From Herbaspirillum hiltneri N3 (GTDB lineage: Bacteria; Pseudomonadota; Gammaproteobacteria; Burkholderiales; Burkholderiaceae_D), in the NCBI RefSeq assembly GCF_001267925.1, contig NZ_CP011409.1:3472001-3536000 (forward strand): a stretch of DNA of 64,000 nucleotides, written 5' to 3'. How positions within the stretch are numbered: position 1 is the stretch's first letter; each line of letters opens with the position of its first letter. Shown piece after piece: positions 1 to 64,000 of this stretch. The notes below the pieces were generated by a model. That model was not told the origin of the DNA, searched no databases, and saw nothing but the letters and a program-made list of their open reading frames with translations. Made by a program: the position numbers and the translations under genes.

Positions 1-599
1 CCTGCGCGTGTGCTCACCAGCACGCTGACCTGCAGCGACGACAAGGCGCGCATGTCGGAAATCAGTTTTTTGTCGACCGGGAAACCCATCACGACCCAGC
101 CGATGATGACCGGAGCCCGCACCGGCACGGCGACGATCTGAAACAGGTTGTCGTCAACGATCACGGTGTCGGAGGCGCCGTTGGTGGCGACAGCCTTGCC
201 GACCAGCTCCAGCGCGCTGCGCTGCAGGTCGGTGCTGGGATAGGCCTGGGTGGACGCCTTGACGCGCTGATCGGTGCCGATCAGCATCGACAGCGTCGAG
301 CCGATGCGCGCGCCGTGGTTTTCGAGTACGGAGGTGATGGTTTCGCGATCGTCGGTGCCGAGCGCCTGGCGGAAGCCGAAATCCGACGCCAGCAACCGGG
401 CGCCCTGGGTCAGCTTGTCGGCATTCTGCTCCAGCAGGCGCAGGAACACGCGCTCGCCGATGATCAGCTCGTCGCGGATCGACGCGCGCGCGTTTTCATC
501 GATCGCCTTGCGAATGGCGATGAAACCCGCCAGCTGGACCAGCAGGATCAGGATGATGAATAGTGCAACGATGCGGTTTTCCAGCCGATGCCAACGCAC
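1..599 (-). CDS. Cache-domain membrane sensor, N-terminal part (probable c-di-GMP enzyme), cut by window edge
   Basis: Reading leftward from a GTG at 599 there is an open frame to the window edge (about 199 residues). GGAG lies 7 bases before this GTG. The protein begins with a short basic segment, one membrane helix (about residues 10-29), then an extracytoplasmic region containing ADKLTQGARLLASDFGFRQAL and FQIVAVPVRAPVIIGWVVMG, typical of double-Cache sensors. Such sensors usually continue into HAMP and GGDEF/EAL domains in this taxonomic group, but the output domain is outside the window and is inferred only. It follows the cupredoxin-like gene by 37 bases on the same strand, so the two are probably co-transcribed. 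Confidence 0.7.
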   Translation of the reverse strand, partial: MRWHRLENRIVALFIILILLVQLAGFIAIRKAIDENARASIRDELIIGERVFLRLLEQNADKLTQGARLLASDFGFRQALGTDDRETITSVLENHGARIGSTLSMLIGTDQRVKASTQAYPSTDLQRSALELVGKAVATNGASDTVIVDDNLFQIVAVPVRAPVIIGWVVMGFPVDKKLISDMRALSSLQVSVLVSTRA

Positions 600-636
600 T
601 TGTGAGCTCCCCGTTTCCCTTAGCTTGCGATGACGC

Positions 637-1284
637 TTATTCCACCGGAACGGCCTTGACGGCCAGCTTGACCGAGGCGTTCATATCGGCGCCCTGATAC
701 GTGATCGGCTGCTCCATCGCCGCCTCATTGGGCGCCATCTTGAAATACCAGGCCTTCAGCGCGTATTTGCCGTTGACCAGGCCGTCCAGCTTGACGCGCC
801 CGGCCATGTCGGTCTTGCCGAAGAACGGCGTATTGACGACTTGCACGTACGCGACCATCTGGTCGTGAATATTACAGCCCAGCACCACGGTGCCGACCTT
901 GTCGAACACGATCGGGCTGGTCGGCACGCCGGAATACAGCTTCAGCTCGAAAGTCTTGGCCGGCGAAAACGAATAGACGTGATGCCGCACCTTGTCGTGA
1001 TTGGGAAAGAGAATAGGCGTGCCGACTTGCACCACGCTTACCAGCGGGAAGAATTTGACGTCCTTTTGCTCCACTTCGGCCTGCTTGAGCGATTTCGGCA
1101 CCACCTGGCCGCCGGCCGGCTCGGCGTACACCACCGCATTGGGCACGGGCGCGCCGGTGACGTCGAGCACCTGCACGGTCACGGTCGCGGCCGCAGCGCT
1201 CACGGCGGCGCCGGCCGCCAGCAACGCAAGACCCCCTGCCAGCATGCGACGGGCATGCCGGTGAACAAACGATAGACGCATCAT
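637..1284 (-). CDS. Secreted cupredoxin-like (methylamine utilization-type) protein
   Basis: About 215 residues. A signal peptide (basic start, then a long Ala/Leu/Gly stretch ending near SAAAA) leads into a beta-rich domain. The segments NHDKVRHHVYSFSP and GCNIHDQM supply a His, then Cys-x2-His-x2-Met, the arrangement of a type 1 copper site, so a periplasmic blue-copper fold is likely. Proteins of this kind are often labelled methylamine utilization protein, yet no methylamine dehydrogenase genes are present, so that name should not be read as a function. The frame is open 48 bases further upstream, but the chosen Met-Met start gives a proper signal peptide. It precedes the Cache sensor gene, which suggests a ligand-sensing partnership (inference). 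Confidence 0.65.
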   Translation of the reverse strand: MMRLSFVHRHARRMLAGGLALLAAGAAVSAAAATVTVQVLDVTGAPVPNAVVYAEPAGGQVVPKSLKQAEVEQKDVKFFPLVSVVQVGTPILFPNHDKVRHHVYSFSPAKTFELKLYSGVPTSPIVFDKVGTVVLGCNIHDQMVAYVQVVNTPFFGKTDMAGRVKLDGLVNGKYALKAWYFKMAPNEAAMEQPITYQGADMNASVKLAVKAVPVE

Positions 1285-1399
1285 CGCCGCAAATTTGAAT
1301 TTGAAAAACGGATCGAAAAATCGGCAGCACAACCTGCCAGCCTGCTCACCTCGGAATTGTTATCTGGGGCGTTTTTGGCGAGCGAGACTCATTATGCAA

Positions 1400-2017
1400 T
1401 TAATTCGATCTTTGCGCTGTTAAATAACCAACAACTGCCGGAACAATTTCTGATCGCACGCTGGCCGCATTGAGTCCCGGCGGCGCGATCAGCACCACCG
1501 CATTGACCAGCGCCTTGAGCATGCGCTGGACCACGAAGGCCGCCACATCCACGTCCGGCGCGCTGATGCTCTTGCGATGCTTGATCAGGACGCCGCGGAT
1601 GGCTTCAAAGAAGCGCTGGCGGACATGGTTCGACACCGGCAGGTGAAATGAGGGGAATTCTTCTTCCAGGATGCGATTGAGTTCCGGTTCGACCAGATGC
1701 GCCGCCACCAGCGCCTCGATCAGCGCTTCGAAGTCGCGCTCGAGGCTGCCCGAGGCGTCCATCTTCGCGACGACTTCTTCAAACAGATGCAGCATGCGCG
1801 CGACGTGGCGTTCGCGCAGCGCAAAAATCAGCGCGTCTTTGTTGGGAAAATACTGATACAGCGAACCGACGCTGATGCCCGCCGCTTCCGCCACGAGATT
1901 GGTGTTGGTCTTGGCGTAACCGCGTTCCACCAGCACTCTCGCCATGGCGTCCAGGATAGTGTCGACCATGGCTTTCGAGCGCGCCTGGCGAGGTTCTTTA
2001 CGTGGCTGCAGTTTCAT
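1400..2017 (-). CDS. TetR/AcrR-family repressor of the adjacent efflux operon
   Basis: 205 residues. The N-terminal DNA-binding domain (about residues 10-60) includes the helix-turn-helix NLVAEAAGISVGSLYQYFPN, and the rest is an all-helical ligand-binding domain. It is divergent from the NodT-EmrA-EmrB operon with about 245 bases between start codons, the classic layout of a local repressor that responds to the pump's substrate. An inverted-repeat cluster lies in that gap (2060-2092). The effector is unknown. Efflux control is inferred from position. Confidence 0.85.
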   Translation of the reverse strand: MKLQPRKEPRQARSKAMVDTILDAMARVLVERGYAKTNTNLVAEAAGISVGSLYQYFPNKDALIFALRERHVARMLHLFEEVVAKMDASGSLERDFEALIEALVAAHLVEPELNRILEEEFPSFHLPVSNHVRQRFFEAIRGVLIKHRKSISAPDVDVAAFVVQRMLKALVNAVVLIAPPGLNAASVRSEIVPAVVGYLTAQRSN

Positions 2018-2059
2018 TTTTCAATCCAACTTTCTAACATGAGCTAATGTTCGTATATG

Positions 2060-2092
2060 CGAGTATAATACAAAAAGATGAGTTTTTACTCG
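2060..2092. promoter_or_regulatory. Candidate TetR operator and promoter region of efflux operon
   Basis: CGAGTA at 2060-2065 is matched by TACTCG at 2087-2092, and GAGT/ACTC (2080-2083, 2088-2091) forms a nested inverted repeat. A consensus -10 hexamer TATAAT lies at 2064-2069 on the plus strand, overlapping the first half-site, so binding here would block transcription of the pump genes. No good -35 element is visible at the matching distance. Confidence 0.45.
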
Positions 2093-2262
2093 CTAGCGTG
2101 CAAACAGCTTCAGCAAGTAGCCACCGGCCAGGAAGTTCAAACGGTGGCAGCAACCTCGTCGAAAAATTCAGCATCAGGTCGGTTGCCGGACTCATCGGCG
2201 ACGCATTAGCTATATTGATCCACATCCAGATACAGCAATAAGAATCCACTTTGGAGAATGTC

Positions 2263-3762
2263 ATGACATCCGCCTCATCGCCCGCACTGCGTTTGCGGGT
2301 GGTCGCCCTTTGCGCGCTCACCATCGGCACCTTCGGCCTGTCCGGCTGTGCCAGCTTCAGCGGCATCGGCAGCGATAAACACATGGCGCAACCCGGCGAT
2401 TACGCCGCCGAGCGCAGCCTGGCCGCTCAGGGCCAGGGCCAATGGCCGGCCGCCAATTGGGTTGACCAGTTCGGCGACGCGCAGCTCAGCGCGCTGATTG
2501 CCGAAGCCATGGAAAACAGCCCCAGCCTTCAGCAAGCCCAGGCGCGTATCGCCTCGGCCAGCGCACTGGCCGAAAGCAAGGGCGCACCGCTGCTGCCGAC
2601 CGTGACCGCCGATGCGTCCGTCACGCGCAACCTGTTTCCGGAAACCACCATTTATCCGCCACCCTACGGCGGCAGCTGGTACAACGAGAAAAAAGCGTTC
2701 CTGAACCTCGGCTATGAGCTGGATCTCTGGGGCAAGAACCATGCCGCACTGGCGCAAGCCGTGTCGCAGCAGAAGGCCGCCGAAGCCGGCGCCCAGGAAA
2801 CCCGCCTGGTGCTGGCCAGTTCGATTGCCTCGACCTACAACCAGCTGGCGACCGAATATGCGCTGCATGATATTGCGCAGCGCACCGTCAACCAGCGCGA
2901 GTCGCTGCAAAGGATCACCTCCGACCGCGTCAAGACCGGTCTCGACACGCAGATCGAACGCAGCCAGTCGCAAGGCAGCAGCGCCGAAGCACGCGCCCAG
3001 CTGGTGCAAAGCGAAGGCCAGATCACGCTGACGCGCCAGCAGCTCGGCGTACTGATCGGCAAGGGTCCGGACCGCGGCCTGCAAATCGCCGCGCCGCGCA
3101 TGGCCACGCTGACCACGCCGGAACTGCCGGCGCAGTTGCCGCTGAACCTGCTTGGCCGCCGTCCCGACATCGTCGCGGCACGCTGGCAGGTAGAAGCCGC
3201 GACCAAGGACATCGATGTCGCCAAGGCGCGCTTCTATCCCGACATCAACCTGTCGGCGATGATCGGCTTCGACTCGCTGCTCAACTCGAATCCGTTCACG
3301 GCCGCTAGCAAGAGCATTGCGTTCGGCCCGGCGATCAGCCTGCCGGTCTTCGAAGGCGGCGCGCTGCGCGCCAACCTGAAGGGATCATATGCATCGTACG
3401 ACATGGCGGTGGCGTCGTATAACCAGACGCTCAATGAAGCCTACGGCGACGTCGCCCGGCAGATCACCGGCATTCGTTCCATTGATCGCCAGCTGCCGAT
3501 TCGCCGCGAAGCACTGGCGTCGACGCAGCGCGCCTACGATCTGGCGCGCGAACGCTATCGCATCGGCCTGACCTCGCAACTGGTGGTGCTCAACGCCGAA
3601 ACCGCCCTGCTCGCCCAGCAACAGGCGCTGATCAACCTGGAAGCCAGCAAGCGCAACCAGCAGATCGGCCTGTTCAAGGCGCTGGGCGGCGGCTTCGATG
3701 CGCAGCAGGCGGGGCTGGCGATTGCAACGCCGGCAGCCCCTGCGGCAACCAAGGCGCAATAA
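2263..3762 (+). CDS. Outer-membrane efflux lipoprotein, NodT/OprM family
   Basis: 499 residues from the ATG at 2263, with GGAG 6 bases upstream; a TTG four codons earlier is less likely because it would overlap this ribosome-binding site. The signal peptide ends in the lipobox LSGC with the acylated Cys at residue 29. Two repeats of the outer-membrane efflux domain follow, including the typical LLGRRPDIVAARWQVEAA segment and SLPVFEGGALRANL. The protein forms the trimeric exit channel of a tripartite pump together with the EmrA and EmrB partners encoded downstream. First gene of the operon. Confidence 0.9.
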   Translation: MTSASSPALRLRVVALCALTIGTFGLSGCASFSGIGSDKHMAQPGDYAAERSLAAQGQGQWPAANWVDQFGDAQLSALIAEAMENSPSLQQAQARIASASALAESKGAPLLPTVTADASVTRNLFPETTIYPPPYGGSWYNEKKAFLNLGYELDLWGKNHAALAQAVSQQKAAEAGAQETRLVLASSIASTYNQLATEYALHDIAQRTVNQRESLQRITSDRVKTGLDTQIERSQSQGSSAEARAQLVQSEGQITLTRQQLGVLIGKGPDRGLQIAAPRMATLTTPELPAQLPLNLLGRRPDIVAARWQVEAATKDIDVAKARFYPDINLSAMIGFDSLLNSNPFTAASKSIAFGPAISLPVFEGGALRANLKGSYASYDMAVASYNQTLNEAYGDVARQITGIRSIDRQLPIRREALASTQRAYDLARERYRIGLTSQLVVLNAETALLAQQQALINLEASKRNQQIGLFKALGGGFDAQQAGLAIATPAAPAATKAQ

Positions 3763-3849
3763 TTTTTATCAGACGGATCCAAGCGTGACGCAACTGCCCA
3801 TGAGCGGTTGCGCCTCCCAGAAAAAACAAAGAGATACACGGAGTAATTC

Positions 3850-5076
3850 ATGAGTGAAGCCCTTCCACAAAACGGCAGCGCCGCCAGCAACGGTAATGGC
3901 AACGGCAAACGCAAGCGCCAGTTGCTGCTGCTGACGATCGTCCTGCTGGCCATTGCCATCGGCCTTTTCCTGTACTGGTTCCTGCATGCCCGCTTTTTCG
4001 AAGAAACCGACGACGCTTACGTCGGCGGCAACGTCGTGCAGATTTCGGCGCAGGTCGGCGGCACCGTCACCGCGATCAAGGCCGACGACACGCAAGTCGT
4101 CAAGGCCGGCCAGCAACTGGTGTCGCTCGACGCCGCCGACACCAAACTCGCCCTGGCGCAAGCCGAAGCGGCATTGGCCCAGGCCGTGCGCCAGACCCGC
4201 CAGACCTTCCTGAACAACGACACGCTGGCGGCCAACGTCGCTGCGGCTGAAACCAATCTCGCACGCTCCCGCGACGACCTGCAACGCCGTCAGGCCGGCA
4301 TCGCTTCCGGCGCCGTCTCGCAGGAAGACCTGGCGCATGCCCAGGACGCCGTCAAGAATGCCGCCGCCGCACTCGACCAGGCCCGCGCCAGTCTTGCCGC
4401 CAATCGCGCCCTGACCGATCACACCAGCGTGACCGAACATCCGAATGTGCTGCAGGCGGCCACCCAGGTGCGCAACGCCTACCTGAACTACGCCCGCGTC
4501 AATATCGTGGCGCCGGTCTCGGGCTTCGTGTCCAAGCGTTCGGTGCAACTGGGCCAGCGCATTGCTCCCGGCAACCCGCTGATGGCCATCGTGCCGCTGG
4601 AACAGATCTGGATTGACGCCAACTTCAAGGAAGGCCAGTTGAAGCACATCCGCATCGGCCAGCCGGTTGAGGTGATTGCCGACGTCTACGGTTCCGACGT
4701 CAAGTACAAGGGCACCGTGGTCGGCTTCTCGGCCGGCACGGGTGGCGCCTTCTCGCTGTTGCCTGCGCAGAACGCCACCGGCAACTGGATCAAGGTGGTC
4801 CAGCGCGTGCCGGTGCGCATCGCGCTCGATCCGCAGGAAGTCCAGGCGCATCCGCTGCGCGTCGGCCTGTCGACCACCGCCACTGTGGACATCCACGGCG
4901 ACGGCAAGACGCTGGAAGCAGCACCGACCAACTTCCAGACCAACGTCTACAGCGACCTCGGCAAGCAAGCCGATGAGATCGTCGACCGCATCATCAGCGA
5001 CAACGCCAGCGGCCTGCAGGCTCAGAACCAGACGGCGTCGAAGAAGAAGGCCGCCATCGTCATTCCTCACACCTGA
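3850..5076 (+). CDS. emrA: EmrA-type membrane fusion protein (HlyD family)
   Basis: 408 residues: a basic cytoplasmic start, one membrane helix (about 24-43), a lipoyl-like region starting ETDDAYVGGNVVQISAQVGG, a helical hairpin of coiled-coil character (about 95-210) and a second lipoyl/beta-barrel part containing VAPVSGFVSKRSVQLGQ. It bridges the inner-membrane transporter and the outer-membrane channel. It lies 87 bases after the NodT gene and 15 before emrB on the same strand. Confidence 0.9.
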   Translation: MSEALPQNGSAASNGNGNGKRKRQLLLLTIVLLAIAIGLFLYWFLHARFFEETDDAYVGGNVVQISAQVGGTVTAIKADDTQVVKAGQQLVSLDAADTKLALAQAEAALAQAVRQTRQTFLNNDTLAANVAAAETNLARSRDDLQRRQAGIASGAVSQEDLAHAQDAVKNAAAALDQARASLAANRALTDHTSVTEHPNVLQAATQVRNAYLNYARVNIVAPVSGFVSKRSVQLGQRIAPGNPLMAIVPLEQIWIDANFKEGQLKHIRIGQPVEVIADVYGSDVKYKGTVVGFSAGTGGAFSLLPAQNATGNWIKVVQRVPVRIALDPQEVQAHPLRVGLSTTATVDIHGDGKTLEAAPTNFQTNVYSDLGKQADEIVDRIISDNASGLQAQNQTASKKKAAIVIPHT

Positions 5077-5091
5077 TCGGACGCATCCTCC

Positions 5092-6657
5092 ATGGCGAGC
5101 AGTCCTCAAACCTATACACCACCGCCGCCGCTGACCGGCGGCAAGCTGGTGCTGGGCACCTTGTGCGTGTCGCTGGCGGTGTTCATGAACGTGCTCGATT
5201 CGTCGATTGCGAACGTGGCGATCCCGACCATCTCGGGCAACCTCGGCGTCTCCATCGATGAAGGCACCTGGGTCATTACCTCTTTTGCAGCGGCCAATGC
5301 GATCTCGATTCCGCTGACCGGCTGGCTGACGCAGCGTATCGGCGCAGTGCGCCTGTTCGTCTCCTCGGTGCTGCTGTTCGTGCTGGCGTCGTGGCTGTGC
5401 GGCCTGGCGCCGACACTGCCGATCCTGCTGGGCGCGCGCGTCCTGCAAGGCCTGGTGGCCGGCCCGATGGTGCCACTGTCGCAATCGCTGCTGCTGGGGG
5501 CCTACCCCAAATCCAAAGCCTCGTTTGCGCTGGCGCTATGGGGCATGACCGCCGTGGTCGCGCCGGTGGCCGGACCGGCGCTGGGCGGCTGGATTACCGA
5601 TGCCTATAAATGGCCGTGGATCTTCTACATCAACATCCCGGTCGGCTTGCTGGCCGCCGGCATGACGATGGCGATCTACAAGGATCGCGAAAGTCCCACG
5701 CATAAACTGCCGATCGACACCATCGGCCTGCTGTTGCTGATCACCTGGGTGGCGGCATTCCAGATCATGCTCGACAAGGGCAAGGACCTGGACTGGTTTG
5801 CGTCGCCGACCATCGTGACGCTCGGCATCATTGCGGCGGTGGCCTTCGCCTACTTCGTGATCTGGGAATTGAACAACGACCATCCCGTGGTGGACTTGCG
5901 CCTGTTCGGCAGGCGCAACTTCTTCGGCGGCACGGTGGCGATCTCCATCGGCTACGGCGTGTTCTTCGGCAACCTGGTGCTGCTGCCGCAATGGCTGCAG
6001 CAGTATCTCGGCTACCGGTCCATCGACTCCGGCCTGTCGACGGCGCCGATCGGTATTTTTGCGGTGATCCTGATGCCGCTGATCGGCAGGTTCCTGCCGC
6101 GCATGGATGCACGCAAGGTGGCGACGGCGTCCTTCGTCGGCTTTGCCTGCGTGTTCTTCATGCGCTCGCGCTACAACCTGGAAGTCGATCAGTGGACGGT
6201 CATTTTGCCGACGCTGTTGCAGGGTATTCCAACGGCGATGTTCTTCGTGCCGCTGACGGTGCTGCTGCTGTCCGGCCTGCCGCCGGAACGCATCCCCGCC
6301 GCTGCCGGCCTGTCGAGCTTCGTGCGCGTGTTCTGCGGCGCGATCGGCACCTCGGTGGCGACCACCGCGTGGAACAACCGCACCATCGTTCATCACGCCC
6401 AGCTGATCGAACATGCCACACCTTACAGCACGGCGTTGCAGCAGATGTTCAGCAATCTCACCGGCAATTTCGGCATGAGCACCGAGCAGGCCACCGGCCT
6501 GATCGAACGCAACCTGAACGCGCAGGCGGCGATGATCGGCATCAACGACATCTTCTGGCTGTCGGGCGTGATTTTCCTGGTGATCATTCCGGTGATCTGG
6601 ATCATCAAGCCCGCCAAGGGCAACGCAGGCGCGGAAGCGGCGGCCGCGGCGCACTGA
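5092..6657 (+). CDS. emrB: EmrB/QacA-type multidrug MFS transporter (DHA2, 14 helices)
   Basis: 521 residues, strongly hydrophobic throughout. The start FMNVLDSSIANVAIPTI carries the acidic residue typical of DHA2 transporters (helix 1), and APVAGPALGGWITD is the antiporter motif C. It is the energised component: drug/proton exchange passed on through EmrA and the outer-membrane factor. Third gene of the operon, followed by a strong hairpin terminator. Substrate unknown. Confidence 0.92.
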   Translation: MASSPQTYTPPPPLTGGKLVLGTLCVSLAVFMNVLDSSIANVAIPTISGNLGVSIDEGTWVITSFAAANAISIPLTGWLTQRIGAVRLFVSSVLLFVLASWLCGLAPTLPILLGARVLQGLVAGPMVPLSQSLLLGAYPKSKASFALALWGMTAVVAPVAGPALGGWITDAYKWPWIFYINIPVGLLAAGMTMAIYKDRESPTHKLPIDTIGLLLLITWVAAFQIMLDKGKDLDWFASPTIVTLGIIAAVAFAYFVIWELNNDHPVVDLRLFGRRNFFGGTVAISIGYGVFFGNLVLLPQWLQQYLGYRSIDSGLSTAPIGIFAVILMPLIGRFLPRMDARKVATASFVGFACVFFMRSRYNLEVDQWTVILPTLLQGIPTAMFFVPLTVLLLSGLPPERIPAAAGLSSFVRVFCGAIGTSVATTAWNNRTIVHHAQLIEHATPYSTALQQMFSNLTGNFGMSTEQATGLIERNLNAQAAMIGINDIFWLSGVIFLVIIPVIWIIKPAKGNAGAEAAAAAH

Positions 6658-6681
6658 TCCGCACCCTGCTCTTGCGCAAAG

Positions 6682-6716
6682 AAAAGCGCTCGCTCCCGCA
6701 CGGGACGAGCGCTTTT
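6682..6716 (+). terminator. Rho-independent terminator of efflux operon
   Basis: An 11-bp stem AAAAGCGCTCG (6682-6692) pairs with CGAGCGCTTTT (6706-6716), continued inside by TCCCG/CGGGA, and is followed by a T run. It starts 25 bases after the emrB stop. Confidence 0.9.
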
Positions 6717-7212
6717 TTTGTTCACGACGTTACCGATGCAGTAACAACCGCATCCGGCATGGCGGTGAGCACCTCACCCGATCCGCATACCTATACGCAA
6801 AGCTAGCGAACTTTCGACTCGCGAACCACGCAAACACCTCCAAACATTTTTCCGGTGTGTCAAAGCACAATTGCGAGTACTCATCATATCTCAGTGAATC
6901 AAACCGAAATTCACCTTAACAACTAAAGAAAATACGGAACTCATATCACCCCGTATTTTCTCATTCCTGAATCTGGCGGAATTTACAGCACGACAAATAG
7001 TGCTGGCTGTGCGACTTGTCGATCATCGACAGACCTTTCCATTTGTGAAAATAGTACAGATCGGCCACGCATTTTGTGGTGGCGACTATCGCGATCGCAG
7101 CCCTATAGTCCTTCTTGTCGCGAAAAAACGTGGCCGGCACAGTCGGTCAAACGTAAGCGTCGGCAGTTGAATTTTTTACTGCGTTGCCAAAAAAATAACG
7201 GAGACAACAACG
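6717..7212. other. Non-coding region upstream of polyol operon
   Basis: About 500 bases with no supported gene. It is noticeably more AT-rich between about 6840 and 6960 than its surroundings. It contains a perfect 10-bp inverted repeat, GAAAATACGG (6928-6937) and CCGTATTTTC (6951-6960), separated by 13 bases, and must hold the promoter of the polyol operon. I could not assign a clear -35/-10 pair or a sigma-54 site. Confidence 0.5.
6928..6960. repeat. Perfect 10-bp inverted repeat in polyol operon upstream region
   Basis: Two arms of 10 bases, fully complementary, with a 13-base loop. No T run follows on the plus strand beyond TTTTCTC, so it may be either a stem-loop in a long leader transcript or a protein-binding site, for example for the AraC regulator encoded in the operon. 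Confidence 0.4.
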
Positions 7213-8487
7213 ATGAATAAACATTTCTGTACCGGCGCGCTCGCCGGCTTCGCATTACTGACCTCCACGGCTTTCGCGGCAGACTCCTGCAACGTACCGC
7301 AATTGAAGGTTCTCGCACAAAAAACATTGGGTCTGACAACCATGGAAAAATCCTTGGCGGAATACAGCAAGACCAGCGGCACCAAAGTCGACCTCGTGTA
7401 TTTCGGCGAAAACGACCGCCGTGGCAAGTCTCGCCTGGATGCCTCCACCAAAGCTGGTGCCTACCAAGTGTATTACGTCGACGAAGCCAATGTGGCCGAA
7501 TTCGCGGCAGCCGGTTGGATTTTGCCGTTGTTGAAGTACTACCCGAAGGAATACGACTACAACGATTTCCTGCCGGGTCGCCGTTCCGTGGCGAGCTACA
7601 AGGATGTCGCTTACTTTGCGCCGTTGTACGGCGGCGGCGACTTCCTTTATTACCGCAAGGATTTGCTGGAAAAGGCCCACATTGCCGTGCCGCAAACGCT
7701 GAGCGAACTGCAGACTGCCATCAAGAAGCTGAATAATCCCCCGAACGTTTATGGCTGGGTGGCGCGCGGTCAACGCGGCTCAGGTATGAACGTCTGGCGC
7801 TGGTCTCCCTTTTTCACTGCCATGGGCGGCGAATGGGTTGGCAAGGATGGCAAAGCCAGCTTCAATTCCGCTGCCGGCGTAAAAGCCACGCAAACCTACA
7901 TGGATCTGCTGAAATACGCACCTCCCGGCAGCGCCACCTATGACTGGAGCAATGCGATCGAAGCCTTCCGCGCTGGCAAGGTTGCGTTCATGATCGAGTC
8001 CACGCCATTCGCCGACTGGATGGAAGACGCCAGCAAATCCTCGGTGGCAAGCACTGTCGGCTACGCCCGGCCACCTGCGCCGCTGTCTTCTGCTGGCTTC
8101 GGCCACGGTTTTGCCATTGCTGCTTACGGCAGCAAGGACGAGTGCACCCGCCAGGCCGCCGGCAAATTCATCGCCTGGGCCAGCAGCAAAGAGCAAGAAC
8201 AGGCGCGCCTCAAGGATGGCGTGTTCAGCGACTATAACCGCACCAGCACAATTGCCAGCCCTTTCTTCAAGCAGCACGTGAAACCTGGCATCGTCACCGG
8301 TCTGAATGCAATCAGCGACACCACCAAACTCAACATCTGGTCGTCACCTGTATGGCCGCAGGTGGGCGATAACCTTGGTGTGGTGCTGGAGGAACTGTTC
8401 ACCGGTACTCGTACCAATGTCAAAGCCGCACTGGACGATGCTGCCAAATATACCGACGCCGTCAGCGCTCGCGCCAACCGCCGCTAG
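7213..8487 (+). CDS. Polyol/sugar ABC transporter periplasmic binding protein
   Basis: 424 residues with a Sec signal peptide (about 1-22, ending AFAA). The fold is that of family 1 sugar-binding proteins: ends with repeated segments such as YVDEANVAEFAAAGWILPL, RSVASYKDVAYFAPLYGGGDFLYYRKDLL and AFRAGKVAFMIESTPFADWM, resembling the mannitol/sorbitol binding proteins (SmoE-like). It captures the substrate in the periplasm for the two permeases that follow. First gene of a seven-gene operon whose other enzymes oxidise a polyol to a ketose and phosphorylate xylulose, so xylitol, D-arabitol or sorbitol are the likely ligands (inference). Confidence 0.85.
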   Translation: MNKHFCTGALAGFALLTSTAFAADSCNVPQLKVLAQKTLGLTTMEKSLAEYSKTSGTKVDLVYFGENDRRGKSRLDASTKAGAYQVYYVDEANVAEFAAAGWILPLLKYYPKEYDYNDFLPGRRSVASYKDVAYFAPLYGGGDFLYYRKDLLEKAHIAVPQTLSELQTAIKKLNNPPNVYGWVARGQRGSGMNVWRWSPFFTAMGGEWVGKDGKASFNSAAGVKATQTYMDLLKYAPPGSATYDWSNAIEAFRAGKVAFMIESTPFADWMEDASKSSVASTVGYARPPAPLSSAGFGHGFAIAAYGSKDECTRQAAGKFIAWASSKEQEQARLKDGVFSDYNRTSTIASPFFKQHVKPGIVTGLNAISDTTKLNIWSSPVWPQVGDNLGVVLEELFTGTRTNVKAALDDAAKYTDAVSARANRR

Positions 8488-8553
8488 GACATTTTCTGAT
8501 TGCACGGCGGTGCCTCACCGGTACCGCCAGGCGTGGCTTTTCGAGAAAAAACA

Positions 8554-9432
8554 ATGAACAAACGTCATCGCACTTCCCTATCCTATGTGTTCCTGCTGCC
8601 CCCGTTGCTGATCCTGGCCGTCCTGGCGCTGGTGCCGACCATGGGTGCGATATACCTCGCGCTGCGCGATCGTATGCTGCAATACGCCGACAGTCGTTTC
8701 ATCTGGTTCGAAAATTTTTCACGGCTGATGGAAGACCGTCGCTTTCTCAATGCAATCAAGGTTTCGGCCCAATGGGAGGCGGTCACGGTAACTGGCACCC
8801 TGCTGGTCGGCGTACTGCTGGCGATCTGGCTGTTTGAGAAAACCACGCCGCGCACCCGCAACCTGCTCTCAGTACTACTGATCATTCCGGTGCTATTGCC
8901 GCGCGTGTCTGCCGCTTTCCTTTGGAAATTCATGTTTTCGCCCTTGCTTGGCATCGTCAGTTGGCTGCTGGGTTTTGTCGGTCTTGGCAACATCGCCTTC
9001 CTGTCCGATCCCGGCCTGGCATTGTTGGCGGCGGCCTTTGTCGACATCTGGCAATGGGGACTGTTTTTCGCCGTGATCGTTCTCAAGTTGCTGGAAACCC
9101 TGCCGCCGGAACCGCTGGAAGCGGCTCGTATCGATTATGCCCGCAGCTGGGAACTATATGCGCTGGTGGCGTTGCCGATGCTGCGTGCGCCACTGGTCAG
9201 CCTGACGCTGATCAAGATGATCGAATCGTTGCGCTCTTTTGACCTGATCTATGTCATGACCAAAGGTGGCCCCGGTATCGCCACCGAGACCCTGGATATG
9301 TATGCCTATTCGCAGGGTATCGGCCTGTCCGGCGATATCTCCTACGCATCAGCAATGGCGGTCCTGATGATGATATTGACGACTGCGCTGTTCACAATCA
9401 TTTGGAAGCGAGCAAAAAAATGGCAAGAGTAA
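8554..9432 (+). CDS. ABC sugar permease, MalF type
   Basis: 292 residues, six predicted membrane helices. The cytoplasmic EAA loop LEAARIDYARSWELYALVALP, which docks on the ATPase, is present. The ATG at 8554 gives a normal N-terminus; the open frame continues upstream to a TTG at 8500 but that extension is not membrane-like. The 3' end overlaps the next permease by 13 bases, implying translational coupling. Confidence 0.9.
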   Translation: MNKRHRTSLSYVFLLPPLLILAVLALVPTMGAIYLALRDRMLQYADSRFIWFENFSRLMEDRRFLNAIKVSAQWEAVTVTGTLLVGVLLAIWLFEKTTPRTRNLLSVLLIIPVLLPRVSAAFLWKFMFSPLLGIVSWLLGFVGLGNIAFLSDPGLALLAAAFVDIWQWGLFFAVIVLKLLETLPPEPLEAARIDYARSWELYALVALPMLRAPLVSLTLIKMIESLRSFDLIYVMTKGGPGIATETLDMYAYSQGIGLSGDISYASAMAVLMMILTTALFTIIWKRAKKWQE

Positions 9433-10313
9433 TCGCAGACCTGCAAACGCATGCCGAAACGCCGCCTCGTGTACTGAAAAAAACTGCCACCGGGAGCAAA
9501 CCGATACGCCGCATACTCAAACTTCTCAACTGGCTGGGGCTGGCGATGCTGCTGAGCGTAGCCTTGTTCCCGGTGCTGTGGGCGGTGCTGAATTCACTGA
9601 AGGAACTAATGGATATCGTGTCGCCGACGCCGCGCTTTGTGTTTCAGCCGACGCTGGAAAATTATCGCCAGGTGCTGCAAACACCGGCAGTCTTGTCCGG
9701 TCTCTATAACAGTGTTCTGATAGTCGGATCTTCAGTGGGACTCGGTGCCCTGCTGGGCATTCCTGCCGCCTATGCAATTGCGCGCTATCCCATGCGCCTG
9801 CGCGACGACATTCAGTTCTTCGTGTTGTCGTTGCGTTTCCTCCCGCCCGTTGCGGTAGCGATTCCCTTGATGGCGATCTGGATCGACCTCGGCATCTATG
9901 ACACAAAATTTTCACTGATTGTGACGTATCTGTTGACCACGCTGTCGACCGTTATCTGGCTTTCCATTCCGGCCTTCCAGCGTGTCCCACGCGAAATCGA
10001 GGAAGCGGCACTCATCGACGGCTACGGTCCGTATGCTGTGTTCTGGCGTATTGCCTTACCGCTTGCTTCAAAAACCTTGCTGGGCGGAGTCGTGTTCAGT
10101 TTCGTGCTGGTCTGGAACGAACTGATGATGGCATTGACACTGTCTTCTCAGCAAGCCGCTACCTTGCCGGTGATTGCCGCGACGTTCACCTCGATGGGAC
10201 AGGAAGTTCCATGGGGCGTGCTCAACGCATCGACGGTATTGCTGGCCTTGCCGCCACTGGTATTTCTGGGCTTGCTGAGTCAGTTATTGAATTCGATGCT
10301 GAAGCATCGTTAA
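9420..10313 (+). CDS. ABC sugar permease, MalG type
   Basis: 297 residues, six helices after a basic, hydrophilic N-terminal extension of about 35 residues. The EAA loop EEAALIDGYGPYAVFWRIALP is well conserved. It partners the MalF-type permease to form the membrane pore. The start at 9420 overlaps the upstream gene; a TTG at 9402 is also possible. Confidence 0.9.
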   Translation: MARVIADLQTHAETPPRVLKKTATGSKPIRRILKLLNWLGLAMLLSVALFPVLWAVLNSLKELMDIVSPTPRFVFQPTLENYRQVLQTPAVLSGLYNSVLIVGSSVGLGALLGIPAAYAIARYPMRLRDDIQFFVLSLRFLPPVAVAIPLMAIWIDLGIYDTKFSLIVTYLLTTLSTVIWLSIPAFQRVPREIEEAALIDGYGPYAVFWRIALPLASKTLLGGVVFSFVLVWNELMMALTLSSQQAATLPVIAATFTSMGQEVPWGVLNASTVLLALPPLVFLGLLSQLLNSMLKHR

Positions 10314-10404
10314 TTCACTCAAGATTAAGAACTCGTTTCACAAAGAAACGGATTCCAAAAAACGGGGTAGCGCCGACCGCTGCATTAACAAGATGATGGA
10401 GTAA

Positions 10405-11442
10405 ATGATGAAAGCCCTTGTCCTCGAAAAGCAGCACGATATCCAGCTGCGGGAGATCGATCTGCCGCTGGCTATCGGCCCGCGCGATGTCAAGATCAAG
10501 ATACACACGGTAGGCGTCTGCGGCAGCGACGTGCACTACTATCAACACGGCAATATCGGATCTTTCGTGGTGAACGAGCCTATGGTGCTGGGACATGAGG
10601 CCGCCGGCGTAGTGGCTGAAGTGGGTGCAGAGGTCCGCAACCTCAAAGTCGGCGACCGCGTCTGCATGGAGCCGGGCGTGCCCGACTTCGAATCGACCGC
10701 GACCCGACTGGGACTCTACAACCTCGATCCGAAGGTACGCTTCTGGGCGACACCGCCTGTCCACGGCTGCCTGACACCATTTGTCTCGCACCCGGCGGCA
10801 TTTACTTACAAGTTGCCGGACAATGTCAGCTTCGCCGAAGGCGCAATCGTGGAACCACTGGCCATCGGCTTGCAGGCCGCCACGAAAGCACGCATCAAAC
10901 CGGGCGACCTGGCGGTAGTGATCGGCGCCGGCACGATCGGCATGATGACCGCGCTGGCGGCGCTGGCCGGCGGTTGCAGCGGGGTGGTGATCTGTGACCT
11001 GGTTCAGGAAAAGCTGGACGTGATCGATCCCTACCCCGGCATCACCACCGTCAACCTGCGCCGACAATCGCTGCCGGAAATGGTCGCCGGGATCAGCAGC
11101 GGCTGGGGAGCCGATATTGTGTATGAGGCCAGCGGCAGCGACAAAGCTTACGATGGCATCTTCGATCTGCTATGCCCGGGCGGCTGCCTGGTGCTGGTGG
11201 GCATGCCGAACACCAAAGTGGCAATCGATATTGTGGCGATCCAGACCAAGGAAATCCGCATCGAATCGGTATTCCGCTACGCCAATATCTTCTCGCGCGC
11301 GTTGGCTCTGATCGCTTCCGGCAAGATCAACGTCAAACCTTTCATTTCACGTTCGTTTAAATTCGCCGACGGCGTCGCCGCCTTCGAGGCTGCTGCCGGT
11401 GCTGACCCGCACGACGTCAAAATTCAGATCGAATTGGAGTGA
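10405..11442 (+). CDS. NAD-dependent polyol (xylitol/sorbitol) dehydrogenase, zinc MDR family
   Basis: 345 residues. Catalytic zinc ligands are visible in [10 protein letters not shown] (Cys39) and GHEAAG (His64, Glu65), and the Rossmann motif is [10 protein letters not shown]. Oxidises a sugar alcohol to its ketose with NAD; next to a xylulokinase the obvious reaction is xylitol (or D-arabitol-type polyol) to D-xylulose. The four-cysteine structural zinc lobe of classical members is replaced by [19 protein letters not shown], a feature of a subgroup of bacterial xylitol dehydrogenases. GGAG sits 3 bases before the first and 6 before the second of two adjacent ATG codons, so the true start may be 10408. 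It is followed by the ATPase gene with start and stop practically touching. Confidence 0.85.
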
Positions 11443-11447
11443 GCGAC

Positions 11448-12539
11448 ATGGCCAGCATTGTTTGTGACAAGCTAGCAAAAAATTACGAAGGCAATCCGGT
11501 TGTCCATGATTTCAGCATGGAGATTGCCGATGCTGAATTCATCGTCTTGCTCGGCCCCTCCGGCTGCGGCAAGTCAACCATTTTGCGCATGATGGCCGGA
11601 CTGGAAGATATCAGCGACGGCGCGTTGCACATCGGAGCGCGGCAGGTGAACGATCTGCCGCCGCGCGAGCGCGATATCGCCATGGTATTCCAGAACTACG
11701 CCCTGTATCCGCACATGACGGTGTATGACAACATGGCCTTCGGTCTGCGCCGTCTGAAGACGCCTGAGAGCGAAATCAAAATCAGAGTTGAACAAGTGGC
11801 GCAGATGCTTAGCCTGGAACCGCTGCTGCAGCGTAAGCCGAAGCAAATATCGGGAGGCCAGCAGCAACGCGTGGCGATCGGTCGCGCCATGATCAAAACG
11901 CCTTCGGTGTTCCTGTTCGACGAGCCGCTGTCAAACCTGGACGCCAAGCTGCGCGCTCAGCTGCGCGGTGATATCAAGCGTCTGCATCGCCAGTTGGCGA
12001 CTACCTCGGTCTACGTCACGCACGACCAGCTGGAGGCCATGACACTGGCTGATCGCATCGTTCTGTTAAAAGCCGGACGCATCGAACAAATCGGCACGCC
12101 GGCGCAGATATACAACCATCCGGTATCCAAATTCGCCGCGGGTTTTATCGGCACCCCCGCCATGAACTTCATCGACTGCGTCGCCAGCCAAGAAAACGGG
12201 ATGACGGTACTCGACAGCGGTGCAGCCAAATGGCGTTTGCCGCAATCCTTGTTTGCAATCGCTCATGGCCAGCCAGTAGTACTGGGAATACGCCCCAACC
12301 ACATGTCCATCATGGGTGTCGACGACGAGTCCATCGAAGTGCAAGGTCGTGTCGATCTGGTCGAGCTGCTCGGGGCGGAATCCTTGGTCAGTCTGCTGCA
12401 TGCCAGCCATGAAATCAGTGCGCTGGTGCCGGCCAATCGCTGCCCGCAGACAGGAACGCAAGTATGCTTTAATGTCTCGATCAACAACCTACATGTGTTC
12501 GATGCGGAGTCAGGTCGCAGCCTTGTGTTGCGCCATTGA
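11448..12539 (+). CDS. ABC transporter ATPase, MalK/UgpC/SmoK type
   Basis: 363 residues. Walker A GPSGCGKST, signature SGGQQQRVAIGRAM, Walker B VFLFDEPLSNLD and the switch His in YVTHDQLEAMTLADR are all intact, followed by a C-terminal TOBE regulatory domain. It powers the polyol importer. GGAG of the ribosome site overlaps the previous gene's stop codon and is 8 bases from the ATG at 11448; a GTG at 11439 is an alternative start. Confidence 0.92.
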   Translation: MASIVCDKLAKNYEGNPVVHDFSMEIADAEFIVLLGPSGCGKSTILRMMAGLEDISDGALHIGARQVNDLPPRERDIAMVFQNYALYPHMTVYDNMAFGLRRLKTPESEIKIRVEQVAQMLSLEPLLQRKPKQISGGQQQRVAIGRAMIKTPSVFLFDEPLSNLDAKLRAQLRGDIKRLHRQLATTSVYVTHDQLEAMTLADRIVLLKAGRIEQIGTPAQIYNHPVSKFAAGFIGTPAMNFIDCVASQENGMTVLDSGAAKWRLPQSLFAIAHGQPVVLGIRPNHMSIMGVDDESIEVQGRVDLVELLGAESLVSLLHASHEISALVPANRCPQTGTQVCFNVSINNLHVFDAESGRSLVLRH

Positions 12540-12576
12540 TATCCCTTGTTGCCAGGTAGTCAAAGGAGATAACATC

Positions 12577-13467
12577 GTGCGCCCCGACCTTGAGCTTATC
12601 CAGAAAGTGCAGTATCAGTCATTCCGCGTCTGGTCTCACGGCTACCCGCACCAAGTAGCGCGCTGGCACTATCACCCCGAATATGAACTGCATTATTTGC
12701 GGCAGACGCACGGCAAGATGTTTGTCGGCGACTACATCGGTGACTTCGGACCAGGCAACCTGGTGCTGGTCGGCCCGAATATTCCGCACAACTGGGTAAG
12801 CGAACTGGCGCCCCGCGTGAGCATCGTGGAACGCGACCTGGTCCTGCAATTCGGCGCCGACTTCATACAGGATTGCATGGCCCTGTTCCCTGAATTTGGC
12901 CAGATGCAAAACCTGCTCGATGATGCGCGTCTCGGCGCGCAGTTCGGAGAAGACGCAGAAGTACGCGCAGATGAAGCCCTGTCTGCCATGCTCACCGCCA
13001 GCGATGCGCGACGCGTGATCCTGTTCCTCGATCTGCTGGACTACTTGTCGCGTGCGCCGCGCGTAATGCTGGCCAGCCCCAGCTACGATCCGGGTGTCGA
13101 CCAGCGTCGCAACGCCGTCATCAATCAGGTGCTCTCCTACATCCTGGAAAACTACACGTCCGATCTGCGAGAAGCCGATCTGGCCGAGCTGACGCGGATG
13201 AGCTGCGCAACCTTCTCGCGCTTCTTCCGCAAGCATACTGGCCTGACCTTCGTCCAGTACGTCAATCATCTGCGTCTGAATCGCGCCTGCGAACTATTGA
13301 TGCACAGCGAGCTACCGGTGACCGACATCTGCTACCGGGTAGGCTTCAACAACGTCTCGCATTTCAATCACCAGTTCCTGCAAAAGAAACAGATGTCGCC
13401 CTCCAAGTTTCGAGCCTGTCATCTGACCCAAAGCAACAGCGCTCTAAGCCAGCCCGCGATGCAGTAA
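12577..13467 (+). CDS. AraC-family transcriptional regulator of the polyol operon
   Basis: 296 residues from a GTG preceded by AAGGAG. An N-terminal cupin-like sensing domain (HYHPEYELHYLRQT, PGNLVLVGPNIPHNW) precedes two C-terminal helix-turn-helix motifs (ADLAELTRMSCATFSRFFRKHTG; VTDICYRVGFNNVSHFNHQFLQKK). The frame is open further upstream inside the ATPase gene, but that extension is unlike any AraC protein. Lying between the ATPase and the kinase in the same direction, it is probably the polyol-responsive activator of the whole operon (inference). Confidence 0.85.
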   Translation: MRPDLELIQKVQYQSFRVWSHGYPHQVARWHYHPEYELHYLRQTHGKMFVGDYIGDFGPGNLVLVGPNIPHNWVSELAPRVSIVERDLVLQFGADFIQDCMALFPEFGQMQNLLDDARLGAQFGEDAEVRADEALSAMLTASDARRVILFLDLLDYLSRAPRVMLASPSYDPGVDQRRNAVINQVLSYILENYTSDLREADLAELTRMSCATFSRFFRKHTGLTFVQYVNHLRLNRACELLMHSELPVTDICYRVGFNNVSHFNHQFLQKKQMSPSKFRACHLTQSNSALSQPAMQ

Positions 13468-13480
13468 AAAGGATTCATTC

Positions 13481-14941
13481 ATGTATTTAGGTATCGACCT
13501 CGGCACTTCCGAGATTAAAGCGATGTTGGTCGACGGCGACAATAAGCCGATCGTCAGCAGTGCCGTCCAACAGATCATCAGCAGACCCTATCCGCTGTGG
13601 TCGGAACAGAGCCCGGAAAACTGGTGGCAAGCGACCTGCGAAGCATTGGAGCAATTGCGCAGATCTGCACCGGCCGCGTTTGCAGAGGTGCGTGCAATCG
13701 GCATTTCAGGTCAGATGCACGGCGCCGTGCTGCTCGACGGACGCCATCGCGTACTGCGACCAGCCATACTCTGGAACGATACTCGTTCTTTCGCCGAATG
13801 CATCGAACTGGAAGCCTTGGTGCCGGAATCGCGCGAGATTACCGGCAATCTGGCAATGCCCGGCTTCACTGCACCCAAGCTGCTGTGGCTGCAAAAGCAC
13901 GAACCAACCGTATTTCGCAGCATTTCAAAAGTACTGTTGCCAAAGGATTACCTTGTCTACCGCCTCACTGGCGAACTGGTGTCTGACATGTCGGATGCGG
14001 CAGGTACGTTGTGGCTGGATGTCGCCCGCCGTGACTGGTCTGAACGCATGTTGACAGCTACCGGCCTGACGCGCGAACAGATGCCCGCCCTGATTGAAGG
14101 TTGCGAGGTCGCAGGCAACCTGAAAGAAGATCTTGTCCGCCAATGGGGTCTCAGCGGGACGGTCGTGGTGGCCGGCGGCGCAGGCGACAACGCGGCCTCG
14201 GCAGTGGGCGTCGGAGCGGTCAGTCCCAACAGCGCGCTGGTGTCGCTTGGCAGTTCCGGGGTGATATTCGTGTCCACTGATCATTTTTCACCGAATCCGG
14301 CGCAGGCAGTGCATGCCTTCTGCCACGCACTGCCGGATCGATGGTGTCAGATGAGCGTGACGTTGGCGGCAGCCACCAGTCTGTCTTGGGCCACCCGCCT
14401 CACCGGACATGGCAGCGAAGCAGCGTTTGCTAAACTGGCCGAAGACGTCGTAATGGAAACAGCGCCAGTATTCCTGCCCTACCTGAACGGCGAGCGCACA
14501 CCGCATAACAATGCGCAAGCCACAGGCATGTTCGTCGGACTCACCTCAAATACCGATGCTGCGGCGATTGCCTATAGCGTGATGGAGGGGGTGGCGTTCT
14601 CGCTGGCCGACGGCTACGCAGCATTGACGGCGGCAGGCACCCGCATCGAGCAGGCAGTATTCGTCGGCGGCGGCGCCCGCAGCCGTTTTTGGGGGACGCT
14701 GGTGGCATCTGCTTGCGGCTTTACTTTACAGCGACCGAGGGGCGGCGACCTCGGCGGCGCCTTTGGCGCAGCCCGGCTGGCACGAATGGCTGCCACCGGC
14801 GAAGCTGCCGAAGCGGTATGCAGCCGCGTGCCCGACGAAGACCTGATCAAGCCATCAGCCATGCTGGCCGCAAGGCTCAAGCCGCGTCACGAGCGTTATC
14901 AGCGCTTGTATCGAACGATTAACGAGAAGGCATTGTTCTGA
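13481..14941 (+). CDS. xylB: Xylulokinase
   Basis: 486 residues, the usual length for FGGY sugar kinases. Characteristic segments are GIDLGTSEIKAM (phosphate loop), ISGQMHGAVLLD (substrate contact), ILWNDTRS, the GGAGDNAASAVGVG nucleotide region and the C-terminal FVGGGARSRFWGTLVA. It phosphorylates D-xylulose to xylulose 5-phosphate for the pentose phosphate pathway. Last gene of the operon, 13 bases after the AraC gene; its presence points to a five-carbon polyol as the physiological substrate. Confidence 0.9.
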   Translation: MYLGIDLGTSEIKAMLVDGDNKPIVSSAVQQIISRPYPLWSEQSPENWWQATCEALEQLRRSAPAAFAEVRAIGISGQMHGAVLLDGRHRVLRPAILWNDTRSFAECIELEALVPESREITGNLAMPGFTAPKLLWLQKHEPTVFRSISKVLLPKDYLVYRLTGELVSDMSDAAGTLWLDVARRDWSERMLTATGLTREQMPALIEGCEVAGNLKEDLVRQWGLSGTVVVAGGAGDNAASAVGVGAVSPNSALVSLGSSGVIFVSTDHFSPNPAQAVHAFCHALPDRWCQMSVTLAAATSLSWATRLTGHGSEAAFAKLAEDVVMETAPVFLPYLNGERTPHNNAQATGMFVGLTSNTDAAAIAYSVMEGVAFSLADGYAALTAAGTRIEQAVFVGGGARSRFWGTLVASACGFTLQRPRGGDLGGAFGAARLARMAATGEAAEAVCSRVPDEDLIKPSAMLAARLKPRHERYQRLYRTINEKALF

Positions 14942-14953
14942 ATCATCGGCCAT

Positions 14954-15802
14954 TCAGGCCGACAGGATGCGATGGTGAAATCGCAAGTGATCTTCCATGA
15001 ACGTCGAGATGAAGTAGTAGCCGTGGTCGTAGTCGTCATGCCGGCGCAATTCCAGCGGCTGTTTCGCTTCGGCGCAGGCGGCTTCAAATTCCTGCGGCAA
15101 CAATTGCTCCGCGAGGAATTTGTCAGCTAGCCCCTGGTCGATCAGGATGCCTTGCGGGAATGGCGTCGCGGTCTTGCGCATGAGCGCGCTGGCGTCATGC
15201 TCCAGCCAGCCCGCACGATCACCGCCGAGATAGTTGCCGAACGCCTTTTCGCCCCAGGGGCATTGCGACGGCGCAGCGATCGGCGCGAACGCCGACACCG
15301 AACGGTAGACGGCCGGATGGCGCAGCGCCAGCGTCAACGCGCCATGACCGCCCATCGAATGGCCGAATACGCCGATCCGGGCCGCATCCGCAGCGAACTC
15401 TTTCACGATCAATGCGCGCAGCTCCTGCACCACGTACGACTCCATGCGGTAGTGCTTGCTCCACGGCGCTTGCGTCGCATCGAGGTAAAAGCCGGCGCCC
15501 GCGCCGAAGTCCCAGGAGTCGCTTTCGCCGGGGATATTCGCGCCGCGCGGACTGGTGTCCGGCGTCACCAGCATGATGCCGAGTTCGGCGGCGACACGCT
15601 GGGCGCCGCCCTTGATCATGAAGGTCTCTTCGGTACAAGTCAGCCCGGCCAGGTAAAACAGCACCGGCACCGGGCCTTGCTTCGCCTGCGGCGGCGTGAA
15701 CACCGAGAAACGCATCGGCAGGCCGATCTCCTGCGAGTCGTGCTTGTAAAAACCCTGCACGCCGCCGAAACAGGCGTGCCCACTCAACAGTTCCGGCGCC
15801 AC
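14954..15802 (-). CDS. fghA: S-formylglutathione hydrolase
   Basis: 282 residues of the esterase D family. The nucleophile elbow GHSMGGHGAL (Ser149) and the early FYLAGLTCTEETF segment are diagnostic; a His near HDDYDHGYYF completes the triad. It hydrolyses S-formylglutathione to formate and glutathione, the second step of formaldehyde detoxification. Translation starts at a GTG one base after the stop of the preceding dehydrogenase gene, so the two are translationally coupled. Confidence 0.93.
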   Translation of the reverse strand: MAPELLSGHACFGGVQGFYKHDSQEIGLPMRFSVFTPPQAKQGPVPVLFYLAGLTCTEETFMIKGGAQRVAAELGIMLVTPDTSPRGANIPGESDSWDFGAGAGFYLDATQAPWSKHYRMESYVVQELRALIVKEFAADAARIGVFGHSMGGHGALTLALRHPAVYRSVSAFAPIAAPSQCPWGEKAFGNYLGGDRAGWLEHDASALMRKTATPFPQGILIDQGLADKFLAEQLLPQEFEAACAEAKQPLELRRHDDYDHGYYFISTFMEDHLRFHHRILSA

Positions 15803-15803
15803 G

Positions 15804-16910
15804 TCAGAACTCGACGACGGAGCGGATGGATTCGCCGCTCTTCATCAGGTCGAAGCCTTCGTTGATGCGTTCCAATGGCAGCTTGTGGGTGATCAGGTCG
15901 TCGATATTGAGCTTGCCCTCCATGTACCAGTCGACGATCTTCGGCACGTCGGTGCGACCGCGTGCGCCGCCGAACGCCGAGCCCTTCCAGACCCGGCCGG
16001 TGACCAATTGGAACGGACGGGTGCTGATTTCCTGGCCGGCTGCGGCCACGCCAATGATGATCGACTGGCCCCAGCCCTTGTGACAGCACTCCAGCGACTG
16101 GCGCATGGTGGTGGTGTTGCCGATGCACTCGAAACTGTAGTCGGCGCCGCCGTCGGTCAGGCCGATGATGGCGTCGACGACGTTGGAAACGTCCTTGGGA
16201 TTGATGAAGTCGGTCATGCCGAACTTGCGCGCCATGGCTTCACGACCAGGGTTCAGGTCGACACCGATGATCTTGTTGGCGCCGACCATTCTGGCCGCCT
16301 GGATCACGTTCAGGCCGATACCGCCGAGGCCGAAGACGACCACGTTGGCGCCCGCCTCCACCTTGGCGGTGAACAGCACTGCGCCGACACCGGTGGTCAC
16401 GCCGCAGCCGATGTAGCAGACCTTGTCGAACGGCGCATCTTCACGAATCTTTGCCAGGGCGATTTCCGGCACCACGATGTAGTTGGAAAACGTCGATGTG
16501 CCCATGTAGTGGAACAAGGGCTTGCCGTCGAGCGAGAAGCGGCTGGTCGCGTCCGGCATCAGACCTCGACCCTGGGTCGAGCGAATCGCCTGGCACAGGT
16601 TGGTCTTTTGCGAGAGGCAGAATTTGCACTCGCGGCATTCCGGCGTGTACAGCGGGATGACGTGGTCATCCTTCTTCAGGCTCTTGACGCCGGGACCGAC
16701 ATCGACCACCACGCCCGCGCCTTCATGGCCGAGGATGGCCGGGAAGATACCTTCCGGATCGGCGCCCGAGAGCGTGTAGTAATCGGTATGGCAGATGCCG
16801 GTGGCCTTGATCTCGACCAGCACTTCACCGGCCTTGGGGCCACCCAGTTCGACTTCCTCAATGGTCAATGGTTTGCCGGCCTGCCAGGCGACTGCTGCTT
16901 TGGTCTTCAT
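15804..16910 (-). CDS. frmA: S-(hydroxymethyl)glutathione dehydrogenase / class III alcohol dehydrogenase
   Basis: 368 residues. Catalytic zinc residues Cys40 and His62-Glu63 and the structural zinc cysteines 92, 95, 98 and 106 are present, as is the Rossmann motif [11 protein letters not shown]. Oxidises the spontaneous formaldehyde-glutathione adduct with NAD. AGGGAC precedes the ATG; an open extension of 95 codons upstream is not homologous and was not used. No FrmR-type repressor is adjacent, so control is unclear. Confidence 0.95.
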
Positions 16911-17260
16911 GAATGTCCCTTTGATCTGTTGATGGAAAATGTCGGCGTACTTGTAGAATCCGTCCGCGTGCACATGGCGTATCGGAGACGCCTTCCCGGT
17001 GCATTGCGAACGGATCGCATTCCGGGCCGGCGCCTGCACAAAAAATAGGCAATTAAAACGCCTTCCGCCGAAGCCTCGTATTATCGCATTGCCAGAGGGA
17101 ATTGGTTTGCAAGGAAATAATCGTCCTTCGCTCAAGGAAGCCGAACTTTGTCCGTAAACGACCTGTCTGCGTTTGATCGACGGATGACAAAGCATTCTGC
17201 TTGCGGTATGGTTAATCCATAAAAAGACGATTCACAGAAGAAACAGAACAGGAATCGATC
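16911..17260. other. Divergent intergenic region frmA / GGDEF-EAL gene
   Basis: 350 bases with no supported gene. It must carry promoters in both directions. A small inverted repeat TATGG-TTAAT-CCATA is centred near 17216, about 45 bases before the plus-strand gene. I see no FrmR-like dyad or riboswitch. Confidence 0.4.
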
Positions 17261-20200
17261 TTGACAAGCAACATTCCTCGCGGACAAGAACAACTACCGG
17301 GGGACACCGGTTTTGTTTTGATTACAGCAACATCACTCAATACTGGCCAAATGGGAAAAGGGATAAAGTCGCTAGGAAGGGCAACCAGTACATTACGGAC
17401 CTTGCTTTTTTTTGTGGTGTTCGTCATCGCCGTCATCAGTGCTCAGACATGGTGGGAAGTCGAGCAGGACCGGCAGTTGACGATCGCTTCCGAAAAAAGC
17501 AGCTCCATGGTGGCCGTACGCAGTGTCGAAGAACACGCGGAACGGATACTGGCCGATATCGACCACATGCTGACGTCGGCGTCAGTCGCCATCCAGACTG
17601 CGGACCAGCACATTCTTGACGACGACGTCGGCCTCTATCAACTGCTCTCCAATGAAAAGCAGGCGCTGGCTCCGGTGCAATCGCTGCGTTTCGTCGACAT
17701 GACCGGCGTCAGCCGCGCCAGTTCGATGCGCGTAGGTGCGACCGAGATCGAACTCAACGATCTGCAACTGCGCGAGGTCGACGCCAATCCGGCGTTGCCG
17801 CACTATTTCATCGGCACGCTGGCCAAGAGCCGCTCCAACCAGGAACTGGTCCTGCCCATCGCCCGCAATCTTTACATGCGCGGACAACACGTCGGCATGA
17901 TCGTGGCCGAACTGCGGGTGTCCTATTTCTTCGACTTCTATAAACGCATCACCAATTACCAGGCCATCGTGTCGCTGCGCAAGGATGACGGCTCGCTGAT
18001 GATCCGTTCGCCGTTCGAGCAGGCCTGGCTGGACAGAAGCCTGCGCGACGCCAAGAGCATGATCCACATCCGCAACGGTCCGGCCGAAGGCGCCTTCGAG
18101 GAATATTCGGCGCTGACCGGCGAGTACCTGCTGTTTACCTACAAGAGGATTCCCGGTTCGGGCATGGTAGCGGTCTACGCCCGCCGCATGGACGACGTGC
18201 TGTCGCCATGGAAGAGCCGCACCCTCAACCGTATCCTGCTGTCGATCGGCATCAGCGGCTTCATCGTGCTGGCCCTGATCGCCTTCCTGATCTACTACAA
18301 CTACAAGCAAAAACGTGACGACGTACTGACCGAGAGCGAACACCGCTATCGCAAGCTGTACGAAGAAGGTAGCGATCCCATCGTCCTGCTCAGTCCCGAC
18401 ATGCTGTACATCGACTGCAATGCGGCCGCCGTGAAGTTCTTCGGCGTCGCCGACAAGCAGCGCATCATCGGCAAGAAGGTCGGCCTGTTCTCGCGCCAGA
18501 GCGCCCTGCAGCTGCAACAGCCGGACATCGCCAAGCTGATCGAAAAGGCCATCGACGGCGAGCCGCAGCAGTTCGAATGGGTCACCATCCGCCGCCACAA
18601 GATCATCTACACCGACGTCACCATCAACCGCACCGAGCTGGACAAGGGCTTTGCGATTTTCGCGATCCTGCGCGACATCAGCGCCCGCAAGCGCGCGGAG
18701 CTGCTGCAGGCGACCCAGAACCGCATCCTGCATCTGGTCATGACGGATGCCGACCTGGAAGATATCCTGAAGGAAATCGTGCTCTTCGCCGATTCACAGA
18801 TCCCGCAAAGCATCTGTTCCATCCTGATGCTCAACGATGACAACACGCACTTCTCGGCGATCATCTCCGCGCGCCTGTCCGACCGCGCGCGGCACGGCTA
18901 CATGACCATGCCGATCGCGCACGGCAACGGCGCCAGCAGCGAAGCCGTGATCACGCGCATGCCCTACGTCGTCAGCGACATCCAGAGCGACCCGGTGATG
19001 AACAACGCGCGCCAGTACATCAATCTGGAAGAATTCCCTTCCTGCGGCTCCTGGCCGATCATGGGCCGGGAAGGCCAGGTCCTCGGCGTGTTCTCCGCCA
19101 TGCTCAAGGAGCACGGCATCCCCAGCAGCGAATACCTGCACCTCACCGGCGTTGCGGCCGATCTGGCCAGCGTCGCCATCGAAAGCCGCAAGGCCGAAGA
19201 ACGCATCCGCCATCTCGCTCACTACGACGAACTTACCGGCCTGCCGAACCGCTTCCTGTGCACGCAGCACATCAGCAACGCCATCGCCCACGCCGAACAC
19301 CGTGGCGGCCAGGTGGCCGTGTTCCTGATGGATCTGGATCGCTTCAAGAACATCAACGACACCTTCGGCCATGAAACCGGCGAGGCGCTGCTCAGCGAAA
19401 TCGCGCTGCGCTTCCGACACTGCCTGCGCGAGCTGGACATCCTGGCGCGCGTCGGCGGCGATGAGTTCATCGTCCTCGTCGACGACTACGACGATCCGCT
19501 GCAGCTCGGCGAGATCGCCCAGAAACTGCTGTCGGTCGCGCGCAAGCCTTTCGACATCAGCGGTCACGAATGCCAGCTCAGCACCAGCATCGGCATCGCC
19601 ACCTATCCGACCGACGGCGCCAACGCCCAGACGCTGATCAAGAACGCCGACATCGCCATGTACCGCGCCAAGCACAACGGCAAGGACGACTACCGCTTCT
19701 ACTCGGACGAAGTCAACACCCATACCGTCGAACGCATCGCGCTCGAAACCGAGCTGCGCCGCGCGATCGAACGCCGCGAATTCGTGGTGCATTACCAGCC
19801 CAAGGTCGAGCTCACCAGCTCGCGCATCGTCGGCGCCGAAGCACTGGTGCGCTGGCAGCATCCGGTGCGCGGCCTGCTGCCTCCGGCCGAATTCATCGGG
19901 CTGGCGGAAGAAGCCGGGCTGATCGACCAGATCGGCTTGCTGGTGCTCGACAGCGCCTGCGCCGACATCGCCAAACTCAACCGGCTCGGCCTGCCGTTCG
20001 GACGCATCGCCATCAACCTGGCCGGCAGCCAGTTCAACGACGACAACCTGCTGGCCGACATCCAGCGCGTCGTGCAGGCGCGCGGCGTGTCCTCCGCCAG
20101 CCTGGAATTCGAGATCACCGAGAGCATGGTGATGCACAACCGGGAACAGGCCATCGCCATCATGGACGGCATCCGCGCGCTCGGCTTCACGATCTCGATC

Positions 20201-20506
20201 GACGACTTCGGCACCGGTTATTCGTCGCTGGCTTACCTCAAGCGCTTCCCGGTCGACAACGTCAAGATCGACCGCTCCTTCATCACCGACATCCCGCACG
20301 ACGCCAACGGCAGCGCCATCGTCCAGGCCATCATCGCGATGGCGCACGCGCTCAAACTCAAAGTCGTCACCGAGGGGGTGGAAACCGAAGTGCAGTTGCA
20401 AGCCTTGCAAGTATTCGGCTCCGACGAATACCAGGGCTACTTCTTCAGCCGCCCCATCCCGCATGAGAAATTCGTGGAGATGCTGCAGCGGCACCATCCC
20501 GGCTGA
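17261..20506 (+). CDS. Membrane-bound GGDEF-EAL protein with Cache, PAS and GAF domains
   Basis: 1081 residues. Order: membrane helix (about 46-61), periplasmic double-Cache region (about 70-310), second helix (about 322-345), PAS (about 355-480), GAF (about 490-640), GGDEF (motif near residue 732) and EAL (motif near residue 859). GGDEF is intact with an RxxD inhibitory site (RELD) five residues before it. The EAL domain keeps EALVRW, the Asn in AINLAGSQF, EITES, DDFGTGYSS, KID, EGVE and QGYFFS, so both c-di-GMP synthesis and breakdown are possible. The TTG start has GGA 7 bases upstream; an ATG at 17351 is the alternative. Monocistronic. Confidence 0.9.
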   Translation: MTSNIPRGQEQLPGDTGFVLITATSLNTGQMGKGIKSLGRATSTLRTLLFFVVFVIAVISAQTWWEVEQDRQLTIASEKSSSMVAVRSVEEHAERILADIDHMLTSASVAIQTADQHILDDDVGLYQLLSNEKQALAPVQSLRFVDMTGVSRASSMRVGATEIELNDLQLREVDANPALPHYFIGTLAKSRSNQELVLPIARNLYMRGQHVGMIVAELRVSYFFDFYKRITNYQAIVSLRKDDGSLMIRSPFEQAWLDRSLRDAKSMIHIRNGPAEGAFEEYSALTGEYLLFTYKRIPGSGMVAVYARRMDDVLSPWKSRTLNRILLSIGISGFIVLALIAFLIYYNYKQKRDDVLTESEHRYRKLYEEGSDPIVLLSPDMLYIDCNAAAVKFFGVADKQRIIGKKVGLFSRQSALQLQQPDIAKLIEKAIDGEPQQFEWVTIRRHKIIYTDVTINRTELDKGFAIFAILRDISARKRAELLQATQNRILHLVMTDADLEDILKEIVLFADSQIPQSICSILMLNDDNTHFSAIISARLSDRARHGYMTMPIAHGNGASSEAVITRMPYVVSDIQSDPVMNNARQYINLEEFPSCGSWPIMGREGQVLGVFSAMLKEHGIPSSEYLHLTGVAADLASVAIESRKAEERIRHLAHYDELTGLPNRFLCTQHISNAIAHAEHRGGQVAVFLMDLDRFKNINDTFGHETGEALLSEIALRFRHCLRELDILARVGGDEFIVLVDDYDDPLQLGEIAQKLLSVARKPFDISGHECQLSTSIGIATYPTDGANAQTLIKNADIAMYRAKHNGKDDYRFYSDEVNTHTVERIALETELRRAIERREFVVHYQPKVELTSSRIVGAEALVRWQHPVRGLLPPAEFIGLAEEAGLIDQIGLLVLDSACADIAKLNRLGLPFGRIAINLAGSQFNDDNLLADIQRVVQARGVSSASLEFEITESMVMHNREQAIAIMDGIRALGFTISIDDFGTGYSSLAYLKRFPVDNVKIDRSFITDIPHDANGSAIVQAIIAMAHALKLKVVTEGVETEVQLQALQVFGSDEYQGYFFSRPIPHEKFVEMLQRHHPG

Positions 20507-20673
20507 ATCCCTGCCGCGCATGTTCCGGCGGCAGGAAATTCCCAATGCATGTACATTGACGCTGTCACACCGCTTGCACGCATTTTCTGCATAAGCAAAT
20601 AGGAACTTTGTTGCACCTGCATCAACAAGTCCTCATAAAATAAGCCTGTTTCAAATCATTCATGGGAGTCGTG

Positions 20674-22263
20674 ATGGCATTGTCCTTCAAGAAAAAATTG
20701 CTCAGCCTGGCGTTCACCGGCCTCGCCGCCGCAGCCGTGCTGCCGCTGACAGCACAATCATCGCTGGCCGCCGAACTCAAGCTCGGCCTGTTCGCCGACG
20801 TGTCCACGCTGGACCCGCATTTCAACAACATCGCCCCGAACATCTCGCTGTCGTCGCACCTGTTCGACGCGCTGGTCAACGTCGATGCAACCGGCAAACT
20901 GATCCCGGGCCTGGCGGTATCGTGGAAAGCCATCGATCCGACCACTTGGGAATTCAAGCTGCGCCGCGGCGTCAAGTTCCATGACGGTTCCGATTTCACC
21001 GCCGAAGACGTGGTGTTCTCGCTCGACCGCCCTGCCACGCTGACCAACAGCCCGGGCCCGTTCACCAGCTACACCAAGCAGATCGTCGGCAAGGAAATCG
21101 TCGATCCCTATACCGTGCGCCTGAAGACCGCGACGCCTTATGGTCCGCTCGCGCTGGACGTCAGCACCATCTTCATCGTCTCCAAAAAGGCCGCGCAAAA
21201 CGCCACCACCGAAGACTTCAACAGCGGCAAGGCGCTGATCGGCACCGGTCCGTTCAAGTTCGGCAACTTCGAGCGCGGCGACAGCATCGAGCTGGTCCGC
21301 AATGACAGCTACTGGGGCGGCAAGGCCGACTGGGACAAGGTCACTTTCCGCATCCTGACTTCGGACGGCGCCCGCCTGGCGGCATTGCTGGCCGGTGAAG
21401 TCGACGCCATCGACAGCGTGCCGCCGGCCGACGTGCCGAAGCTGAAGACCAATCCGAAATTCAGCCTGGTGCAGCGCACCTCGTGGCGCACGATTTTCTG
21501 GACGCTGGACCAGTCGCGCGACAAGACGCCTGACATCACCGACAAGTCCGGCAAGCCGCTGGACAAGAATCCGCTGAAGGACATCCGTGTCCGCCAGGCG
21601 ATCTCCAAGGCCATCAATCGTCAGGCCCTGACCGAACGCACGCTGGAAGGCCTCGGCACGCCGGCTTCCAATATCGTCGCGCCGGGCATCCTCGGTTATG
21701 CCGACAAGCTCAAGGTCGAGAAATACGATCCTGAAGGCGCCAAGAAACTGCTGGCCGAAGCCGGCTATCCGAACGGTTTCGCGCTGACGCTGCATGGTCC
21801 GAACAACCGCTACATCAATGACGAGCGCGTGGTGCAGACCGTGGCGCAGTTCCTCAGCCGCGTCGGCATCCAGACCAAGGTGGAGACTTTCCCGCTGTCG
21901 GTCTATTTCGGCAAGGCGCGTAATGGCGACTTCAGCGTTGCCCTGCTGGGCTGGGGCACGCTGGCCGGCGACTTCGGCCTGCGCACGCTGGTCGGCACCA
22001 CCGACGCCGCCACCGGCTGGGGCTCGTGGAATTGGGGCAAGTACAGCAATCCGCAAGTGGACAAGCTGGTGCAGTCCTCGCTCAGTTCTGTCGATGAAAA
22101 GCAGCGCCAGGATTTCGCACAGCAAGCCGCCACCGTGGCGCTGAACGACTACGCCGTGATCCCGCTGCATCACCAGTATGCAACGTGGGCCGTGCGCAAG
22201 GGCCTGAAGTACACCCCGCGCATCGACGAATTCACCTTCGCGCATCAGTTCCATCCGCAGTAA
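20674..22263 (+). CDS. ABC transporter peptide-binding protein (family 5, DppA/OppA-like)
   Basis: 529 residues with a Sec signal peptide (ending SSLAA) and the family 5 hallmarks STLDPHFNNI, WEFKLRRGVKFHDGSDFTAEDVVFSL and the repeated lobe with GYPNGFALTLHGPN. It binds peptides or similar solutes in the periplasm. GGAG lies 5 bases before the ATG at 20674; another ATG at 20662 overlaps it. No permease or ATPase genes are adjacent and a terminator follows directly, so it is an orphan receptor that must use a distant transporter. Confidence 0.9.
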   Translation: MALSFKKKLLSLAFTGLAAAAVLPLTAQSSLAAELKLGLFADVSTLDPHFNNIAPNISLSSHLFDALVNVDATGKLIPGLAVSWKAIDPTTWEFKLRRGVKFHDGSDFTAEDVVFSLDRPATLTNSPGPFTSYTKQIVGKEIVDPYTVRLKTATPYGPLALDVSTIFIVSKKAAQNATTEDFNSGKALIGTGPFKFGNFERGDSIELVRNDSYWGGKADWDKVTFRILTSDGARLAALLAGEVDAIDSVPPADVPKLKTNPKFSLVQRTSWRTIFWTLDQSRDKTPDITDKSGKPLDKNPLKDIRVRQAISKAINRQALTERTLEGLGTPASNIVAPGILGYADKLKVEKYDPEGAKKLLAEAGYPNGFALTLHGPNNRYINDERVVQTVAQFLSRVGIQTKVETFPLSVYFGKARNGDFSVALLGWGTLAGDFGLRTLVGTTDAATGWGSWNWGKYSNPQVDKLVQSSLSSVDEKQRQDFAQQAATVALNDYAVIPLHHQYATWAVRKGLKYTPRIDEFTFAHQFHPQ

Positions 22264-22288
22264 GCGCAAGCAAGCCAGCAGTGATGAC

Positions 22289-22322
22289 AAAAGGCCTGCC
22301 GGTTATCCCGCAGGCCTTTTTT
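22289..22322 (+). terminator. Terminator after the peptide-binding protein gene
   Basis: AAAAGGCCTGC pairs with GCAGGCCTTTT around a CGGTTATCCC loop and runs into TTTTTT, 26 bases after the stop codon. Confidence 0.88.
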
Positions 22323-22410
22323 CCTGGGACGGACGGATGTCGTTGTAATATTTCGCCAGCCCGCCGCGACTCACCTGCGGCGTTCCGCCTTCTTCCATGA
22401 TCGGTAAAAC

Positions 22411-22971
22411 ATGACCAGACATTTCCTGCATCTGCTTCCCGCTTTCGTTGCCGCCTGTTGCGGCCTCTCGCCGGCGCACGCCCAAGCCACCGGCGACATC
22501 GTCGAACTGCCGCTGGTCTCCGGCTGGTACGACGGCAAGGTGGTGCGCTACGTAACCACCGACGTCTCCGACAAGAAGGCCGCGGCAGAGATGGGCGCCA
22601 ACTACGTGCCGCGCCTGGCCAACGCCCTCAGGCAACTCCAGCCCGGCCAACCGGGTGCGGTCGAGCGCATCTATTCATTCGTGAATTTCAAGCAAGGCGG
22701 CGTGCTGCCGTCGCTGCCCTCACCCATCGGCGCGGCCAACGCCAACCTCAACTATTCGCCGCTATGGCAGGTGCACAAGGTCACCTGGCTGGCAGGAAAG
22801 CAGCCGCGCATATTGAAGTCGGAAGAAGAAGTCCTGAGCGCGGAAGAAGCCGGCCAGGTGAGCATAGAAAAGACCAGCCTGGTGGTCAATTGCCCGGTGG
22901 TGTTTTCAGAGGCGGACGGGCCGCTGCCGCACGTGAAGATCCATCTCGCCAACCAGGATCCCGAGCCCTGA
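22411..22971 (+). CDS. Secreted protein of unknown function
   Basis: 186 residues with a clear signal peptide (about 1-24, ending AHA). The mature part begins VELPLVSGWYDGKVVRYVTTDVSDKKAA and contains LNYSPLWQVHKVTW, pieces I recognise only as belonging to an uncharacterised secreted family. One Cys (VVNCPVVF) remains in the mature protein. It stands alone, convergent with the MFS gene; the stops are only one base apart. No function can be proposed. Confidence 0.7.
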   Translation: MTRHFLHLLPAFVAACCGLSPAHAQATGDIVELPLVSGWYDGKVVRYVTTDVSDKKAAAEMGANYVPRLANALRQLQPGQPGAVERIYSFVNFKQGGVLPSLPSPIGAANANLNYSPLWQVHKVTWLAGKQPRILKSEEEVLSAEEAGQVSIEKTSLVVNCPVVFSEADGPLPHVKIHLANQDPEP

Positions 22972-22972
22972 T

Positions 22973-24214
22973 TCAGGATGATTTTTTACTGGTGTTGTCG
23001 ACCAGGCGATCGACCTGGAACAGCTGCGGGAACAGCCTGATCCACAGCGCCACCACCAGCAGCGTGCCGATGCCGCCGATCAGCACCGCCGGCACGGCAC
23101 CGAACCACGCAGCAGTCAGGCCGGACTCGAATTCGCCAAGCTGGTTCGAGGTGCCGATGAAGACCGAATTCACCGCGCTCACGCGGCCGCGCATTTCGTC
23201 CGGCGTCTCCAGCTGTACGAAGGTCGAACGCACCACCACGCTGATCATGTCCGAGGCCCCCAGCACCACCAGCGCCAGCAAGGACACGGCGAAAGACTGC
23301 GACAACCCGAATACGATCGTCGCCAGTCCGAAAATTCCTACCGCGATGAACATGGTGCGGCCGATGCGGCCCCTGAGCGGATTGCGCGCCAGGAAAATCG
23401 CCACCGACAAGGCCCCCACCGCCGGCGCCGAGCGCAACAGTCCGAGTCCGACCGAATTGGTGTGCAGGATGTCGTGCGCGTACACCGGCAACAGCGCCGT
23501 CGCGCCGCCCAGCAGCACCGCAAACAGATCGAGCGAGATCGCGCCGAAGATTGCCGGCTTGCTGCGGATGTAGGCGATGCCGGCGAACACCGATTTGAGC
23601 GTGGCGTTCTCGCGCTTGACCGGCGGCGTTTCCACCTTGATCATCGACACCAGCACGCTGCACAGCACGAACAGGATGCAACTGGTGATGTACACCGTCG
23701 ACGGCCCGGCCACATACAGGAAGCCGCCGATGGCCGGTCCGATGATGATTGCCACCTGCGTCGCCGATGCCGAACCGGCCACCGCACGCGGCAACAGCGA
23801 CGGTTGCATCAGCGTCGGCAGCATGGCCGACATGGTCGGCTTGCTGAAGGCGCGACCGGCACCGATGACAAATACGATGGCGAAAATTGCTTCCTTGGTC
23901 AGCCAGCCGCCCAAACTGCCCGCCGCCAGCAAACCGGCGGCAATCGCTTCCACCAGAATACTGAAGCGCGCGACCTGGCGACGGTCATGCCGGTCCGCCA
24001 CATGGCCGACCACGAAGACGAGAAACAGAGAAGGAATGAACTGCACCAGCCCCACGATGCCGAGGTCGAAGGGGCTGCGCGTGAGCTGGTAGACCTGCCA
24101 GCCGACGGCCACGATCTGCATCTGCAGCGCAATCGTGGAGGCTACGCTGGCGAGCCAGAACAATCGGAAGGAACGGTGATGCAACAGCTGTTCTGGCGCG
24201 ATGGCAGAGGTCAT
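22973..24214 (-). CDS. MFS exporter, EntS/DHA3-like
   Basis: 413 residues with 12 predicted helices. Typical DHA3 segments include FRLFWLASVASTIALQMQIVAVGWQVYQLT at the start and GHVADRHDRRQVA (motif A), plus ETPDEMRGRVSAVNSVFIGTSNQLGEFESG in the second half. Family members export siderophores or drugs; no siderophore genes are present here, so the substrate is open. Divergent from the aldo/keto reductase gene. Confidence 0.85.
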   Translation of the reverse strand: MTSAIAPEQLLHHRSFRLFWLASVASTIALQMQIVAVGWQVYQLTRSPFDLGIVGLVQFIPSLFLVFVVGHVADRHDRRQVARFSILVEAIAAGLLAAGSLGGWLTKEAIFAIVFVIGAGRAFSKPTMSAMLPTLMQPSLLPRAVAGSASATQVAIIIGPAIGGFLYVAGPSTVYITSCILFVLCSVLVSMIKVETPPVKRENATLKSVFAGIAYIRSKPAIFGAISLDLFAVLLGGATALLPVYAHDILHTNSVGLGLLRSAPAVGALSVAIFLARNPLRGRIGRTMFIAVGIFGLATIVFGLSQSFAVSLLALVVLGASDMISVVVRSTFVQLETPDEMRGRVSAVNSVFIGTSNQLGEFESGLTAAWFGAVPAVLIGGIGTLLVVALWIRLFPQLFQVDRLVDNTSKKSS

Positions 24215-24361
24215 TGGCGAGGATTCTTCTTGTGCGGGATCGTGCGTGGAAGCGGGTGCTGCGAGGATTGCAGCGCGCGGATATACTACTTCATTTACCG
24301 CACGCCGTCTTTCGCGCTTGTCTCGTCTGTTGCGCTCCTGCGCTTTCTCAAAGGATCATTC

Positions 24362-25411
24362 ATGCAATACCGCCCTCTTGGCCGCACCAACATCAACGTC
24401 AGCCTGATTACGCTCGGCACCATGACCTGGGGCGAACAGAATACCGAAGCCGAAGCGCACTCCCAGCTCGACTACGCCGTCGAGCGCGGCATCAACCTGA
24501 TCGACGTCGCCGAAATGTATCCGGTGCCGCCCAAGGCGGAAACCCAGGGCCTGAGCGAACGCTACCTCGGCACCTGGCTGAAGAAATCCGGCAAGCGCGA
24601 CCAGTTGCTGATCGCCACCAAGGCCACCGGCCCCGCACGCAAGCCGCACAACCCGCGCCATGTGCGCGGCGGCATCAACAATCTCGACCGCAAGGGACTG
24701 ACCGATGCGCTCAATGGCAGCTTGGAACGCCTGCAGCTCGATCACGTCGACCTGTACCAGTTGCACTGGCCGGATCGCAGCGTCAACAGCTTCGGCCAGC
24801 TCAACTATGCGCACGTCGCCGACGAAGAAACCGTGGCCATCGATGAGACGCTGCGCGTCCTGTCCGAGTTCGTCAAGGCCGGCAAGATCCGCCACATCGG
24901 CCTGTCCAACGAGACCGCCTGGGGTGTTGGGCAATTCCTGCGCGCGGCCGAAAAATTCGATCTGGAGCGCGTGGTCTCGATCCAGAATCCTTACAACCTG
25001 CTGAATCGCAGCTTCGAAATCAACCTCGCCGAATTCGCCCATCGCGAACAGGTCGGCTTGCTGGCCTATTCGCCGCTGGCCATGGGCATGTTGTCCGGCA
25101 AATATGAGAACGGCGCCCGCCCCGCCGCAGGCCGCCTGACCATATTCGAGCGCTTCACCCGCTATTCCAACCCGCAGGCGCAAACCGCCACCACCGCCTA
25201 CGTCGCGCTGGCACGCAAGCACGGCCTCGATCCGGCGCAACTGGCGCTGGCCTACGTCAACAGCCGCCCGTTCGTTACATCGAACATCATCGGCGCCACC
25301 ACGCTGGAACAGCTGCGCAGCAACATCGACAGCCTGTCGTTGCAGCTGTCGCCGGAAATCATCGAGCAGATCGACGCGATCCACAAGACGCAGCCGAATC
25401 CGGCGCCCTGA
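24362..25411 (+). CDS. Aldo/keto reductase, Tas/YajO-like
   Basis: 349 residues. The catalytic tetrad is visible as Asp and Tyr in LIDVAEMYP, Lys in IATKA and His in QLHWPDR. The C-terminal NADPH-binding part contains SNIIGATTLEQLRSNIDS. It reduces aldehydes or ketones with NADPH; the start QYRPLGRTNINVSLITLGTMTWG is characteristic of Tas-type proteins. AAGGA is positioned 7 bases before the ATG. The frame is open far upstream but antisense to the MFS gene, so that extension was discarded. Confidence 0.9.
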   Translation: MQYRPLGRTNINVSLITLGTMTWGEQNTEAEAHSQLDYAVERGINLIDVAEMYPVPPKAETQGLSERYLGTWLKKSGKRDQLLIATKATGPARKPHNPRHVRGGINNLDRKGLTDALNGSLERLQLDHVDLYQLHWPDRSVNSFGQLNYAHVADEETVAIDETLRVLSEFVKAGKIRHIGLSNETAWGVGQFLRAAEKFDLERVVSIQNPYNLLNRSFEINLAEFAHREQVGLLAYSPLAMGMLSGKYENGARPAAGRLTIFERFTRYSNPQAQTATTAYVALARKHGLDPAQLALAYVNSRPFVTSNIIGATTLEQLRSNIDSLSLQLSPEIIEQIDAIHKTQPNPAP

Positions 25412-25437
25412 GTTTCAATTCAGCGCTGCAAAACAAA

Positions 25438-25465
25438 AAGCCCGCCGGTTTGCGCCGGCGGGCTT
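25438..25465. terminator. Bidirectional terminator between convergent genes
   Basis: AAGCCCGCCGG and CCGGCGGGCTT form a perfect 11-bp stem with a 6-base loop. It lies between the convergent aldo/keto reductase and TRAP binding protein genes, with A-rich sequence on the left and T-rich on the right so that it can act on both. Confidence 0.88.
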
Positions 25466-25483
25466 CTTTAATGCTGCGAAAAT

Positions 25484-26500
25484 TTACTTTGCGCCGAGAT
25501 TTGCCGTCTCCTTATAGATTTCCTGGATAAGCTCCTTGCCGACGCGCGACTCCATCGACTTGTGCACCGGCAGCAAGGCCTTGCGCCACTCCGCCTTTTC
25601 GGCGTCGGTCAGGTAATACACCTTGGTCTTGCCGGAAGCCTTGATCGCCGCCAGCGCATCTTCGTTCTCCTGCTGTGCAATGGCGTTGGCGTAGCGTGTT
25701 GCATCCTTCATCGCGGACTCCAACTGGCCGCGCACATCCGGCGGCAGACTTTCCCAGAATTTCTTGTTCACGATCACTGCGTAGCCGATGTAGCCATGGT
25801 CGGACACCGTCAGCTGCGATTGCACTTCATGCACTTTCTGGGAGTAGATGTTCGACGGCGTGTTTTCGCTGCCGTCGACCACGCCGGTCTGCATCGCCTG
25901 GTACACCTCGGAGAACGCCAGCACCTGCGGATTGGCCTTGAGCGCCCGGAACTGTTCGTCCAGCACCTTGGACGACTGGATGCGCATCTTCATGCCGCGG
26001 AAATCGTCAACCTTGTGCAGCGGCTTGTTGGCCGTCATCACCTTCATGCCGTTGTCCCAGTAGGCCAGGCCTTTGATGCCCTTGGTTTCCAGTTTCCTGA
26101 ACAGGCCCTGGCCGATCGGTCCTTCGGTGACGCGCGCCAACACTGCGCGATTGGGAAAGATATACGGCAGATCGAAGACTTCATATTCCTTCACGCCCAG
26201 CGGGCCGAACTTCGCCAGCGAAGGCGCCAGCATCTGCACCGCCCCGAGCTGCAAGGCTTCTAGTTCTTCCTTGTCCTTGTAGAGCTGGCTGTTGGGATAC
26301 ACCTCGACCTTCACGCGGCCCTTGGTGCGCTCTTCGGCCAGTTGCTTGAAGCGCTCGGCGCCTTTTCCCTTGGGCGTATTGTTGGCCACCACGTGGCTGA
26401 ACTTGATGACGATGGTCTGCTGCGCCAGCGCCGGTGCCGCCGGTAGTGCGAAGGCCAGCAATACTGCGGTCGTTGCCGCAGCGAATAGTTTTTTGGTCAT
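25484..26500 (-). CDS. TRAP transporter solute-binding protein, DctP family
   Basis: 338 residues with a signal peptide (about 1-26, ending ALA). DctP features include KFSHVVANNTPKGKGAERFKQLAEERTKGRVKVEVYPNSQLYKDKEELEALQLGAVQM-type start and the MRIQSSKVLDEQFRALKANP carboxylate-binding region with its conserved Arg. It binds organic acids. No DctQ or DctM membrane genes are nearby. It sits at the 3' end of a run of minus-strand catabolic genes, so its ligand may be the acid degraded by the CoA-dependent enzymes upstream (inference). Confidence 0.9.
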   Translation of the reverse strand: MTKKLFAAATTAVLLAFALPAAPALAQQTIVIKFSHVVANNTPKGKGAERFKQLAEERTKGRVKVEVYPNSQLYKDKEELEALQLGAVQMLAPSLAKFGPLGVKEYEVFDLPYIFPNRAVLARVTEGPIGQGLFRKLETKGIKGLAYWDNGMKVMTANKPLHKVDDFRGMKMRIQSSKVLDEQFRALKANPQVLAFSEVYQAMQTGVVDGSENTPSNIYSQKVHEVQSQLTVSDHGYIGYAVIVNKKFWESLPPDVRGQLESAMKDATRYANAIAQQENEDALAAIKASGKTKVYYLTDAEKAEWRKALLPVHKSMESRVGKELIQEIYKETANLGAK

Positions 26501-26536
26501 GCTTTGTCTCCTGGATGATGCTATTGGAAAAATCCG

Positions 26537-27661
26537 TCAAAAAACGATCAGATCGCGCAATCCCTCCCCTGAAGCCAGACGGTCGAAGCCGCTGTTGATA
26601 TCCGACAGCGCCAGCCGCTGCCCCATCAGTTTGTCGATCGGCAAGCGGCCGCTTTGGTACAGGCCGATGTAACGGGGAATGTCGCGCAGCGGTACGCAGG
26701 ATCCGATGTAGCTGCCCTTGACCGTGCGCTCCTCGGCCACCAGGCTGACTTGCTGCAGGGCCCATTTCTGGTCGGGTGCAGGCAGGCCCGCGGTGACCGT
26801 CATGCCGCCGCGGCGCGTCATCCGGTAAGCGGCTTCCATCGCCTGCACCGAGCCGGCCATTTCGAAGGCGTAGTCGACGCCACCCCTGGTCAGCGCCCTG
26901 ACCTTTTCCACTGCGTCCGGATCGCGCGCATTGACCGTCGCCGTGGCGCCCAGCGACTTGGCCAGCGCCAGCTTGCTGTCGTGCAGGTCGACTGCAATCA
27001 CTTCGCGCGCGCCCGAAGCCAGCGCGCCCAGCATGGCGCACAAGCCGACGCCGCCCAGCCCGAGCACGGCGGCCGTGGTGCCGGCCTTGACCTCGGCGGT
27101 ATTGACCGCAGCACCGACGCCGGTCAGCACCGCGCAGCCGAACAAGGCGGCTTCGACCGGATCGATGTCGGCGTCGACCTTGACGCAGGAACGGCGCGAC
27201 ACCACGGCATGGTCGGCAAAGGCCGAGACGCCCATGTGATGATTGACCGGCTTGTTCTGCGCGCGCAGACGCAACGCGCCCGACAGCAGCTGTCCCTTGG
27301 TGTTGGTTTCGGCGCCCGGCTCGCACAGCGCCGGACGGCCTTCCATGCACGGCAGGCAATGGCCGCAACTCGGCACGAAAACTAGCACCACGAGGTCGCC
27401 GCGCCGCAGGTCGGTGACGCCGGCGCCGACCTCGACCACTTCGCCCGAGGCTTCATGGCCCAGCGCCATCGGCACCGGCCGCGGCCGCACACCGGTGATC
27501 ACCGACAAGTCGGAATGGCACAGGCCGGCGGCGCGCATGCGGACCAGCACTTCGCCTGGTCCGGGCGCGTCGAGATCGAGCTCTTCGATGCGCAAAGGGC
27601 GACTGGTGGCGAAAGGTTCGACGGTGGTTGTTTCTCTCAATACTGCTGCCTGGATCTTCAT
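26537..27661 (-). CDS. Zinc-dependent alcohol dehydrogenase
   Basis: 374 residues of the medium-chain family. Catalytic zinc residues lie in AAGLCHSDL and LGHEASGEV; the structural zinc lobe CGHCLPCMEGRPALC is complete, and GLGGVGLCAMLGAL is the NAD-binding motif. It resembles class III-like and aryl alcohol dehydrogenases; the substrate cannot be told from sequence. It lies 36 bases upstream of the TRAP binding protein gene on the same strand. Confidence 0.88.
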   Translation of the reverse strand: MKIQAAVLRETTTVEPFATSRPLRIEELDLDAPGPGEVLVRMRAAGLCHSDLSVITGVRPRPVPMALGHEASGEVVEVGAGVTDLRRGDLVVLVFVPSCGHCLPCMEGRPALCEPGAETNTKGQLLSGALRLRAQNKPVNHHMGVSAFADHAVVSRRSCVKVDADIDPVEAALFGCAVLTGVGAAVNTAEVKAGTTAAVLGLGGVGLCAMLGALASGAREVIAVDLHDSKLALAKSLGATATVNARDPDAVEKVRALTRGGVDYAFEMAGSVQAMEAAYRMTRRGGMTVTAGLPAPDQKWALQQVSLVAEERTVKGSYIGSCVPLRDIPRYIGLYQSGRLPIDKLMGQRLALSDINSGFDRLASGEGLRDLIVF

Positions 27662-27688
27662 GCTGTCTTCTCCGGTTCGAATGAATCC

Positions 27689-27796
27689 TCAGATGATACG
27701 GCCACCGTCGACCGGCACTTCCATTCCGGTCAGGAAATGCGATGCATCGGTGGCGAGGAACACGGCTACGTTGGCGGTATCGGATCGCTGCTGCAT
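27689..27796 (-). pseudogene. C-terminal remnant of a short-chain dehydrogenase
   Basis: The minus strand encodes 35 residues ending VPVDGGRII, with VAVFLATDASHFLTGMEV before it. This is the standard last segment of SDR enzymes (the FLASD...TG...VDGG motif), but nothing upstream of it is SDR-like: 22 bases further on is the stop codon of the citrate lyase-like gene. The rest of the gene has been deleted, so this is a scar of a former member of the operon. Confidence 0.7.
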
Positions 27797-27818
27797 CAAA
27801 TCATTTATTTCTCATCAT

Positions 27819-28661
27819 CTATTCCTCGCGGATCTGCCGCAGGAATTTTTCGGCTTGCATGATGACCGGCTTATCGATCATTTTTCCGTTCAACGATATC
27901 GCGCCGCCATCGCTCCTCTCCACCGCCGCCATGACGGCGCAAGCCCAGACGACTTCCTCGGCGCTGGGCAGGAATCCCTGATTGACGATCCCGACCTGGC
28001 GCGGATGAATGCACAGTTTGGCGCCGAAGCCGATGCGGCGCGCCCGGCTGACCGCGTGTTCAAGGAAAGGCGCGTCGTCGAACGTGGTCGTGACGCCGTC
28101 GACCGGTTGCGCGATGTTCGCCAGTCGTGAAGCGATGACCATCTCGACCCGCAGATGCGTCAACTCGCTCTCCTGCGGTTCGCACTGGATGCCGAGATCG
28201 ACCTGCAGGTCGATCGAGCCGAACACCAGTCGCTCGACATGCCGCGCCCGGGCGATATCGCGCATCTGCGCAATACCGACAGCGGTTTCGATCAATGGCA
28301 ACAGGCGCGAACGGCTGCGCGGGCCGACGAAATGTTGGGCAATGTTGCGGATCGCGTCGCAGTCATCGGCCTTCGGCAATACGATGCCGGCGATTGGCGC
28401 ATTGGCGAAACAGCGCACATCGTCGGCGTACCAGCCGGTGTCGGCGGCGTTGATGCGCACCCAGAGCTTTTCTTGCGGCGCCGCTTGCTGCGCCAGCCAG
28501 TCGGCCAGCGTGTCGCGCGCCTGCACCTTGGCGGCCGGCGCCACGGCATCTTCCAGATCCACGATGACTGCATCCGCACCGCTTGCCAACGCCTTGCCGT
28601 AACGGTCGGGGCGGTTGGCGGGAACGAACAGGTAGGAGCGCGCGAGCGGAAACGCAGACAT
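27819..28661 (-). CDS. HpcH/HpaI aldolase/citrate lyase beta-like protein (CitE family)
   Basis: 280 residues. SYLFVPANRPDRYGKALASGADAVIVDLEDAVAP and LPLIETAVGIAQMRDIARA are the standard CitE motifs (Arg for CoA, Asp/Glu for magnesium), and LCIHPRQV is conserved too. Known relatives cleave citramalyl-CoA or malyl-CoA to acetyl-CoA plus pyruvate or glyoxylate. The ATG overlaps the stop of the upstream CoA-transferase gene (TGATG), giving coupling. In this setting citramalyl-CoA lyase is the most attractive assignment (inference). Confidence 0.87.
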   Translation of the reverse strand: MSAFPLARSYLFVPANRPDRYGKALASGADAVIVDLEDAVAPAAKVQARDTLADWLAQQAAPQEKLWVRINAADTGWYADDVRCFANAPIAGIVLPKADDCDAIRNIAQHFVGPRSRSRLLPLIETAVGIAQMRDIARARHVERLVFGSIDLQVDLGIQCEPQESELTHLRVEMVIASRLANIAQPVDGVTTTFDDAPFLEHAVSRARRIGFGAKLCIHPRQVGIVNQGFLPSAEEVVWACAVMAAVERSDGGAISLNGKMIDKPVIMQAEKFLRQIREE

Positions 28662-29851
28662 CAGACGGCTCCGCGTGCGCGCAAGGTATCGATCTCGCCC
28701 TGCGCGTAGCCCAGTTTGGCGAGAATGGCGTCGGTGTGCTGGCCCAGTGCCGGAATGGCATCCATTCGAAAATCGAAGGTGTTGTTCACGCCCGGCGGCA
28801 ACAAGGCAGGCAAGCTTCCGGCCGGCGAACCGACTTCGGTCCAGCGCTCGCGCGCCGCCAATTGCGGATGCTCCCACAGGTCTTGCATGGTGTTGACGCT
28901 GGCGTTGGCGATCTGTGCCTGGTCCAGCCGCGCCACCACCTCTTGCGCCGTCAGCGGCGCGAACATGTCGAGGATCAGCTTGCGCAGTTCGGCGCGGTTC
29001 TCGTGACGGCGCGAGTTGGTCGAGAAGCGCGCATCGTGCGCCAGTGCCGGATCCTGCAGGACGGATTCGCAGAAGACTTTCCATTCGCGCTCATTCTGCA
29101 GGCCCAGCATGACGACCTTGCCGTCGCCGGCGGTGAAAGGACCGTAGGGATAAATCGTTGCGTGCTCGGCGCCCGAACGCACCGGCGCCGATGCACCTTG
29201 ATACGCGTAATACATCGGGAAACTCATCCACTCCGTCAGCGACTCCAGCATCGACAAATCGATGTGGCTGCCGCTGCCGTCGCGGCCACGCTTGATCAAC
29301 GCCGCCAGGATGTGCGAATAGGCGTACATCCCGGCGGCGATGTCGGCGATCGAACAACCGGCCTTGGCCTGTTCGCCGGCGGTGCCGGTCACCGACAGGA
29401 AACCGGCTTCGCTCTGAATCAGCAGGTCGTAGGCTTTCTTGTCGCGGTAAGGGCCGTTCTCGCCATAGCCGGAGATGTCGCAGACGATCAGGCGCGGATT
29501 CTTCTTGTGCAGCACCGCCGCCGACAGACCGAGTCCGGCCGCCGCGCCGGGCGCGAGGTTCTGCACCAGCACGTCGGCCTGGTCCAGCAGCTTGCCGATG
29601 ATGGCCTTGCCCTCCGCGTCCTTGAGGTTGAGCGTGAGGCTCTCCTTGGAGCGGTTGGTCCAGACGAAATGCGACGACAATCCGTTGACGCGCTCGTCGT
29701 AGCCGCGCGCGAAGTCACCCACGCCGGGACGTTCGACCTTGATCACGCGGGCGCCCATGTCGGCCAGCTGGCGCGTGCAGAACGGCGCGGCGATGGCGTG
29801 TTCCAGACTGACGACGGTAATGCCTTCGAGAGGACGGGTGGACGGCATCAT
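28661..29851 (-). CDS. CaiB/BaiF family III CoA-transferase
   Basis: 396 residues. The catalytic aspartate of the family is Asp170 in SIADIAAGMYAYSHILAAL, matching the usual position near 169. VVSLEHAIAAPFCTRQLADMGARVIKVERP is the typical start. It moves CoA between a donor acid such as succinate and a carboxylate substrate, activating the latter. Between MmgE/PrpD and CitE genes it would make the CoA thioester for the lyase. Confidence 0.9.
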   Translation of the reverse strand: MMPSTRPLEGITVVSLEHAIAAPFCTRQLADMGARVIKVERPGVGDFARGYDERVNGLSSHFVWTNRSKESLTLNLKDAEGKAIIGKLLDQADVLVQNLAPGAAAGLGLSAAVLHKKNPRLIVCDISGYGENGPYRDKKAYDLLIQSEAGFLSVTGTAGEQAKAGCSIADIAAGMYAYSHILAALIKRGRDGSGSHIDLSMLESLTEWMSFPMYYAYQGASAPVRSGAEHATIYPYGPFTAGDGKVVMLGLQNEREWKVFCESVLQDPALAHDARFSTNSRRHENRAELRKLILDMFAPLTAQEVVARLDQAQIANASVNTMQDLWEHPQLAARERWTEVGSPAGSLPALLPPGVNNTFDFRMDAIPALGQHTDAILAKLGYAQGEIDTLRARGAV

Positions 29852-29854
29852 GAT

Positions 29855-31228
29855 TTATCTCGCGAATAAGTTGTTCAATGCATCGTTCACTGCAGGCGCC
29901 GCATGCAGCTGCCAGGCGTGAGCAATGATGCGGTCGGTTTCCTGCGGCGTGGCGGCGCGGGAAAAGCGGATCAGGCGCTGCGCCTTGTCTTCCAGCTCGT
30001 CGCGCGACAAGGTATTGTCCGGGTCGCCCTTCGGCACGTCGACGGCGGCGCTCAGATGACGGCCGTCAACGGTGTCGACCTCCACGCGTCCGAGCCAGCG
30101 TGCCGGATAGGCGGTGTTGACCTCCTCGTCCAGCGTCATCCGGACCTTGTCGCGGAATGCGCCGACCTTGCCGTCTTGCAGCGCATGCTGTTCGAACTCG
30201 CCCAGTCCGGCACTCTGATGCACCGCGATCAGTCCCAGCACCGTTCCCATCGAGAACTTGGCCTGATGCACCGTCTGCGGATTGACCACCGGACCGAGCA
30301 CGTCGATGGCGCCTTGGTGCACGCGCGTATTCACGGCAACGATCTGATCGTGCTGCAAGCCCTCGCGCTGCATCAGCAACTGCAGCGCGTCAGCAGCCGG
30401 ATGCGTATGGCGGCAGGAAGCATGAAATTTGAAAGAGGTCTCGGCGGTAGCCCAGCGCGCGCCGAGGCGGTCGGTCAGCCGGGCCGGATCGGCATCGGTC
30501 GACATCCCCGCCGCCATCCCTTGCGCACCTTCGAGGATGCGTTGCGCGCCGGTGAAACCGTCGCGCGTGATGTAGGCCGCCAGCAAGCCGTCGGCGGCGG
30601 CCTTGCCGGTATGCAGTTGCTTGGAATCGGCAGCGTCGCGCAAAAATTCCCACAGGCCGGCTGCCTGCGTACCGGCCGAACCGAGCGCATGCAGGAATTG
30701 ATCGGCGTTGAACCCCATCAGCTTGCCGACTGCCACCGCTGCGGCCAAGGTGCCGGCCGTGCCGGTGGTGTGGAAGATGCGGTAATGCGAACGACCGAGG
30801 AATTCACCGATACGGATGCCCGCTTCATAGCCGGCTACGGCTGCCACCAGCAGATCTGCGCCCGACTTGCCGAGATCCTGCGCCGCCGCCAGCGCCGCCG
30901 GGAACACCACGGCCGCCGGATGGAACACCGAACCATTGTGGACGTCGTCCTGCTCCACCAGATGCGACGAGGCGCCGTTGACGAGCGCGGCGAAATACGG
31001 CGAACTATTCTTGCGATTGACGAGGATGGTGCTCGGTCCGCTGGACGGTCCCATCTTCTCGACGTAGCGTTCCATGATGTCGATCTGGCGTGCGCCCTTG
31101 CCCGCCAGGGCCGAAGCGAACCAGTCGAGGTAAAGGTCTTCGGTACGCGCAATCACGGACGCCGGGATGTCGTCATAGCGCAGGCCGGCGAGGAACTCGC
31201 TCAGGACGCGTGAAGGATGTGAACTCAT
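29855..31228 (-). CDS. MmgE/PrpD family protein
   Basis: 457 residues, full length for the family, which contains 2-methylcitrate dehydratase and cis-aconitate decarboxylase. Visible motifs are SSHLVEQDDVHNGSVFHPAAVVFPAAL (active-site Asp/His region) and FKFHASCRHTHPAADAL. GAGGAA precedes the ATG. The reaction is uncertain; with CoA-transferase and CitE neighbours, dehydration or hydration of a branched C5-C7 dicarboxylate or tricarboxylate is plausible. Confidence 0.88.
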   Translation of the reverse strand: MSSHPSRVLSEFLAGLRYDDIPASVIARTEDLYLDWFASALAGKGARQIDIMERYVEKMGPSSGPSTILVNRKNSSPYFAALVNGASSHLVEQDDVHNGSVFHPAAVVFPAALAAAQDLGKSGADLLVAAVAGYEAGIRIGEFLGRSHYRIFHTTGTAGTLAAAVAVGKLMGFNADQFLHALGSAGTQAAGLWEFLRDAADSKQLHTGKAAADGLLAAYITRDGFTGAQRILEGAQGMAAGMSTDADPARLTDRLGARWATAETSFKFHASCRHTHPAADALQLLMQREGLQHDQIVAVNTRVHQGAIDVLGPVVNPQTVHQAKFSMGTVLGLIAVHQSAGLGEFEQHALQDGKVGAFRDKVRMTLDEEVNTAYPARWLGRVEVDTVDGRHLSAAVDVPKGDPDNTLSRDELEDKAQRLIRFSRAATPQETDRIIAHAWQLHAAPAVNDALNNLFAR

Positions 31229-31238
31229 GTCCGATTCC

Positions 31239-32399
31239 TCAGAAAGACCGCGGCAGACCGAGGATGTGCTCGGCCACATACGAATAGATCAGGTTGGTGG
31301 AAATCGGCGCGACCTGGTAGAGACGCGTCTCGCGGAACTTGCGCTCGACGTCGTATTCGCAGGCGAAGCCGAAGCCGCCGTGCGTTTGCAGGCAGACGTT
31401 GGCCGCTTCCCACGACGCCTTGGCGGCGAGGAATTTGGCCATGTTGGCTTGCGCGCCGCAGGGCTGATGGGCGTCGAACAGTTCACAGGCCTTGAAGCGC
31501 ATCAGGTTGGCGGCTTCCAGCTCGATGTAGCTGTCGGCGATCGGGAACTGCACGCCCTGGTTCATGCCGATCGGACGGTCGAACACCACACGCTCCTTGG
31601 CGTATTGCGCCGCCTTCTCGATGAACCAGTACCCGTCGCCGATGCATTCGGCGGCGATCAGGGTGCGTTCGGCATTGAGGCCGTCGAGGATGTACTTGAA
31701 GCCCTTGCCCTCTTCCCCGATCAGATTCTCGACGGGGATTTCCAGGTTGTCGAAGAACAGTTCGTTGGTCTCGTGATTGACCATGTTCAGGATCGGACGC
31801 ACCGACATGCCGTTGCCGATCGCCTGCTTGAGGTCGACCAGGAAGATCGACATGCCTTCCGACTTCTTCTTGACCTGATCCAGCGGCGTGGTGCGCGCCA
31901 GCAGAATCATCAGGTCGGAATGCTGAATACGCGAGATCCAGACCTTCTGGCCGTTGACGACGTAACGGTCGCCCTTCTTGACCGCGGTGGTCTTGATCTT
32001 GGTGGTATCGGTGCCGGTGGTCGGCTCGGTCACGCCCATCGACTGCAGGCGCAGTTCGCCGCTGGCAATCTTGGGCAGGTACAGCTGCTTCTGCTGCTCG
32101 GAGCCGTGGCGCAGCAAGGTGCCCATGTTGTACATCTGGCCGTGGCAGGCGCCGGAGTTGCCGCCGGTGCGATTGATCTCTTCCATGATCACGGAGGCCT
32201 CGGTCAGCCCGAGACCGGAACCGCCGTATTCTGCCGGAATCAGCGCCGCCAGCCAGCCGGCCTTGGTCAGCGCGTCGACGAACTCTTCCGGATAACCGCG
32301 CGCTTCATCGACCTTGCGCCAGTACTCCGGCGGAAAGGTGTTGCAAAGATCGCGCACGGCGTCGCGCAAGTCCTGATAGGCGTCCGACTGAGGAAGCAT
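31239..32399 (-). CDS. Acyl-CoA dehydrogenase family protein
   Basis: 386 residues. The FAD and substrate regions MGVTEPTTGTDTTKIKTTA and the WISRIQHSDLMILLARTT segment are typical. The usual C-terminal catalytic Glu of the YEGT motif is missing (LYQVAPISTN stands there), but a Glu occurs in LNAERTLIA, the position used by isovaleryl- and long-chain-type enzymes. It oxidises an acyl-CoA to the enoyl-CoA. It lies 10 bases upstream of the MmgE/PrpD gene. A branched or dicarboxylyl-CoA substrate is inferred from neighbours. Confidence 0.88.
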   Translation of the reverse strand: MLPQSDAYQDLRDAVRDLCNTFPPEYWRKVDEARGYPEEFVDALTKAGWLAALIPAEYGGSGLGLTEASVIMEEINRTGGNSGACHGQMYNMGTLLRHGSEQQKQLYLPKIASGELRLQSMGVTEPTTGTDTTKIKTTAVKKGDRYVVNGQKVWISRIQHSDLMILLARTTPLDQVKKKSEGMSIFLVDLKQAIGNGMSVRPILNMVNHETNELFFDNLEIPVENLIGEEGKGFKYILDGLNAERTLIAAECIGDGYWFIEKAAQYAKERVVFDRPIGMNQGVQFPIADSYIELEAANLMRFKACELFDAHQPCGAQANMAKFLAAKASWEAANVCLQTHGGFGFACEYDVERKFRETRLYQVAPISTNLIYSYVAEHILGLPRSF

Positions 32400-32460
32400 T
32401 AACGGTTCTCCTGCTGATGAATGAGTGGAACTGAGTGAAATGTGTGACGTAATTTCATGT

Positions 32461-33321
32461 TCAGGCCAGTACAGCCTCGGCCTGCATCGCCAGTTCGCCG
32501 CGCAGGTTCTGCGCCCACAGTTCGGCGCGCTTGCCGTCGTCCGACAATGTGCCGCAGATCTCGAAGGCGTCGATGTCGAACAGGCTGCCGACCGCGCGGA
32601 AGTTGAATTCCACCAGGCGCGCCAGCGGCAGGTTGCGCCCGAGCAGGTCGACCAGCAGCGTGGCGATCAACGGACCGTGCACGATCAAGCCGGGATAGCC
32701 TTCGATGCCGGTGACGTAGCTGCGGTCGTAGTGAATGCGATGGCCATTGAAGGTCAGCGCCGAGTAGCGGAACAGCAGCACCGGATCGGGCTCGATGTGA
32801 CGACGCCAGTCGGCTTCCTTCGGTGCCTGCCGGGGCGCCACGGGAGCCGCCCCGGGCTGCGGCATGCCGCGATAGACGATGTCGTGTTCTTCATGGATCG
32901 CGACCTTGCCGTTGTGCGCGATCTCGTGCGCCACGGTGACGAAGGCCAGCTCGCCGGTCTTGCCCTTCTTGACGTCGACGCTGGCGATGCGCGAAGTCTT
33001 GGCCGCGGTGGCGCCGATCGGCAGCGGCGCCGTGAAACGCAGGCGCCCTCCGGCCCACATGCGGCGCGGCAGCGGCACCGGCGGCAAGAAACCGCCGCGG
33101 CGCGGATGGCCGTCTTCGCCCACTTCCGACTGACGGCACGCGGTCCAGAAATAGATCCAGTGCCACAGCGGCGGCAAGGCGTCGCCTGCGGCCGGTACTT
33201 GCGGATGGTCGAGCGTGGCGGCAAGCGCGGCGGCGAAGCCCGGGTGGATGAAGTCGCTACGGCTTTCGGTCTTGCCGACCCATTGACGCAACAGCGTCAG
33301 GTCGATGTCATGCTGGCTCAT
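32461..33321 (-). CDS. FAS1-like/MaoC-type dehydratase (mesaconyl- or itaconyl-CoA hydratase-like)
   Basis: 286 residues. N-terminal half is a degenerate hot-dog domain (LPPLWHWIYFWTACRQSEVGEDGHP, MWAGGRLRFTAPLPIG), C-terminal half carries the catalytic hot-dog motif FRYSALTFNGHRIHYDRSYVTGIEGYPGLIVHGPL. Relatives hydrate mesaconyl-C4-CoA or itaconyl-CoA. First gene of the minus-strand operon running to 27819. The frame stays open another 27 codons upstream, but the Met at 33321 starts the conserved region. Confidence 0.87.
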   Translation of the reverse strand: MSQHDIDLTLLRQWVGKTESRSDFIHPGFAAALAATLDHPQVPAAGDALPPLWHWIYFWTACRQSEVGEDGHPRRGGFLPPVPLPRRMWAGGRLRFTAPLPIGATAAKTSRIASVDVKKGKTGELAFVTVAHEIAHNGKVAIHEEHDIVYRGMPQPGAAPVAPRQAPKEADWRRHIEPDPVLLFRYSALTFNGHRIHYDRSYVTGIEGYPGLIVHGPLIATLLVDLLGRNLPLARLVEFNFRAVGSLFDIDAFEICGTLSDDGKRAELWAQNLRGELAMQAEAVLA

Positions 33322-33623
33322 GAAATACTCGCAGAGGATCGCAGTGAAGTGAGCGGCGGATGAGCGCCGGGTCACGAATGGAGCAGAGTCTGAAGGCCGC
33401 AAGTTGTCAAAACAATCTGTATTTTCCGAAGGGGGGCATCGTCTGGCGTGAAGTCATCGATGTGCGGGCGCATCATTTTCCCCGCCGGATTTCCTCCAAT
33501 GCAGCGCCGCCGCTGGCCTCAATACGCAGCATTTGCGCCGCACCGTTCCGCTGCTATAGTGGCGACACGCCGCCATCCATGCGGCCAAAGTTTATTATTC
33601 GATCAACATTCCACGAGAGATCC
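33322..33623. other. Divergent intergenic region
   Basis: About 300 bases between the minus-strand CoA operon and the M20 peptidase gene. No gene is supported in it. It must hold both promoters; an AT-rich stretch at about 33580-33605 is the likely peptidase promoter. No inverted repeat of convincing length was seen. Confidence 0.4.
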
Positions 33624-34862
33624 ATGAAGAAAAACCATTTGATGTCGCTCATCGCTGCCCTCGCCTGTACCGCTTCGGCCGCCTCCTTCGCTCAGGTCAA
33701 TGCCGACAACGCGCTGTTGCAAGCCGCGCAAAAACGCAAGGACGTGCTGGTCAAGGATCTAGGCACGCTGGTCAATATCGATTCCGGCACCGACGACGCC
33801 AAGGGACTGGCGCAGGTTGAAGCGATACTGGCGCAGCGCCTGAAGGAAGTCGGCGCCAGCGTGGAAATCGTCGCGGCGCCACCAGCCGCCGGCAAGATGG
33901 TGATCGGCAAGCTGCAGGGCAACGGCAGCAAGAACATCATGCTGATGATCCACTACGACACCGTGTTCGGCATCGGCGAAGCGGGCAAGCGCCCCTTCAA
34001 GATCACGGGCAACAAGGCCTTCGGTCCGGGCGTGGCGGATGCCAAGGGCGGCGCGCTGCTGATCGTGTACGCGCTGGATATCGCGCGCGAACGGGGCTTC
34101 AAGGATTACAAGACGCTGACCGTGCTGTTCAATCCCGATGAAGAAAAAAGCTCGCTCGGTTCGCGCGACATGATCACCAAACTGTCGGCCGACCAGGATT
34201 ACGTGCTGGTGTTCGAACCGCCTGAAGCCGACGTCGTGACCGTCGCCACCAACGGCATCGCCTACGTCCACCTCGACGTCAAGGGTCGCGCCTCGCACGC
34301 CGGTTCGGCGCCGGAAGCAGGCCGCAACGCCGCAGTGGAATTGTCCAACCAGATCATCCAGCTGAAGGACCTGGGCAGCCAGGCCAAGGGCACTACCGTC
34401 AACTGGACCGTGATCCAGGCCGGCGATCGCGTCAATATCATTCCTGAAAAAGCCAGCGCCACCGCCGACATGCGCATGTCCGACGTCGGTGAAATCCAGC
34501 GTGTGCAGGCCGATGCCGACAAGATCATCCAGAAAAAGCTGATCCCCGAAACCGAGGTCAAGGTCAAGGTGGAAAACCGCCGTCCGCCGTTCAGCAAGAA
34601 CGCCGACAGCGATCGCCTGGCCGCCACCGCCGACAGCATCTACAAGGAACTGGGCAAGTCGATCACGCCGGTCTCCATGCGCTACGGCACCGATGCCGGC
34701 TTCGCCTACAATCCCAAGACCGGCAAGCCGATCGTGCTGGACGGCATGGGCATCGTCGGCGACCGCATCCACTCCTCCGACGAATGGGCCGACCTCGACA
34801 GCGTGGTGCCACGCCTGTACCTGACGGTGCGCATGATGGAAGCGATGGGCAAGGGCAAGTAA
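33624..34862 (+). CDS. Secreted M20-family metallopeptidase, glutamate carboxypeptidase-like
   Basis: 412 residues with a signal peptide (about 1-22, ending SFAQ). Zinc-binding residues are visible as HYDTVFG (His, then Asp), DAKGGALLIV, the NPDEEKSSLGS acidic pair (base and ligand) and HSSDEWADLDSV near the C-terminus. It resembles carboxypeptidase G2, which removes C-terminal glutamate, including from folates. Open sequence before the chosen ATG lacks a signal peptide and was dropped. Followed by a terminator; single-gene unit. Confidence 0.9.
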   Translation: MKKNHLMSLIAALACTASAASFAQVNADNALLQAAQKRKDVLVKDLGTLVNIDSGTDDAKGLAQVEAILAQRLKEVGASVEIVAAPPAAGKMVIGKLQGNGSKNIMLMIHYDTVFGIGEAGKRPFKITGNKAFGPGVADAKGGALLIVYALDIARERGFKDYKTLTVLFNPDEEKSSLGSRDMITKLSADQDYVLVFEPPEADVVTVATNGIAYVHLDVKGRASHAGSAPEAGRNAAVELSNQIIQLKDLGSQAKGTTVNWTVIQAGDRVNIIPEKASATADMRMSDVGEIQRVQADADKIIQKKLIPETEVKVKVENRRPPFSKNADSDRLAATADSIYKELGKSITPVSMRYGTDAGFAYNPKTGKPIVLDGMGIVGDRIHSSDEWADLDSVVPRLYLTVRMMEAMGKGK

Positions 34863-34918
34863 GCTTCCCGAAACGCAGGAAAATGCCATCAGGAAACCTT
34901 CCTGAAAATAGCAACACA

Positions 34919-34951
34919 AACACATCGGACCGTCATGGTCCGTTGTGTTTT
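34919..34951 (+). terminator. Terminator after the M20 peptidase gene
   Basis: AACACATCGGACC pairs with GGTCCGTTGTGTT (one mismatch) around GTCAT and ends in TTTT, 57 bases after the stop. Confidence 0.85.
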
Positions 34952-35004
34952 CTGACGTTACAATTGCCGCGTGCCGTTCCGGTACGCGCAATTACAACGA
35001 AGCA

Positions 35005-36471
35005 ATGAACAATACGAATCGGGCATGGGAAAGCCCACGATGGTGGTTTTATATCCTGTTGCCGCTGGTCCACTTCGCCAGCGTCAAGCTCACCTTTTTC
35101 TGTGCCGTCACTCCCGAGAACGAAGTCGTCGTCTGGCTGCCCAACGCGGTGCTGCTGGCGGCGCTGATGCGCTTTCGCGGACAGCGCGGATGGCTGATGG
35201 CGATACTGACCTTCTGCTCCGACACCTTCGCCAACATGGCCGTATTCACGCCGGCCGTCGCAGTGCAGCTGAGCGTCATCAACCTGATCGAAGTCGCCGT
35301 CACCTATTTGCTCATGCGCCGCGCCGGCGCATCGTCCGACCTGAAACGCGTGGAAGACCTGCGCAAATTCACCATCGCCGGTCCGCTGATCGGCACCCTG
35401 CTGGCGAGCCTGATGGCCGCCGCCGTGCTCAAGACGCAGATGGCGACCGGCACGCCGTACCTCACGCTGACGCGCCTGTGGTGGTTTGGCGATGCACTCG
35501 GCATGATGATATATGCGCCGCTGCTATTGGCTTTGACACAGACCGACCATGAGCCCGTAAGGCTGCACAAGACGGATGCCCTGGCGGTGCTGGTGATCGT
35601 CGTGCTGGCAGGCGTGATCTTTTCGACTTACGGCGGCGCCATCAACGGCGTCTCGATGACGCCGACGCTGCTGTTGCCGATGGTGCTGTACATCGCCGTG
35701 CGCTTCGGGACGCGCTGGACGGCCTTGACGGTGGCGCTGGTTTCGCTCGCCGTATCGATCATGTTGACCAGCGGCAACCGGCCTTTCGGCGATATCTCGG
35801 TGCATCTGGAAATCATCCACGCACAGGAGTTCATCCTGACGCTGTGCATCGTCGGCATCGGCTTCTCGATCCTGATGGATGAATTGCGCGTGCGCGAACG
35901 CGGGCTGGAAGCGCGTGTACGGCAACGCACCCACGAACTGGAAGATTCCAACAGCAAGCTCGCAACCCTGAGCCAGACCGACGGCCTGACCGGCATTGCC
36001 AACCGGCGCCGCTTCGATGAAGTGTTTGCCGCAGAATGGAGCCGGGCCGGACGCAGCGGCCAATCGCTGGCGCTGGCCATGCTGGACGTGGATTATTTCA
36101 AGGCCTACAACGACACCTACGGACACCAGTGCGGCGACGATTGCCTACGCGCCATCGCCAACCTGCTCGGCAAGAACGTGCGCCGCGTGGGCGATCTTGC
36201 AGCACGCTACGGCGGCGAAGAATTTGCCTTCATCGCACCCATGACGGACAGCCACAGCGCGCTCGGCATTGCCGAAACCATCCGTCGCGCGCTGGAACAA
36301 CTGAACTTGCCGCACGCCGCCTCGCCCTTCCATGTCGTCACCGCCAGCATCGGCGTCGCCGTGATCATTCCGGGCAAGTCGGATACGCCGCAAGGCCTGC
36401 TGCAGATGGCGGATGCGGCGCTGTACCAGGCCAAGCAGCAAGGACGCAATCAGGTGGTGCTGGCCGGGTGA
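35005..36471 (+). CDS. MASE1-GGDEF diguanylate cyclase
   Basis: 488 residues. About eight membrane helices form an N-terminal MASE1 sensor (about residues 10-305, including WWFGDALGMMIYAPLLLAL), then a short coiled segment and a GGDEF domain (about 325-485). The active motif is GGEEF near residue 404 with RxxD (RVGD) five residues before it, so it should be an active, product-inhibited c-di-GMP synthase. An upstream start at 34945 would begin inside the terminator hairpin, so the ATG at 35005 is preferred. Confidence 0.9.
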   Translation: MNNTNRAWESPRWWFYILLPLVHFASVKLTFFCAVTPENEVVVWLPNAVLLAALMRFRGQRGWLMAILTFCSDTFANMAVFTPAVAVQLSVINLIEVAVTYLLMRRAGASSDLKRVEDLRKFTIAGPLIGTLLASLMAAAVLKTQMATGTPYLTLTRLWWFGDALGMMIYAPLLLALTQTDHEPVRLHKTDALAVLVIVVLAGVIFSTYGGAINGVSMTPTLLLPMVLYIAVRFGTRWTALTVALVSLAVSIMLTSGNRPFGDISVHLEIIHAQEFILTLCIVGIGFSILMDELRVRERGLEARVRQRTHELEDSNSKLATLSQTDGLTGIANRRRFDEVFAAEWSRAGRSGQSLALAMLDVDYFKAYNDTYGHQCGDDCLRAIANLLGKNVRRVGDLAARYGGEEFAFIAPMTDSHSALGIAETIRRALEQLNLPHAASPFHVVTASIGVAVIIPGKSDTPQGLLQMADAALYQAKQQGRNQVVLAG

Positions 36472-36570
36472 TCGGGATACCTGCCACAACCATGCAGGTT
36501 TTAGGCGTAATATAAGTGCGGACAAAAAGACCGGCGCCCCTCATGCTGGCGCTCACTTCAGAGAGACATC

Positions 36571-37497
36571 ATGCTATTCGACCTCACCGACCTGCGACTG
36601 TTCATCCTGATCGCCGAACTCAACAGCCTCACGCGCAGCGCAGAGCGCATGAACCTGTCGCTGGCGGCGACCAGCAACCGCATCAAGGAACTCGAAGCAC
36701 GCTTCGGCATGCGCCTGCTCTACCGTGAAAGCAAAGGTGTGCAATTGACGCCGGCGGGACAGACCTTTCTCTCACACGCGCAGCAATTCATGCAGCAGGT
36801 CGAGCGTCTCAAGGGCGACATGCAGCAGTACAACAACGGCATCAAGGGATATATCCGCATCTTCGCCAACACCACGGCAGTGACGGAGTTCATGCCGGAA
36901 ATCCTCGGCAAATTCCTCACGCTGCATCCGCAGGTCAACGTGGCGCTGGAAGAACGGCTGAACCACGACATCATGCGCGGCATCCAGGAAGGCACGGCCG
37001 ACATCGGCATCGTCGCCGGACCGGTGCAGGGAGAAGGACTGGAGATCCTGAATTTTTCAACCGACAAGCTGATCCTCGCCACCGCGCTGGAACATCCGCT
37101 GGCCGGCGTCGGCAAGGTCACTTTCGCCGAGACGCTCGAATACGAACACGTCGGCCTGCATGAAGGCAGCACGCTGCATCACTTCCTCAACCGCATCGTG
37201 TCGGAAAGCGGCCAGCGCCTCAAGCTGCGGATCCAGGTGCGCAGTTTCGAAGCGATGTGCCGCATGGTGGAGACCAACGTCGGCATCGGCATCGTGCCGC
37301 AATCGGCTGCGCTGCGCCACAAGCAGACCATGCAGCTGAGCCTGGTCGAACTGAGTGATCCGTGGAGCGTGCGCGAGCGCAGCATGGTGGTGCAAAGCCT
37401 CGACGCCCTGCCCCTGTATGCACGCGATTTGGTGGAATTCATCCGCCAGCAAACGGCGCAGGTGCCGCCGGTGCCGGTGGAGAAGGAAGCCGCCTGA
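36571..37497 (+). CDS. LysR-family transcriptional regulator
   Basis: 308 residues. N-terminal winged helix DLRLFILIAELNSLTRSAERMNLSLAATSNRIKELEARFG and the periplasmic-binding-like effector domain (about 90-295) with GTADIGIVAGPVQGEGLEI are standard. It is convergent with the TauE gene and so has no divergent partner to regulate; its target cannot be told from position. Confidence 0.9.
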   Translation: MLFDLTDLRLFILIAELNSLTRSAERMNLSLAATSNRIKELEARFGMRLLYRESKGVQLTPAGQTFLSHAQQFMQQVERLKGDMQQYNNGIKGYIRIFANTTAVTEFMPEILGKFLTLHPQVNVALEERLNHDIMRGIQEGTADIGIVAGPVQGEGLEILNFSTDKLILATALEHPLAGVGKVTFAETLEYEHVGLHEGSTLHHFLNRIVSESGQRLKLRIQVRSFEAMCRMVETNVGIGIVPQSAALRHKQTMQLSLVELSDPWSVRERSMVVQSLDALPLYARDLVEFIRQQTAQVPPVPVEKEAA

Positions 37498-37515
37498 TTG
37501 TTGTTTGAAGAAGGC

Positions 37516-38280
37516 TCAGCCGTGCGTCATCATCCAGGCGGCAATCGCAATCAGCGCTCCGCAGAACAGCATGCGCAACCGCCGCTCCGGCAAATGGTGC
37601 GCCAGCGCCACGCCCCAGGAAATGCTGAGCACACCGCCCAGCGCCAGCGGAATACCGACACTCCAGTCGACATGGCCAGCGCTGGCGTAAGTCCATAGCG
37701 CCACCAGCGTCCCCGGCGTAACCATCGCCAGGCCCAGGCCCTGCGCCGCAGTCTGCGTCATGCCGAACAGGCCGACCAATCCCGGCACCGCCACGATGGC
37801 GCCGCCGACGCTGAAGAATCCCGCCGATGCACCCGCCGCCAATCCCATAAGGAAGATGTATTTCTGCGGCAGGCGCGCGCGCGGGATCATTTCCTTTTGC
37901 CTGCGCAGCAAGGTCCACAGGTAGTACAAGGCCAGCACCACCATGAACAAGGCGAACGCCAGATGCAGCGAGCGCGCCTCGATCGAGGTTGCAAAGCGCG
38001 CCGCGAAGTAAGTCGTGAACACCGCCGGCACCGCCATCTGCAGCGCCGAACCGAGCTCGATCTTGTTGCGCTGCTTGTAGCGCCAGAAACCGATCACCAC
38101 ATTGGGCACGATCATCACCAGCGCGGTCCCCTGCGCCAGTTGCTGGTCCATGCCGTACAGGAATCCGAGCACCGGAATCGCGATCAGCCCGCCGCCGATG
38201 CCGAACAGCCCGCCGATGGCGCCGAGCACGCCGCCGAGGAAGAAGTTGACCACGACGGTGAAATACAAAGAATGCATCAT
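37516..38280 (-). CDS. TauE/SafE-family sulfite exporter-like membrane protein
   Basis: 254 residues with about eight helices. The family repeat is visible twice: GGVLGAIGGLFGIGGGLIAIPVL near the start and AAGASAGFFSVGGAIVAVPGLVGLFGM in the middle. Members export sulfite, sulfoacetate or other organosulfonates; no sulfonate genes are nearby, so the substrate is unknown. Convergent with the LysR gene. Confidence 0.9.
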   Translation of the reverse strand: MMHSLYFTVVVNFFLGGVLGAIGGLFGIGGGLIAIPVLGFLYGMDQQLAQGTALVMIVPNVVIGFWRYKQRNKIELGSALQMAVPAVFTTYFAARFATSIEARSLHLAFALFMVVLALYYLWTLLRRQKEMIPRARLPQKYIFLMGLAAGASAGFFSVGGAIVAVPGLVGLFGMTQTAAQGLGLAMVTPGTLVALWTYASAGHVDWSVGIPLALGGVLSISWGVALAHHLPERRLRMLFCGALIAIAAWMMTHG

Positions 38281-38366
38281 AGGTGTAAAGTACGCACTTG
38301 GCCGGACAAGTCCCGTCGTAAAAACACAGAGGACTTGCCGAACTGGCGACCCAAAAGGAGATAGGC

Positions 38367-38462
38367 GTGAGTAACGGAAGCAGCGGCGTTCTGGTAGTTG
38401 TACTTGAAGCGGGCGTGGTGATCATCATTGCGCTGGCGATTTACCTGATCCGGAAAAAATAA
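38367..38462 (+). CDS. 31-residue single-helix membrane protein
   Basis: A GTG start preceded by AAAAGGAG (8 bases to the purine-rich core) opens a 31-codon frame ending in TAA. The product has a polar start (SNGSSG), one hydrophobic stretch (about residues 8-28) and a basic C-terminal RKK, giving an N-out, C-in single-pass topology. It is divergent from the TauE gene. No family is recognised. The strong ribosome site, sensible topology and lack of any other gene in the interval support it, but translation is unproven. Confidence 0.5.
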   Translation: MSNGSSGVLVVVLEAGVVIIIALAIYLIRKK

Positions 38463-38651
38463 ACGCATCATCGTCCGCAACACCGCAGCCCATCCCTCCT
38501 CAAGCTGTCCGCCAGTTTATCAGCCAGCCTTCGCCGTCACAAGCGAAGCGCGCGATCTGCTCAGAAACGCCCGATGAAATTTTTTAATCCGGCGCAGCAA
38601 TGTATCGACCACGCAAGAATGTGACACCCCAACATTAAGGAATCAGGAATC

Positions 38652-39455
38652 ATGGATCTAGGACTTCAAGGAAAAATCGCCCTCGTCTGCGGCGCCAGCA
38701 AAGGCCTCGGCTACGCCTGCGCCGAACACCTGGCGCGCGAAGGCGCCCACGTCGTCATCGTCGCCCGCAGCCAGGACACGCTCGACCAGGCCGCCGAAAA
38801 GCTGCGCGCGCTCGGCAACATCAAGGTCATCGCCGTCGCCACCGACATCGCCACGCCCGAAGGCCGCGCAAAAGCACTTGCCGCCGTCGATGAAATCGCC
38901 GGCGAGCCGGGCCACGGTCCCGACATCCTCGTCAACAACGCCGGCGGTCCGCCGCTGGGCGATTTCCGCGACTGGGATCGCGAGATCTGGCTCAAGGCCA
39001 TCGACGCCAACATGCTCACGCCGGTCGAGCTGATCAAGGCCACCGTCGACCAGATGATCAAGCGCGGCTGGGGTCGCGTCATCAACATCACCAGCAGCTC
39101 GGTCAAGGCCCCGCGTTACGACCTCGGCCTGTCCAACGGCGCCCGTTCCGGCCTGACCGGTTTCGTCGCCGGCGTCTCGCGCCACATTGCCAAGAGCGGC
39201 GTGACGATCAACAACTTGCTGCCCGGCAGTTTCGAAACCGATCGCCTGCGCAGCAGCTTCGTCGGCTCCGCCAAGCTCACCGGCGAAACGCCCGACGAAG
39301 TCCGCCTGCAACGCATGGCCGAAACCCCGGCCGGCCGCTTCGGCGACCCGGACGAGTTCGGCGCCACCTGCGCGTTCCTGTGCAGCAAGCACGCCGGCTA
39401 CATCAATGGCCAGAACGTGCTGATGGACGGCGGCGCTTACCCGGGTATTTTCTAA
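38652..39455 (+). CDS. SDR-family oxidoreductase with altered catalytic motif
   Basis: 267 residues. The Rossmann motif CGASKGLGYA, NNAGG and the Ser in INITSSS are present, and the C-terminal NGQNVLMDGGAYPG is standard. The usual Tyr-x3-Lys is absent: the aligned region reads LSNGARSGLTGF, with Ser and Arg in those places. This pattern occurs in a subgroup of FabG-like proteins, so either catalysis differs or the protein reduces poorly. Monocistronic, just upstream of tRNA-Ser. Confidence 0.85.
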   Translation: MDLGLQGKIALVCGASKGLGYACAEHLAREGAHVVIVARSQDTLDQAAEKLRALGNIKVIAVATDIATPEGRAKALAAVDEIAGEPGHGPDILVNNAGGPPLGDFRDWDREIWLKAIDANMLTPVELIKATVDQMIKRGWGRVINITSSSVKAPRYDLGLSNGARSGLTGFVAGVSRHIAKSGVTINNLLPGSFETDRLRSSFVGSAKLTGETPDEVRLQRMAETPAGRFGDPDEFGATCAFLCSKHAGYINGQNVLMDGGAYPGIF

Positions 39456-39489
39456 AAATCTGAAAAGGACGACGGCCGGGAGAGTCATG

Positions 39490-39495
39490 TATAAT
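39490..39495 (+). promoter_or_regulatory. -10 element of the tRNA-Ser promoter
   Basis: A perfect TATAAT 14 bases before the mature tRNA 5' end, followed by a GC-rich discriminator as expected for stable RNA promoters. No strong -35 is visible. Confidence 0.55.
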
Positions 39496-39509
39496 GCCCG
39501 GCTTGCGCA

Positions 39510-39599
39510 GGAAGGTTGGCAGAGCGGTTGAATGCACCAGTCTTGAAAACTGGCGAGGGTGAGAGCCCTTCGTGAGTTCGAATCTCACACCTTCCGCCA
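39510..39599 (+). tRNA. tRNA-Ser (anticodon TGA)
   Basis: A 90-base tRNA with a 7-bp acceptor stem (GGAAGGT / ACCTTCC), D-arm, anticodon loop CTTGAAA with anticodon TGA, a long class II variable arm, T-arm GTGAGTTCGAATCTCAC and an encoded CCA end. The long variable arm and anticodon identify it as serine, reading UCN codons ending mainly in A/G. Confidence 0.97.
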
Positions 39600-39610
39600 G
39601 ACACCATACA

Positions 39611-39637
39611 GAACGGGCCTTACAGGCCCGTTCTTCA
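39611..39637 (+). terminator. Terminator after tRNA-Ser
   Basis: GAACGGGCC (39611-39619) pairs with GGCCCGTTC (39625-39633) around TTACA and is followed by TTCATTTCT. Confidence 0.85.
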
Positions 39638-39728
39638 TTTCTACCCACAAATTTACCCACAAAAAGCGAATTCACTCGCGCGTGCAATATTCTCGGGGTC
39701 TTGGTGTGGGCCCGGATATTCAGTCAGC

Positions 39729-40355
39729 TCATTTTAACGGCACAGATTTTCTTCGCGCCGGCGCCGCAGCTGGTGGTTCAAGCAGCGTCAGCGCCGGCCT
39801 GATCATTCCTTCCAGCAGCGCCTTTTCGGGCTTGGTGCGAGCGAGAACCCGTACGCCGATATGCAGGCCCAGCAGCATTCGGCCCAGGTCGGCGGCCGGG
39901 ATCGCTGACTGTATCGAACCGTCGCGTTGCCCGGCCTGGACGTTGCGGAAAAAGAATCCTTCGATCTGGCTCAGCACGTCGTTGACGATGTCACGAAACT
40001 CCGGATCATGCGGCGCTGTTTCCAGGGCCGAGTTGATCAGCATGCAGCCGCGCCGCTGGCGGTCATTGACGGAATGCTGAATGATTTCGGCGAAGAACGC
40101 CCTGATCGCTTCAAGCGGCGGCAGTTGCCCTTCAAAACGTTGCACACGGTCGGCGAAGCTGGCGGCGATGTAGTGCTCCAGCGCCCGGCCGTACAGGCCG
40201 CGTTTATCGTCGAAGGCATTGTAGAGGCTGGCTTTGGTCAGGCCCGTCCTTGCGACGAGGTCATGCATCGAGGTGGCTTCGTAACCATGCTTCCAGAAGC
40301 ATTGCACCGCCGCATCCAATACCTGCGCTTCATCAAATTCTCTTGGGCGTCCCAT
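39729..40355 (-). CDS. TetR-family repressor (NemR-like), paralogue of the one at 54733
   Basis: 208 residues. The start GRPREFDEAQVLDAAVQCFWKHGYEATSMHDL and helix-turn-helix VARTGLTKASLYNAFDDKRGLY are followed by a ligand domain with RRGCMLINSALETAPHDPEF, where a conserved Cys could sense electrophiles as in NemR (inference). It is divergent from the small ORF/GST/SDR/HAD genes and an 18-bp palindrome lies between them, so it probably represses both directions. Confidence 0.88.
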   Translation of the reverse strand: MGRPREFDEAQVLDAAVQCFWKHGYEATSMHDLVARTGLTKASLYNAFDDKRGLYGRALEHYIAASFADRVQRFEGQLPPLEAIRAFFAEIIQHSVNDRQRRGCMLINSALETAPHDPEFRDIVNDVLSQIEGFFFRNVQAGQRDGSIQSAIPAADLGRMLLGLHIGVRVLARTKPEKALLEGMIRPALTLLEPPAAAPARRKSVPLK

Positions 40356-40423
40356 GAAATATTTTCTCCGACGTGATTTTCCGTTTGCAGGATATCAGGT
40401 TATCCGGCATGATCCTGATCATA

Positions 40424-40441
40424 TTAGACCAATTGGTATAA
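40424..40441. promoter_or_regulatory. TetR operator TTA-GAC-CAATTG-GTA-TAA
   Basis: An 18-bp near-perfect dyad with the central CAATTG palindrome and outer TTA/TAA arms, located 68 bases upstream of the repressor start and 27 before the first ORF on the plus strand. Its TAGACC half resembles the NemR box. A second site with the same layout lies next to the paralogous TetR gene (55379-55396). Confidence 0.7.
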
Positions 40442-40467
40442 AAATAATCGACAGCAAGGAGACTTCT

Positions 40468-40631
40468 GTGCAAACGTTCTGTGAACTGTTTTTGGCGCTG
40501 TCGGCATGATGGCCATCGCGGTCATCGCCACCGGTGTTTCCGTGGCGGCCAGGCCACCGGCTCACAGCACCGTTAGCTTCGTGCCGGCGCCTGAACGTCA
40601 ACGTCCACTTCCAACAAGGAGCATCCGCTAA
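40468..40631 (+). pseudogene. Small membrane protein, apparent one-base frameshift
   Basis: AAGGAG and a 6-base spacer precede a GTG that opens a 13-codon peptide (MQTFCELFLALSA) ending in TGA at 40507. An ATG overlapping that stop begins a second 41-codon frame starting MMAIAVIATGVSVAARPP and ending at the GST start codon (TAATG). Restoring one G at the GGC near 40504 would fuse both into a 54-residue protein with one continuous membrane helix. So this is either a broken small gene, an assembly error, or two overlapping coupled peptides. Unknown function; first position in the TetR-controlled operon. Confidence 0.4.
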
Positions 40632-41332
40632 TGATCCGCTTTTATTTCCATCCCACTCCGAACCCGGCAAAAGTCTCGCTGTTTCTTGAAGAGACCGGCC
40701 TCGACTACGAGATTATTCCCGTCGATACGCGCAAGGGACAGCAGCACGATCCCGAATTCCGCAAGATCAATCCCAACGGCAAGGTGCCGGCCATCGTCGA
40801 TACGGACGGACCGGGAGGCGTGCCGGCAACAGTCTTCGATTCCACCGCCATTCTGCTGTATCTGGCGGAAAAGACCGGCCGCTTTTTCGGCCAGCCTAAG
40901 GACCGCGGCGAAGTCTTGTCCTGGCTGATGTTCATCGCCACCGGCCTGGGACCTTTCTCGGGACAAGCCGTCCATTTCCAGCATGCGGCGCCTGCCGGCC
41001 TGGATTATGCAGTCAACCGCTACCGGCGTGAAATCGACCGGCATTATCAGGTGCTCAACCAGCGGCTGGAGGGGCGCACCTATATCGTCGGTGACGAATG
41101 CACCGTCGCCGATATTTCGGCGTGGGGATGGGTGGACCGGGCCGGACACGTTTTCAAGAAACCGGAAGATCCGCTGGGCGACTACCCCAATGTCAAGCGC
41201 TGGTTCCAGGCCATGGACGCCCGGCCGGCGACTGCGCGAGCCCGGAAGGTCGGCGCCGATATCGATTTCAAGAAGACCAATGACGAAGAAGCACAACGGG
41301 CCTTGTTTCCTTCTAACTATCCTGCCGTCTGA
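40631..41332 (+). CDS. Glutathione S-transferase family protein (YfcG/YghU-like)
   Basis: 233 residues. N-terminal thioredoxin-like domain (FYFHPTPNPAKVSLFLEETGLDYEI; NPNGKVPAIVD; DSTAILLYLAEKTG with the glutathione-contacting Asp-Ser) and a C-terminal helical domain (VGDECTVADISAWGW). The type is close to Ure2-like disulfide-bond reductases. AAGGAG precedes the ATG. It starts a detoxification operon with an SDR and a haloacid dehalogenase-type HAD, controlled by the divergent TetR. Confidence 0.9.
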   Translation: MIRFYFHPTPNPAKVSLFLEETGLDYEIIPVDTRKGQQHDPEFRKINPNGKVPAIVDTDGPGGVPATVFDSTAILLYLAEKTGRFFGQPKDRGEVLSWLMFIATGLGPFSGQAVHFQHAAPAGLDYAVNRYRREIDRHYQVLNQRLEGRTYIVGDECTVADISAWGWVDRAGHVFKKPEDPLGDYPNVKRWFQAMDARPATARARKVGADIDFKKTNDEEAQRALFPSNYPAV

Positions 41333-41347
41333 TCCGGAGAGAGCGCC

Positions 41348-42154
41348 ATGAATGTAAAAGGAAAACGTGTATTGGTGACGGGCGGCTCTAGCGGCATCGG
41401 TTTGGCGATGGCGCAGGAACTGGTGCGCAAGGGTGCGCGCGTATTCATCGTCGGGCGGCGCGCGCAACTGGTGCGCGAAGCGATCGGCCTGCTGCAAAGC
41501 GAAGGTGGACAGGCCGAGGGCATCGACGCCGACGTCGTGACGGCCCAGGGACGGGAACGCATGATCAGCCTGGCGCGCGCGTGGCTGGGCGGTATCGATA
41601 TTCTCATCAACAATGCCGGCGGAGTACGTGCCGGACGGCTTGAGGAGACTCCGGACGCCGACATCGTCAAAATGATAGAAGTCAACCTGATCGCACCGAT
41701 CTTGCTGACGCGCGACGTCATGCCGGACCTGCGTGCGTCGGGCGACGGCATGGTGGTCAACGTCGCATCCGGGATCGCTCTCGTCGGCGTTCCTTTTTAC
41801 GCCACCTACGCTGCGGCCAAGGCCGGCATTTCGCATTTCGGCGAAGCACTGCGCAGGGAGCTGAAGGGCGAAGGCGTGCATGTGTTGACCGTCTATCCGG
41901 GCGCCACGGAAACGCCGATGATGGCCTCATCCAAAGCAGGGCCCGATCTGGGCTTTGTGCGGGAGTCAGCGCAGGCGGTCGCGCAAGCGGCGGTGCAAGG
42001 GATCGAAGACGGCGTGTTTCAAGTGATCAGGGGTGGCGAAGTCCGCGCCAACATGATTGCTCAGAATCGCGCCGATCCTGCTTCGCTGGACGAGCGTTTC
42101 CTGACGCTCAAGCCGAAACTTTCCGAAGCCGTGAAAGACCACTCGGCGCTATAG
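41348..42154 (+). CDS. Short-chain dehydrogenase/reductase (DltE-like)
   Basis: 268 residues. Classical motifs are intact: TGGSSGIGLA, NNAGG, the Ser in VNVASG and Tyr-x3-Lys in YATYAAAKAG. It begins 15 bases after the GST stop. An NAD(P)-dependent alcohol or carbonyl conversion is expected; the substrate is unknown but presumably part of the same electrophile-handling unit. Confidence 0.9.
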   Translation: MNVKGKRVLVTGGSSGIGLAMAQELVRKGARVFIVGRRAQLVREAIGLLQSEGGQAEGIDADVVTAQGRERMISLARAWLGGIDILINNAGGVRAGRLEETPDADIVKMIEVNLIAPILLTRDVMPDLRASGDGMVVNVASGIALVGVPFYATYAAAKAGISHFGEALRRELKGEGVHVLTVYPGATETPMMASSKAGPDLGFVRESAQAVAQAAVQGIEDGVFQVIRGGEVRANMIAQNRADPASLDERFLTLKPKLSEAVKDHSAL

Positions 42155-42220
42155 CCCGCCGGATACGGCATCGCGATACAAGACAGATACATGATTGATA
42201 CGAAGAATCACGGAGGAGAC

Positions 42221-42910
42221 ATGAACAAGCTGGCAGGCATCAAGGCGGTGGTATTCGATTTGTATGGCACGTTGTACAACGTGCATTCCGTCGCTCAGCG
42301 ATGCGATGAGGCTGCACCGGGACGCGGCATGGAAGTCAGCGTGCTCTGGCGCCAGAAGCAGCTGGAATATTCATGGCTGCGCAGCCTGATGGGTCAAACC
42401 ATCTCGTTTGAACAGGCGACCAGGGATGCGCTGGCGTTCGTGTCGGCGCACTTCAAGCTGGAATTGGATACTGCAGCGATGGAAACGCTTTGCGACGCTT
42501 ACCTGAATTTGTCGCCCTATCCTGAAGTGCCGGATGCCTTGCGCAAGCTGCAGGAGATGAAGCTGCCGATGGCGATATTGTCTAATGGCTCCGATTTTTC
42601 GATCAGCAAGGTGGTCGGCGGAAGCGGACTGCAGTCATTTTTCTCGCATCTGCTGAGTGTGGACGCCGTCGGCGTCTTCAAGCCTGATTCCCGCGTATAC
42701 GCCCTGGCAGGCAAGGCGTTTTCTCTGGCTCCGGAGGAAATGCTGTTTGTCTCGTCCAATGCGTGGGATGCCGCGGGCGCGGCGCATTACGGCTTCACGG
42801 TCTGCTGGATCAACCGTAGCGGCAATACTTTCGACGAACTCGGCATCAGTCCTGCCGTTGTCGTCGGGGGACTGGACGAGGTGCCCGGCCTGCTGCTCAA
42901 CGGAGCCTGA
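42221..42910 (+). CDS. Haloacid dehalogenase type II (HAD superfamily)
   Basis: 229 residues. Residues of L-2-haloacid dehalogenases are visible in order: nucleophile in FDLYGTLYN, Arg in WRQKQLEYSWLRSLM, Ser-Asn in ILSNGS, Lys in GVFKPDSRVY with the following Tyr, and SSNAWDAAGA. All catalytic positions that I can check are kept, so hydrolysis of 2-haloalkanoic acids is likely. GGAGGAG precedes the ATG at 42221; an earlier ATG at 42191 lacks such a site. Last gene of the operon. Confidence 0.88.
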   Translation: MNKLAGIKAVVFDLYGTLYNVHSVAQRCDEAAPGRGMEVSVLWRQKQLEYSWLRSLMGQTISFEQATRDALAFVSAHFKLELDTAAMETLCDAYLNLSPYPEVPDALRKLQEMKLPMAILSNGSDFSISKVVGGSGLQSFFSHLLSVDAVGVFKPDSRVYALAGKAFSLAPEEMLFVSSNAWDAAGAAHYGFTVCWINRSGNTFDELGISPAVVVGGLDEVPGLLLNGA

Positions 42911-43208
42911 ATAGCCGCATGCGGCGATGCAAGCCGGGCCAGTATTCGCCGATACGTCGAGCAATAAAAACATCCTTCCGATGAGAGCCCGAATGGCAGA
43001 TCAGCAGAGTATCTGCAGGCCTGCATCCTGCCCCTTGTTGATTTGCACGCGAATTAATCTGTTTTTGTATTTCAATGAACAACGGCCCGATCGAAAATCC
43101 GACCGGGCCGTTAAGGAAAGACCAGGAAAATATGACGCACGCGTGCTGAAAAACGTCACTGAGCGGCATTACCCTTTACGGGTATTTTCTGTTTTGGACG
43201 AGTGAAGG
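42911..43208. other. Intergenic region with a hairpin
   Basis: About 300 bases between convergent genes. AACGGCCCG (43081-43089) and CGGGCCGTT (43104-43112) form a 9-bp stem. On neither strand is it followed by a good T run, so it may be a weak terminator shared by the two convergent units. No gene is supported. Confidence 0.45.
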
Positions 43209-43601
43209 TCAAAACAGCTTCTTCCAGCCCTCCTCCCGGTCCTCCCGCGTATTCACTTCAATCATGATCCCCTCCGGCATGCGGCAAAAGAAACGGGAAC
43301 CGCGTGAATTGTTGAATACCTCCGTCTCCATCTGCACGCCCTCCGTCTTGAAGGTCCGGTAAAGTTGCTTCACCTCTGCCAGCGTAGCCATCTCGAATCC
43401 GAAATGGAAATTCGCAGGCCAGCTGACGTCATCGCTGGTGTGGTCAAGCACGATGTCGAAACCGTCCCTTTTCAAGAGGATATGTTTGCCGACGGCGACA
43501 ATCTGGCAGCCGAAATGCTGCTCAAAAAATGCAGCCGTAGCGATGGGGTTCTTTGTGGGCAGGCTGAGATGATTCAGCGGCCCGGTGCATTGAGTCGTCA
43601 T
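43209..43601 (-). CDS. VOC-family (glyoxalase/bleomycin resistance-like) protein
   Basis: 130 residues forming two beta-alpha-beta-beta-beta modules: LNHLSLPTKNPIATAAFFEQHFGCQIV and FHFGFEMATLAEVKQLYRTFKTEGV, ending FCRMPEGIMIEVNT with a metal-binding Glu; His11 of the first module is the partner ligand. Members are metal-dependent lyases, dioxygenases or binding proteins. The substrate is unknown. Confidence 0.85.
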   Translation of the reverse strand: MTTQCTGPLNHLSLPTKNPIATAAFFEQHFGCQIVAVGKHILLKRDGFDIVLDHTSDDVSWPANFHFGFEMATLAEVKQLYRTFKTEGVQMETEVFNNSRGSRFFCRMPEGIMIEVNTREDREEGWKKLF

Positions 43602-43643
43602 ATAAAATTCTTTCGTAAATTCAGGAATGAGGATGCTTGTTCT

Positions 43644-44399
43644 TCAGGCGGGGTTCATGACCGCAAACATGGCGTCATAGCCGCCATCACGCTCCGCCCA
43701 GCGCCGCGGGAGGTCACGCTCGAGCAGTACTTCTCCGCGCGGCGTTTCACCGTTTTCCAGCAGGCGCAGCACCTCCGCCAGATAGTCGGGCAGCGGCATT
43801 GCACGCGGGTCGTCGAGCTGGTGCGCGCCGGTCAGGCCGGTCTGCACGTAGGGAGGTGAAAGCTCCAGCACCTCGATCGGGAAAGCGCGCATCTGATGCC
43901 GCAGCGACTGCAACCAGGAATGCAGGAATGCCTTGCTGGCGCAGTACGTCGGGAAATCCGCGCGCGGCACGAAGGCCAGTGCGGAGCTGGTCGCCAGGAA
44001 TGCGGCGTTGGGCTTGCCTTTGAGCAGCGGCAGTATCGCCGCTGCAACGCGCAGTACGCCGAGGATGTTGGTCTGGACGATGGCTTCTGCATCGGTCGCA
44101 GTCCAGTCATCCAACACCATATCCTCAGTGCGCGATATTCCCGCATTCGCAATCAGCACATTGAGTTGGGGAAAGCGTTCACGCATCTGAGCGGACAGCT
44201 GCGCCAATGACGCCGCATCATCCACGTCGACTTTCAGCCCGACCAGACCGGGGCGAGTGTTCGCCATCTCGTCAAGCAGCGCCTGGCGCCGCCCCGTGAC
44301 GATGACACGATTGCCGCGGTCATGCAGGGCCTCGGCGAGCGCGCGGCCGATGCCGCTGGTGCCGCCGGTCAGGAGAATGGTATTGCCGGTGAGTTTCAT
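43644..44399 (-). CDS. Short-chain dehydrogenase (DltE family)
   Basis: 251 residues. TGGTSGIGRA, IANAGI, SSALAF and Tyr-x3-Lys in YCASKAF are intact. The C-terminal ELSPPYVQTGL and LPDYLAEVLRLLENG are DltE-like. It lies 42 bases upstream of the VOC gene on the same strand, probably in one transcript. An open stretch upstream of the chosen ATG is not SDR-like. Confidence 0.9.
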   Translation of the reverse strand: MKLTGNTILLTGGTSGIGRALAEALHDRGNRVIVTGRRQALLDEMANTRPGLVGLKVDVDDAASLAQLSAQMRERFPQLNVLIANAGISRTEDMVLDDWTATDAEAIVQTNILGVLRVAAAILPLLKGKPNAAFLATSSALAFVPRADFPTYCASKAFLHSWLQSLRHQMRAFPIEVLELSPPYVQTGLTGAHQLDDPRAMPLPDYLAEVLRLLENGETPRGEVLLERDLPRRWAERDGGYDAMFAVMNPA

Positions 44400-44871
44400 T
44401 GAATTACCTTTTGGTTCGGTTGCGATAAAGCCGCCAACCAGACCTGCAAGGTCCTGCTTCTCCCTCCGGATCGCCTTGAGAAGAATCGACAAGGCGAACA
44501 CGGTCCAGCCGATATCCTTTGCGCAAGCGGCGGATATCGAAAACTGGCAAATCTGTAATCTGAAAATTTCAGATAGGCGTATGCCCGGGAGGGCAGAATA
44601 TGCGGTCATCGTAACGGCGTCCTGAATCATCGGGAACTGCCCTGCTGGGCTCCTCTCGAAGGGGACGCGTTGGATGACGGTAACGCCTACGGCAGTTGGT
44701 GAATCAACTGCGGAGCCGAGTTTAGCCGAAAATCCGAACGGCGGTCAACACCGCCGCAAAAAGCTGTCGCGCGGCGCTCATGCGCGACAATTCCCATCAA
44801 TCTTCAAGCATCGCTCCCTCCTTCGGACCGTCCGGGCAACTTCGCGCCTGAAGTATTTCCAACTCGATTTC
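44400..44871. other. Intergenic region with a 15-bp palindrome
   Basis: About 470 bases without a supported gene. TCTGAAAATTTCAGA at 44559-44573 is a perfect dyad around one base, and two GC-rich inverted repeats occur near 44740-44790 (GGCGGT...ACCGCC and GTCGCGC...GCGCGAC), the latter possibly the 3' structure of a transcript. The palindrome is a candidate operator for the SDR gene. Confidence 0.4.
44559..44573. promoter_or_regulatory. Perfect palindrome, candidate operator
   Basis: TCTGAAA-A-TTTCAGA reads the same on both strands, 160 bases upstream of the SDR start on the minus strand. No dedicated regulator gene is adjacent, so the binding protein is unknown. Confidence 0.35.
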
Positions 44872-45792
44872 CTAGCTGTTTTGCAGGAATCTCTTGACGA
44901 TGTCCGCGATCTGATCGGGCGCGTCTTCGAAGCAATAGTGCCCGGCCCCCGGTATCCGATGCACGTCCGCGCCGGGGAATAGCACCGTGAACAGCGGCAG
45001 GAAAATATCGGCGTGCAGCGTCTTGTCGGCGTCGCCCCAGATCGCCAACGCCGGCTTGCTCCGGATCATCGCTATCGCCGCCGCGTCAGGTTCTTCGAAC
45101 CGATGCACACCGGTCGCGAAGCCCTTCGCCCAACCTATCGCTCCCAGGCAATCGCGCGGCGTGCTGAAGTGCCCCCCGTACGCGGCAATCCACGTGTCGC
45201 TGATCACGGCGTGATTTTCGAAGCCGTTGATTTTCATGGCGCTGAGGATGTTGAAACCGAGCTGCCCCAATACCTGTTCCAGACTGCCGTCTTCATTGGC
45301 CTTCACGATCCACTGGAACCAGGGCGCGATGCCGGCATTTTTCAGCAGGCGCTCCAGTCCGTCGGGTTGTCCGAACGGCGTCGGGCCGTTGGTTGAAATG
45401 ATGCGTTTGATGCGCCCGGGATGGCGTGCGGTCACCCCCATGCCGACCGGACCGCCGAAATCGTGCATGACCAGGGTGACGTCGTTCAGGTCCAGCTGAA
45501 GGACGAATTTTTCGAGGTTGTCGATATGATCCTGCAGCCAATAACTGCGGTCTTGCGGCGTCTCGCTCTTGCCGAAGCCCATGTGATCGGGGACCACCAC
45601 GCGATAGTCGCCGCACAGCGCCGTGATCAACGACCGGTACAGATAGCCCCAGGTCGGCTCTCCGTGCAGACACAACACGACCTCTCGTGCACGATCTCCT
45701 TCGTCCACATAGTGCATTTGAAATCCATTGACCGTCTCGAAATGCGGTGCGAATGGAAAGGTCTTGTCAAAATCTGCGTGTGCGGGAATCAA
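44872..45792 (-). CDS. Haloalkane dehalogenase-like alpha/beta hydrolase
   Basis: 306 residues. LHGEPTWGYLYRSL (oxyanion region) and VMHDFGGPVGMG with nucleophile Asp111 match haloalkane dehalogenases and epoxide hydrolases; a later Asp in IWGDADKT and His in GAGHYCFEDAP complete the triad. Haloalkane dehalogenases normally have Trp after the nucleophile to hold the halide; here it is Phe, so the substrate could differ. Its place near an L-2-haloacid dehalogenase-type gene supports a role with halogenated compounds. Confidence 0.8.
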   Translation of the reverse strand: MIPAHADFDKTFPFAPHFETVNGFQMHYVDEGDRAREVVLCLHGEPTWGYLYRSLITALCGDYRVVVPDHMGFGKSETPQDRSYWLQDHIDNLEKFVLQLDLNDVTLVMHDFGGPVGMGVTARHPGRIKRIISTNGPTPFGQPDGLERLLKNAGIAPWFQWIVKANEDGSLEQVLGQLGFNILSAMKINGFENHAVISDTWIAAYGGHFSTPRDCLGAIGWAKGFATGVHRFEEPDAAAIAMIRSKPALAIWGDADKTLHADIFLPLFTVLFPGADVHRIPGAGHYCFEDAPDQIADIVKRFLQNS

Positions 45793-45951
45793 GCTGTTCT
45801 CCTGAAAATTGATGATGAAAATCCAGAACGAAATTAAATGGTTTTAAATTGAAACCAGATTGCTTTATACGTCACTTAATTTCATAATGCAAGTCTCAAC
45901 TTTTCATGACAGGATCGGAGAAGCAATCGCCGTTTCCGAAGCACGCATGAA

Positions 45952-45984
45952 AAAGCGCCGCCCCTCTCACGAAGGGCGACGCTT
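45952..45984 (-). terminator. Terminator of the GST gene
   Basis: Read on the minus strand, AAGCG(T)CGCCC and GGGCG(G)CGCTT form a stem with one mismatch followed by TTTTCAT. It is 42 bases past the stop of the minus-strand GST gene. Confidence 0.75.
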
Positions 45985-46025
45985 CCCGCTGCTGCAGTCG
46001 ATATTGCCTGCTGCCGGTTGACGGC

Positions 46026-46712
46026 TCAGAATCCCATGCGGCGCAAATCTTCCTCAACAAACATCTGCCCGCTGCGATTTTTCACTGCCGGCAGCTCCGC
46101 CACCTTTGCGCGCCAGGCCTGCAATGCGCTCAGATCGGCGGCAATGGGAATGCCTGCCGCATCCGCAAACGCCAGGCCGGCGAACACCGTGATGTCGGCC
46201 ATCGAGAATTGTTCTCCCGCGACGTAACTGCTGTCGCGCAGGATGCCGTCGAAATACGCCATGCCCTGCAGCGCCTTGGCGCGTTCGCGTTCGCCCCATT
46301 CCTTGCGATGCGCCCATTCCGGACTCTTGTACTTTTGCAGGTCGTCGCCCAATCCCGGTGTCGCGTGATGGAAATAGATGCCGACGGCGTCAATCAGACC
46401 GCTCTCGGCGCGGCGCTGCATCATGTGGATGATTGCCTTTTCCTTCGGCGTGCGGCCGGTTAGCACCGGATTGCCGTCGAGGTTGTCCAGGTACTCGGTG
46501 ATGGCGGTGCTTTCCGAGATCAGCGTGTCATCGTCGAGTTCCAGCAGCGGCAGCACGCCGGAGGGATTCTTCGCCAGAAAGGCCGCCTGCTTGTGCTCGG
46601 CGCCGATCAGGTCGATTGATTCGAACGTTACTTTCGAATCGAGATTCTTCTGCGCCAGCACGATGCGGATGCGTGCGGGATTGGGGAAACCGGGGCGGTC
46701 GTAAATCTTCAT
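46026..46712 (-). CDS. Glutathione S-transferase
   Basis: 228 residues. KIYDRPGFPNPARIRIVLAQKNL begins the thioredoxin fold, NPSGVLPLLELDDDTLISESTAITEYLDNL gives the cis-Pro and the Glu-Ser glutathione contact, and EQFSMADITVFAGLAFA is the conserved C-domain motif. It conjugates or reduces electrophiles with glutathione. Divergent from a TetR gene with two operator copies between them. Confidence 0.9.
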   Translation of the reverse strand: MKIYDRPGFPNPARIRIVLAQKNLDSKVTFESIDLIGAEHKQAAFLAKNPSGVLPLLELDDDTLISESTAITEYLDNLDGNPVLTGRTPKEKAIIHMMQRRAESGLIDAVGIYFHHATPGLGDDLQKYKSPEWAHRKEWGERERAKALQGMAYFDGILRDSSYVAGEQFSMADITVFAGLAFADAAGIPIAADLSALQAWRAKVAELPAVKNRSGQMFVEEDLRRMGF

Positions 46713-46805
46713 TGCTGCTTTCCTTTTCTGACTGTTTGTCGTTGTATCAATCTGCGTTCAGGTTGCTTCACGAGATATCGTTGAAGTTACTTACCAATCA
46801 ATTTA

Positions 46806-46825
46806 TCTATCTATCGGTAGATAGA
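46806..46825. promoter_or_regulatory. TetR operator copy 1
   Basis: TCTATCTATCGGTAGATAGA is a 20-bp dyad with imperfect match only at the centre. It shares the core CTATCTACCGATAG (read on the minus strand) with the second copy at 46858. It lies between divergent GST and TetR genes. Confidence 0.75.
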
Positions 46826-46857
46826 CAATAAGGGAGTACAATCCCTCCTGTCAACAA

Positions 46858-46875
46858 CTATCTACCGATAGAGAG
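46858..46875. promoter_or_regulatory. TetR operator copy 2, overlapping the TetR ribosome site
   Basis: CTATCTACCGATAGAGAG repeats the core of copy 1, 33 bases from it, and its right end overlaps the GAGAGG in front of the TetR start codon at 46888, indicating autoregulation. Confidence 0.7.
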
Positions 46876-46887
46876 GTTTATTTCTTC

Positions 46888-47457
46888 ATGAGCGCAATCG
46901 ATACCCGCGAGAAAATCATGGCAGCCGCCCGCAAGACCGTGCAGGCGCACGGCTATAACGCGTTGAGTTTTCGCGACCTGGCGGCGGAAGTCGGGATCAA
47001 GAGCGCGAGCGTGCATTACCACTTCCCGACCAAAGGCGACCTCGGCGCCGCGCTCGCCCGCCGCTATACGGAAGACGGCATCGCCTATCTGAGCAATCTG
47101 ATGGAGACGCACAAGGATGCTCGCACCCGCGTGAAAAAATATACGGAGATCTTCCGAGCGGCTCTGGTGGACGACAATCGCATGTGCCTGTGCGGCATCA
47201 TGTCTGCGGAACACCACGACCTGCCCCCGGAAGTGCGTGCCGAAGTCAATCGCTTCAATGACGTCAACGTCGACTGGCTGACCGAAGTGCTCACGCAGGG
47301 CGCCGCTGAAGCCAAGCCGAAGAAGGCCGTGCGACGCCAGGCGATGAGCATCTTCGCAGCGATCGGCGGCGCACAGCTGATGGCGCGCGGGCATGGCGAC
47401 GTAACCGTCTACGACGAGATCATCGACAGCTATCGCCATGCCGGTTTTACTCCCTGA
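46888..47457 (+). CDS. TetR-family transcriptional regulator
   Basis: 189 residues. Helix-turn-helix FRDLAAEVGIKSASVHYHFPTKGDLGAAL, then an all-helical domain with DNRMCLCGIMSAEHHDLPPEV carrying two close cysteines that could form a redox or electrophile switch (inference). It is divergent from the GST gene and flanked by two copies of a palindrome, so repression of GST and of itself is likely. Confidence 0.9.
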   Translation: MSAIDTREKIMAAARKTVQAHGYNALSFRDLAAEVGIKSASVHYHFPTKGDLGAALARRYTEDGIAYLSNLMETHKDARTRVKKYTEIFRAALVDDNRMCLCGIMSAEHHDLPPEVRAEVNRFNDVNVDWLTEVLTQGAAEAKPKKAVRRQAMSIFAAIGGAQLMARGHGDVTVYDEIIDSYRHAGFTP

Positions 47458-47532
47458 TCCGAATTTCAGGGGGAATTACTTCGGCTGAGGAAAAAAGACG
47501 ACCCGATGAGGGTCCGATCCGATAGATTGGTC

Positions 47533-47823
47533 TTACTGCGGCTTTGTCAATTCCGAATTCACCGCCAGCAACAGCCAGGGCTTGATCTCCGACCGCACGA
47601 ACACGCCCGCCACGGCAAACGGATCCTGGTCGCGCAGGGATTCGGCTTCTTCCTTCGACGCGACTTCATAGACGAGCAGACCGCCGCTGCCGTCGGGAAA
47701 CGGCCCGCCGAAGGCCAGCTTGCCTGCATCGAGCAGGCTCTGGACATAGCGTTTGTGGGCAGGTGCGTGTTCAGCCAGCAATTTCCGGTTATCGGTGTAG
47801 GCGAGATAGTTGACGAATTTCAT
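47533..47823 (-). CDS. YciI-family protein
   Basis: 96 residues. The family pattern HAPAHKRYVQSLLDAGKLAFGGPFPDGSGGLLVYE, with the His-Asp pair of the putative active site (the later Asp in RDQDPFAVAGVF), is clear. Fold is ferredoxin-like; biochemical role is not established for most members. It follows the DoxX gene by 33 bases on the same strand and is probably in the same transcript. Confidence 0.88.
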   Translation of the reverse strand: MKFVNYLAYTDNRKLLAEHAPAHKRYVQSLLDAGKLAFGGPFPDGSGGLLVYEVASKEEAESLRDQDPFAVAGVFVRSEIKPWLLLAVNSELTKPQ

Positions 47824-47856
47824 GGTGTTTCTTTCTTGATCAAGGAGGATTCGGAT

Positions 47857-48351
47857 TCATATTTCGCGCCTCAAGCGGCTGTCGAGCGACCAGGCGCCGC
47901 CGCCGCGCACTGCCATGTACAGCGCCGTCAACGCCAGCAACACCGGGTATTCGATGCCGCGGTCGATCCACGGCCAGGTCGGGCCCATGGCGTAGCTGAT
48001 GGCGATCATTTCAATGAGCATCAGCAAGGCCAGCGGCCGCGTCAGCAACCCCAGCGCCAGCATCGCCGCGCCCACGGTCTCCAGCAGCATTACCAGGAAG
48101 GCCAGCTGCGGCGCGAACGGCAGGCCCATGACTTCGCCGATCAGGCGTATCGATCCTGCCATCGGATTGGCCATGGAGCCGTGCGACACACCCAATGCCT
48201 TGGGCAAACCGTGGGTAAAAATGATGGCGCCGTAGCCGAACCGCAGCAGCGCATAGGCGCCGCCTTCGCCCCGCGCATACCAGCGCGCCAGCGCAGGAAA
48301 GACGAAGCGGCCGGCAGCCGGCGCCGTTGTAATCGGAGAATTTTTTTGCAT
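47857..48351 (-). CDS. DoxX-family membrane protein
   Basis: 164 residues, four helices. YALLRFGYGAIIFTHGLPKALG and MLLETVGAAMLALGLLTRPLALLML are DoxX hallmarks; the end [16 protein letters not shown] matches that of the DoxX gene in the bufferin operon ([14 protein letters not shown]), so the two are paralogues. AGGTG precedes the ATG at 48351; a TTG start 30 bases earlier is possible. Role in membrane redox or thiol homeostasis is suggested for relatives but not shown. Confidence 0.85.
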   Translation of the reverse strand: MQKNSPITTAPAAGRFVFPALARWYARGEGGAYALLRFGYGAIIFTHGLPKALGVSHGSMANPMAGSIRLIGEVMGLPFAPQLAFLVMLLETVGAAMLALGLLTRPLALLMLIEMIAISYAMGPTWPWIDRGIEYPVLLALTALYMAVRGGGAWSLDSRLRREI

Positions 48352-48539
48352 GAAGCACCTGTATCCGGCTGATGGAAGCAAGACGCCATCATCGCGGCTG
48401 CGACGTTACAGATAAATGGCCGGGAAGTGAATTGACTATTCGGGACGTATGAATAATGCAGACGCCGGGCGCATGGAAAGCAAATTCTCTACAATCTCAT
48501 CCATCTCCGACGACCGTACGCATACCCCCACACATACCG

Positions 48540-49684
48540 ATGAGTCCAATTTCGTTTTCCCTGTCTCCCGCCCAGGCGCGCGCCATCTGGCTGCGCGCCC
48601 AGCGCCTCGACACGGCTGCGGCGCAGCCGCGGTGCAGTTGGCGACCGAGCATCTCGGTTATGTCCAGATCGACACCATCAACGTCATCGAACGCAGCCAC
48701 CATCACATCCTGTACACGCGCATTCCGGAATACCGGCTGCGCGATCTGGAGCAGGCGCAGTCGGTGGACAAGTCGGTGTTCGAGTACTGGACGCATGCGC
48801 TGGCCTATGTGCCGACCGCGGAGTTCCGGCATTTCCTGCCGGAGATGGAACGGCGGCGCCTCAACCCGCACGCCTCTTTCGCCGGCGTGGACGAAGCCGA
48901 TTACGCCGCGCTGCTCAGGCGCATCCGCAAGGAAGGCGGCTTGTCGATCCGCGACATCGACGACGACGTGCTGGAAGAAAAGACCCATCCCTGGGGCAGC
49001 CGCAAACCATCGAAGCGCGCGCTGCGATGGGGCTTCTTCATCGGCGACCTGGTGATCAGCAAGCGTACCGGCATGCTCAAGACCTACGATCTCGCCGGCC
49101 GTCATTTCGACTGGTCTCGACGCCCTGCTCCGGTGAAGGAAAAACAGTTCGCGCAATATCTGCTGCGGCGCGCACTCAAGGCACAGGGCATGGTCAGCCT
49201 GGATTCGATTTGCTACGGCAGCGTGCAGGCCAAGCCGCTGGTGAAGGAACTGATCGCCGCTGCCGTCAAGCGCAAGAAATTGGTCGCGGTGCATATCGAA
49301 GGTGCGCCCAGGCAGCAGCACTGGATCGAGCCGGCGCTGCTCGATGCCGCCATCGAGCCGGCATCCGGCGAACGCGTGCACATCCTCTCGCCCTTCGATC
49401 CGCTGGTGATCCAGCGCAAGCGGCTGGAACTGTTCTTCGATTACGAACACCGCTTCGAAGCCTATGTGCCAGCCGACAAACGCGTGCTCGGCTACTTCGC
49501 GCTGCCGGTGCTGGCGGGCGACCGCATCGTCGCGGCGCTCGATCTCAAGATGGATCGCAAGAGCGGCAAACTGCTGGTGCAGAAGTGGACCTGGATCGAG
49601 AAAAAATCCAGATCACTGACAGCGGCGATCGAGAAAGAACTGCACCGATTCGAGCAATTTCAGAAACAATCGATGCGATCCTGA
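48540..49684 (+). CDS. YcaQ/AlkX-type winged-helix DNA glycosylase, frameshift near the N-terminus
   Basis: The family start MSPISFSLSPAQARAIWLRAQRLDT is encoded from the ATG at 48540 in one frame, whereas the next conserved part, GAAAVQLATEHLGYVQIDTINVIERSHHHILYTRIP and all that follows, is in another frame. The switch lies near 48612-48625, so one base (or 13) has been lost. Apart from this, about 355 residues are intact, ending in LVQKWTWIEKKS. YcaQ unhooks DNA interstrand crosslinks through the QxD motif, which is present here as QID. An alternative reading from an ATG at 48449 stays in the main frame but has an unrelated N-terminus. Whether it is a damaged gene or a sequencing error cannot be decided here. 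Confidence 0.75.
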
Positions 49685-49689
49685 ACATC

Positions 49690-51354
49690 TCAGGCGCGAG
49701 CGCGGTCATAGCCCAACGCGCGCATTGACGCCGCTGCTGGTTCGCGATCCGGCTGCGACAGCCCTGGCGCAAGCAAAGGCGTCTCCGGCGGCAACGGTTC
49801 GGCGGTGTCGATACTGAACACCGATACCGATTCCAACAGACTGCCAGCCTGGCGCGTCAAGGCATTCGCCGCCGCGGCCGTATGGTCGACCAGCGCGGCA
49901 TTTTCTTGCGTGGATTTGTCCATTTCGACCACAACCCGGCTGACCTGCTCCAGGCCTTCCGCCTGTTCTTGGGTGGCGACGGAGATGTCGTTCATGGTGT
50001 TCATCACCGTGTTGACGGAGGTGACGATCTGTTCCATCGCGCGGCCGGTTTCCATCACCTGCGCCGAGGCCAGATCGATGCAGGCGGCCGATTCCCCGAT
50101 CAGCACTTTCACCTCCTTGGCTGCCTCGGCGCTGCGCAACGCCAGCGAGCGCACTTCCGTGGCGACCACCGCGAATCCGCGCCCCTGAGTGCCGGCACGG
50201 GCCGCCTCGACGGCGGCGTTGAGCGCGAGGATATTGGTCTGGAAGGCGATGCCATCGATCACGCTGACGATCTCCGAAATCTTGCTGGCGCTGCTGGAGA
50301 CTTGATCCATGGTGCCGACGATGCGCATCATCAGTTCCCCACCCTTGACGGCGTCGCCGGCGGCAGTGGCGGCCAGCCGGTTGGTGTGGAGCGTGTTCTC
50401 GGCGTTCTGCTTGACGGCGGCGGACAGTTGTTCGAGCGTCGCCGCGGTTTCCTCCAGCGAGGAAGCCTGCTGTTCGGTACGTGCGGCCAGATCGATGTTG
50501 CCGTGGGCGATGTCACCCGCACTGCGATTGACGTCCTCGGTGCCGCTGCGGATCGATGAGACGGTTTCCACCAGACCTTGCTGCATCCGTTGCAGGGCAC
50601 CGAGCAGCACGCCTATTTCATTGCTGGATGCGCCTTCCACGGGCGCGCTCAGGTCGCCGCCAGCGATCCGGTCGAAATGCCTGCCGGTGGTCGCCAGCGG
50701 ACGCAACAGCACGCGCGCGAACAGCATCCAGTACAAGCCGACCAGCAACAGTGAAAAGACGAACAGGCCGCCGGCCAGATAGGCGGCGATGGCATAGCGG
50801 CGTTCGGAATCGGCGCTCAGCCGGTCGCGCACCGATTCGGCATGGGTGATGACCTTGCGCAGCGTGGCGGCGAACATGCGGTCGGCGTCTTCGGCGCTGG
50901 TGGTCGCGGCGGCATAGGCGTCAAGCGAGACATCGTACAGGGCTACCTCGCGCGCTTCCAGCACCTTGGTGTAGGCGTCGTAGGCGCCGCCGACCTGTCG
51001 CGAACGCTCCGCCAGCCCGGCTTCGGACTTGTCGCCCTTGCGATAGGCATCGAAGGTTTTCTTGGCTTCCTGCAATGCGGTCGAGGCCTTGCGGGTGTAG
51101 TCGTTGGCCTTGACCTGATCGCCGCGCACCAGGTTGATGTAGGCGTTGTCCATGTTGATCAGGGTCGACTGAAACAGCCGCTCGACTTCGTGCAGCGGCT
51201 GGATCTGCCGATCGGACAATTCGATCAGCTCATTCATGGCGCGCGCCGACAGGCGGGCGTCGGTCCAGGCGATAAACACCGCCGTCCATAACGCCAACGA
51301 AAAAATGCCGAGGACGAACAGCAGGCTGGTGCGGATCTTCAGTGTGGCGAACAT
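49690..51354 (-). CDS. Methyl-accepting chemotaxis protein
   Basis: 554 residues: membrane helix (about 9-29), periplasmic four-helix-bundle sensor (about 30-190), second helix (about 192-213), HAMP (about 215-265) and a long cytoplasmic coiled coil whose hairpin tip IDGIAFQTNILALNAAVEAARAG is the CheW/CheA contact region. The C-terminal tail lacks the NWETF-type pentapeptide. It begins 25 bases after the DoxX gene of the bufferin operon on the same strand, with no terminator between, so it may be co-expressed with copper- or stress-related genes. Confidence 0.92.
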   Translation of the reverse strand: MFATLKIRTSLLFVLGIFSLALWTAVFIAWTDARLSARAMNELIELSDRQIQPLHEVERLFQSTLINMDNAYINLVRGDQVKANDYTRKASTALQEAKKTFDAYRKGDKSEAGLAERSRQVGGAYDAYTKVLEAREVALYDVSLDAYAAATTSAEDADRMFAATLRKVITHAESVRDRLSADSERRYAIAAYLAGGLFVFSLLLVGLYWMLFARVLLRPLATTGRHFDRIAGGDLSAPVEGASSNEIGVLLGALQRMQQGLVETVSSIRSGTEDVNRSAGDIAHGNIDLAARTEQQASSLEETAATLEQLSAAVKQNAENTLHTNRLAATAAGDAVKGGELMMRIVGTMDQVSSSASKISEIVSVIDGIAFQTNILALNAAVEAARAGTQGRGFAVVATEVRSLALRSAEAAKEVKVLIGESAACIDLASAQVMETGRAMEQIVTSVNTVMNTMNDISVATQEQAEGLEQVSRVVVEMDKSTQENAALVDHTAAAANALTRQAGSLLESVSVFSIDTAEPLPPETPLLAPGLSQPDREPAAASMRALGYDRARA

Positions 51355-51379
51355 GGCAGGCTCATTCCGTGAGGGTGGA

Positions 51380-51856
51380 TTATTTGATGCCGAACAGGCG
51401 ATCCAGCGACCAGGCGCCGCCGCCGCGCGCGACCAGCAACAGCAGCAAGCCGGCCCAGGTCAGGTGCGTCGGCCAGGCATCGGGATAGACGAAGATCTCG
51501 ATCACCGCGGTCATGCCCAGCAGCCCCAGTGCCGCCGAGCGCGTGAACAGGCCCAGCACCAGCAGCAACGGGAAGAAATGTTCCGCATAGGCGGCCAGGT
51601 GCGCGGCGATTTCCGGCGGCAGCAGCGGCAGCTTGTATTCCTGCTCGAACAGCGTGTAGGTGCTGTCCTTGATGGTCAGGAATCCGCTGACCTTGGTGCG
51701 GCCCGACAAGAAGAACACGGCGGCCATCGCGATGCGCGCCACCAATGCCAGTAGCGACTCGCCGATCAGCGGCGCCAGGCGGTCGACGGCACGGTTGTAG
51801 TAAGCGACCGGCGTGTTCGGCCTGGATGCGGCGATGGTCGATGTGGAAGTGGACAT
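51380..51856 (-). CDS. DoxX-family protein of the bufferin operon
   Basis: 158 residues, four helices. [20 protein letters not shown] and [23 protein letters not shown] are family motifs. GGAGA with a 5-base spacer identifies the ATG at 51856. DoxX members are frequent fourth genes of DUF692/DUF2282 operons; a role in membrane redox chemistry has been proposed but is not established. It is the last biosynthetic gene before the chemoreceptor. Confidence 0.88.
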
Positions 51857-51875
51857 GGCGGTCTCCGTACGGATA

Positions 51876-52664
51876 TCAGTCGGTAGCTGAAGTGGTTGAG
51901 GTAATTGAAAAGGGAGAAGCAAACGCCTGCGCGCTGATCAGCGTGCCGAGCAGATGCGCGACGTCGAGCTCCGGTTCGGCGGCGACCGCCTGGCCGGTGG
52001 CGCTCTGCAAGTCATCGCCGGCGGCGCAGGCATCGAGAAAGACGCACATGCCCCGGCTTGCGGCTTGCCACGCGACCTGGCCGTCGATGCGGCTGAGCAA
52101 GGCGCCCTCGCCGCTCCAGTCCAGCTGGCCGGCAAGTGCACGCTGTGCGCGGTTGGCTTGCCAGATGGAAAACGCCGGCTGTGACGGCGCCCAGCGCCAG
52201 CGCACGCTTGCGCGCGGGTGCAAGGCGCTGCGCAGCAGATCGGCTTCGCTCAATGCGGCAAGCATGGAAGAATCCAGTGCCGCTTCGTCGGCGGCGACGT
52301 GGCATTCGGTCCAGCAACGGTCGAGACGCGCAACGTCTCCGAGATACGGCAAGTCCGCGGCCGGCCCAAATCCATCGAGGAAGCCGGCGAAGCCTTGGCC
52401 GTATTCGATCAGGCAAACGCTTTCAGGCGGCTCGGCGCAGGCGTGGATGAGCGCGGCCGAGCGAAACCATTCGTCGCCGACCAATCGCACGATGGTCGGA
52501 TAGTTCGCGGCGAGCGCATCGACACTGGCTTTGAGAACGGTGTTGCGATAGACCTTGAAGCCGGGCTGCGAAGTCAATGCCGACAGAGATGACGCTGCGT
52601 CGCCCGAGCCGACACCATAGATGGCCCGGATGAAGTCACGCTGGAAGTCGCCGATGCCGTTCAT
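51876..52664 (-). CDS. bufC: DUF2063 bufferin partner protein BufC
   Basis: 262 residues. The N-terminal DUF2063 region is recognised from LQRDF-type start ([13 protein letters not shown]), [45 protein letters not shown]. It is the presumed recognition partner that brings the precursor peptide to the DUF692 enzyme. Its ATG overlaps the stop of bufB by 4 bases. Confidence 0.88.
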
Positions 52665-53503
52665 TTCAGCGCTCCTTGCGCCGTCAGGATGTCCTGCGCC
52701 TGATTGCGTTCGGCAAGCAGTTCGGCAAAACCGGGAATCTTGTCGTCGCGCTCGATCAGCGTCGGCCGCTCGCCGATGCGGTCGATCAGATGCCGATACA
52801 ACGTCCAGACCGCCTCGGCGACCGGCGCATCGTGCGAATCGATCAGCAGAGGAACACCGGCGCCGCCATCGGCGTCGATGCCGTGACCGGCCAGATGGAT
52901 CTCCAGGATCGCCTCGGCAGGCAGGTTGTCGAGATAGGTGCGGGCGTCGTAACCGATGTTGTGGGCGCTGACGCAGACGTTATTGATGTCGACCAGCAAG
53001 CCGCAGCCGCTGCGGCGGACCAGCTCGTCGAGGAAATCGGTTTCGCTCCAGTCGTGATTGTCCATGCGCAGATAGTGCGACGGATTCTCGATGGCGATGC
53101 GATGTTGCAAGTGATCCTGCGCGCGCCGGATATTGGCGGCCGTGCGCGCCAGCACGGCGCTGGTGCGCGGCACCGGCAACAGGTCGGGATAATAGCGCCC
53201 GTCCAGCGTCGACCAGGCCAGATGTTCGGAAATCAGCGCCGGCTCGACGCGACGCATCAATGCAGCCAGGCGGCTGAGATGGCGTTCGTCGGGCGGCGCT
53301 TCGCCCGCAAATGAAAGCGACACCCCGTGCAGCGAGAGCGGATGGCGGCTGCGTACCGCTTCCAGCCATGCCAGCCGCGGACCGCCCGCCATCAGGTAGT
53401 TCTCGGGATGGACTTCAAACCACATGTCGTCTTGCGTGCACTGCAGCGCTTCGTCGAAATGCTGCGGCTTCAGGCCCAGGCCCGCACCCAGTGTCGCTTT
53501 CAT
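52661..53503 (-). CDS. bufB: DUF692 multinuclear non-heme iron oxidase (MNIO) BufB
   Basis: 280 residues, TIM-barrel fold. Probable iron ligands stand in LHGVSLS (His59), SEHLAW (Glu93, His94), IENPSHYL (Glu139), VDINNV (Asp172), SAHNIGYD (His181), HLAGH (His203, His207), DSHDAPV (Asp222, His224) and IERDD (Glu251). MNIO enzymes of bufferin systems convert cysteines of the precursor into oxidised, thiooxazole-type, copper-binding groups. It follows the precursor gene by 19 bases. Confidence 0.92.
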   Translation of the reverse strand: MKATLGAGLGLKPQHFDEALQCTQDDMWFEVHPENYLMAGGPRLAWLEAVRSRHPLSLHGVSLSFAGEAPPDERHLSRLAALMRRVEPALISEHLAWSTLDGRYYPDLLPVPRTSAVLARTAANIRRAQDHLQHRIAIENPSHYLRMDNHDWSETDFLDELVRRSGCGLLVDINNVCVSAHNIGYDARTYLDNLPAEAILEIHLAGHGIDADGGAGVPLLIDSHDAPVAEAVWTLYRHLIDRIGERPTLIERDDKIPGFAELLAERNQAQDILTAQGALK

Positions 53504-53522
53504 TTCAGGCTCCGGGACTAAA

Positions 53523-53801
53523 TCAGACCGCGTTCAGGGAACCCATGCCCTTCGGCGTCTTGATGCTGGTGCAGGTGCCGGCCGGGACATTCTTCCAGGC
53601 GTTGCCCTGGTAGTCCATCTTGGCGGTGCCGGCGCAGGTGGTGCCTTCGCCTGCCTTGCAATCGTTCTGGCCGGCCAGCGAGACGCCATAGCATTTCTCA
53701 ACTGCGGTCTTGGCGGCGGCCGGTGCGTTTTGCGCCATGGCGATGCCGGATGTCAGGGCGGCCAGGGTGAAAGCGGCGGTAGCGAGTTTGATGGTGTTCA
53801 T
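53523..53801 (-). CDS. bufA1: Bufferin precursor peptide BufA1 (DUF2282)
   Basis: 92 residues with a Sec signal peptide (1-23, cleavage after AMA). The mature peptide has exactly four cysteines at 37, 48, 56 and 77 in the DUF2282 pattern: [18 protein letters not shown], and PAGTC preceded by the conserved WKNV. In described bufferins such cysteines are modified by the MNIO enzyme and the product binds copper in the periplasm. First gene of the operon, with an ECF-type promoter upstream. Confidence 0.92.
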
Positions 53802-53894
53802 GGAAGTGCTCCTCAGATTGGAAAGTGAAAGTAGAACGTCGGTGGTATCCAGATACCTGCGATACGGCGTGTTGTGCAGATGATCTGAAGGTTA

Positions 53895-53922
53895 ATTCGC
53901 AAGGAATGGCGATCCGGTTACA
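53895..53922 (-). promoter_or_regulatory. ECF sigma-type promoter of the bufferin operon
   Basis: On the minus strand TGTAACC (53922-53916) and CGAAT (53899-53895) are separated by 16 bases, the spacing and sequence I recall for SigF-type ECF promoters (GTAACC-N16-CGAA). The predicted start is about 85 bases before the bufA1 ATG. Confidence 0.75.
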
Positions 53923-53976
53923 GCCGCTCGAAAATAAATTTGAAATATTTATTTTGCAGACCCTGTAACCGGATCG
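53910..53976. repeat. 14-bp inverted repeat carrying the two divergent promoters
   Basis: CGATCCGGTTACAG (53910-53923) and CTGTAACCGGATCG (53963-53976) are exact inverted copies with 39 bases between them, and the AT-rich centre is itself a dyad (AAAATAAA...TTTATTTT). Identity extends beyond the -35 core through CGGATCG, suggesting strong selection or recent duplication. Confidence 0.85.
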
Positions 53977-53991
53977 GCCGCGTCGACGAAC
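53964..53991 (+). promoter_or_regulatory. ECF sigma-type promoter of the first nrsF-like gene
   Basis: TGTAACC at 53964-53970 and CGAAC at 53987-53991, again with exactly 16 bases between. It faces the anti-sigma gene at 54059, so the sigma factor would drive both the bufferin genes and its own negative regulator. Confidence 0.75.
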
Positions 53992-54058
53992 CTATAGGCA
54001 AGGCGTCTTGCCGGGCCGGTGGCGGTCCATGGGCAGAAGACGCAAGCTGGAGAATCTG

Positions 54059-54703
54059 ATGAAAACACCTGATCTGGTGTCCATGCTGGCAACCGGAACC
54101 ACGCGCAGCGATCCCGACATATTGAGCAAGCGCCTGGGACTGGCGCTGCTGAGCGGCCTGCTGGGCGCCTCCGCGCTGCTGGTGGCCGCCTACGGCATAC
54201 GCGGCGACATGCCGGAATTGCTGACGACGCCCTGGTTCTGGGTCAAGGTGTCGTTTCCGCTGGCGGTGCTGGTGTCGGCACAGGGCGTCACCGCCCGGCT
54301 GGCGCGTCCGGGCGCCTTGCTCGGGGCGCAGCGACTGATCCTGCTGGCCCTGCCGGTACTGGCGATCTGGCTGGCCAGCATCGGCTTCCTGCTGCTGGCG
54401 CCGCCATCGCTGCGGCTGGCGCTGGTGCTGGGATCGACCTGGCAAGTGTGCTCATTGAATATCGCGCTGCTGTCGCTGCCGACTTTCCTGTCGATGTTCT
54501 GGGCCATGCGCGGACTGGCGCCGACGCGGCTGATGCTGACCGGGGCCAGCATCGGGCTGGTGGCCGGCGCCCAGGGCGTGGTGGTCTACACCTTGTATTG
54601 CACGGAAATGGCGATGCCGTTCTGGGGCGTCTGGTATGTGATCGGCATGCTGGCGCCGACGGCGGCGGGCGCCCTGCTCGGCCCGCGCCTGTTACGCTGG
54701 TAG
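54059..54703 (+). CDS. NrsF-type anti-sigma factor (DUF1109), first copy
   Basis: 214 residues, six helices. The two conserved cysteines of NrsF proteins are Cys131 (STWQVCSLN) and Cys181 (YTLYCTEM). The cytoplasmic start TPDLVSMLATG would hold the ECF sigma factor. It has no sigma gene directly in front; it is transcribed from an ECF-type promoter divergent from bufA1. GGAG and a 6-base spacer support the ATG at 54059. About a third of its residues visibly match the second copy at 56048. Confidence 0.85.
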   Translation: MKTPDLVSMLATGTTRSDPDILSKRLGLALLSGLLGASALLVAAYGIRGDMPELLTTPWFWVKVSFPLAVLVSAQGVTARLARPGALLGAQRLILLALPVLAIWLASIGFLLLAPPSLRLALVLGSTWQVCSLNIALLSLPTFLSMFWAMRGLAPTRLMLTGASIGLVAGAQGVVVYTLYCTEMAMPFWGVWYVIGMLAPTAAGALLGPRLLRW

Positions 54704-54732
54704 AGGATGCGAAGGTGCTGCAGACGGAGAAC

Positions 54733-55317
54733 TCAGGGATCGAGCAAGGCGGCGACCGGTCGCACCAGTCCTTCGAGCAAGGCGCGCTCGGGACGAGTGC
54801 GCGCCAATACGCGGATGCCGAGCAAGGTGCTCAGCAGGAAGCGTCCCATATCGTGCGCCGACTGCGCGGAGGAAATGCTGCCGTCGCCCTGGCCAGCGGC
54901 GACGCAACGGCGAAAGAAGGATTCCACCTGCACCAGCACGTCGGCGACCACGCGCTGGAATTCGGGATCGTGCGGCGCGACTTCAAGCGCCGAATTGACC
55001 AGCATGCAGCCCTTGCGATCCTTGTCGGCCAGCGAACGCCTGATGATCTCGTCGAAGAAGGCGGCGATGGCGGCGCGCGGCGGCATGTGGTTCTCGAACC
55101 GGCCAACGCGGTCGAGGAAGCTCTGTTCGACATAGCGGTCCAGCGCGCGCCGGTACAGGGCGCGCTTGTCGCCGAAGGCGTTGTAGAGACTGGCGCCGGT
55201 GATGCCCATGCTGTCGGCCAGCTCGCGCACCGAGGTGGCTTCGTAGCCGCGGGTCCAGAAGCACTGGACGGCGGCGTCAAGCGCCGCTGCTTCGTCGAAT
55301 TCGCGTGGTCGTGCCAT
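54733..55317 (-). CDS. TetR-family repressor, paralogue of the one at 39729
   Basis: 194 residues. ARPREFDEAAALDAAVQCFWTRGYEATSVRELADSMGITGASLYNAFGDKRALY is nearly the same as in the TetR at 39729, and the ligand domain keeps RKGCMLVNSALEVAPHDPEF with its Cys. It is convergent with the first nrsF gene and divergent from the ECF sigma gene, with a shared-type palindrome in between. It may link sigma factor expression to a small-molecule signal. Confidence 0.88.
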   Translation of the reverse strand: MARPREFDEAAALDAAVQCFWTRGYEATSVRELADSMGITGASLYNAFGDKRALYRRALDRYVEQSFLDRVGRFENHMPPRAAIAAFFDEIIRRSLADKDRKGCMLVNSALEVAPHDPEFQRVVADVLVQVESFFRRCVAAGQGDGSISSAQSAHDMGRFLLSTLLGIRVLARTRPERALLEGLVRPVAALLDP

Positions 55318-55378
55318 GCAGCGTGTGAAAGCCCTGTGATTGCCGTGATTGCTCAGTTGAGGCGGCTAGTATATCATT

Positions 55379-55396
55379 TTAAAACAATTGATCTAA
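55379..55396. promoter_or_regulatory. TetR operator TTA-AAA-CAATTG-ATC-TAA
   Basis: The same 18-bp frame as the site at 40424: TTA, three bases, CAATTG, three bases, TAA. It lies 62 bases upstream of the TetR start and about 70 before the ECF sigma ATG, so it may control both. Confidence 0.65.
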
Positions 55397-55466
55397 AACA
55401 AGCCGCAGCACGGAACACGTCTGCGATCGACCATTGCCCTCGCCATACCCATACAGTGGCCGCCGG

Positions 55467-56051
55467 ATGAAGCGACTGACGACAACAGCAGAAACCGATC
55501 CGGGGAAGTCCGTCGAAGAGCGTCTGAAGACGCTGCTTCTGGCCGGACTGGACGGCGATGAAACCGCCTATCACGCCTTTCTCGGCGAACTCAGCGGCCG
55601 CCTGCGCGCCTATGTGAGGAAGCGCCTGTTTCATCTGCACGACGAGGTCGAGGATATCGTCCAGGAAACCTTGCTGGCCGTGCACAACGCGCGCCACACC
55701 TATCGCGCGGAAGAACCTCTGACGGCATGGGTCTATGCCATCGCGCGCTACAAGCTGATGGATTTCCTGCGCATGCGCTCGCGCCACGACGCCTTCAACG
55801 AGCCGCTGGACGACTATGTCGACATCTTCTCCAGCTCCGACGAAGAACCGGCCAACGATGCCAAGCGCGACATCGGCGTGCTGCTGGAGCAACTGCCTGA
55901 CAAGCAGCGCCTGCCGATCATGCACGTCAAGCTGCAAGGCATGTCGGTGACGGAAACCGCACAACTGACCGGCTTGTCCGAATCCGCCGTTAAAATAGGC
56001 ATACACCGCGGCCTCAAATCGCTGGCTGCAAAGATAAGATTGTTTTCATGA
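55467..56051 (+). CDS. ECF RNA polymerase sigma factor (SigF-like)
   Basis: 194 residues. Region 2 is recognised by [25 protein letters not shown] and [15 protein letters not shown]; region 4 by [45 protein letters not shown]. The ATG at 55467 is used; a TTG at 55434 would add 11 non-conserved residues. Its stop overlaps the nrsF start by 4 bases, so sigma and anti-sigma are made together. It most likely recognises the TGTAACC-N16-CGAA promoters near bufA1 (inference). No such promoter precedes the sigma gene itself. Confidence 0.9.
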
Positions 56052-56689
56052 AGACGGACGATTTCATTTCCATGCTCGCTACCGGCGTCAAGCCGGTGGA
56101 TCGTCACGTGCAGGCCAGGCGTTTTGCGCAGGCCATCATCGTCGGCGGCACGGGCGCGTTCATCCTGATGGTGCTGCGCTTCGGCATCCGTCCGGATATC
56201 TCTACGATGCTGGTGACGCCGCTGTTCTGGTTCAAGATGGCTTTTCCCTTTTCGGTGGCGGTCGCTTCGCTGTGGCTGCTGGCGCGCCTGAGCCGCCCCG
56301 GCGCAGGCGTGGGCAAGCGCTGGCTGGCGCCGGCTGCGCCGGTGCTGGTGATCTGGATCGCCGCGCTGGCGGTGCTGGCCGCGGCGCCGGACAGCGAACG
56401 CCTGAACCTGATCATGGGCTTCACCTGGCGCCGTTGCCCGTTCAATATCGCGCTGCTGTCATTACCGTGCGGCGCGACCATCGTCTGGGCGGTGCGCCAG
56501 CTGGCGCCCACCCGCCTGCGAGCGGCCGGCGCCATGGCTGGCCTGCTGGCGGGAGCGGTGGCGACCGTCGCCTATTGCCTCCACTGTCCGGAAATGGGCG
56601 TGCCGTTCTGGGGGATCTGGTATCTCGCCGGCATGTTGATTCCCGCCGTGACGGGGTGGCTGCTGGGACCGGCGTTGCTGCGCTGGTAG
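56048..56689 (+). CDS. nrsF: NrsF-type anti-sigma factor (DUF1109), second copy
   Basis: 213 residues, six helices. Cys130 (FTWRRCPFN) and Cys180 (YCLHCPEM) match the conserved pair reported for Caulobacter NrsF; two more cysteines (141, 177) are unique to this copy. The start [12 protein letters not shown] is shared with the first copy. It overlaps the sigma gene by 4 bases and is its cognate membrane-bound inhibitor, expected to release it on metal or redox stress. Confidence 0.9.
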
Positions 56690-56723
56690 TCCGAGTCCGC
56701 CTGGCGGCCGCTTTGCTTGCCGC

Positions 56724-57671
56724 CTATTCCACCACGTGCTGCCTGAGGTATTCGACGTCCTGCAACGGCGATGCGCCGAACAGGCGCCGGTATTCGCGGC
56801 TGAACTGCGACGGACTTTCGTAACCGACCTGATACGCCACCGTAGCGGCCTCGACGCCGCCGGCCATGAGCATGCGGCGTGCTTCCAGCAGGCGCGTCTG
56901 CTTCTGGTACTGCAGCGGGCTCATCACCGTGGTCGCCTTGAAGCGGTGATGCAGCGCCGACACGCTCATGCGCACCTGCCGGGCGAGCTTCTCGATCGAC
57001 ATCGGCTCGGCATAGTGCTGCTTGATCCACTGGATGGCGTCGTTGACGCCGCGCTCCTGATAGTGCGACAACACGGTGTGGTACAGCACGTCGCCGTTCT
57101 GCGCCGTGATCAGGCGATACATGATTTCCAACTTGAGGATGCGCGACATCGCCGCAATGTCCTGCGGCTTGTTCAACAGGCGGATCAGCCGCAAGAAAGC
57201 CTCCTGCAGCTCGGCACCCGATGCCTCCACGTAGGCGCCCACGCGGACGCCGCGTTTGGGCGGCGCGGGAATGTTGAGTTCAATGATGAAGGCGGCGATC
57301 TCCTTCGGATCGAGATCGATGCGCACGCCGTAGTACGGTGCCGCGTCATCCGCTTCCACGATCTGCCCGGAGACCGGCAAGTCGATTGCCGACAGCACAT
57401 AGCTGCCGCTGCCATAGTCATTGACGTCCTTGCCGATCAGCACCTTCTTGCGGCCCTGAACCACCAGGCACATGGACGGCTGCAGCATGCCGCGGCTCAG
57501 ATCCGTGGGCCGGCAAATGCGGATGAAGGAAAGATAGGGAATCGTGGTGGCAACGTCGCGCTGCGTGACCGGCACGTTCGCGAAATGCGCAGCCACCTCC
57601 GCCCGCAGCTGCGACAGCAGATCGGAAGAAGTGGATGGCGCGGCGAGGATGTCAGCGTTGGGTGTTTTCAT
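56724..57671 (-). CDS. AraC-family regulator with AraC_N domain
   Basis: 315 residues. An N-terminal AraC_N domain (LSFIRICRPTDLSRGMLQPSMCLVVQGRKKVLIG) precedes two helix-turn-helix motifs (SIEKLARQVRMSVSALHHRFKATT; ATVAYQVGYESPSQFSREYRRLFG). Its ATG lies inside the last codons of the aldehyde dehydrogenase gene (20-base overlap), so the two are co-transcribed; it probably controls the dehydrogenase. Convergent with nrsF. Confidence 0.88.
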   Translation of the reverse strand: MKTPNADILAAPSTSSDLLSQLRAEVAAHFANVPVTQRDVATTIPYLSFIRICRPTDLSRGMLQPSMCLVVQGRKKVLIGKDVNDYGSGSYVLSAIDLPVSGQIVEADDAAPYYGVRIDLDPKEIAAFIIELNIPAPPKRGVRVGAYVEASGAELQEAFLRLIRLLNKPQDIAAMSRILKLEIMYRLITAQNGDVLYHTVLSHYQERGVNDAIQWIKQHYAEPMSIEKLARQVRMSVSALHHRFKATTVMSPLQYQKQTRLLEARRMLMAGGVEAATVAYQVGYESPSQFSREYRRLFGASPLQDVEYLRQHVVE

Positions 57672-59100
57672 GGACCGGGACATCGTAACCAATGATGGCT
57701 TTCGGTTCAACATAAGCTTCCAGGCCATAAGGACCGAATTCGCGGCCGATGCCGGATTGCTTGAAGCCGCCGAACGGCGCACGCGGTTCGTCATACAGGC
57801 CGTTGATGAAGACGCGCCCGGCGACGATCTGCGAGGCGACGCGATTGGCGCGTTCCCTATCGGCGCCGCTGACATAGCCATGCAAACCGTACACCGTGTC
57901 ATTGGCAATGTCGATCGCTTCTTCTTCGGTACGGTAAGTCAGGATCGACAGCACCGGGCCGAAGATTTCTTCGCGGGCGATGCGCATGTCGTTGGTGACG
58001 TTGACGAAGACCGTTGGCTTGACGAAATAGCCATGGTCCATTCCTTCCGGATGCCCTTCGCCGCCGGTCAGCAATTCGGCGCCCTCTTCGATGCCGAGAC
58101 GGATGTAGCTTTGCACGCGCTCGTATTGCTTTTGCGTGACCAGCGGACCGAGCATCGTGTCTTCGTCGCCGGGATGGCCGACCTTTATCGCCGCCACGGC
58201 CTTCCTGACCAGCATCTTCACCTCTTCCAGGCGCCGTTCCGGCACGATCAGGCGCGTCGCCGCCAGACAGGCCTGTCCGTTGTTGAAGTACGCAGCGGTC
58301 AGCGCCTGCGGAATCGCCGTCTCCAGATCGGCATCGTCGAGCAGGATGTTGGGCGACTTGCCGCCCAGTTCCAGCGTGACGCGCTTCATGGTATCGACCG
58401 CGCCGCGCGCGATCTGCTTGCCGACCGCGGTGGAACCGGTGAAGGAAATCTTGGCGATGTCGGGATGGTGCGTGATTTCGGCGCCGACGGTGTCGCCCCG
58501 GCCGGTGACGATATTGAACACGCCCGGCGGCAGGCCCGCTTCATGCAGGCATTGCGTCAGCAGGCGCGTCTGCATGGCGCTCAATTCGCTGGGCTTGATG
58601 ACGGTGGTGCTGCCCGCCACCAGCGCGGTCGCCAGCTTGCTGCAGATGAAGCCGTAGTTGGCGTTCCATGGCGTGATCAGGCCGACCACGCCGAGCGGCT
58701 CCATGGTCACGCGGGCGGTACCGGCCTGGCGCACGAAGTCGAAAGTCTCCAGCAATTCGATCGCCAGCAGGAAGCTGTTGGCCGAACGCGCCACCGTGGC
58801 GCTGCACATGCGGCGCGTGCCGCCGTACTCGCGGATCATGACGTCGACCAGTTCCGGTGCGCGGCGCTGGACGGCGTCGTGCATGGCCTGCAGATAGGCG
58901 GCGCGCTCCTGCCTGCTGCTGCGCGACCAGGTCTTGTAGGCGGCCTTGGCGGCAGCGATGGCCTGGCGCGCGTCTTCTTCGTCGGCCAGGCGCGCAGCGC
59001 CGATGACGGTCTTGTCGGACGGATTGATCAGTTCCATCACCTCGGTTCCGTGCGGCTGGACAAAGCGGCCGTTGATGTAGATCTCGTTGATATGTTGCAT
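57652..59100 (-). CDS. NAD(P)-dependent aldehyde dehydrogenase
   Basis: 482 residues. Glu244 in LELGGKSPN and Cys278 in NNGQACLA form the active site; ITPWNANYG and FTGSTAVGKQIA bind the cofactor. It oxidises an aldehyde to the acid; the substrate is not evident. The frame is open further upstream, but the Met at 59100 starts the family homology (INEIYINGRFV). Confidence 0.92.
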   Translation of the reverse strand: MQHINEIYINGRFVQPHGTEVMELINPSDKTVIGAARLADEEDARQAIAAAKAAYKTWSRSSRQERAAYLQAMHDAVQRRAPELVDVMIREYGGTRRMCSATVARSANSFLLAIELLETFDFVRQAGTARVTMEPLGVVGLITPWNANYGFICSKLATALVAGSTTVIKPSELSAMQTRLLTQCLHEAGLPPGVFNIVTGRGDTVGAEITHHPDIAKISFTGSTAVGKQIARGAVDTMKRVTLELGGKSPNILLDDADLETAIPQALTAAYFNNGQACLAATRLIVPERRLEEVKMLVRKAVAAIKVGHPGDEDTMLGPLVTQKQYERVQSYIRLGIEEGAELLTGGEGHPEGMDHGYFVKPTVFVNVTNDMRIAREEIFGPVLSILTYRTEEEAIDIANDTVYGLHGYVSGADRERANRVASQIVAGRVFINGLYDEPRAPFGGFKQSGIGREFGPYGLEAYVEPKAIIGYDVPVHENTQR

Positions 59101-59413
59101 GTCGACTCCTGTGAATGACGTGAGGCCATGGTAAGAGCCACGCCATCCGCAACGGTAGACCAATGCTGCCGCACGATTGCCTGATCCTGCAAAGCACAGG
59201 ATTTTTGGTGCGACCATTTGCAATACGGCAAGTCTGCGCCCCCGCCAAGAGGGCGGTCCAAAAACGCCCGGTGCACCGCACCATTTACGGGCAGGCTGCA
59301 CCGCGACACATCACAACATGACATATATGGTTGCAACGTATCCCCGTCCCGGCTCCCCGCAGACGCCCGCGAATCACCCCGCGATCCTTGTCCAGCCGGC
59401 GATTCAGACCTTC
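59101..59413. other. Upstream activating region of the nitrate operon
   Basis: About 310 bases without a gene. It should contain enhancer sites for the sigma-54 promoter at 59414. GGTGCACCGCACC (59270-59282) and TGGTGCGACCA (59206-59216) contain GTGC/GCAC half-sites of the NtrC kind but do not match the full NtrC consensus spacing, so they are only candidates. Confidence 0.4.
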
Positions 59414-59429
59414 TGGCACAGGCTTTGCA
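59414..59429 (+). promoter_or_regulatory. Sigma-54 (RpoN) promoter of narK-nirBD
   Basis: TGGCACAGGCTTTGCA matches the -24/-12 consensus TGGCAC-N5-TTGCA in every conserved position (GG at 59415-59416, GC at 59427-59428). The transcript would begin near 59441 and include the antitermination leader. It implies control by NtrC or a similar activator under nitrogen limitation. Confidence 0.92.
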
Positions 59430-59483
59430 TATGTCCTCGCATGGATCAACGACGATCCACCGGTTTTCACTATTTTTAATGCC

Positions 59484-59517
59484 GATCTAAAGACGGATCT
59501 GCAGGACAACGGCGTCC
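59484..59517 (+). promoter_or_regulatory. ANTAR antiterminator RNA motif (dual hexaloop)
   Basis: First hairpin: GATCT (59484-59488), loop AAAGAC, GGATC (59495-59499). Second: GGAC (59504-59507), loop AACGGC, GTCC (59514-59517). Linker TGCA. Both loops have A at position 1 and G at position 4, the defining pattern of RNAs bound by ANTAR proteins such as NasR/NasT. The 3' arm of the second hairpin is shared with the terminator that follows, so the two structures exclude each other. Confidence 0.82.
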
Positions 59518-59565
59518 GCTTAGCTTGGCATTCATGCCTTGTTGAGCGGGCGCCTTTTTGTTTTT
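59511..59565 (+). terminator. Attenuator terminator in the narK leader
   Basis: GGCGTCCGCT (59511-59520) pairs with AGCGGGCGCC (59545-59554), with an inner GGCA/TGCC hairpin, followed by TTTTTGTTTTT (59555-59565), all before the narK start at 59578. It overlaps the second ANTAR hairpin, so transcription should stop here unless the antiterminator protein is bound. Confidence 0.85.
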
Positions 59566-59577
59566 AACGGGATAAAA

Positions 59578-60930
59578 ATGGCCGCAACTCCTGACACTCA
59601 AAACAGCACCAGCAAGGCGAGCAAGATTCAGCTCTTTTCCCTCAGTTCGCCGCAGATGCGCGCCTTCCACCTGACCTGGATGGCCTTCTTCGTCTGCTTC
59701 TTCGCCTGGTTCGCCTGCGCGCCGCTGATGCCGGTCATCAAGGGCCAGCTCGGCCTGACCGTGCAGCAGATCGCCAACATCAACATCGCCGCCGTCGCCG
59801 TCACCATCCTGGTGCGCCTGGTGATCGGCCCGCTCTGCGACCGCTACGGTCCGCGCAAGGCCTACACCGGCCTGCTGCTGATCGGTGCGCTGCCGGTGAT
59901 CGGTGTCGGCTTCGCGCAGACCTATGAAACTTTCCTGTTCTTCCGCCTGTGCATCGGCGCGGTCGGCGCCAGTTTCGTAATCACCCAATACCATACCTCG
60001 GTGATGTTCGCGCCCAACGTGGTGGGTACCGCCAATGCGGCGACCGCCGGCTGGGGCAATGCCGGGGGCGGTGTGGCGCAAGGCCTGATGCCGCTGCTGC
60101 TGGCCGCGATGCTGATGCTGGGCGTGGGCGACAACCTTGGCTGGCGCGTCGCGCTGCTGGTGCCGGGCCTTATGATGCTGGCGATGGCGGCAGTCTACTG
60201 GCACTTCACGCAGGATTGCCCGCAAGGCAACTTCGACGAACTGCGCGCCGCCGGCATCGTCATCGAAAGCGGCAAAAAAGGCGGCTGGGCGAGTTTTCGC
60301 GCCGCCAGCGCCAACTACCGCGTGTGGATGCTGTTCATCACCTACGGCGCCTGCTTCGGCGTGGAAATCTTCATCCACAACATCGCCGCCATCTATTACG
60401 TCGATCACTTCGGCCTGTCGTTGAAGAGCGCCGGCATCGCCGCCGCCAGCTTCGGTTTGCTGGCGCTGTTTGCACGCGCGCTGGGCGGCATCATCTCGGA
60501 CAAGGTTGCCCGGGTCGGCGGTAGCGGCGGCCTCAACCGCCGCGCCACGCTGTTGTTCGTCATGATGCTCGGCGAAGGCCTCGGCCTGCTGTGGTTTGCC
60601 CATGCCGGCAGCGTCACGCTGGCAGTGATCGCGATGCTGTGCTTCGGCCTGTTCACCCACATGGCATGCGGCGCGACCTATGCGCTGGTGCCGTTCATCG
60701 ATCGCAAGGCGCTGGGCGGCGTGGCCGGCATCATCGGCGCGGGCGGCAACGTCGGTGCGGTGCTGGCCGGCTTCCTGATGAAGGGACTGGGCGACACCCA
60801 GCAGACCCTGAGCATGCTCGGCGTGCTCGTGACGATCTCGGCGCTGTGCGCGGTCGCCGTGCGCTTCACCGCCAGCGACAAGAACGACGAGCCGGCACTG
60901 GCCGTCGGCGCCAACAATATTCCCGCCTGA
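59578..60930 (+). CDS. narK: Nitrate/nitrite transporter, NarK/NasA MFS family
   Basis: 450 residues, 12 helices. The two nitrate signature segments are present: GWGNAGGGVAQG in helix 5 and GAGGNVGAVLAG in helix 11, together with the substrate-binding Arg residues in helices 2 and 8 regions (LVRLVIGPLCDRYGPRKAY). Imports nitrate for assimilation. The ATG at 59578 follows the leader terminator; a TTG upstream at 59539 would place the start within that hairpin and is rejected. First gene of the operon. Confidence 0.92.
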   Translation: MAATPDTQNSTSKASKIQLFSLSSPQMRAFHLTWMAFFVCFFAWFACAPLMPVIKGQLGLTVQQIANINIAAVAVTILVRLVIGPLCDRYGPRKAYTGLLLIGALPVIGVGFAQTYETFLFFRLCIGAVGASFVITQYHTSVMFAPNVVGTANAATAGWGNAGGGVAQGLMPLLLAAMLMLGVGDNLGWRVALLVPGLMMLAMAAVYWHFTQDCPQGNFDELRAAGIVIESGKKGGWASFRAASANYRVWMLFITYGACFGVEIFIHNIAAIYYVDHFGLSLKSAGIAAASFGLLALFARALGGIISDKVARVGGSGGLNRRATLLFVMMLGEGLGLLWFAHAGSVTLAVIAMLCFGLFTHMACGATYALVPFIDRKALGGVAGIIGAGGNVGAVLAGFLMKGLGDTQQTLSMLGVLVTISALCAVAVRFTASDKNDEPALAVGANNIPA

Positions 60931-60943
60931 GGAGAACCTGATC

Positions 60944-63517
60944 ATGAACATCATCGTCATTGGCCACGGCATGGTCGGTCACAAATTCCTGGAGTCGCTG
61001 GCTGAAAGCGGCGCCGCCAACCTCAAAGTCACCGTACTGTGCGAAGAGCCGCGTCCGGCCTACGACCGCGTGCACCTGTCCGAATTCTTCGCCGGCAAAT
61101 CCGCCGACGACTTGTCACTGGTTGCACCGGGCTTCTTCGACGCCGGCAAGAGCACCGTCGACTTCGACCTGAAGCTCAACGCCAAGGCGCAGAACATCGA
61201 CATCACCGGCAAGACCGTCACGGTCAACATCAACGGCGCCGTGGAAACACTCGCCTATGACAAGCTGGTCATGGCCACGGGATCCTATCCTTTTGTCCCC
61301 ACCGTCGCGGGCAACCAGCGCAAGGATTGTTTCGTCTACCGCACCATCGAAGACCTCGAAGCCATGCTTGAGTGCGGCAAGCGTTCCAAGACCGGCGTGG
61401 TGATCGGCGGCGGCCTGCTCGGCCTGGAATGCGCCAAAGCGCTGCGCGACATGAACCTGGAAACGCATGTGGTCGAATTCGCCCCGCGCCTCATGGCGGT
61501 GCAGGTCGACGAGAGCGGCGGCCGCATCCTGCGCCAGAAGATCCAGGATCTCGGCGTCACCGCCCACACGCAAAAGAACACGCTGGAAATCGTCGACGGC
61601 AAGACCGGCACGCATCGCATGAACTTCGAGGACGGCACCCACCTCGACACCGACATGATCGTATTCTCGGCCGGCATCCGTCCGCGCGACGAACTGGCGC
61701 GCGAGTCAGGCCTGAAGGTCGGCGACCGCGGCGGTATCGTGATCGACAACAGCTGCATCACCTCCGATCCCGACGTCTACGCCATCGGCGAATGCGCACT
61801 GTGGAACGGCAAGATCTTCGGCCTGGTGGCGCCCGGCTACGACATGGCGCGCACCGCTGCCAAGCACATGCTGGCACACCTGAATGACGCCGCCGAAGTG
61901 CAGCAATTCAACGGCGCCGACATGAGCACCAAGCTCAAACTGATGGGCGTGGACGTCGCCAGCATCGGCGACCCGCACGGCAAGGAAGCCGGCGCGCGCT
62001 CCTATCAGTTCACCGACGAACGCAAGCAGATCTACAAGAAGATCGTGGTCTCCGAATCGGGCAAGCACCTGCTCGGCGCGGTGATGGTCGGCGACGCCGC
62101 CGAATACGGCACGCTGCTGCAGATGATGCTCAACCGCATCGAACTGCCGGAATCGCCCGAGTTCCTGATCCTGCCGCAAGCCGACGGCAAGGCCAAGGTC
62201 GGCCTCGGCGTCGACGCCCTGCCCGACAGCGCACAGATCTGTTCATGCAACAACGTTTCCAAGGGACAGCTATGCGCAGCGGTGGCCTCGGGCGTGACCA
62301 CCATCGGCGAACTCAAGAGCTGCACCAAGGCCGGCACCGCCTGCGGCGGCTGCGTGCCGCTGGTGACGCAGGTGATGAAGGCCGAGATGAAAAAACAAGG
62401 CCTGGCCGTCAACAACCACGTCTGCGAACACTTCCCTTACTCGCGCCAGGAGCTGCATCACCTGGTGCGCGTGAACAAGATCAAGAGCTTCGGCGACTTG
62501 CTGGCGCAGCATGGCAAGGGCCTCGGCTGCGACGTCTGCAAGCCGGTCGCGGCGAACATTCTGGCTTCCTGCTGGAATGATTTCGTGCTCAAGAAGGAAC
62601 ACGCCAGCCTGCAGGATTCTAACGACTACTTCCTCGGCAACATCCAGAAGGATGGCACGTACTCGGTGGTGCCACGGATGGCCGGCGGCGAAGTCACGCC
62701 GGACGGCCTGATCGCGGTCGGACAGGTCGCCAAGAAATACGGCCTCTACACCAAGATCACGGGCGGCCAGCGCGTCGACCTGTTCGGCGCCCGCGTCGAG
62801 CAATTGCCTGATATCTGGGAAGAACTGATCGCCGCCGGCTTTGAAACCGGCCACGCCTACGGCAAGTCGCTGCGCACGGTGAAATCCTGCGTCGGTTCGA
62901 CCTGGTGCCGCTACGGCGTGGACGACAGCGTCGGCCTGGCAATCGAACTGGAAAACCGCTACAAGGGCCTGCGTTCGCCGCACAAGATCAAGTTCGGCGT
63001 GTCCGGCTGCACCCGCGAATGCGCCGAAGCGCAAGGCAAGGACGTCGGCATCATCGCCACTGAGAAAGGCTGGAACCTGTACGTCTGCGGCAACGGCGGC
63101 ATGAAGCCGCGCCACGCCGAACTGATCGCCTCCGATCTCGACAAGGCGACCATGATCCGCTACATCGACCGCTTCCTGATGTTCTACGTGCGCACCGCCG
63201 ACCGCCTGCAACGCACCAGCACCTGGCGCGACAACCTCGAAGGCGGTCTCGATTACCTGAAGAGCGTGGTCATCGACGACAAGCTGGCGATCGCCGCCGA
63301 ACTGGAAGCCGACATGCAGCACGTGGTCGACACTTACGAATGCGAATGGAAGAAGGCCGTCACCGATCCGGAGACACGCAAGCGCTTCCGCCACTTCGTC
63401 AACAGCAAGGAAGCCGACCAGAACGTCAAGTTCGTCGACGAGCGCGGCCAGATTCGCCCGGCCACGGTTGCCGAGCGCAAGCTGATCGATATCCCTGTGG
63501 TGGCGGAAGCAATCTGA
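60944..63517 (+). CDS. nirB: Assimilatory NADH-nitrite reductase, large subunit
   Basis: 857 residues. FAD part: IVIGHGMVGHKFLE and ATGSYPFVPT; NADH part: VVIGGGLLGLECAKAL; a BFD-like [2Fe-2S] domain with CSCNNVSKGQLC and CTKAGTACGGC (about 425-480); then siroheme and [4Fe-4S] domains with CVGSTWC and GCTREC. It reduces nitrite to ammonia with NADH. It begins 13 bases after narK and pairs with NirD. Confidence 0.95.
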   Translation: MNIIVIGHGMVGHKFLESLAESGAANLKVTVLCEEPRPAYDRVHLSEFFAGKSADDLSLVAPGFFDAGKSTVDFDLKLNAKAQNIDITGKTVTVNINGAVETLAYDKLVMATGSYPFVPTVAGNQRKDCFVYRTIEDLEAMLECGKRSKTGVVIGGGLLGLECAKALRDMNLETHVVEFAPRLMAVQVDESGGRILRQKIQDLGVTAHTQKNTLEIVDGKTGTHRMNFEDGTHLDTDMIVFSAGIRPRDELARESGLKVGDRGGIVIDNSCITSDPDVYAIGECALWNGKIFGLVAPGYDMARTAAKHMLAHLNDAAEVQQFNGADMSTKLKLMGVDVASIGDPHGKEAGARSYQFTDERKQIYKKIVVSESGKHLLGAVMVGDAAEYGTLLQMMLNRIELPESPEFLILPQADGKAKVGLGVDALPDSAQICSCNNVSKGQLCAAVASGVTTIGELKSCTKAGTACGGCVPLVTQVMKAEMKKQGLAVNNHVCEHFPYSRQELHHLVRVNKIKSFGDLLAQHGKGLGCDVCKPVAANILASCWNDFVLKKEHASLQDSNDYFLGNIQKDGTYSVVPRMAGGEVTPDGLIAVGQVAKKYGLYTKITGGQRVDLFGARVEQLPDIWEELIAAGFETGHAYGKSLRTVKSCVGSTWCRYGVDDSVGLAIELENRYKGLRSPHKIKFGVSGCTRECAEAQGKDVGIIATEKGWNLYVCGNGGMKPRHAELIASDLDKATMIRYIDRFLMFYVRTADRLQRTSTWRDNLEGGLDYLKSVVIDDKLAIAAELEADMQHVVDTYECEWKKAVTDPETRKRFRHFVNSKEADQNVKFVDERGQIRPATVAERKLIDIPVVAEAI

Positions 63518-63531
63518 CCTTGATGGAGAAC

Positions 63532-63903
63532 ATGAGCATGCACAGCGACCGACAACTCAATCATTGCGAACACTGGACCGAAGTCTGCGACATCGCCGAC
63601 ATCGTGCCCAACACCGGCGTCTGCGCGCTGATCGGCAGCGAACAGGTGGCGGTGTTCCATGTCATCGATGGCGCCCACAACGAGACGCGGGTGTTCGCCA
63701 TCGGCAACTACGACCCGAATGCGGAAGCCTCGGTGCTGTCGCGCGGCCTGGTCGGCAGCATCGGCGAACGCATCGTGGTCGCTTCGCCGATCTACAAGCA
63801 GCACTTCGATCTGCAGACAGGCGAGTGCATTGAAGCACCCGAACATTCGGTCAGCGCCTACCCTGCGCGCGTCGAACACGGCAAGGTCTGGGTGGGCGCA
63901 TGA
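63532..63903 (+). CDS. nirD: Nitrite reductase small subunit
   Basis: 123 residues, Rieske-like fold without the cluster-binding Cys/His pairs, as is usual for NirD. WTEVCDIADIVPNTGVCALIGSEQVAVFHV and GNYDPNAEASVLSRGLVG...IYKQHFDLQTGECIE are characteristic. Of two in-frame ATG codons, 63532 is only 3 bases after GGAG, so 63538 may be the true start. The stop overlaps the next gene (ATGA). Confidence 0.93.
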   Translation: MSMHSDRQLNHCEHWTEVCDIADIVPNTGVCALIGSEQVAVFHVIDGAHNETRVFAIGNYDPNAEASVLSRGLVGSIGERIVVASPIYKQHFDLQTGECIEAPEHSVSAYPARVEHGKVWVGA

Positions 63904-64000
63904 CGGTCGTTCCGGCACCTGCCGAGCTTCCAATCGCTTCTGCAAAGAAGCCGTCGCTGGTCGTGATCGGCAACGGCATGGCCGGCATGCGCACGGTCGA
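63900..64000 (+). CDS. FAD-dependent NAD(P) oxidoreductase, N-terminal part, cut by window edge
   Basis: 33 residues are visible, starting from an ATG that overlaps the nirD stop by 4 bases. After a short leader comes SLVVIGNGMAGMRTV, the dinucleotide-binding motif of the NirB N-terminus and of rubredoxin/nitrite reductase-type flavoproteins. Coupled to nirBD it could feed electrons to an assimilatory nitrate reductase encoded beyond the edge (inference). Confidence 0.75.
   Translation, partial: MTVVPAPAELPIASAKKPSLVVIGNGMAGMRTV

Follow-up and report, generated by a model that had tools for sequence, protein, structure and literature searches.

The window analyzed here, a 64-kb stretch of the Herbaspirillum hiltneri N3 genome, harbors what is probably a bufferin regulon under SigF/NrsF control, to which a dedicated chemoreceptor and, in one lineage, a TetR gate on sigF have been added. 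By sequence and gene context, the receptor belongs to a distinct small family encoded, as far as the checked genomes show, only beside bufferin or sigF-nrsF genes. The bufferin stress response may also steer swimming. Bufferins are a newly recognized class of copper-buffering RiPPs, and their physiology is thinly known. A receptor family confined to bufferin/SigF genes would tie their stress response to movement and offer a direct way to find out what cells that make bufferins have to sense.

The core genes and the receptor gene lie on the reverse strand in the tight order bufA1-bufB-bufC-bufD-MCP (positions refer to the window), as a sequence-only reading of this DNA had proposed, and each matches its Pfam model above the cut-off. 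They encode the DUF2282 bufferin precursor BufA1 (53523..53801; PF10048, 86.2 bits, cut-off 22.4), the MNIO (DUF692) maturase BufB (52661..53503; Pfam MbnB_TglH_ChrH), the DUF2063 partner protein BufC (51876..52664; PF09836), the DoxX family membrane protein BufD (51380..51856; PF07681), and the chemoreceptor (49690..51354). The gap between bufD and the receptor gene is 25 bp, as that reading had it, and the two NrsF proteins, TetR, and ECF sigma factor that it placed upstream of bufA1 are all present, with Pfam matches above the cut-offs. On the opposite (forward) strand are nrsF2, encoding the second NrsF anti-sigma (54059..54703; PF06532 and alignment), the sigF-like gene (55467..56051; Pfam sigma-70 regions 2 and 4), and nrsF1, which overlaps sigF by 4 bp (56048..56689; Pfam NrsF). 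The lineage-specific repressor gene tetR (54733..55317, reverse strand; Pfam TetR_N) sits between nrsF2 and sigF and is divergent from the latter. The likely start of sigF is ATG 55467, with TTG 55434 as an alternative; nrsF2 and sigF were profile-scanned from starts farther upstream (54026 and 55434) than their likely ATG codons at 54059 and 55467. When gene order was compared across relatives, a check that the same reading had proposed, the order recurred in many genomes, which makes the layout more than chance.

The core has the makeup of a Buf1 operon, combining a DUF2282 precursor with four cysteines (Cys37, Cys48, Cys56, and Cys77) and, by eye, a signal peptide, a BufB-type MNIO, a DUF2063 partner, and DoxX. 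BufB is assigned to MNIO_BufB (NCBIfam NF050167, 355.6 bits, cut-off 310), is the single match to the BufB query in the genome, and can be aligned to solved DUF692 and MbnB proteins. The NCBIfam models BufA2 (25.8 bits, cut-off 60) and HvfX (48.3 bits, cut-off 80) stay below their cut-offs. Known Buf1 clusters, among them the one named gig in Cupriavidus (PMC8224329), share the bufABCD core with this locus, and some are reported also to hold sigma factor and NrsF genes (PMC12452194). A DUF692 bufferin operon under SigF/NrsF is already in print, in the portions available of PMC3511200, PMC8224329, and PMC12452194. The Buf1 survey reports extra conserved genes at extremely low proportions, and the words chemotaxis, methyl-accepting, and TetR are all absent from its main text as available (PMC12452194).

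The sigma factor matches PRK12536 at 314 against a cut-off of 250 (NCBIfam) and adjoins NrsF, as in a SigF/NrsF regulon; the two NrsF proteins score 109 and 135 with the NCBIfam NrsF model, below its cut-off of 300, and above the cut-off with the Pfam model. Between the divergent bufA and nrsF2, a motif scan finds two exact SigF-type promoters, GTAACC-N16-CGAA, one for bufABCD(-MCP) (53896..53921, reverse strand, 95 nt before bufA) and one for nrsF2 (53965..53990, forward strand). They match the SigF motif described for Caulobacter (PMC3511200, in part). An exact site precedes bufA in 31/35 related bufA loci, and the same 31 have an exact divergent partner. Two exceptions, G125 and G118, have no NrsF match; the other two, G161 and G199, have one-mismatch sites, and there sigF is not the divergent neighbor of bufA. 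Both conserved NrsF cysteines (C130 and C180 of NrsF1 in the alignment) are kept in all 12 proteins compared and are retained in NrsF2. In Caulobacter, changes of C131 and C181 are reported to derepress the SigF regulon (PMC3511200); the equivalence of the two pairs is by position only, because the Caulobacter NrsF lies outside the alignment.

The Caulobacter crescentus SigF/NrsF regulon (CC3252-CC3257, CC2905-CC2907) resembles the present locus in its ECF sigma factor with NrsF, its GTAACC-N16-CGAA promoters, its DUF2282-DUF692-DUF2063-DoxX operon, and its two NrsF cysteines, whereas its regulon table, in the portion available, has no chemoreceptor, second NrsF, or TetR (PMC3511200). The commonest arrangement among the compared loci is a single nrsF2-sigF-nrsF1 run behind the SigF promoter. 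In the window genome, unlike C. crescentus, tetR splits sigF from that promoter, and no exact GTAACC-N16-CGAA is found directly before sigF.

Strong matches to the receptor LBD (E ≤ 3.1e-52; 294 family genomes, best 10 matches per genome) number 15, full-length orthologues (E ≤ 3.5e-180; 34 genus genomes, best 41 matches per genome) number 14, and every one lies at a buf/SigF locus. With both searches pooled, 17/17 orthologues, from 17 distinct genomes, are at bufferin or sigF-nrsF loci; these counts take in the strong matches, and the family search also gave three weak ones (21–26% identity). Four arrangements occur: bufABCD-MCP (13), bufABC-MCP (1), bufA-MCP (2), and sigF-nrsF1-MCP (1), the last preceded at 94 nt by a SigF site with one mismatch. 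The bufA-MCP pairs (G281 and G297) have no MNIO gene in the stretch examined, and their gap of 234–246 bp to the receptor gene makes co-transcription there less sure. G125 has the receptor without an NrsF match or SigF site. Because it is not peculiar to the window genome, the receptor is an accessory that recurs, not something added just once; comparison supports the proposed link of a chemoreceptor to the bufferin circuit.

Among 60 control BufB loci (54 genomes from other families of the class), hand-picked from rows above the cut-off with no random draw, one has an MCP match in the stretch examined, ending 1.6 kb before bufB; 21 of the 60 have a bufA match to the queries and one an nrsF match, and some stretches are ended by contig ends. 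No near relative of the receptor was found outside the family in 399 order genomes (best 7 matches per genome), the best outside-family match listed being at E 7.5e-14 and 23% identity. A protein search with the receptor returned 46 clusters at E ≤ 1e-10, the last being Dyella flava (47%); gene context was taken from the 17 linked loci. The Dyella protein, used as query against 274 class genomes (best 5 matches per genome), had only the window's own receptor as a near match. In the open-licence literature, no bufferin–chemotaxis link was found: PMC12509749, as far as available, mentions both, unrelated to each other, and the sole co-mention of a chemoreceptor among the DUF692/DUF2282 papers listed (6 of 7) is in a reference list.

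The receptor is of the Tar type (4HB), with a TarH sensor (Pfam and fold), HAMP, and an MCP signaling domain, each above the Pfam cut-off, and its sensor is taken to be periplasmic. Met68-Asp69-Asn70 is invariant in the sensor, which carries a highly conserved patch, probably membrane-distal. Sequence matches to solved sensors are weak only, and the Foldseek comparison with pdb covers the higher-ranked neighbors. PcaY_PP and the Tar/Tsr receptors align with it at 14–15% identity. No terminator-like site was found by scan in the bufD-MCP gap, and no FliA-type (flagellar) promoter ahead of the receptor gene with a simple pattern over 700 bases. The scan does flag one weak terminator-like site 31 nt into the gene (51323-51306; region total of 7 against 5.2 expected) and another 60 nt past its stop.

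For the proposed TetR input, the spacer between tetR and sigF holds a plausible operator, but the reach is limited, an orthologous tetR being present in just 4/34 genus genomes. The putative operator is the palindrome TTAAAACAATTGATCTAA (55379..55396, no strand assigned), which overlaps both the tetR promoter and the putative sigF start. The former is a sigma-70-like TTTAGA-18-TATACT found by scan (55368..55397, reverse strand; 1 found against 1.2 expected in shuffles), while a weak putative −10 of sigF, TATCAT (55372-55377, forward strand), was seen by eye and is unflagged by the scan. The promoter/operator block is conserved in the 4 tetR loci, and the central two palindrome bases differ in the other three. 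With up to one mismatch, the operator pattern occurs at two genomic places, one ahead of each TetR paralogue; the second copy is at 40424-40441, near a gene (39729..40355, reverse strand) whose product is 64% identical to TetR. The pair scores 30 against ≤25 in 500 shuffles, with pattern and score devised only after both sites had been seen. In the BufB tree, G287 falls inside the clade that carries tetR; it has neither tetR nor palindrome. Insertion of tetR, apparently with a nested loss, would be a natural rewiring in which an ECF autoregulatory switch turns repressor-gated.

On these features, it is proposed that membrane NrsF proteins hold SigF in resting cells and that metal or thiol stress, sensed via the two conserved NrsF cysteines, would free it. 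Freed SigF would fire the divergent promoter pair, producing in one direction copper-chelating bufferin together with the proteins that mature it (bufABCD) and, as the last gene of the unit, the co-made chemoreceptor; in the other direction, NrsF2 would be made as a brake. The receptor, with its periplasmic four-helix sensor, would enter the chemotaxis array chiefly when the stress regulon is active, such that stress may alter what the cell swims toward or away from. In the lineage that includes the window genome, tetR would have cut sigF off from the SigF promoter, leaving it behind its own putative start with a TetR operator. TetR would then gate the supply of sigF, while nrsF2 would remain SigF-driven.

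The receptor could instead be a passenger, inserted once long ago behind bufD and inherited vertically with no functional tie to bufferins. MCP genes are common, given at least 41 MCP matches in G000; 14/17 linked copies come from one genus; and 17/33 genomes with a BufB orthologue have no receptor beside it or elsewhere (best 10 matches per genome), so the receptor is dispensable. Two tree results also weigh against the proposed model: receptor presence is only mildly clustered on the BufB tree, needing 8 changes where shuffles average 11.1 (21/500 shuffles as low), and the MCP tree places G000 with the tetR-less G275 (86/85), in which the BufB tree differs. The passenger account is nevertheless quite improbable, as it must accommodate four arrangements, in some of which just bufA or sigF-nrsF1 accompanies the receptor, bufD-MCP gaps held at 4–41 bp in 13 loci across divergence down to 50% identity, and the absence of any unlinked orthologue among the strong matches described above. 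The recruited receptor could also sense copper or another metal ion directly and drive flight from it, which is unlikely. Operon logic and the invariant Met68-Asp69-Asn70 favor such a role, as do reports that Caulobacter flees copper (PMC10579534) and that its SigF regulon is copper-induced (PMC8224329), but all 17 orthologues lack sensor cysteines and no His is invariant, so direct copper sensing is not favored. McpR of Caulobacter, likewise a chemoreceptor tied to copper stress, is by contrast described as cytoplasmic with a Cys75/His99 site (PMC10579534, in part), a Cys/His copper site that the present sensor lacks. In Pseudomonas putida, CsoR-CheA also couples copper resistance with chemotaxis; there the copper repressor is reported to bind CheA, whereas here a receptor gene sits in the stress locus (PMC11978298, in part).

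It is rather unlikely that TetR answers an electrophile or aromatic compound and that the locus serves mostly against electrophile stress, with metals secondary. By eye, the TetR paralogue with the similar operator adjoins a glutathione-transferase-like gene; the best NCBIfam TetR model is AcuR (acrylate use), though far below its cut-off; and sequence comparison puts residues 1–215 of the receptor closest to PcaY_PP, a receptor for aromatic acids (E 1.5e-6). However, PcaY_PP is not recovered by a sensor-only profile at E ≤ 1, orthologous tetR is missing from 30/34 genus genomes, and the core genes make up a bufferin system (NCBIfam; PMC12452194, in part). As for what the recruited chemoreceptor might bind, mature bufferin in the periplasm, metal-loaded or empty, is a long shot as ligand or co-ligand; the two-gene bufA-MCP loci and the conserved sensor patch would fit it. 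If so, a RiPP metallophore would play the part that periplasmic binding proteins have in chemotaxis.

Additional SigF targets were sought genome-wide and set aside: GTAACC-N15-18-CGAA occurs at 22 sites and the reversed control at 40, which means that the motif alone is not enriched. The follow-up covered the exact sites, and the seven N16 sites in the genome comprise the buf pair, four inside long ORFs, and one further site (L015).

The bufferin locus of the 4.97 Mb Herbaspirillum hiltneri N3 genome (window C1:3472001-3536000) harbors, on the minus strand, bufA1-bufB-bufC-bufD followed by a Tar-type chemoreceptor (MCP) gene (49690..51354), with nrsF2, sigF, and nrsF1 opposite and tetR (54733..55317, -) between nrsF2 and sigF. 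Pfam bears out this arrangement, first described from the sequence alone, and NCBIfam also confirms the identities of bufB and sigF. Genome searches return one BufB match and two NrsF matches, both of the latter at this locus. The closest named loci are those of Herbaspirillum rhizosphaerae, a metagenome-assembled genome titled Duganella sp., and Herbaspirillum sp. CF444. The only Rfam match in the window at the gathering threshold is a tRNA gene (39510-39596).

The receptor keeps strict company. Its first 215 residues, searched against 294 family genomes, give 15 strong matches among those listed, below which there is a steep fall to E values of 1e-6 and weaker at 21-26% identity; the full-length protein gives 14 strong orthologues among the matches listed from 34 genus genomes, the next being at ~40% identity. 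Together, the strong matches listed comprise 17 distinct genomes, each with the receptor at a bufferin or sigF-nrsF locus and none with it elsewhere. The gene order of the sequence-only reading, bufABCD-MCP, recurs at 13 of these 17 loci. One genome (G125) has bufABC-MCP, two (G281 and G297) have bufA-MCP with a divergent nrsF2 and an exact promoter pair, and one (G161) has sigF-nrsF1-MCP, its MCP gene having a SigF site with one mismatch 94 nt upstream. In satellite loci of the nrsF2/bufA-MCP form (fetched stretches L061, 1795-4849, and L063, 6483-9525; no bufB match in either), the precursor peptide and receptor stand alone behind the exact SigF promoter pair.

Sixty BufB loci, taken from 54 genomes in the other families of this class, served as a control. 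A single stretch has an MCP match, ending 1.6 kb before bufB; bufA is matched at only 21 of the 60 and nrsF at one, and many of these loci are therefore other kinds of bufferin cluster. On a BufB tree of 33 genomes, the receptor (present in 16) requires 8 changes versus a shuffled mean of 11.1, with 21 of 500 shuffles as low; it therefore comes and goes, but among the matches listed it is found only in bufferin or sigF-nrsF company.

The bufA-nrsF2 intergenic region contains two exact, divergent copies of GTAACC-N16-CGAA, the Caulobacter SigF motif (PMC3511200), at 53896-53921 (-, bufA side) and 53965-53990 (+, nrsF2 side). Conservation was assessed at 35 bufA loci. Thirty-two come one apiece from those family genomes (32 of 294) whose BufB match reaches at least 62% identity, and one comes from G298; the other two, in G281 and G297, combine bufA with the receptor, and their fetched stretches contain no bufB match. 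An exact site precedes bufA at 31 of the 35, and the same 31 have an exact divergent partner. G125 and G118 lack an exact site before bufA and also an NrsF match in the NrsF search, while G161 and G199 have one-mismatch sites, none exact, and sigF is not the divergent neighbor of bufA.

At bufD-MCP loci transcription probably continues into the MCP gene: the gaps are only 4-41 bp, and in H. hiltneri the scan found no terminator-like site between the two genes. Such read-through is less certain at the two bufA-MCP loci (gaps of 234-246 bp). A weak terminator-like site lies 31 nt inside the H. hiltneri MCP gene, and another (49630-49611, -), 60 nt past the MCP stop, fits the end of a bufA-MCP transcript; the scanned region holds 7 such sites versus 5.2 expected, which makes any one of them weak evidence.

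TetR orthologues (93-96% identity) occur in four of the 34 genus genomes (H. hiltneri, G196, G240, and G298); in every case the gene separates nrsF2 from sigF, to which it is divergent. At the other 16 loci with both nrsF2 and sigF behind the promoter, the two genes directly adjoin (a hand count gives 35-143 nt between match ends), so the SigF promoter can serve both. All four tetR-sigF spacers keep a block with TATATCATTTTAAAACAANNGATCTAAAAC. In H. hiltneri the spacer holds a palindrome, TTAAAACAATTGATCTAA (55379..55396), a putative operator that overlaps the tetR promoter and starts just past a weak putative sigF -10; the other three keep its half-sites and differ in the central two bases. 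It resembles TTAGACCAATTGGTATAA, which precedes a TetR paralogue in the window; the pair scores 30, and 500 dinucleotide shuffles reach no more than 25, the scoring having been designed once the sites were known. With up to one mismatch allowed, a pattern made from both sites has no match in the genome beyond these two, which confirms its rarity but, being derived from the same sites, is not independent. The paralogue (39729-40355, -; 64% identity to the locus TetR), beside the only other copy of the pattern found, is divergent from a glutathione-transferase-like gene (40631-41332, +; named by eye). Cross-talk between the two TetRs is possible.

On the BufB tree, G287 nests within the tetR clade (support 93/86, under the starred level); the TetR search of genus genomes found no orthologous tetR in it, and the spacer comparison no palindrome. 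The gene may have been gained in this lineage and then, in G287, lost along with its operator. The sequence of events is tentative, since the MCP tree resolves the tetR-lineage genomes differently, grouping H. hiltneri with G275 (86/85).

The SigF of Caulobacter is restrained by NrsF, which needs two cysteines to do so, and chromate and cadmium induce the SigF regulon (PMC3511200); copper does so as well, and sigF loss causes copper sensitivity (PMC8224329). Both NrsF1 and NrsF2 keep cysteines at the corresponding positions. In the proposed circuit, stress would free SigF, which would drive transcription of bufABCD-MCP and nrsF2, and NrsF2 would act as a brake that itself depends on SigF; in genomes of the tetR lineage, TetR would set the supply of sigF. 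The bufferin core and its control by SigF/NrsF are already known. Within the reach of the literature search, neither the receptor family tied to bufferin loci nor the tetR rewiring seems to have been published before. The main text of a survey of MNIO clusters (PMC12452194) is without the terms chemotaxis, methyl-accepting, and TetR, and the copper-chemotaxis links described for McpR (PMC10579534) and CsoR-CheA (PMC11978298) work otherwise than the receptor here.

Other genes also follow bufD (all named by eye). In three stretches without the receptor (L037, L039, and L052), a TPR-like protein of 441-450 aa, possibly another bufferin-operon accessory, begins 4-13 nt beyond the end of the bufD match. 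A 704-aa TonB-dependent-receptor-like protein in G281 (L060, 6265-8379) starts 223 nt past that end, and G186 and G217 have a secreted methionine sulfoxide reductase-like protein after bufD (L033, 11466-11975; L034, 6300-6809).
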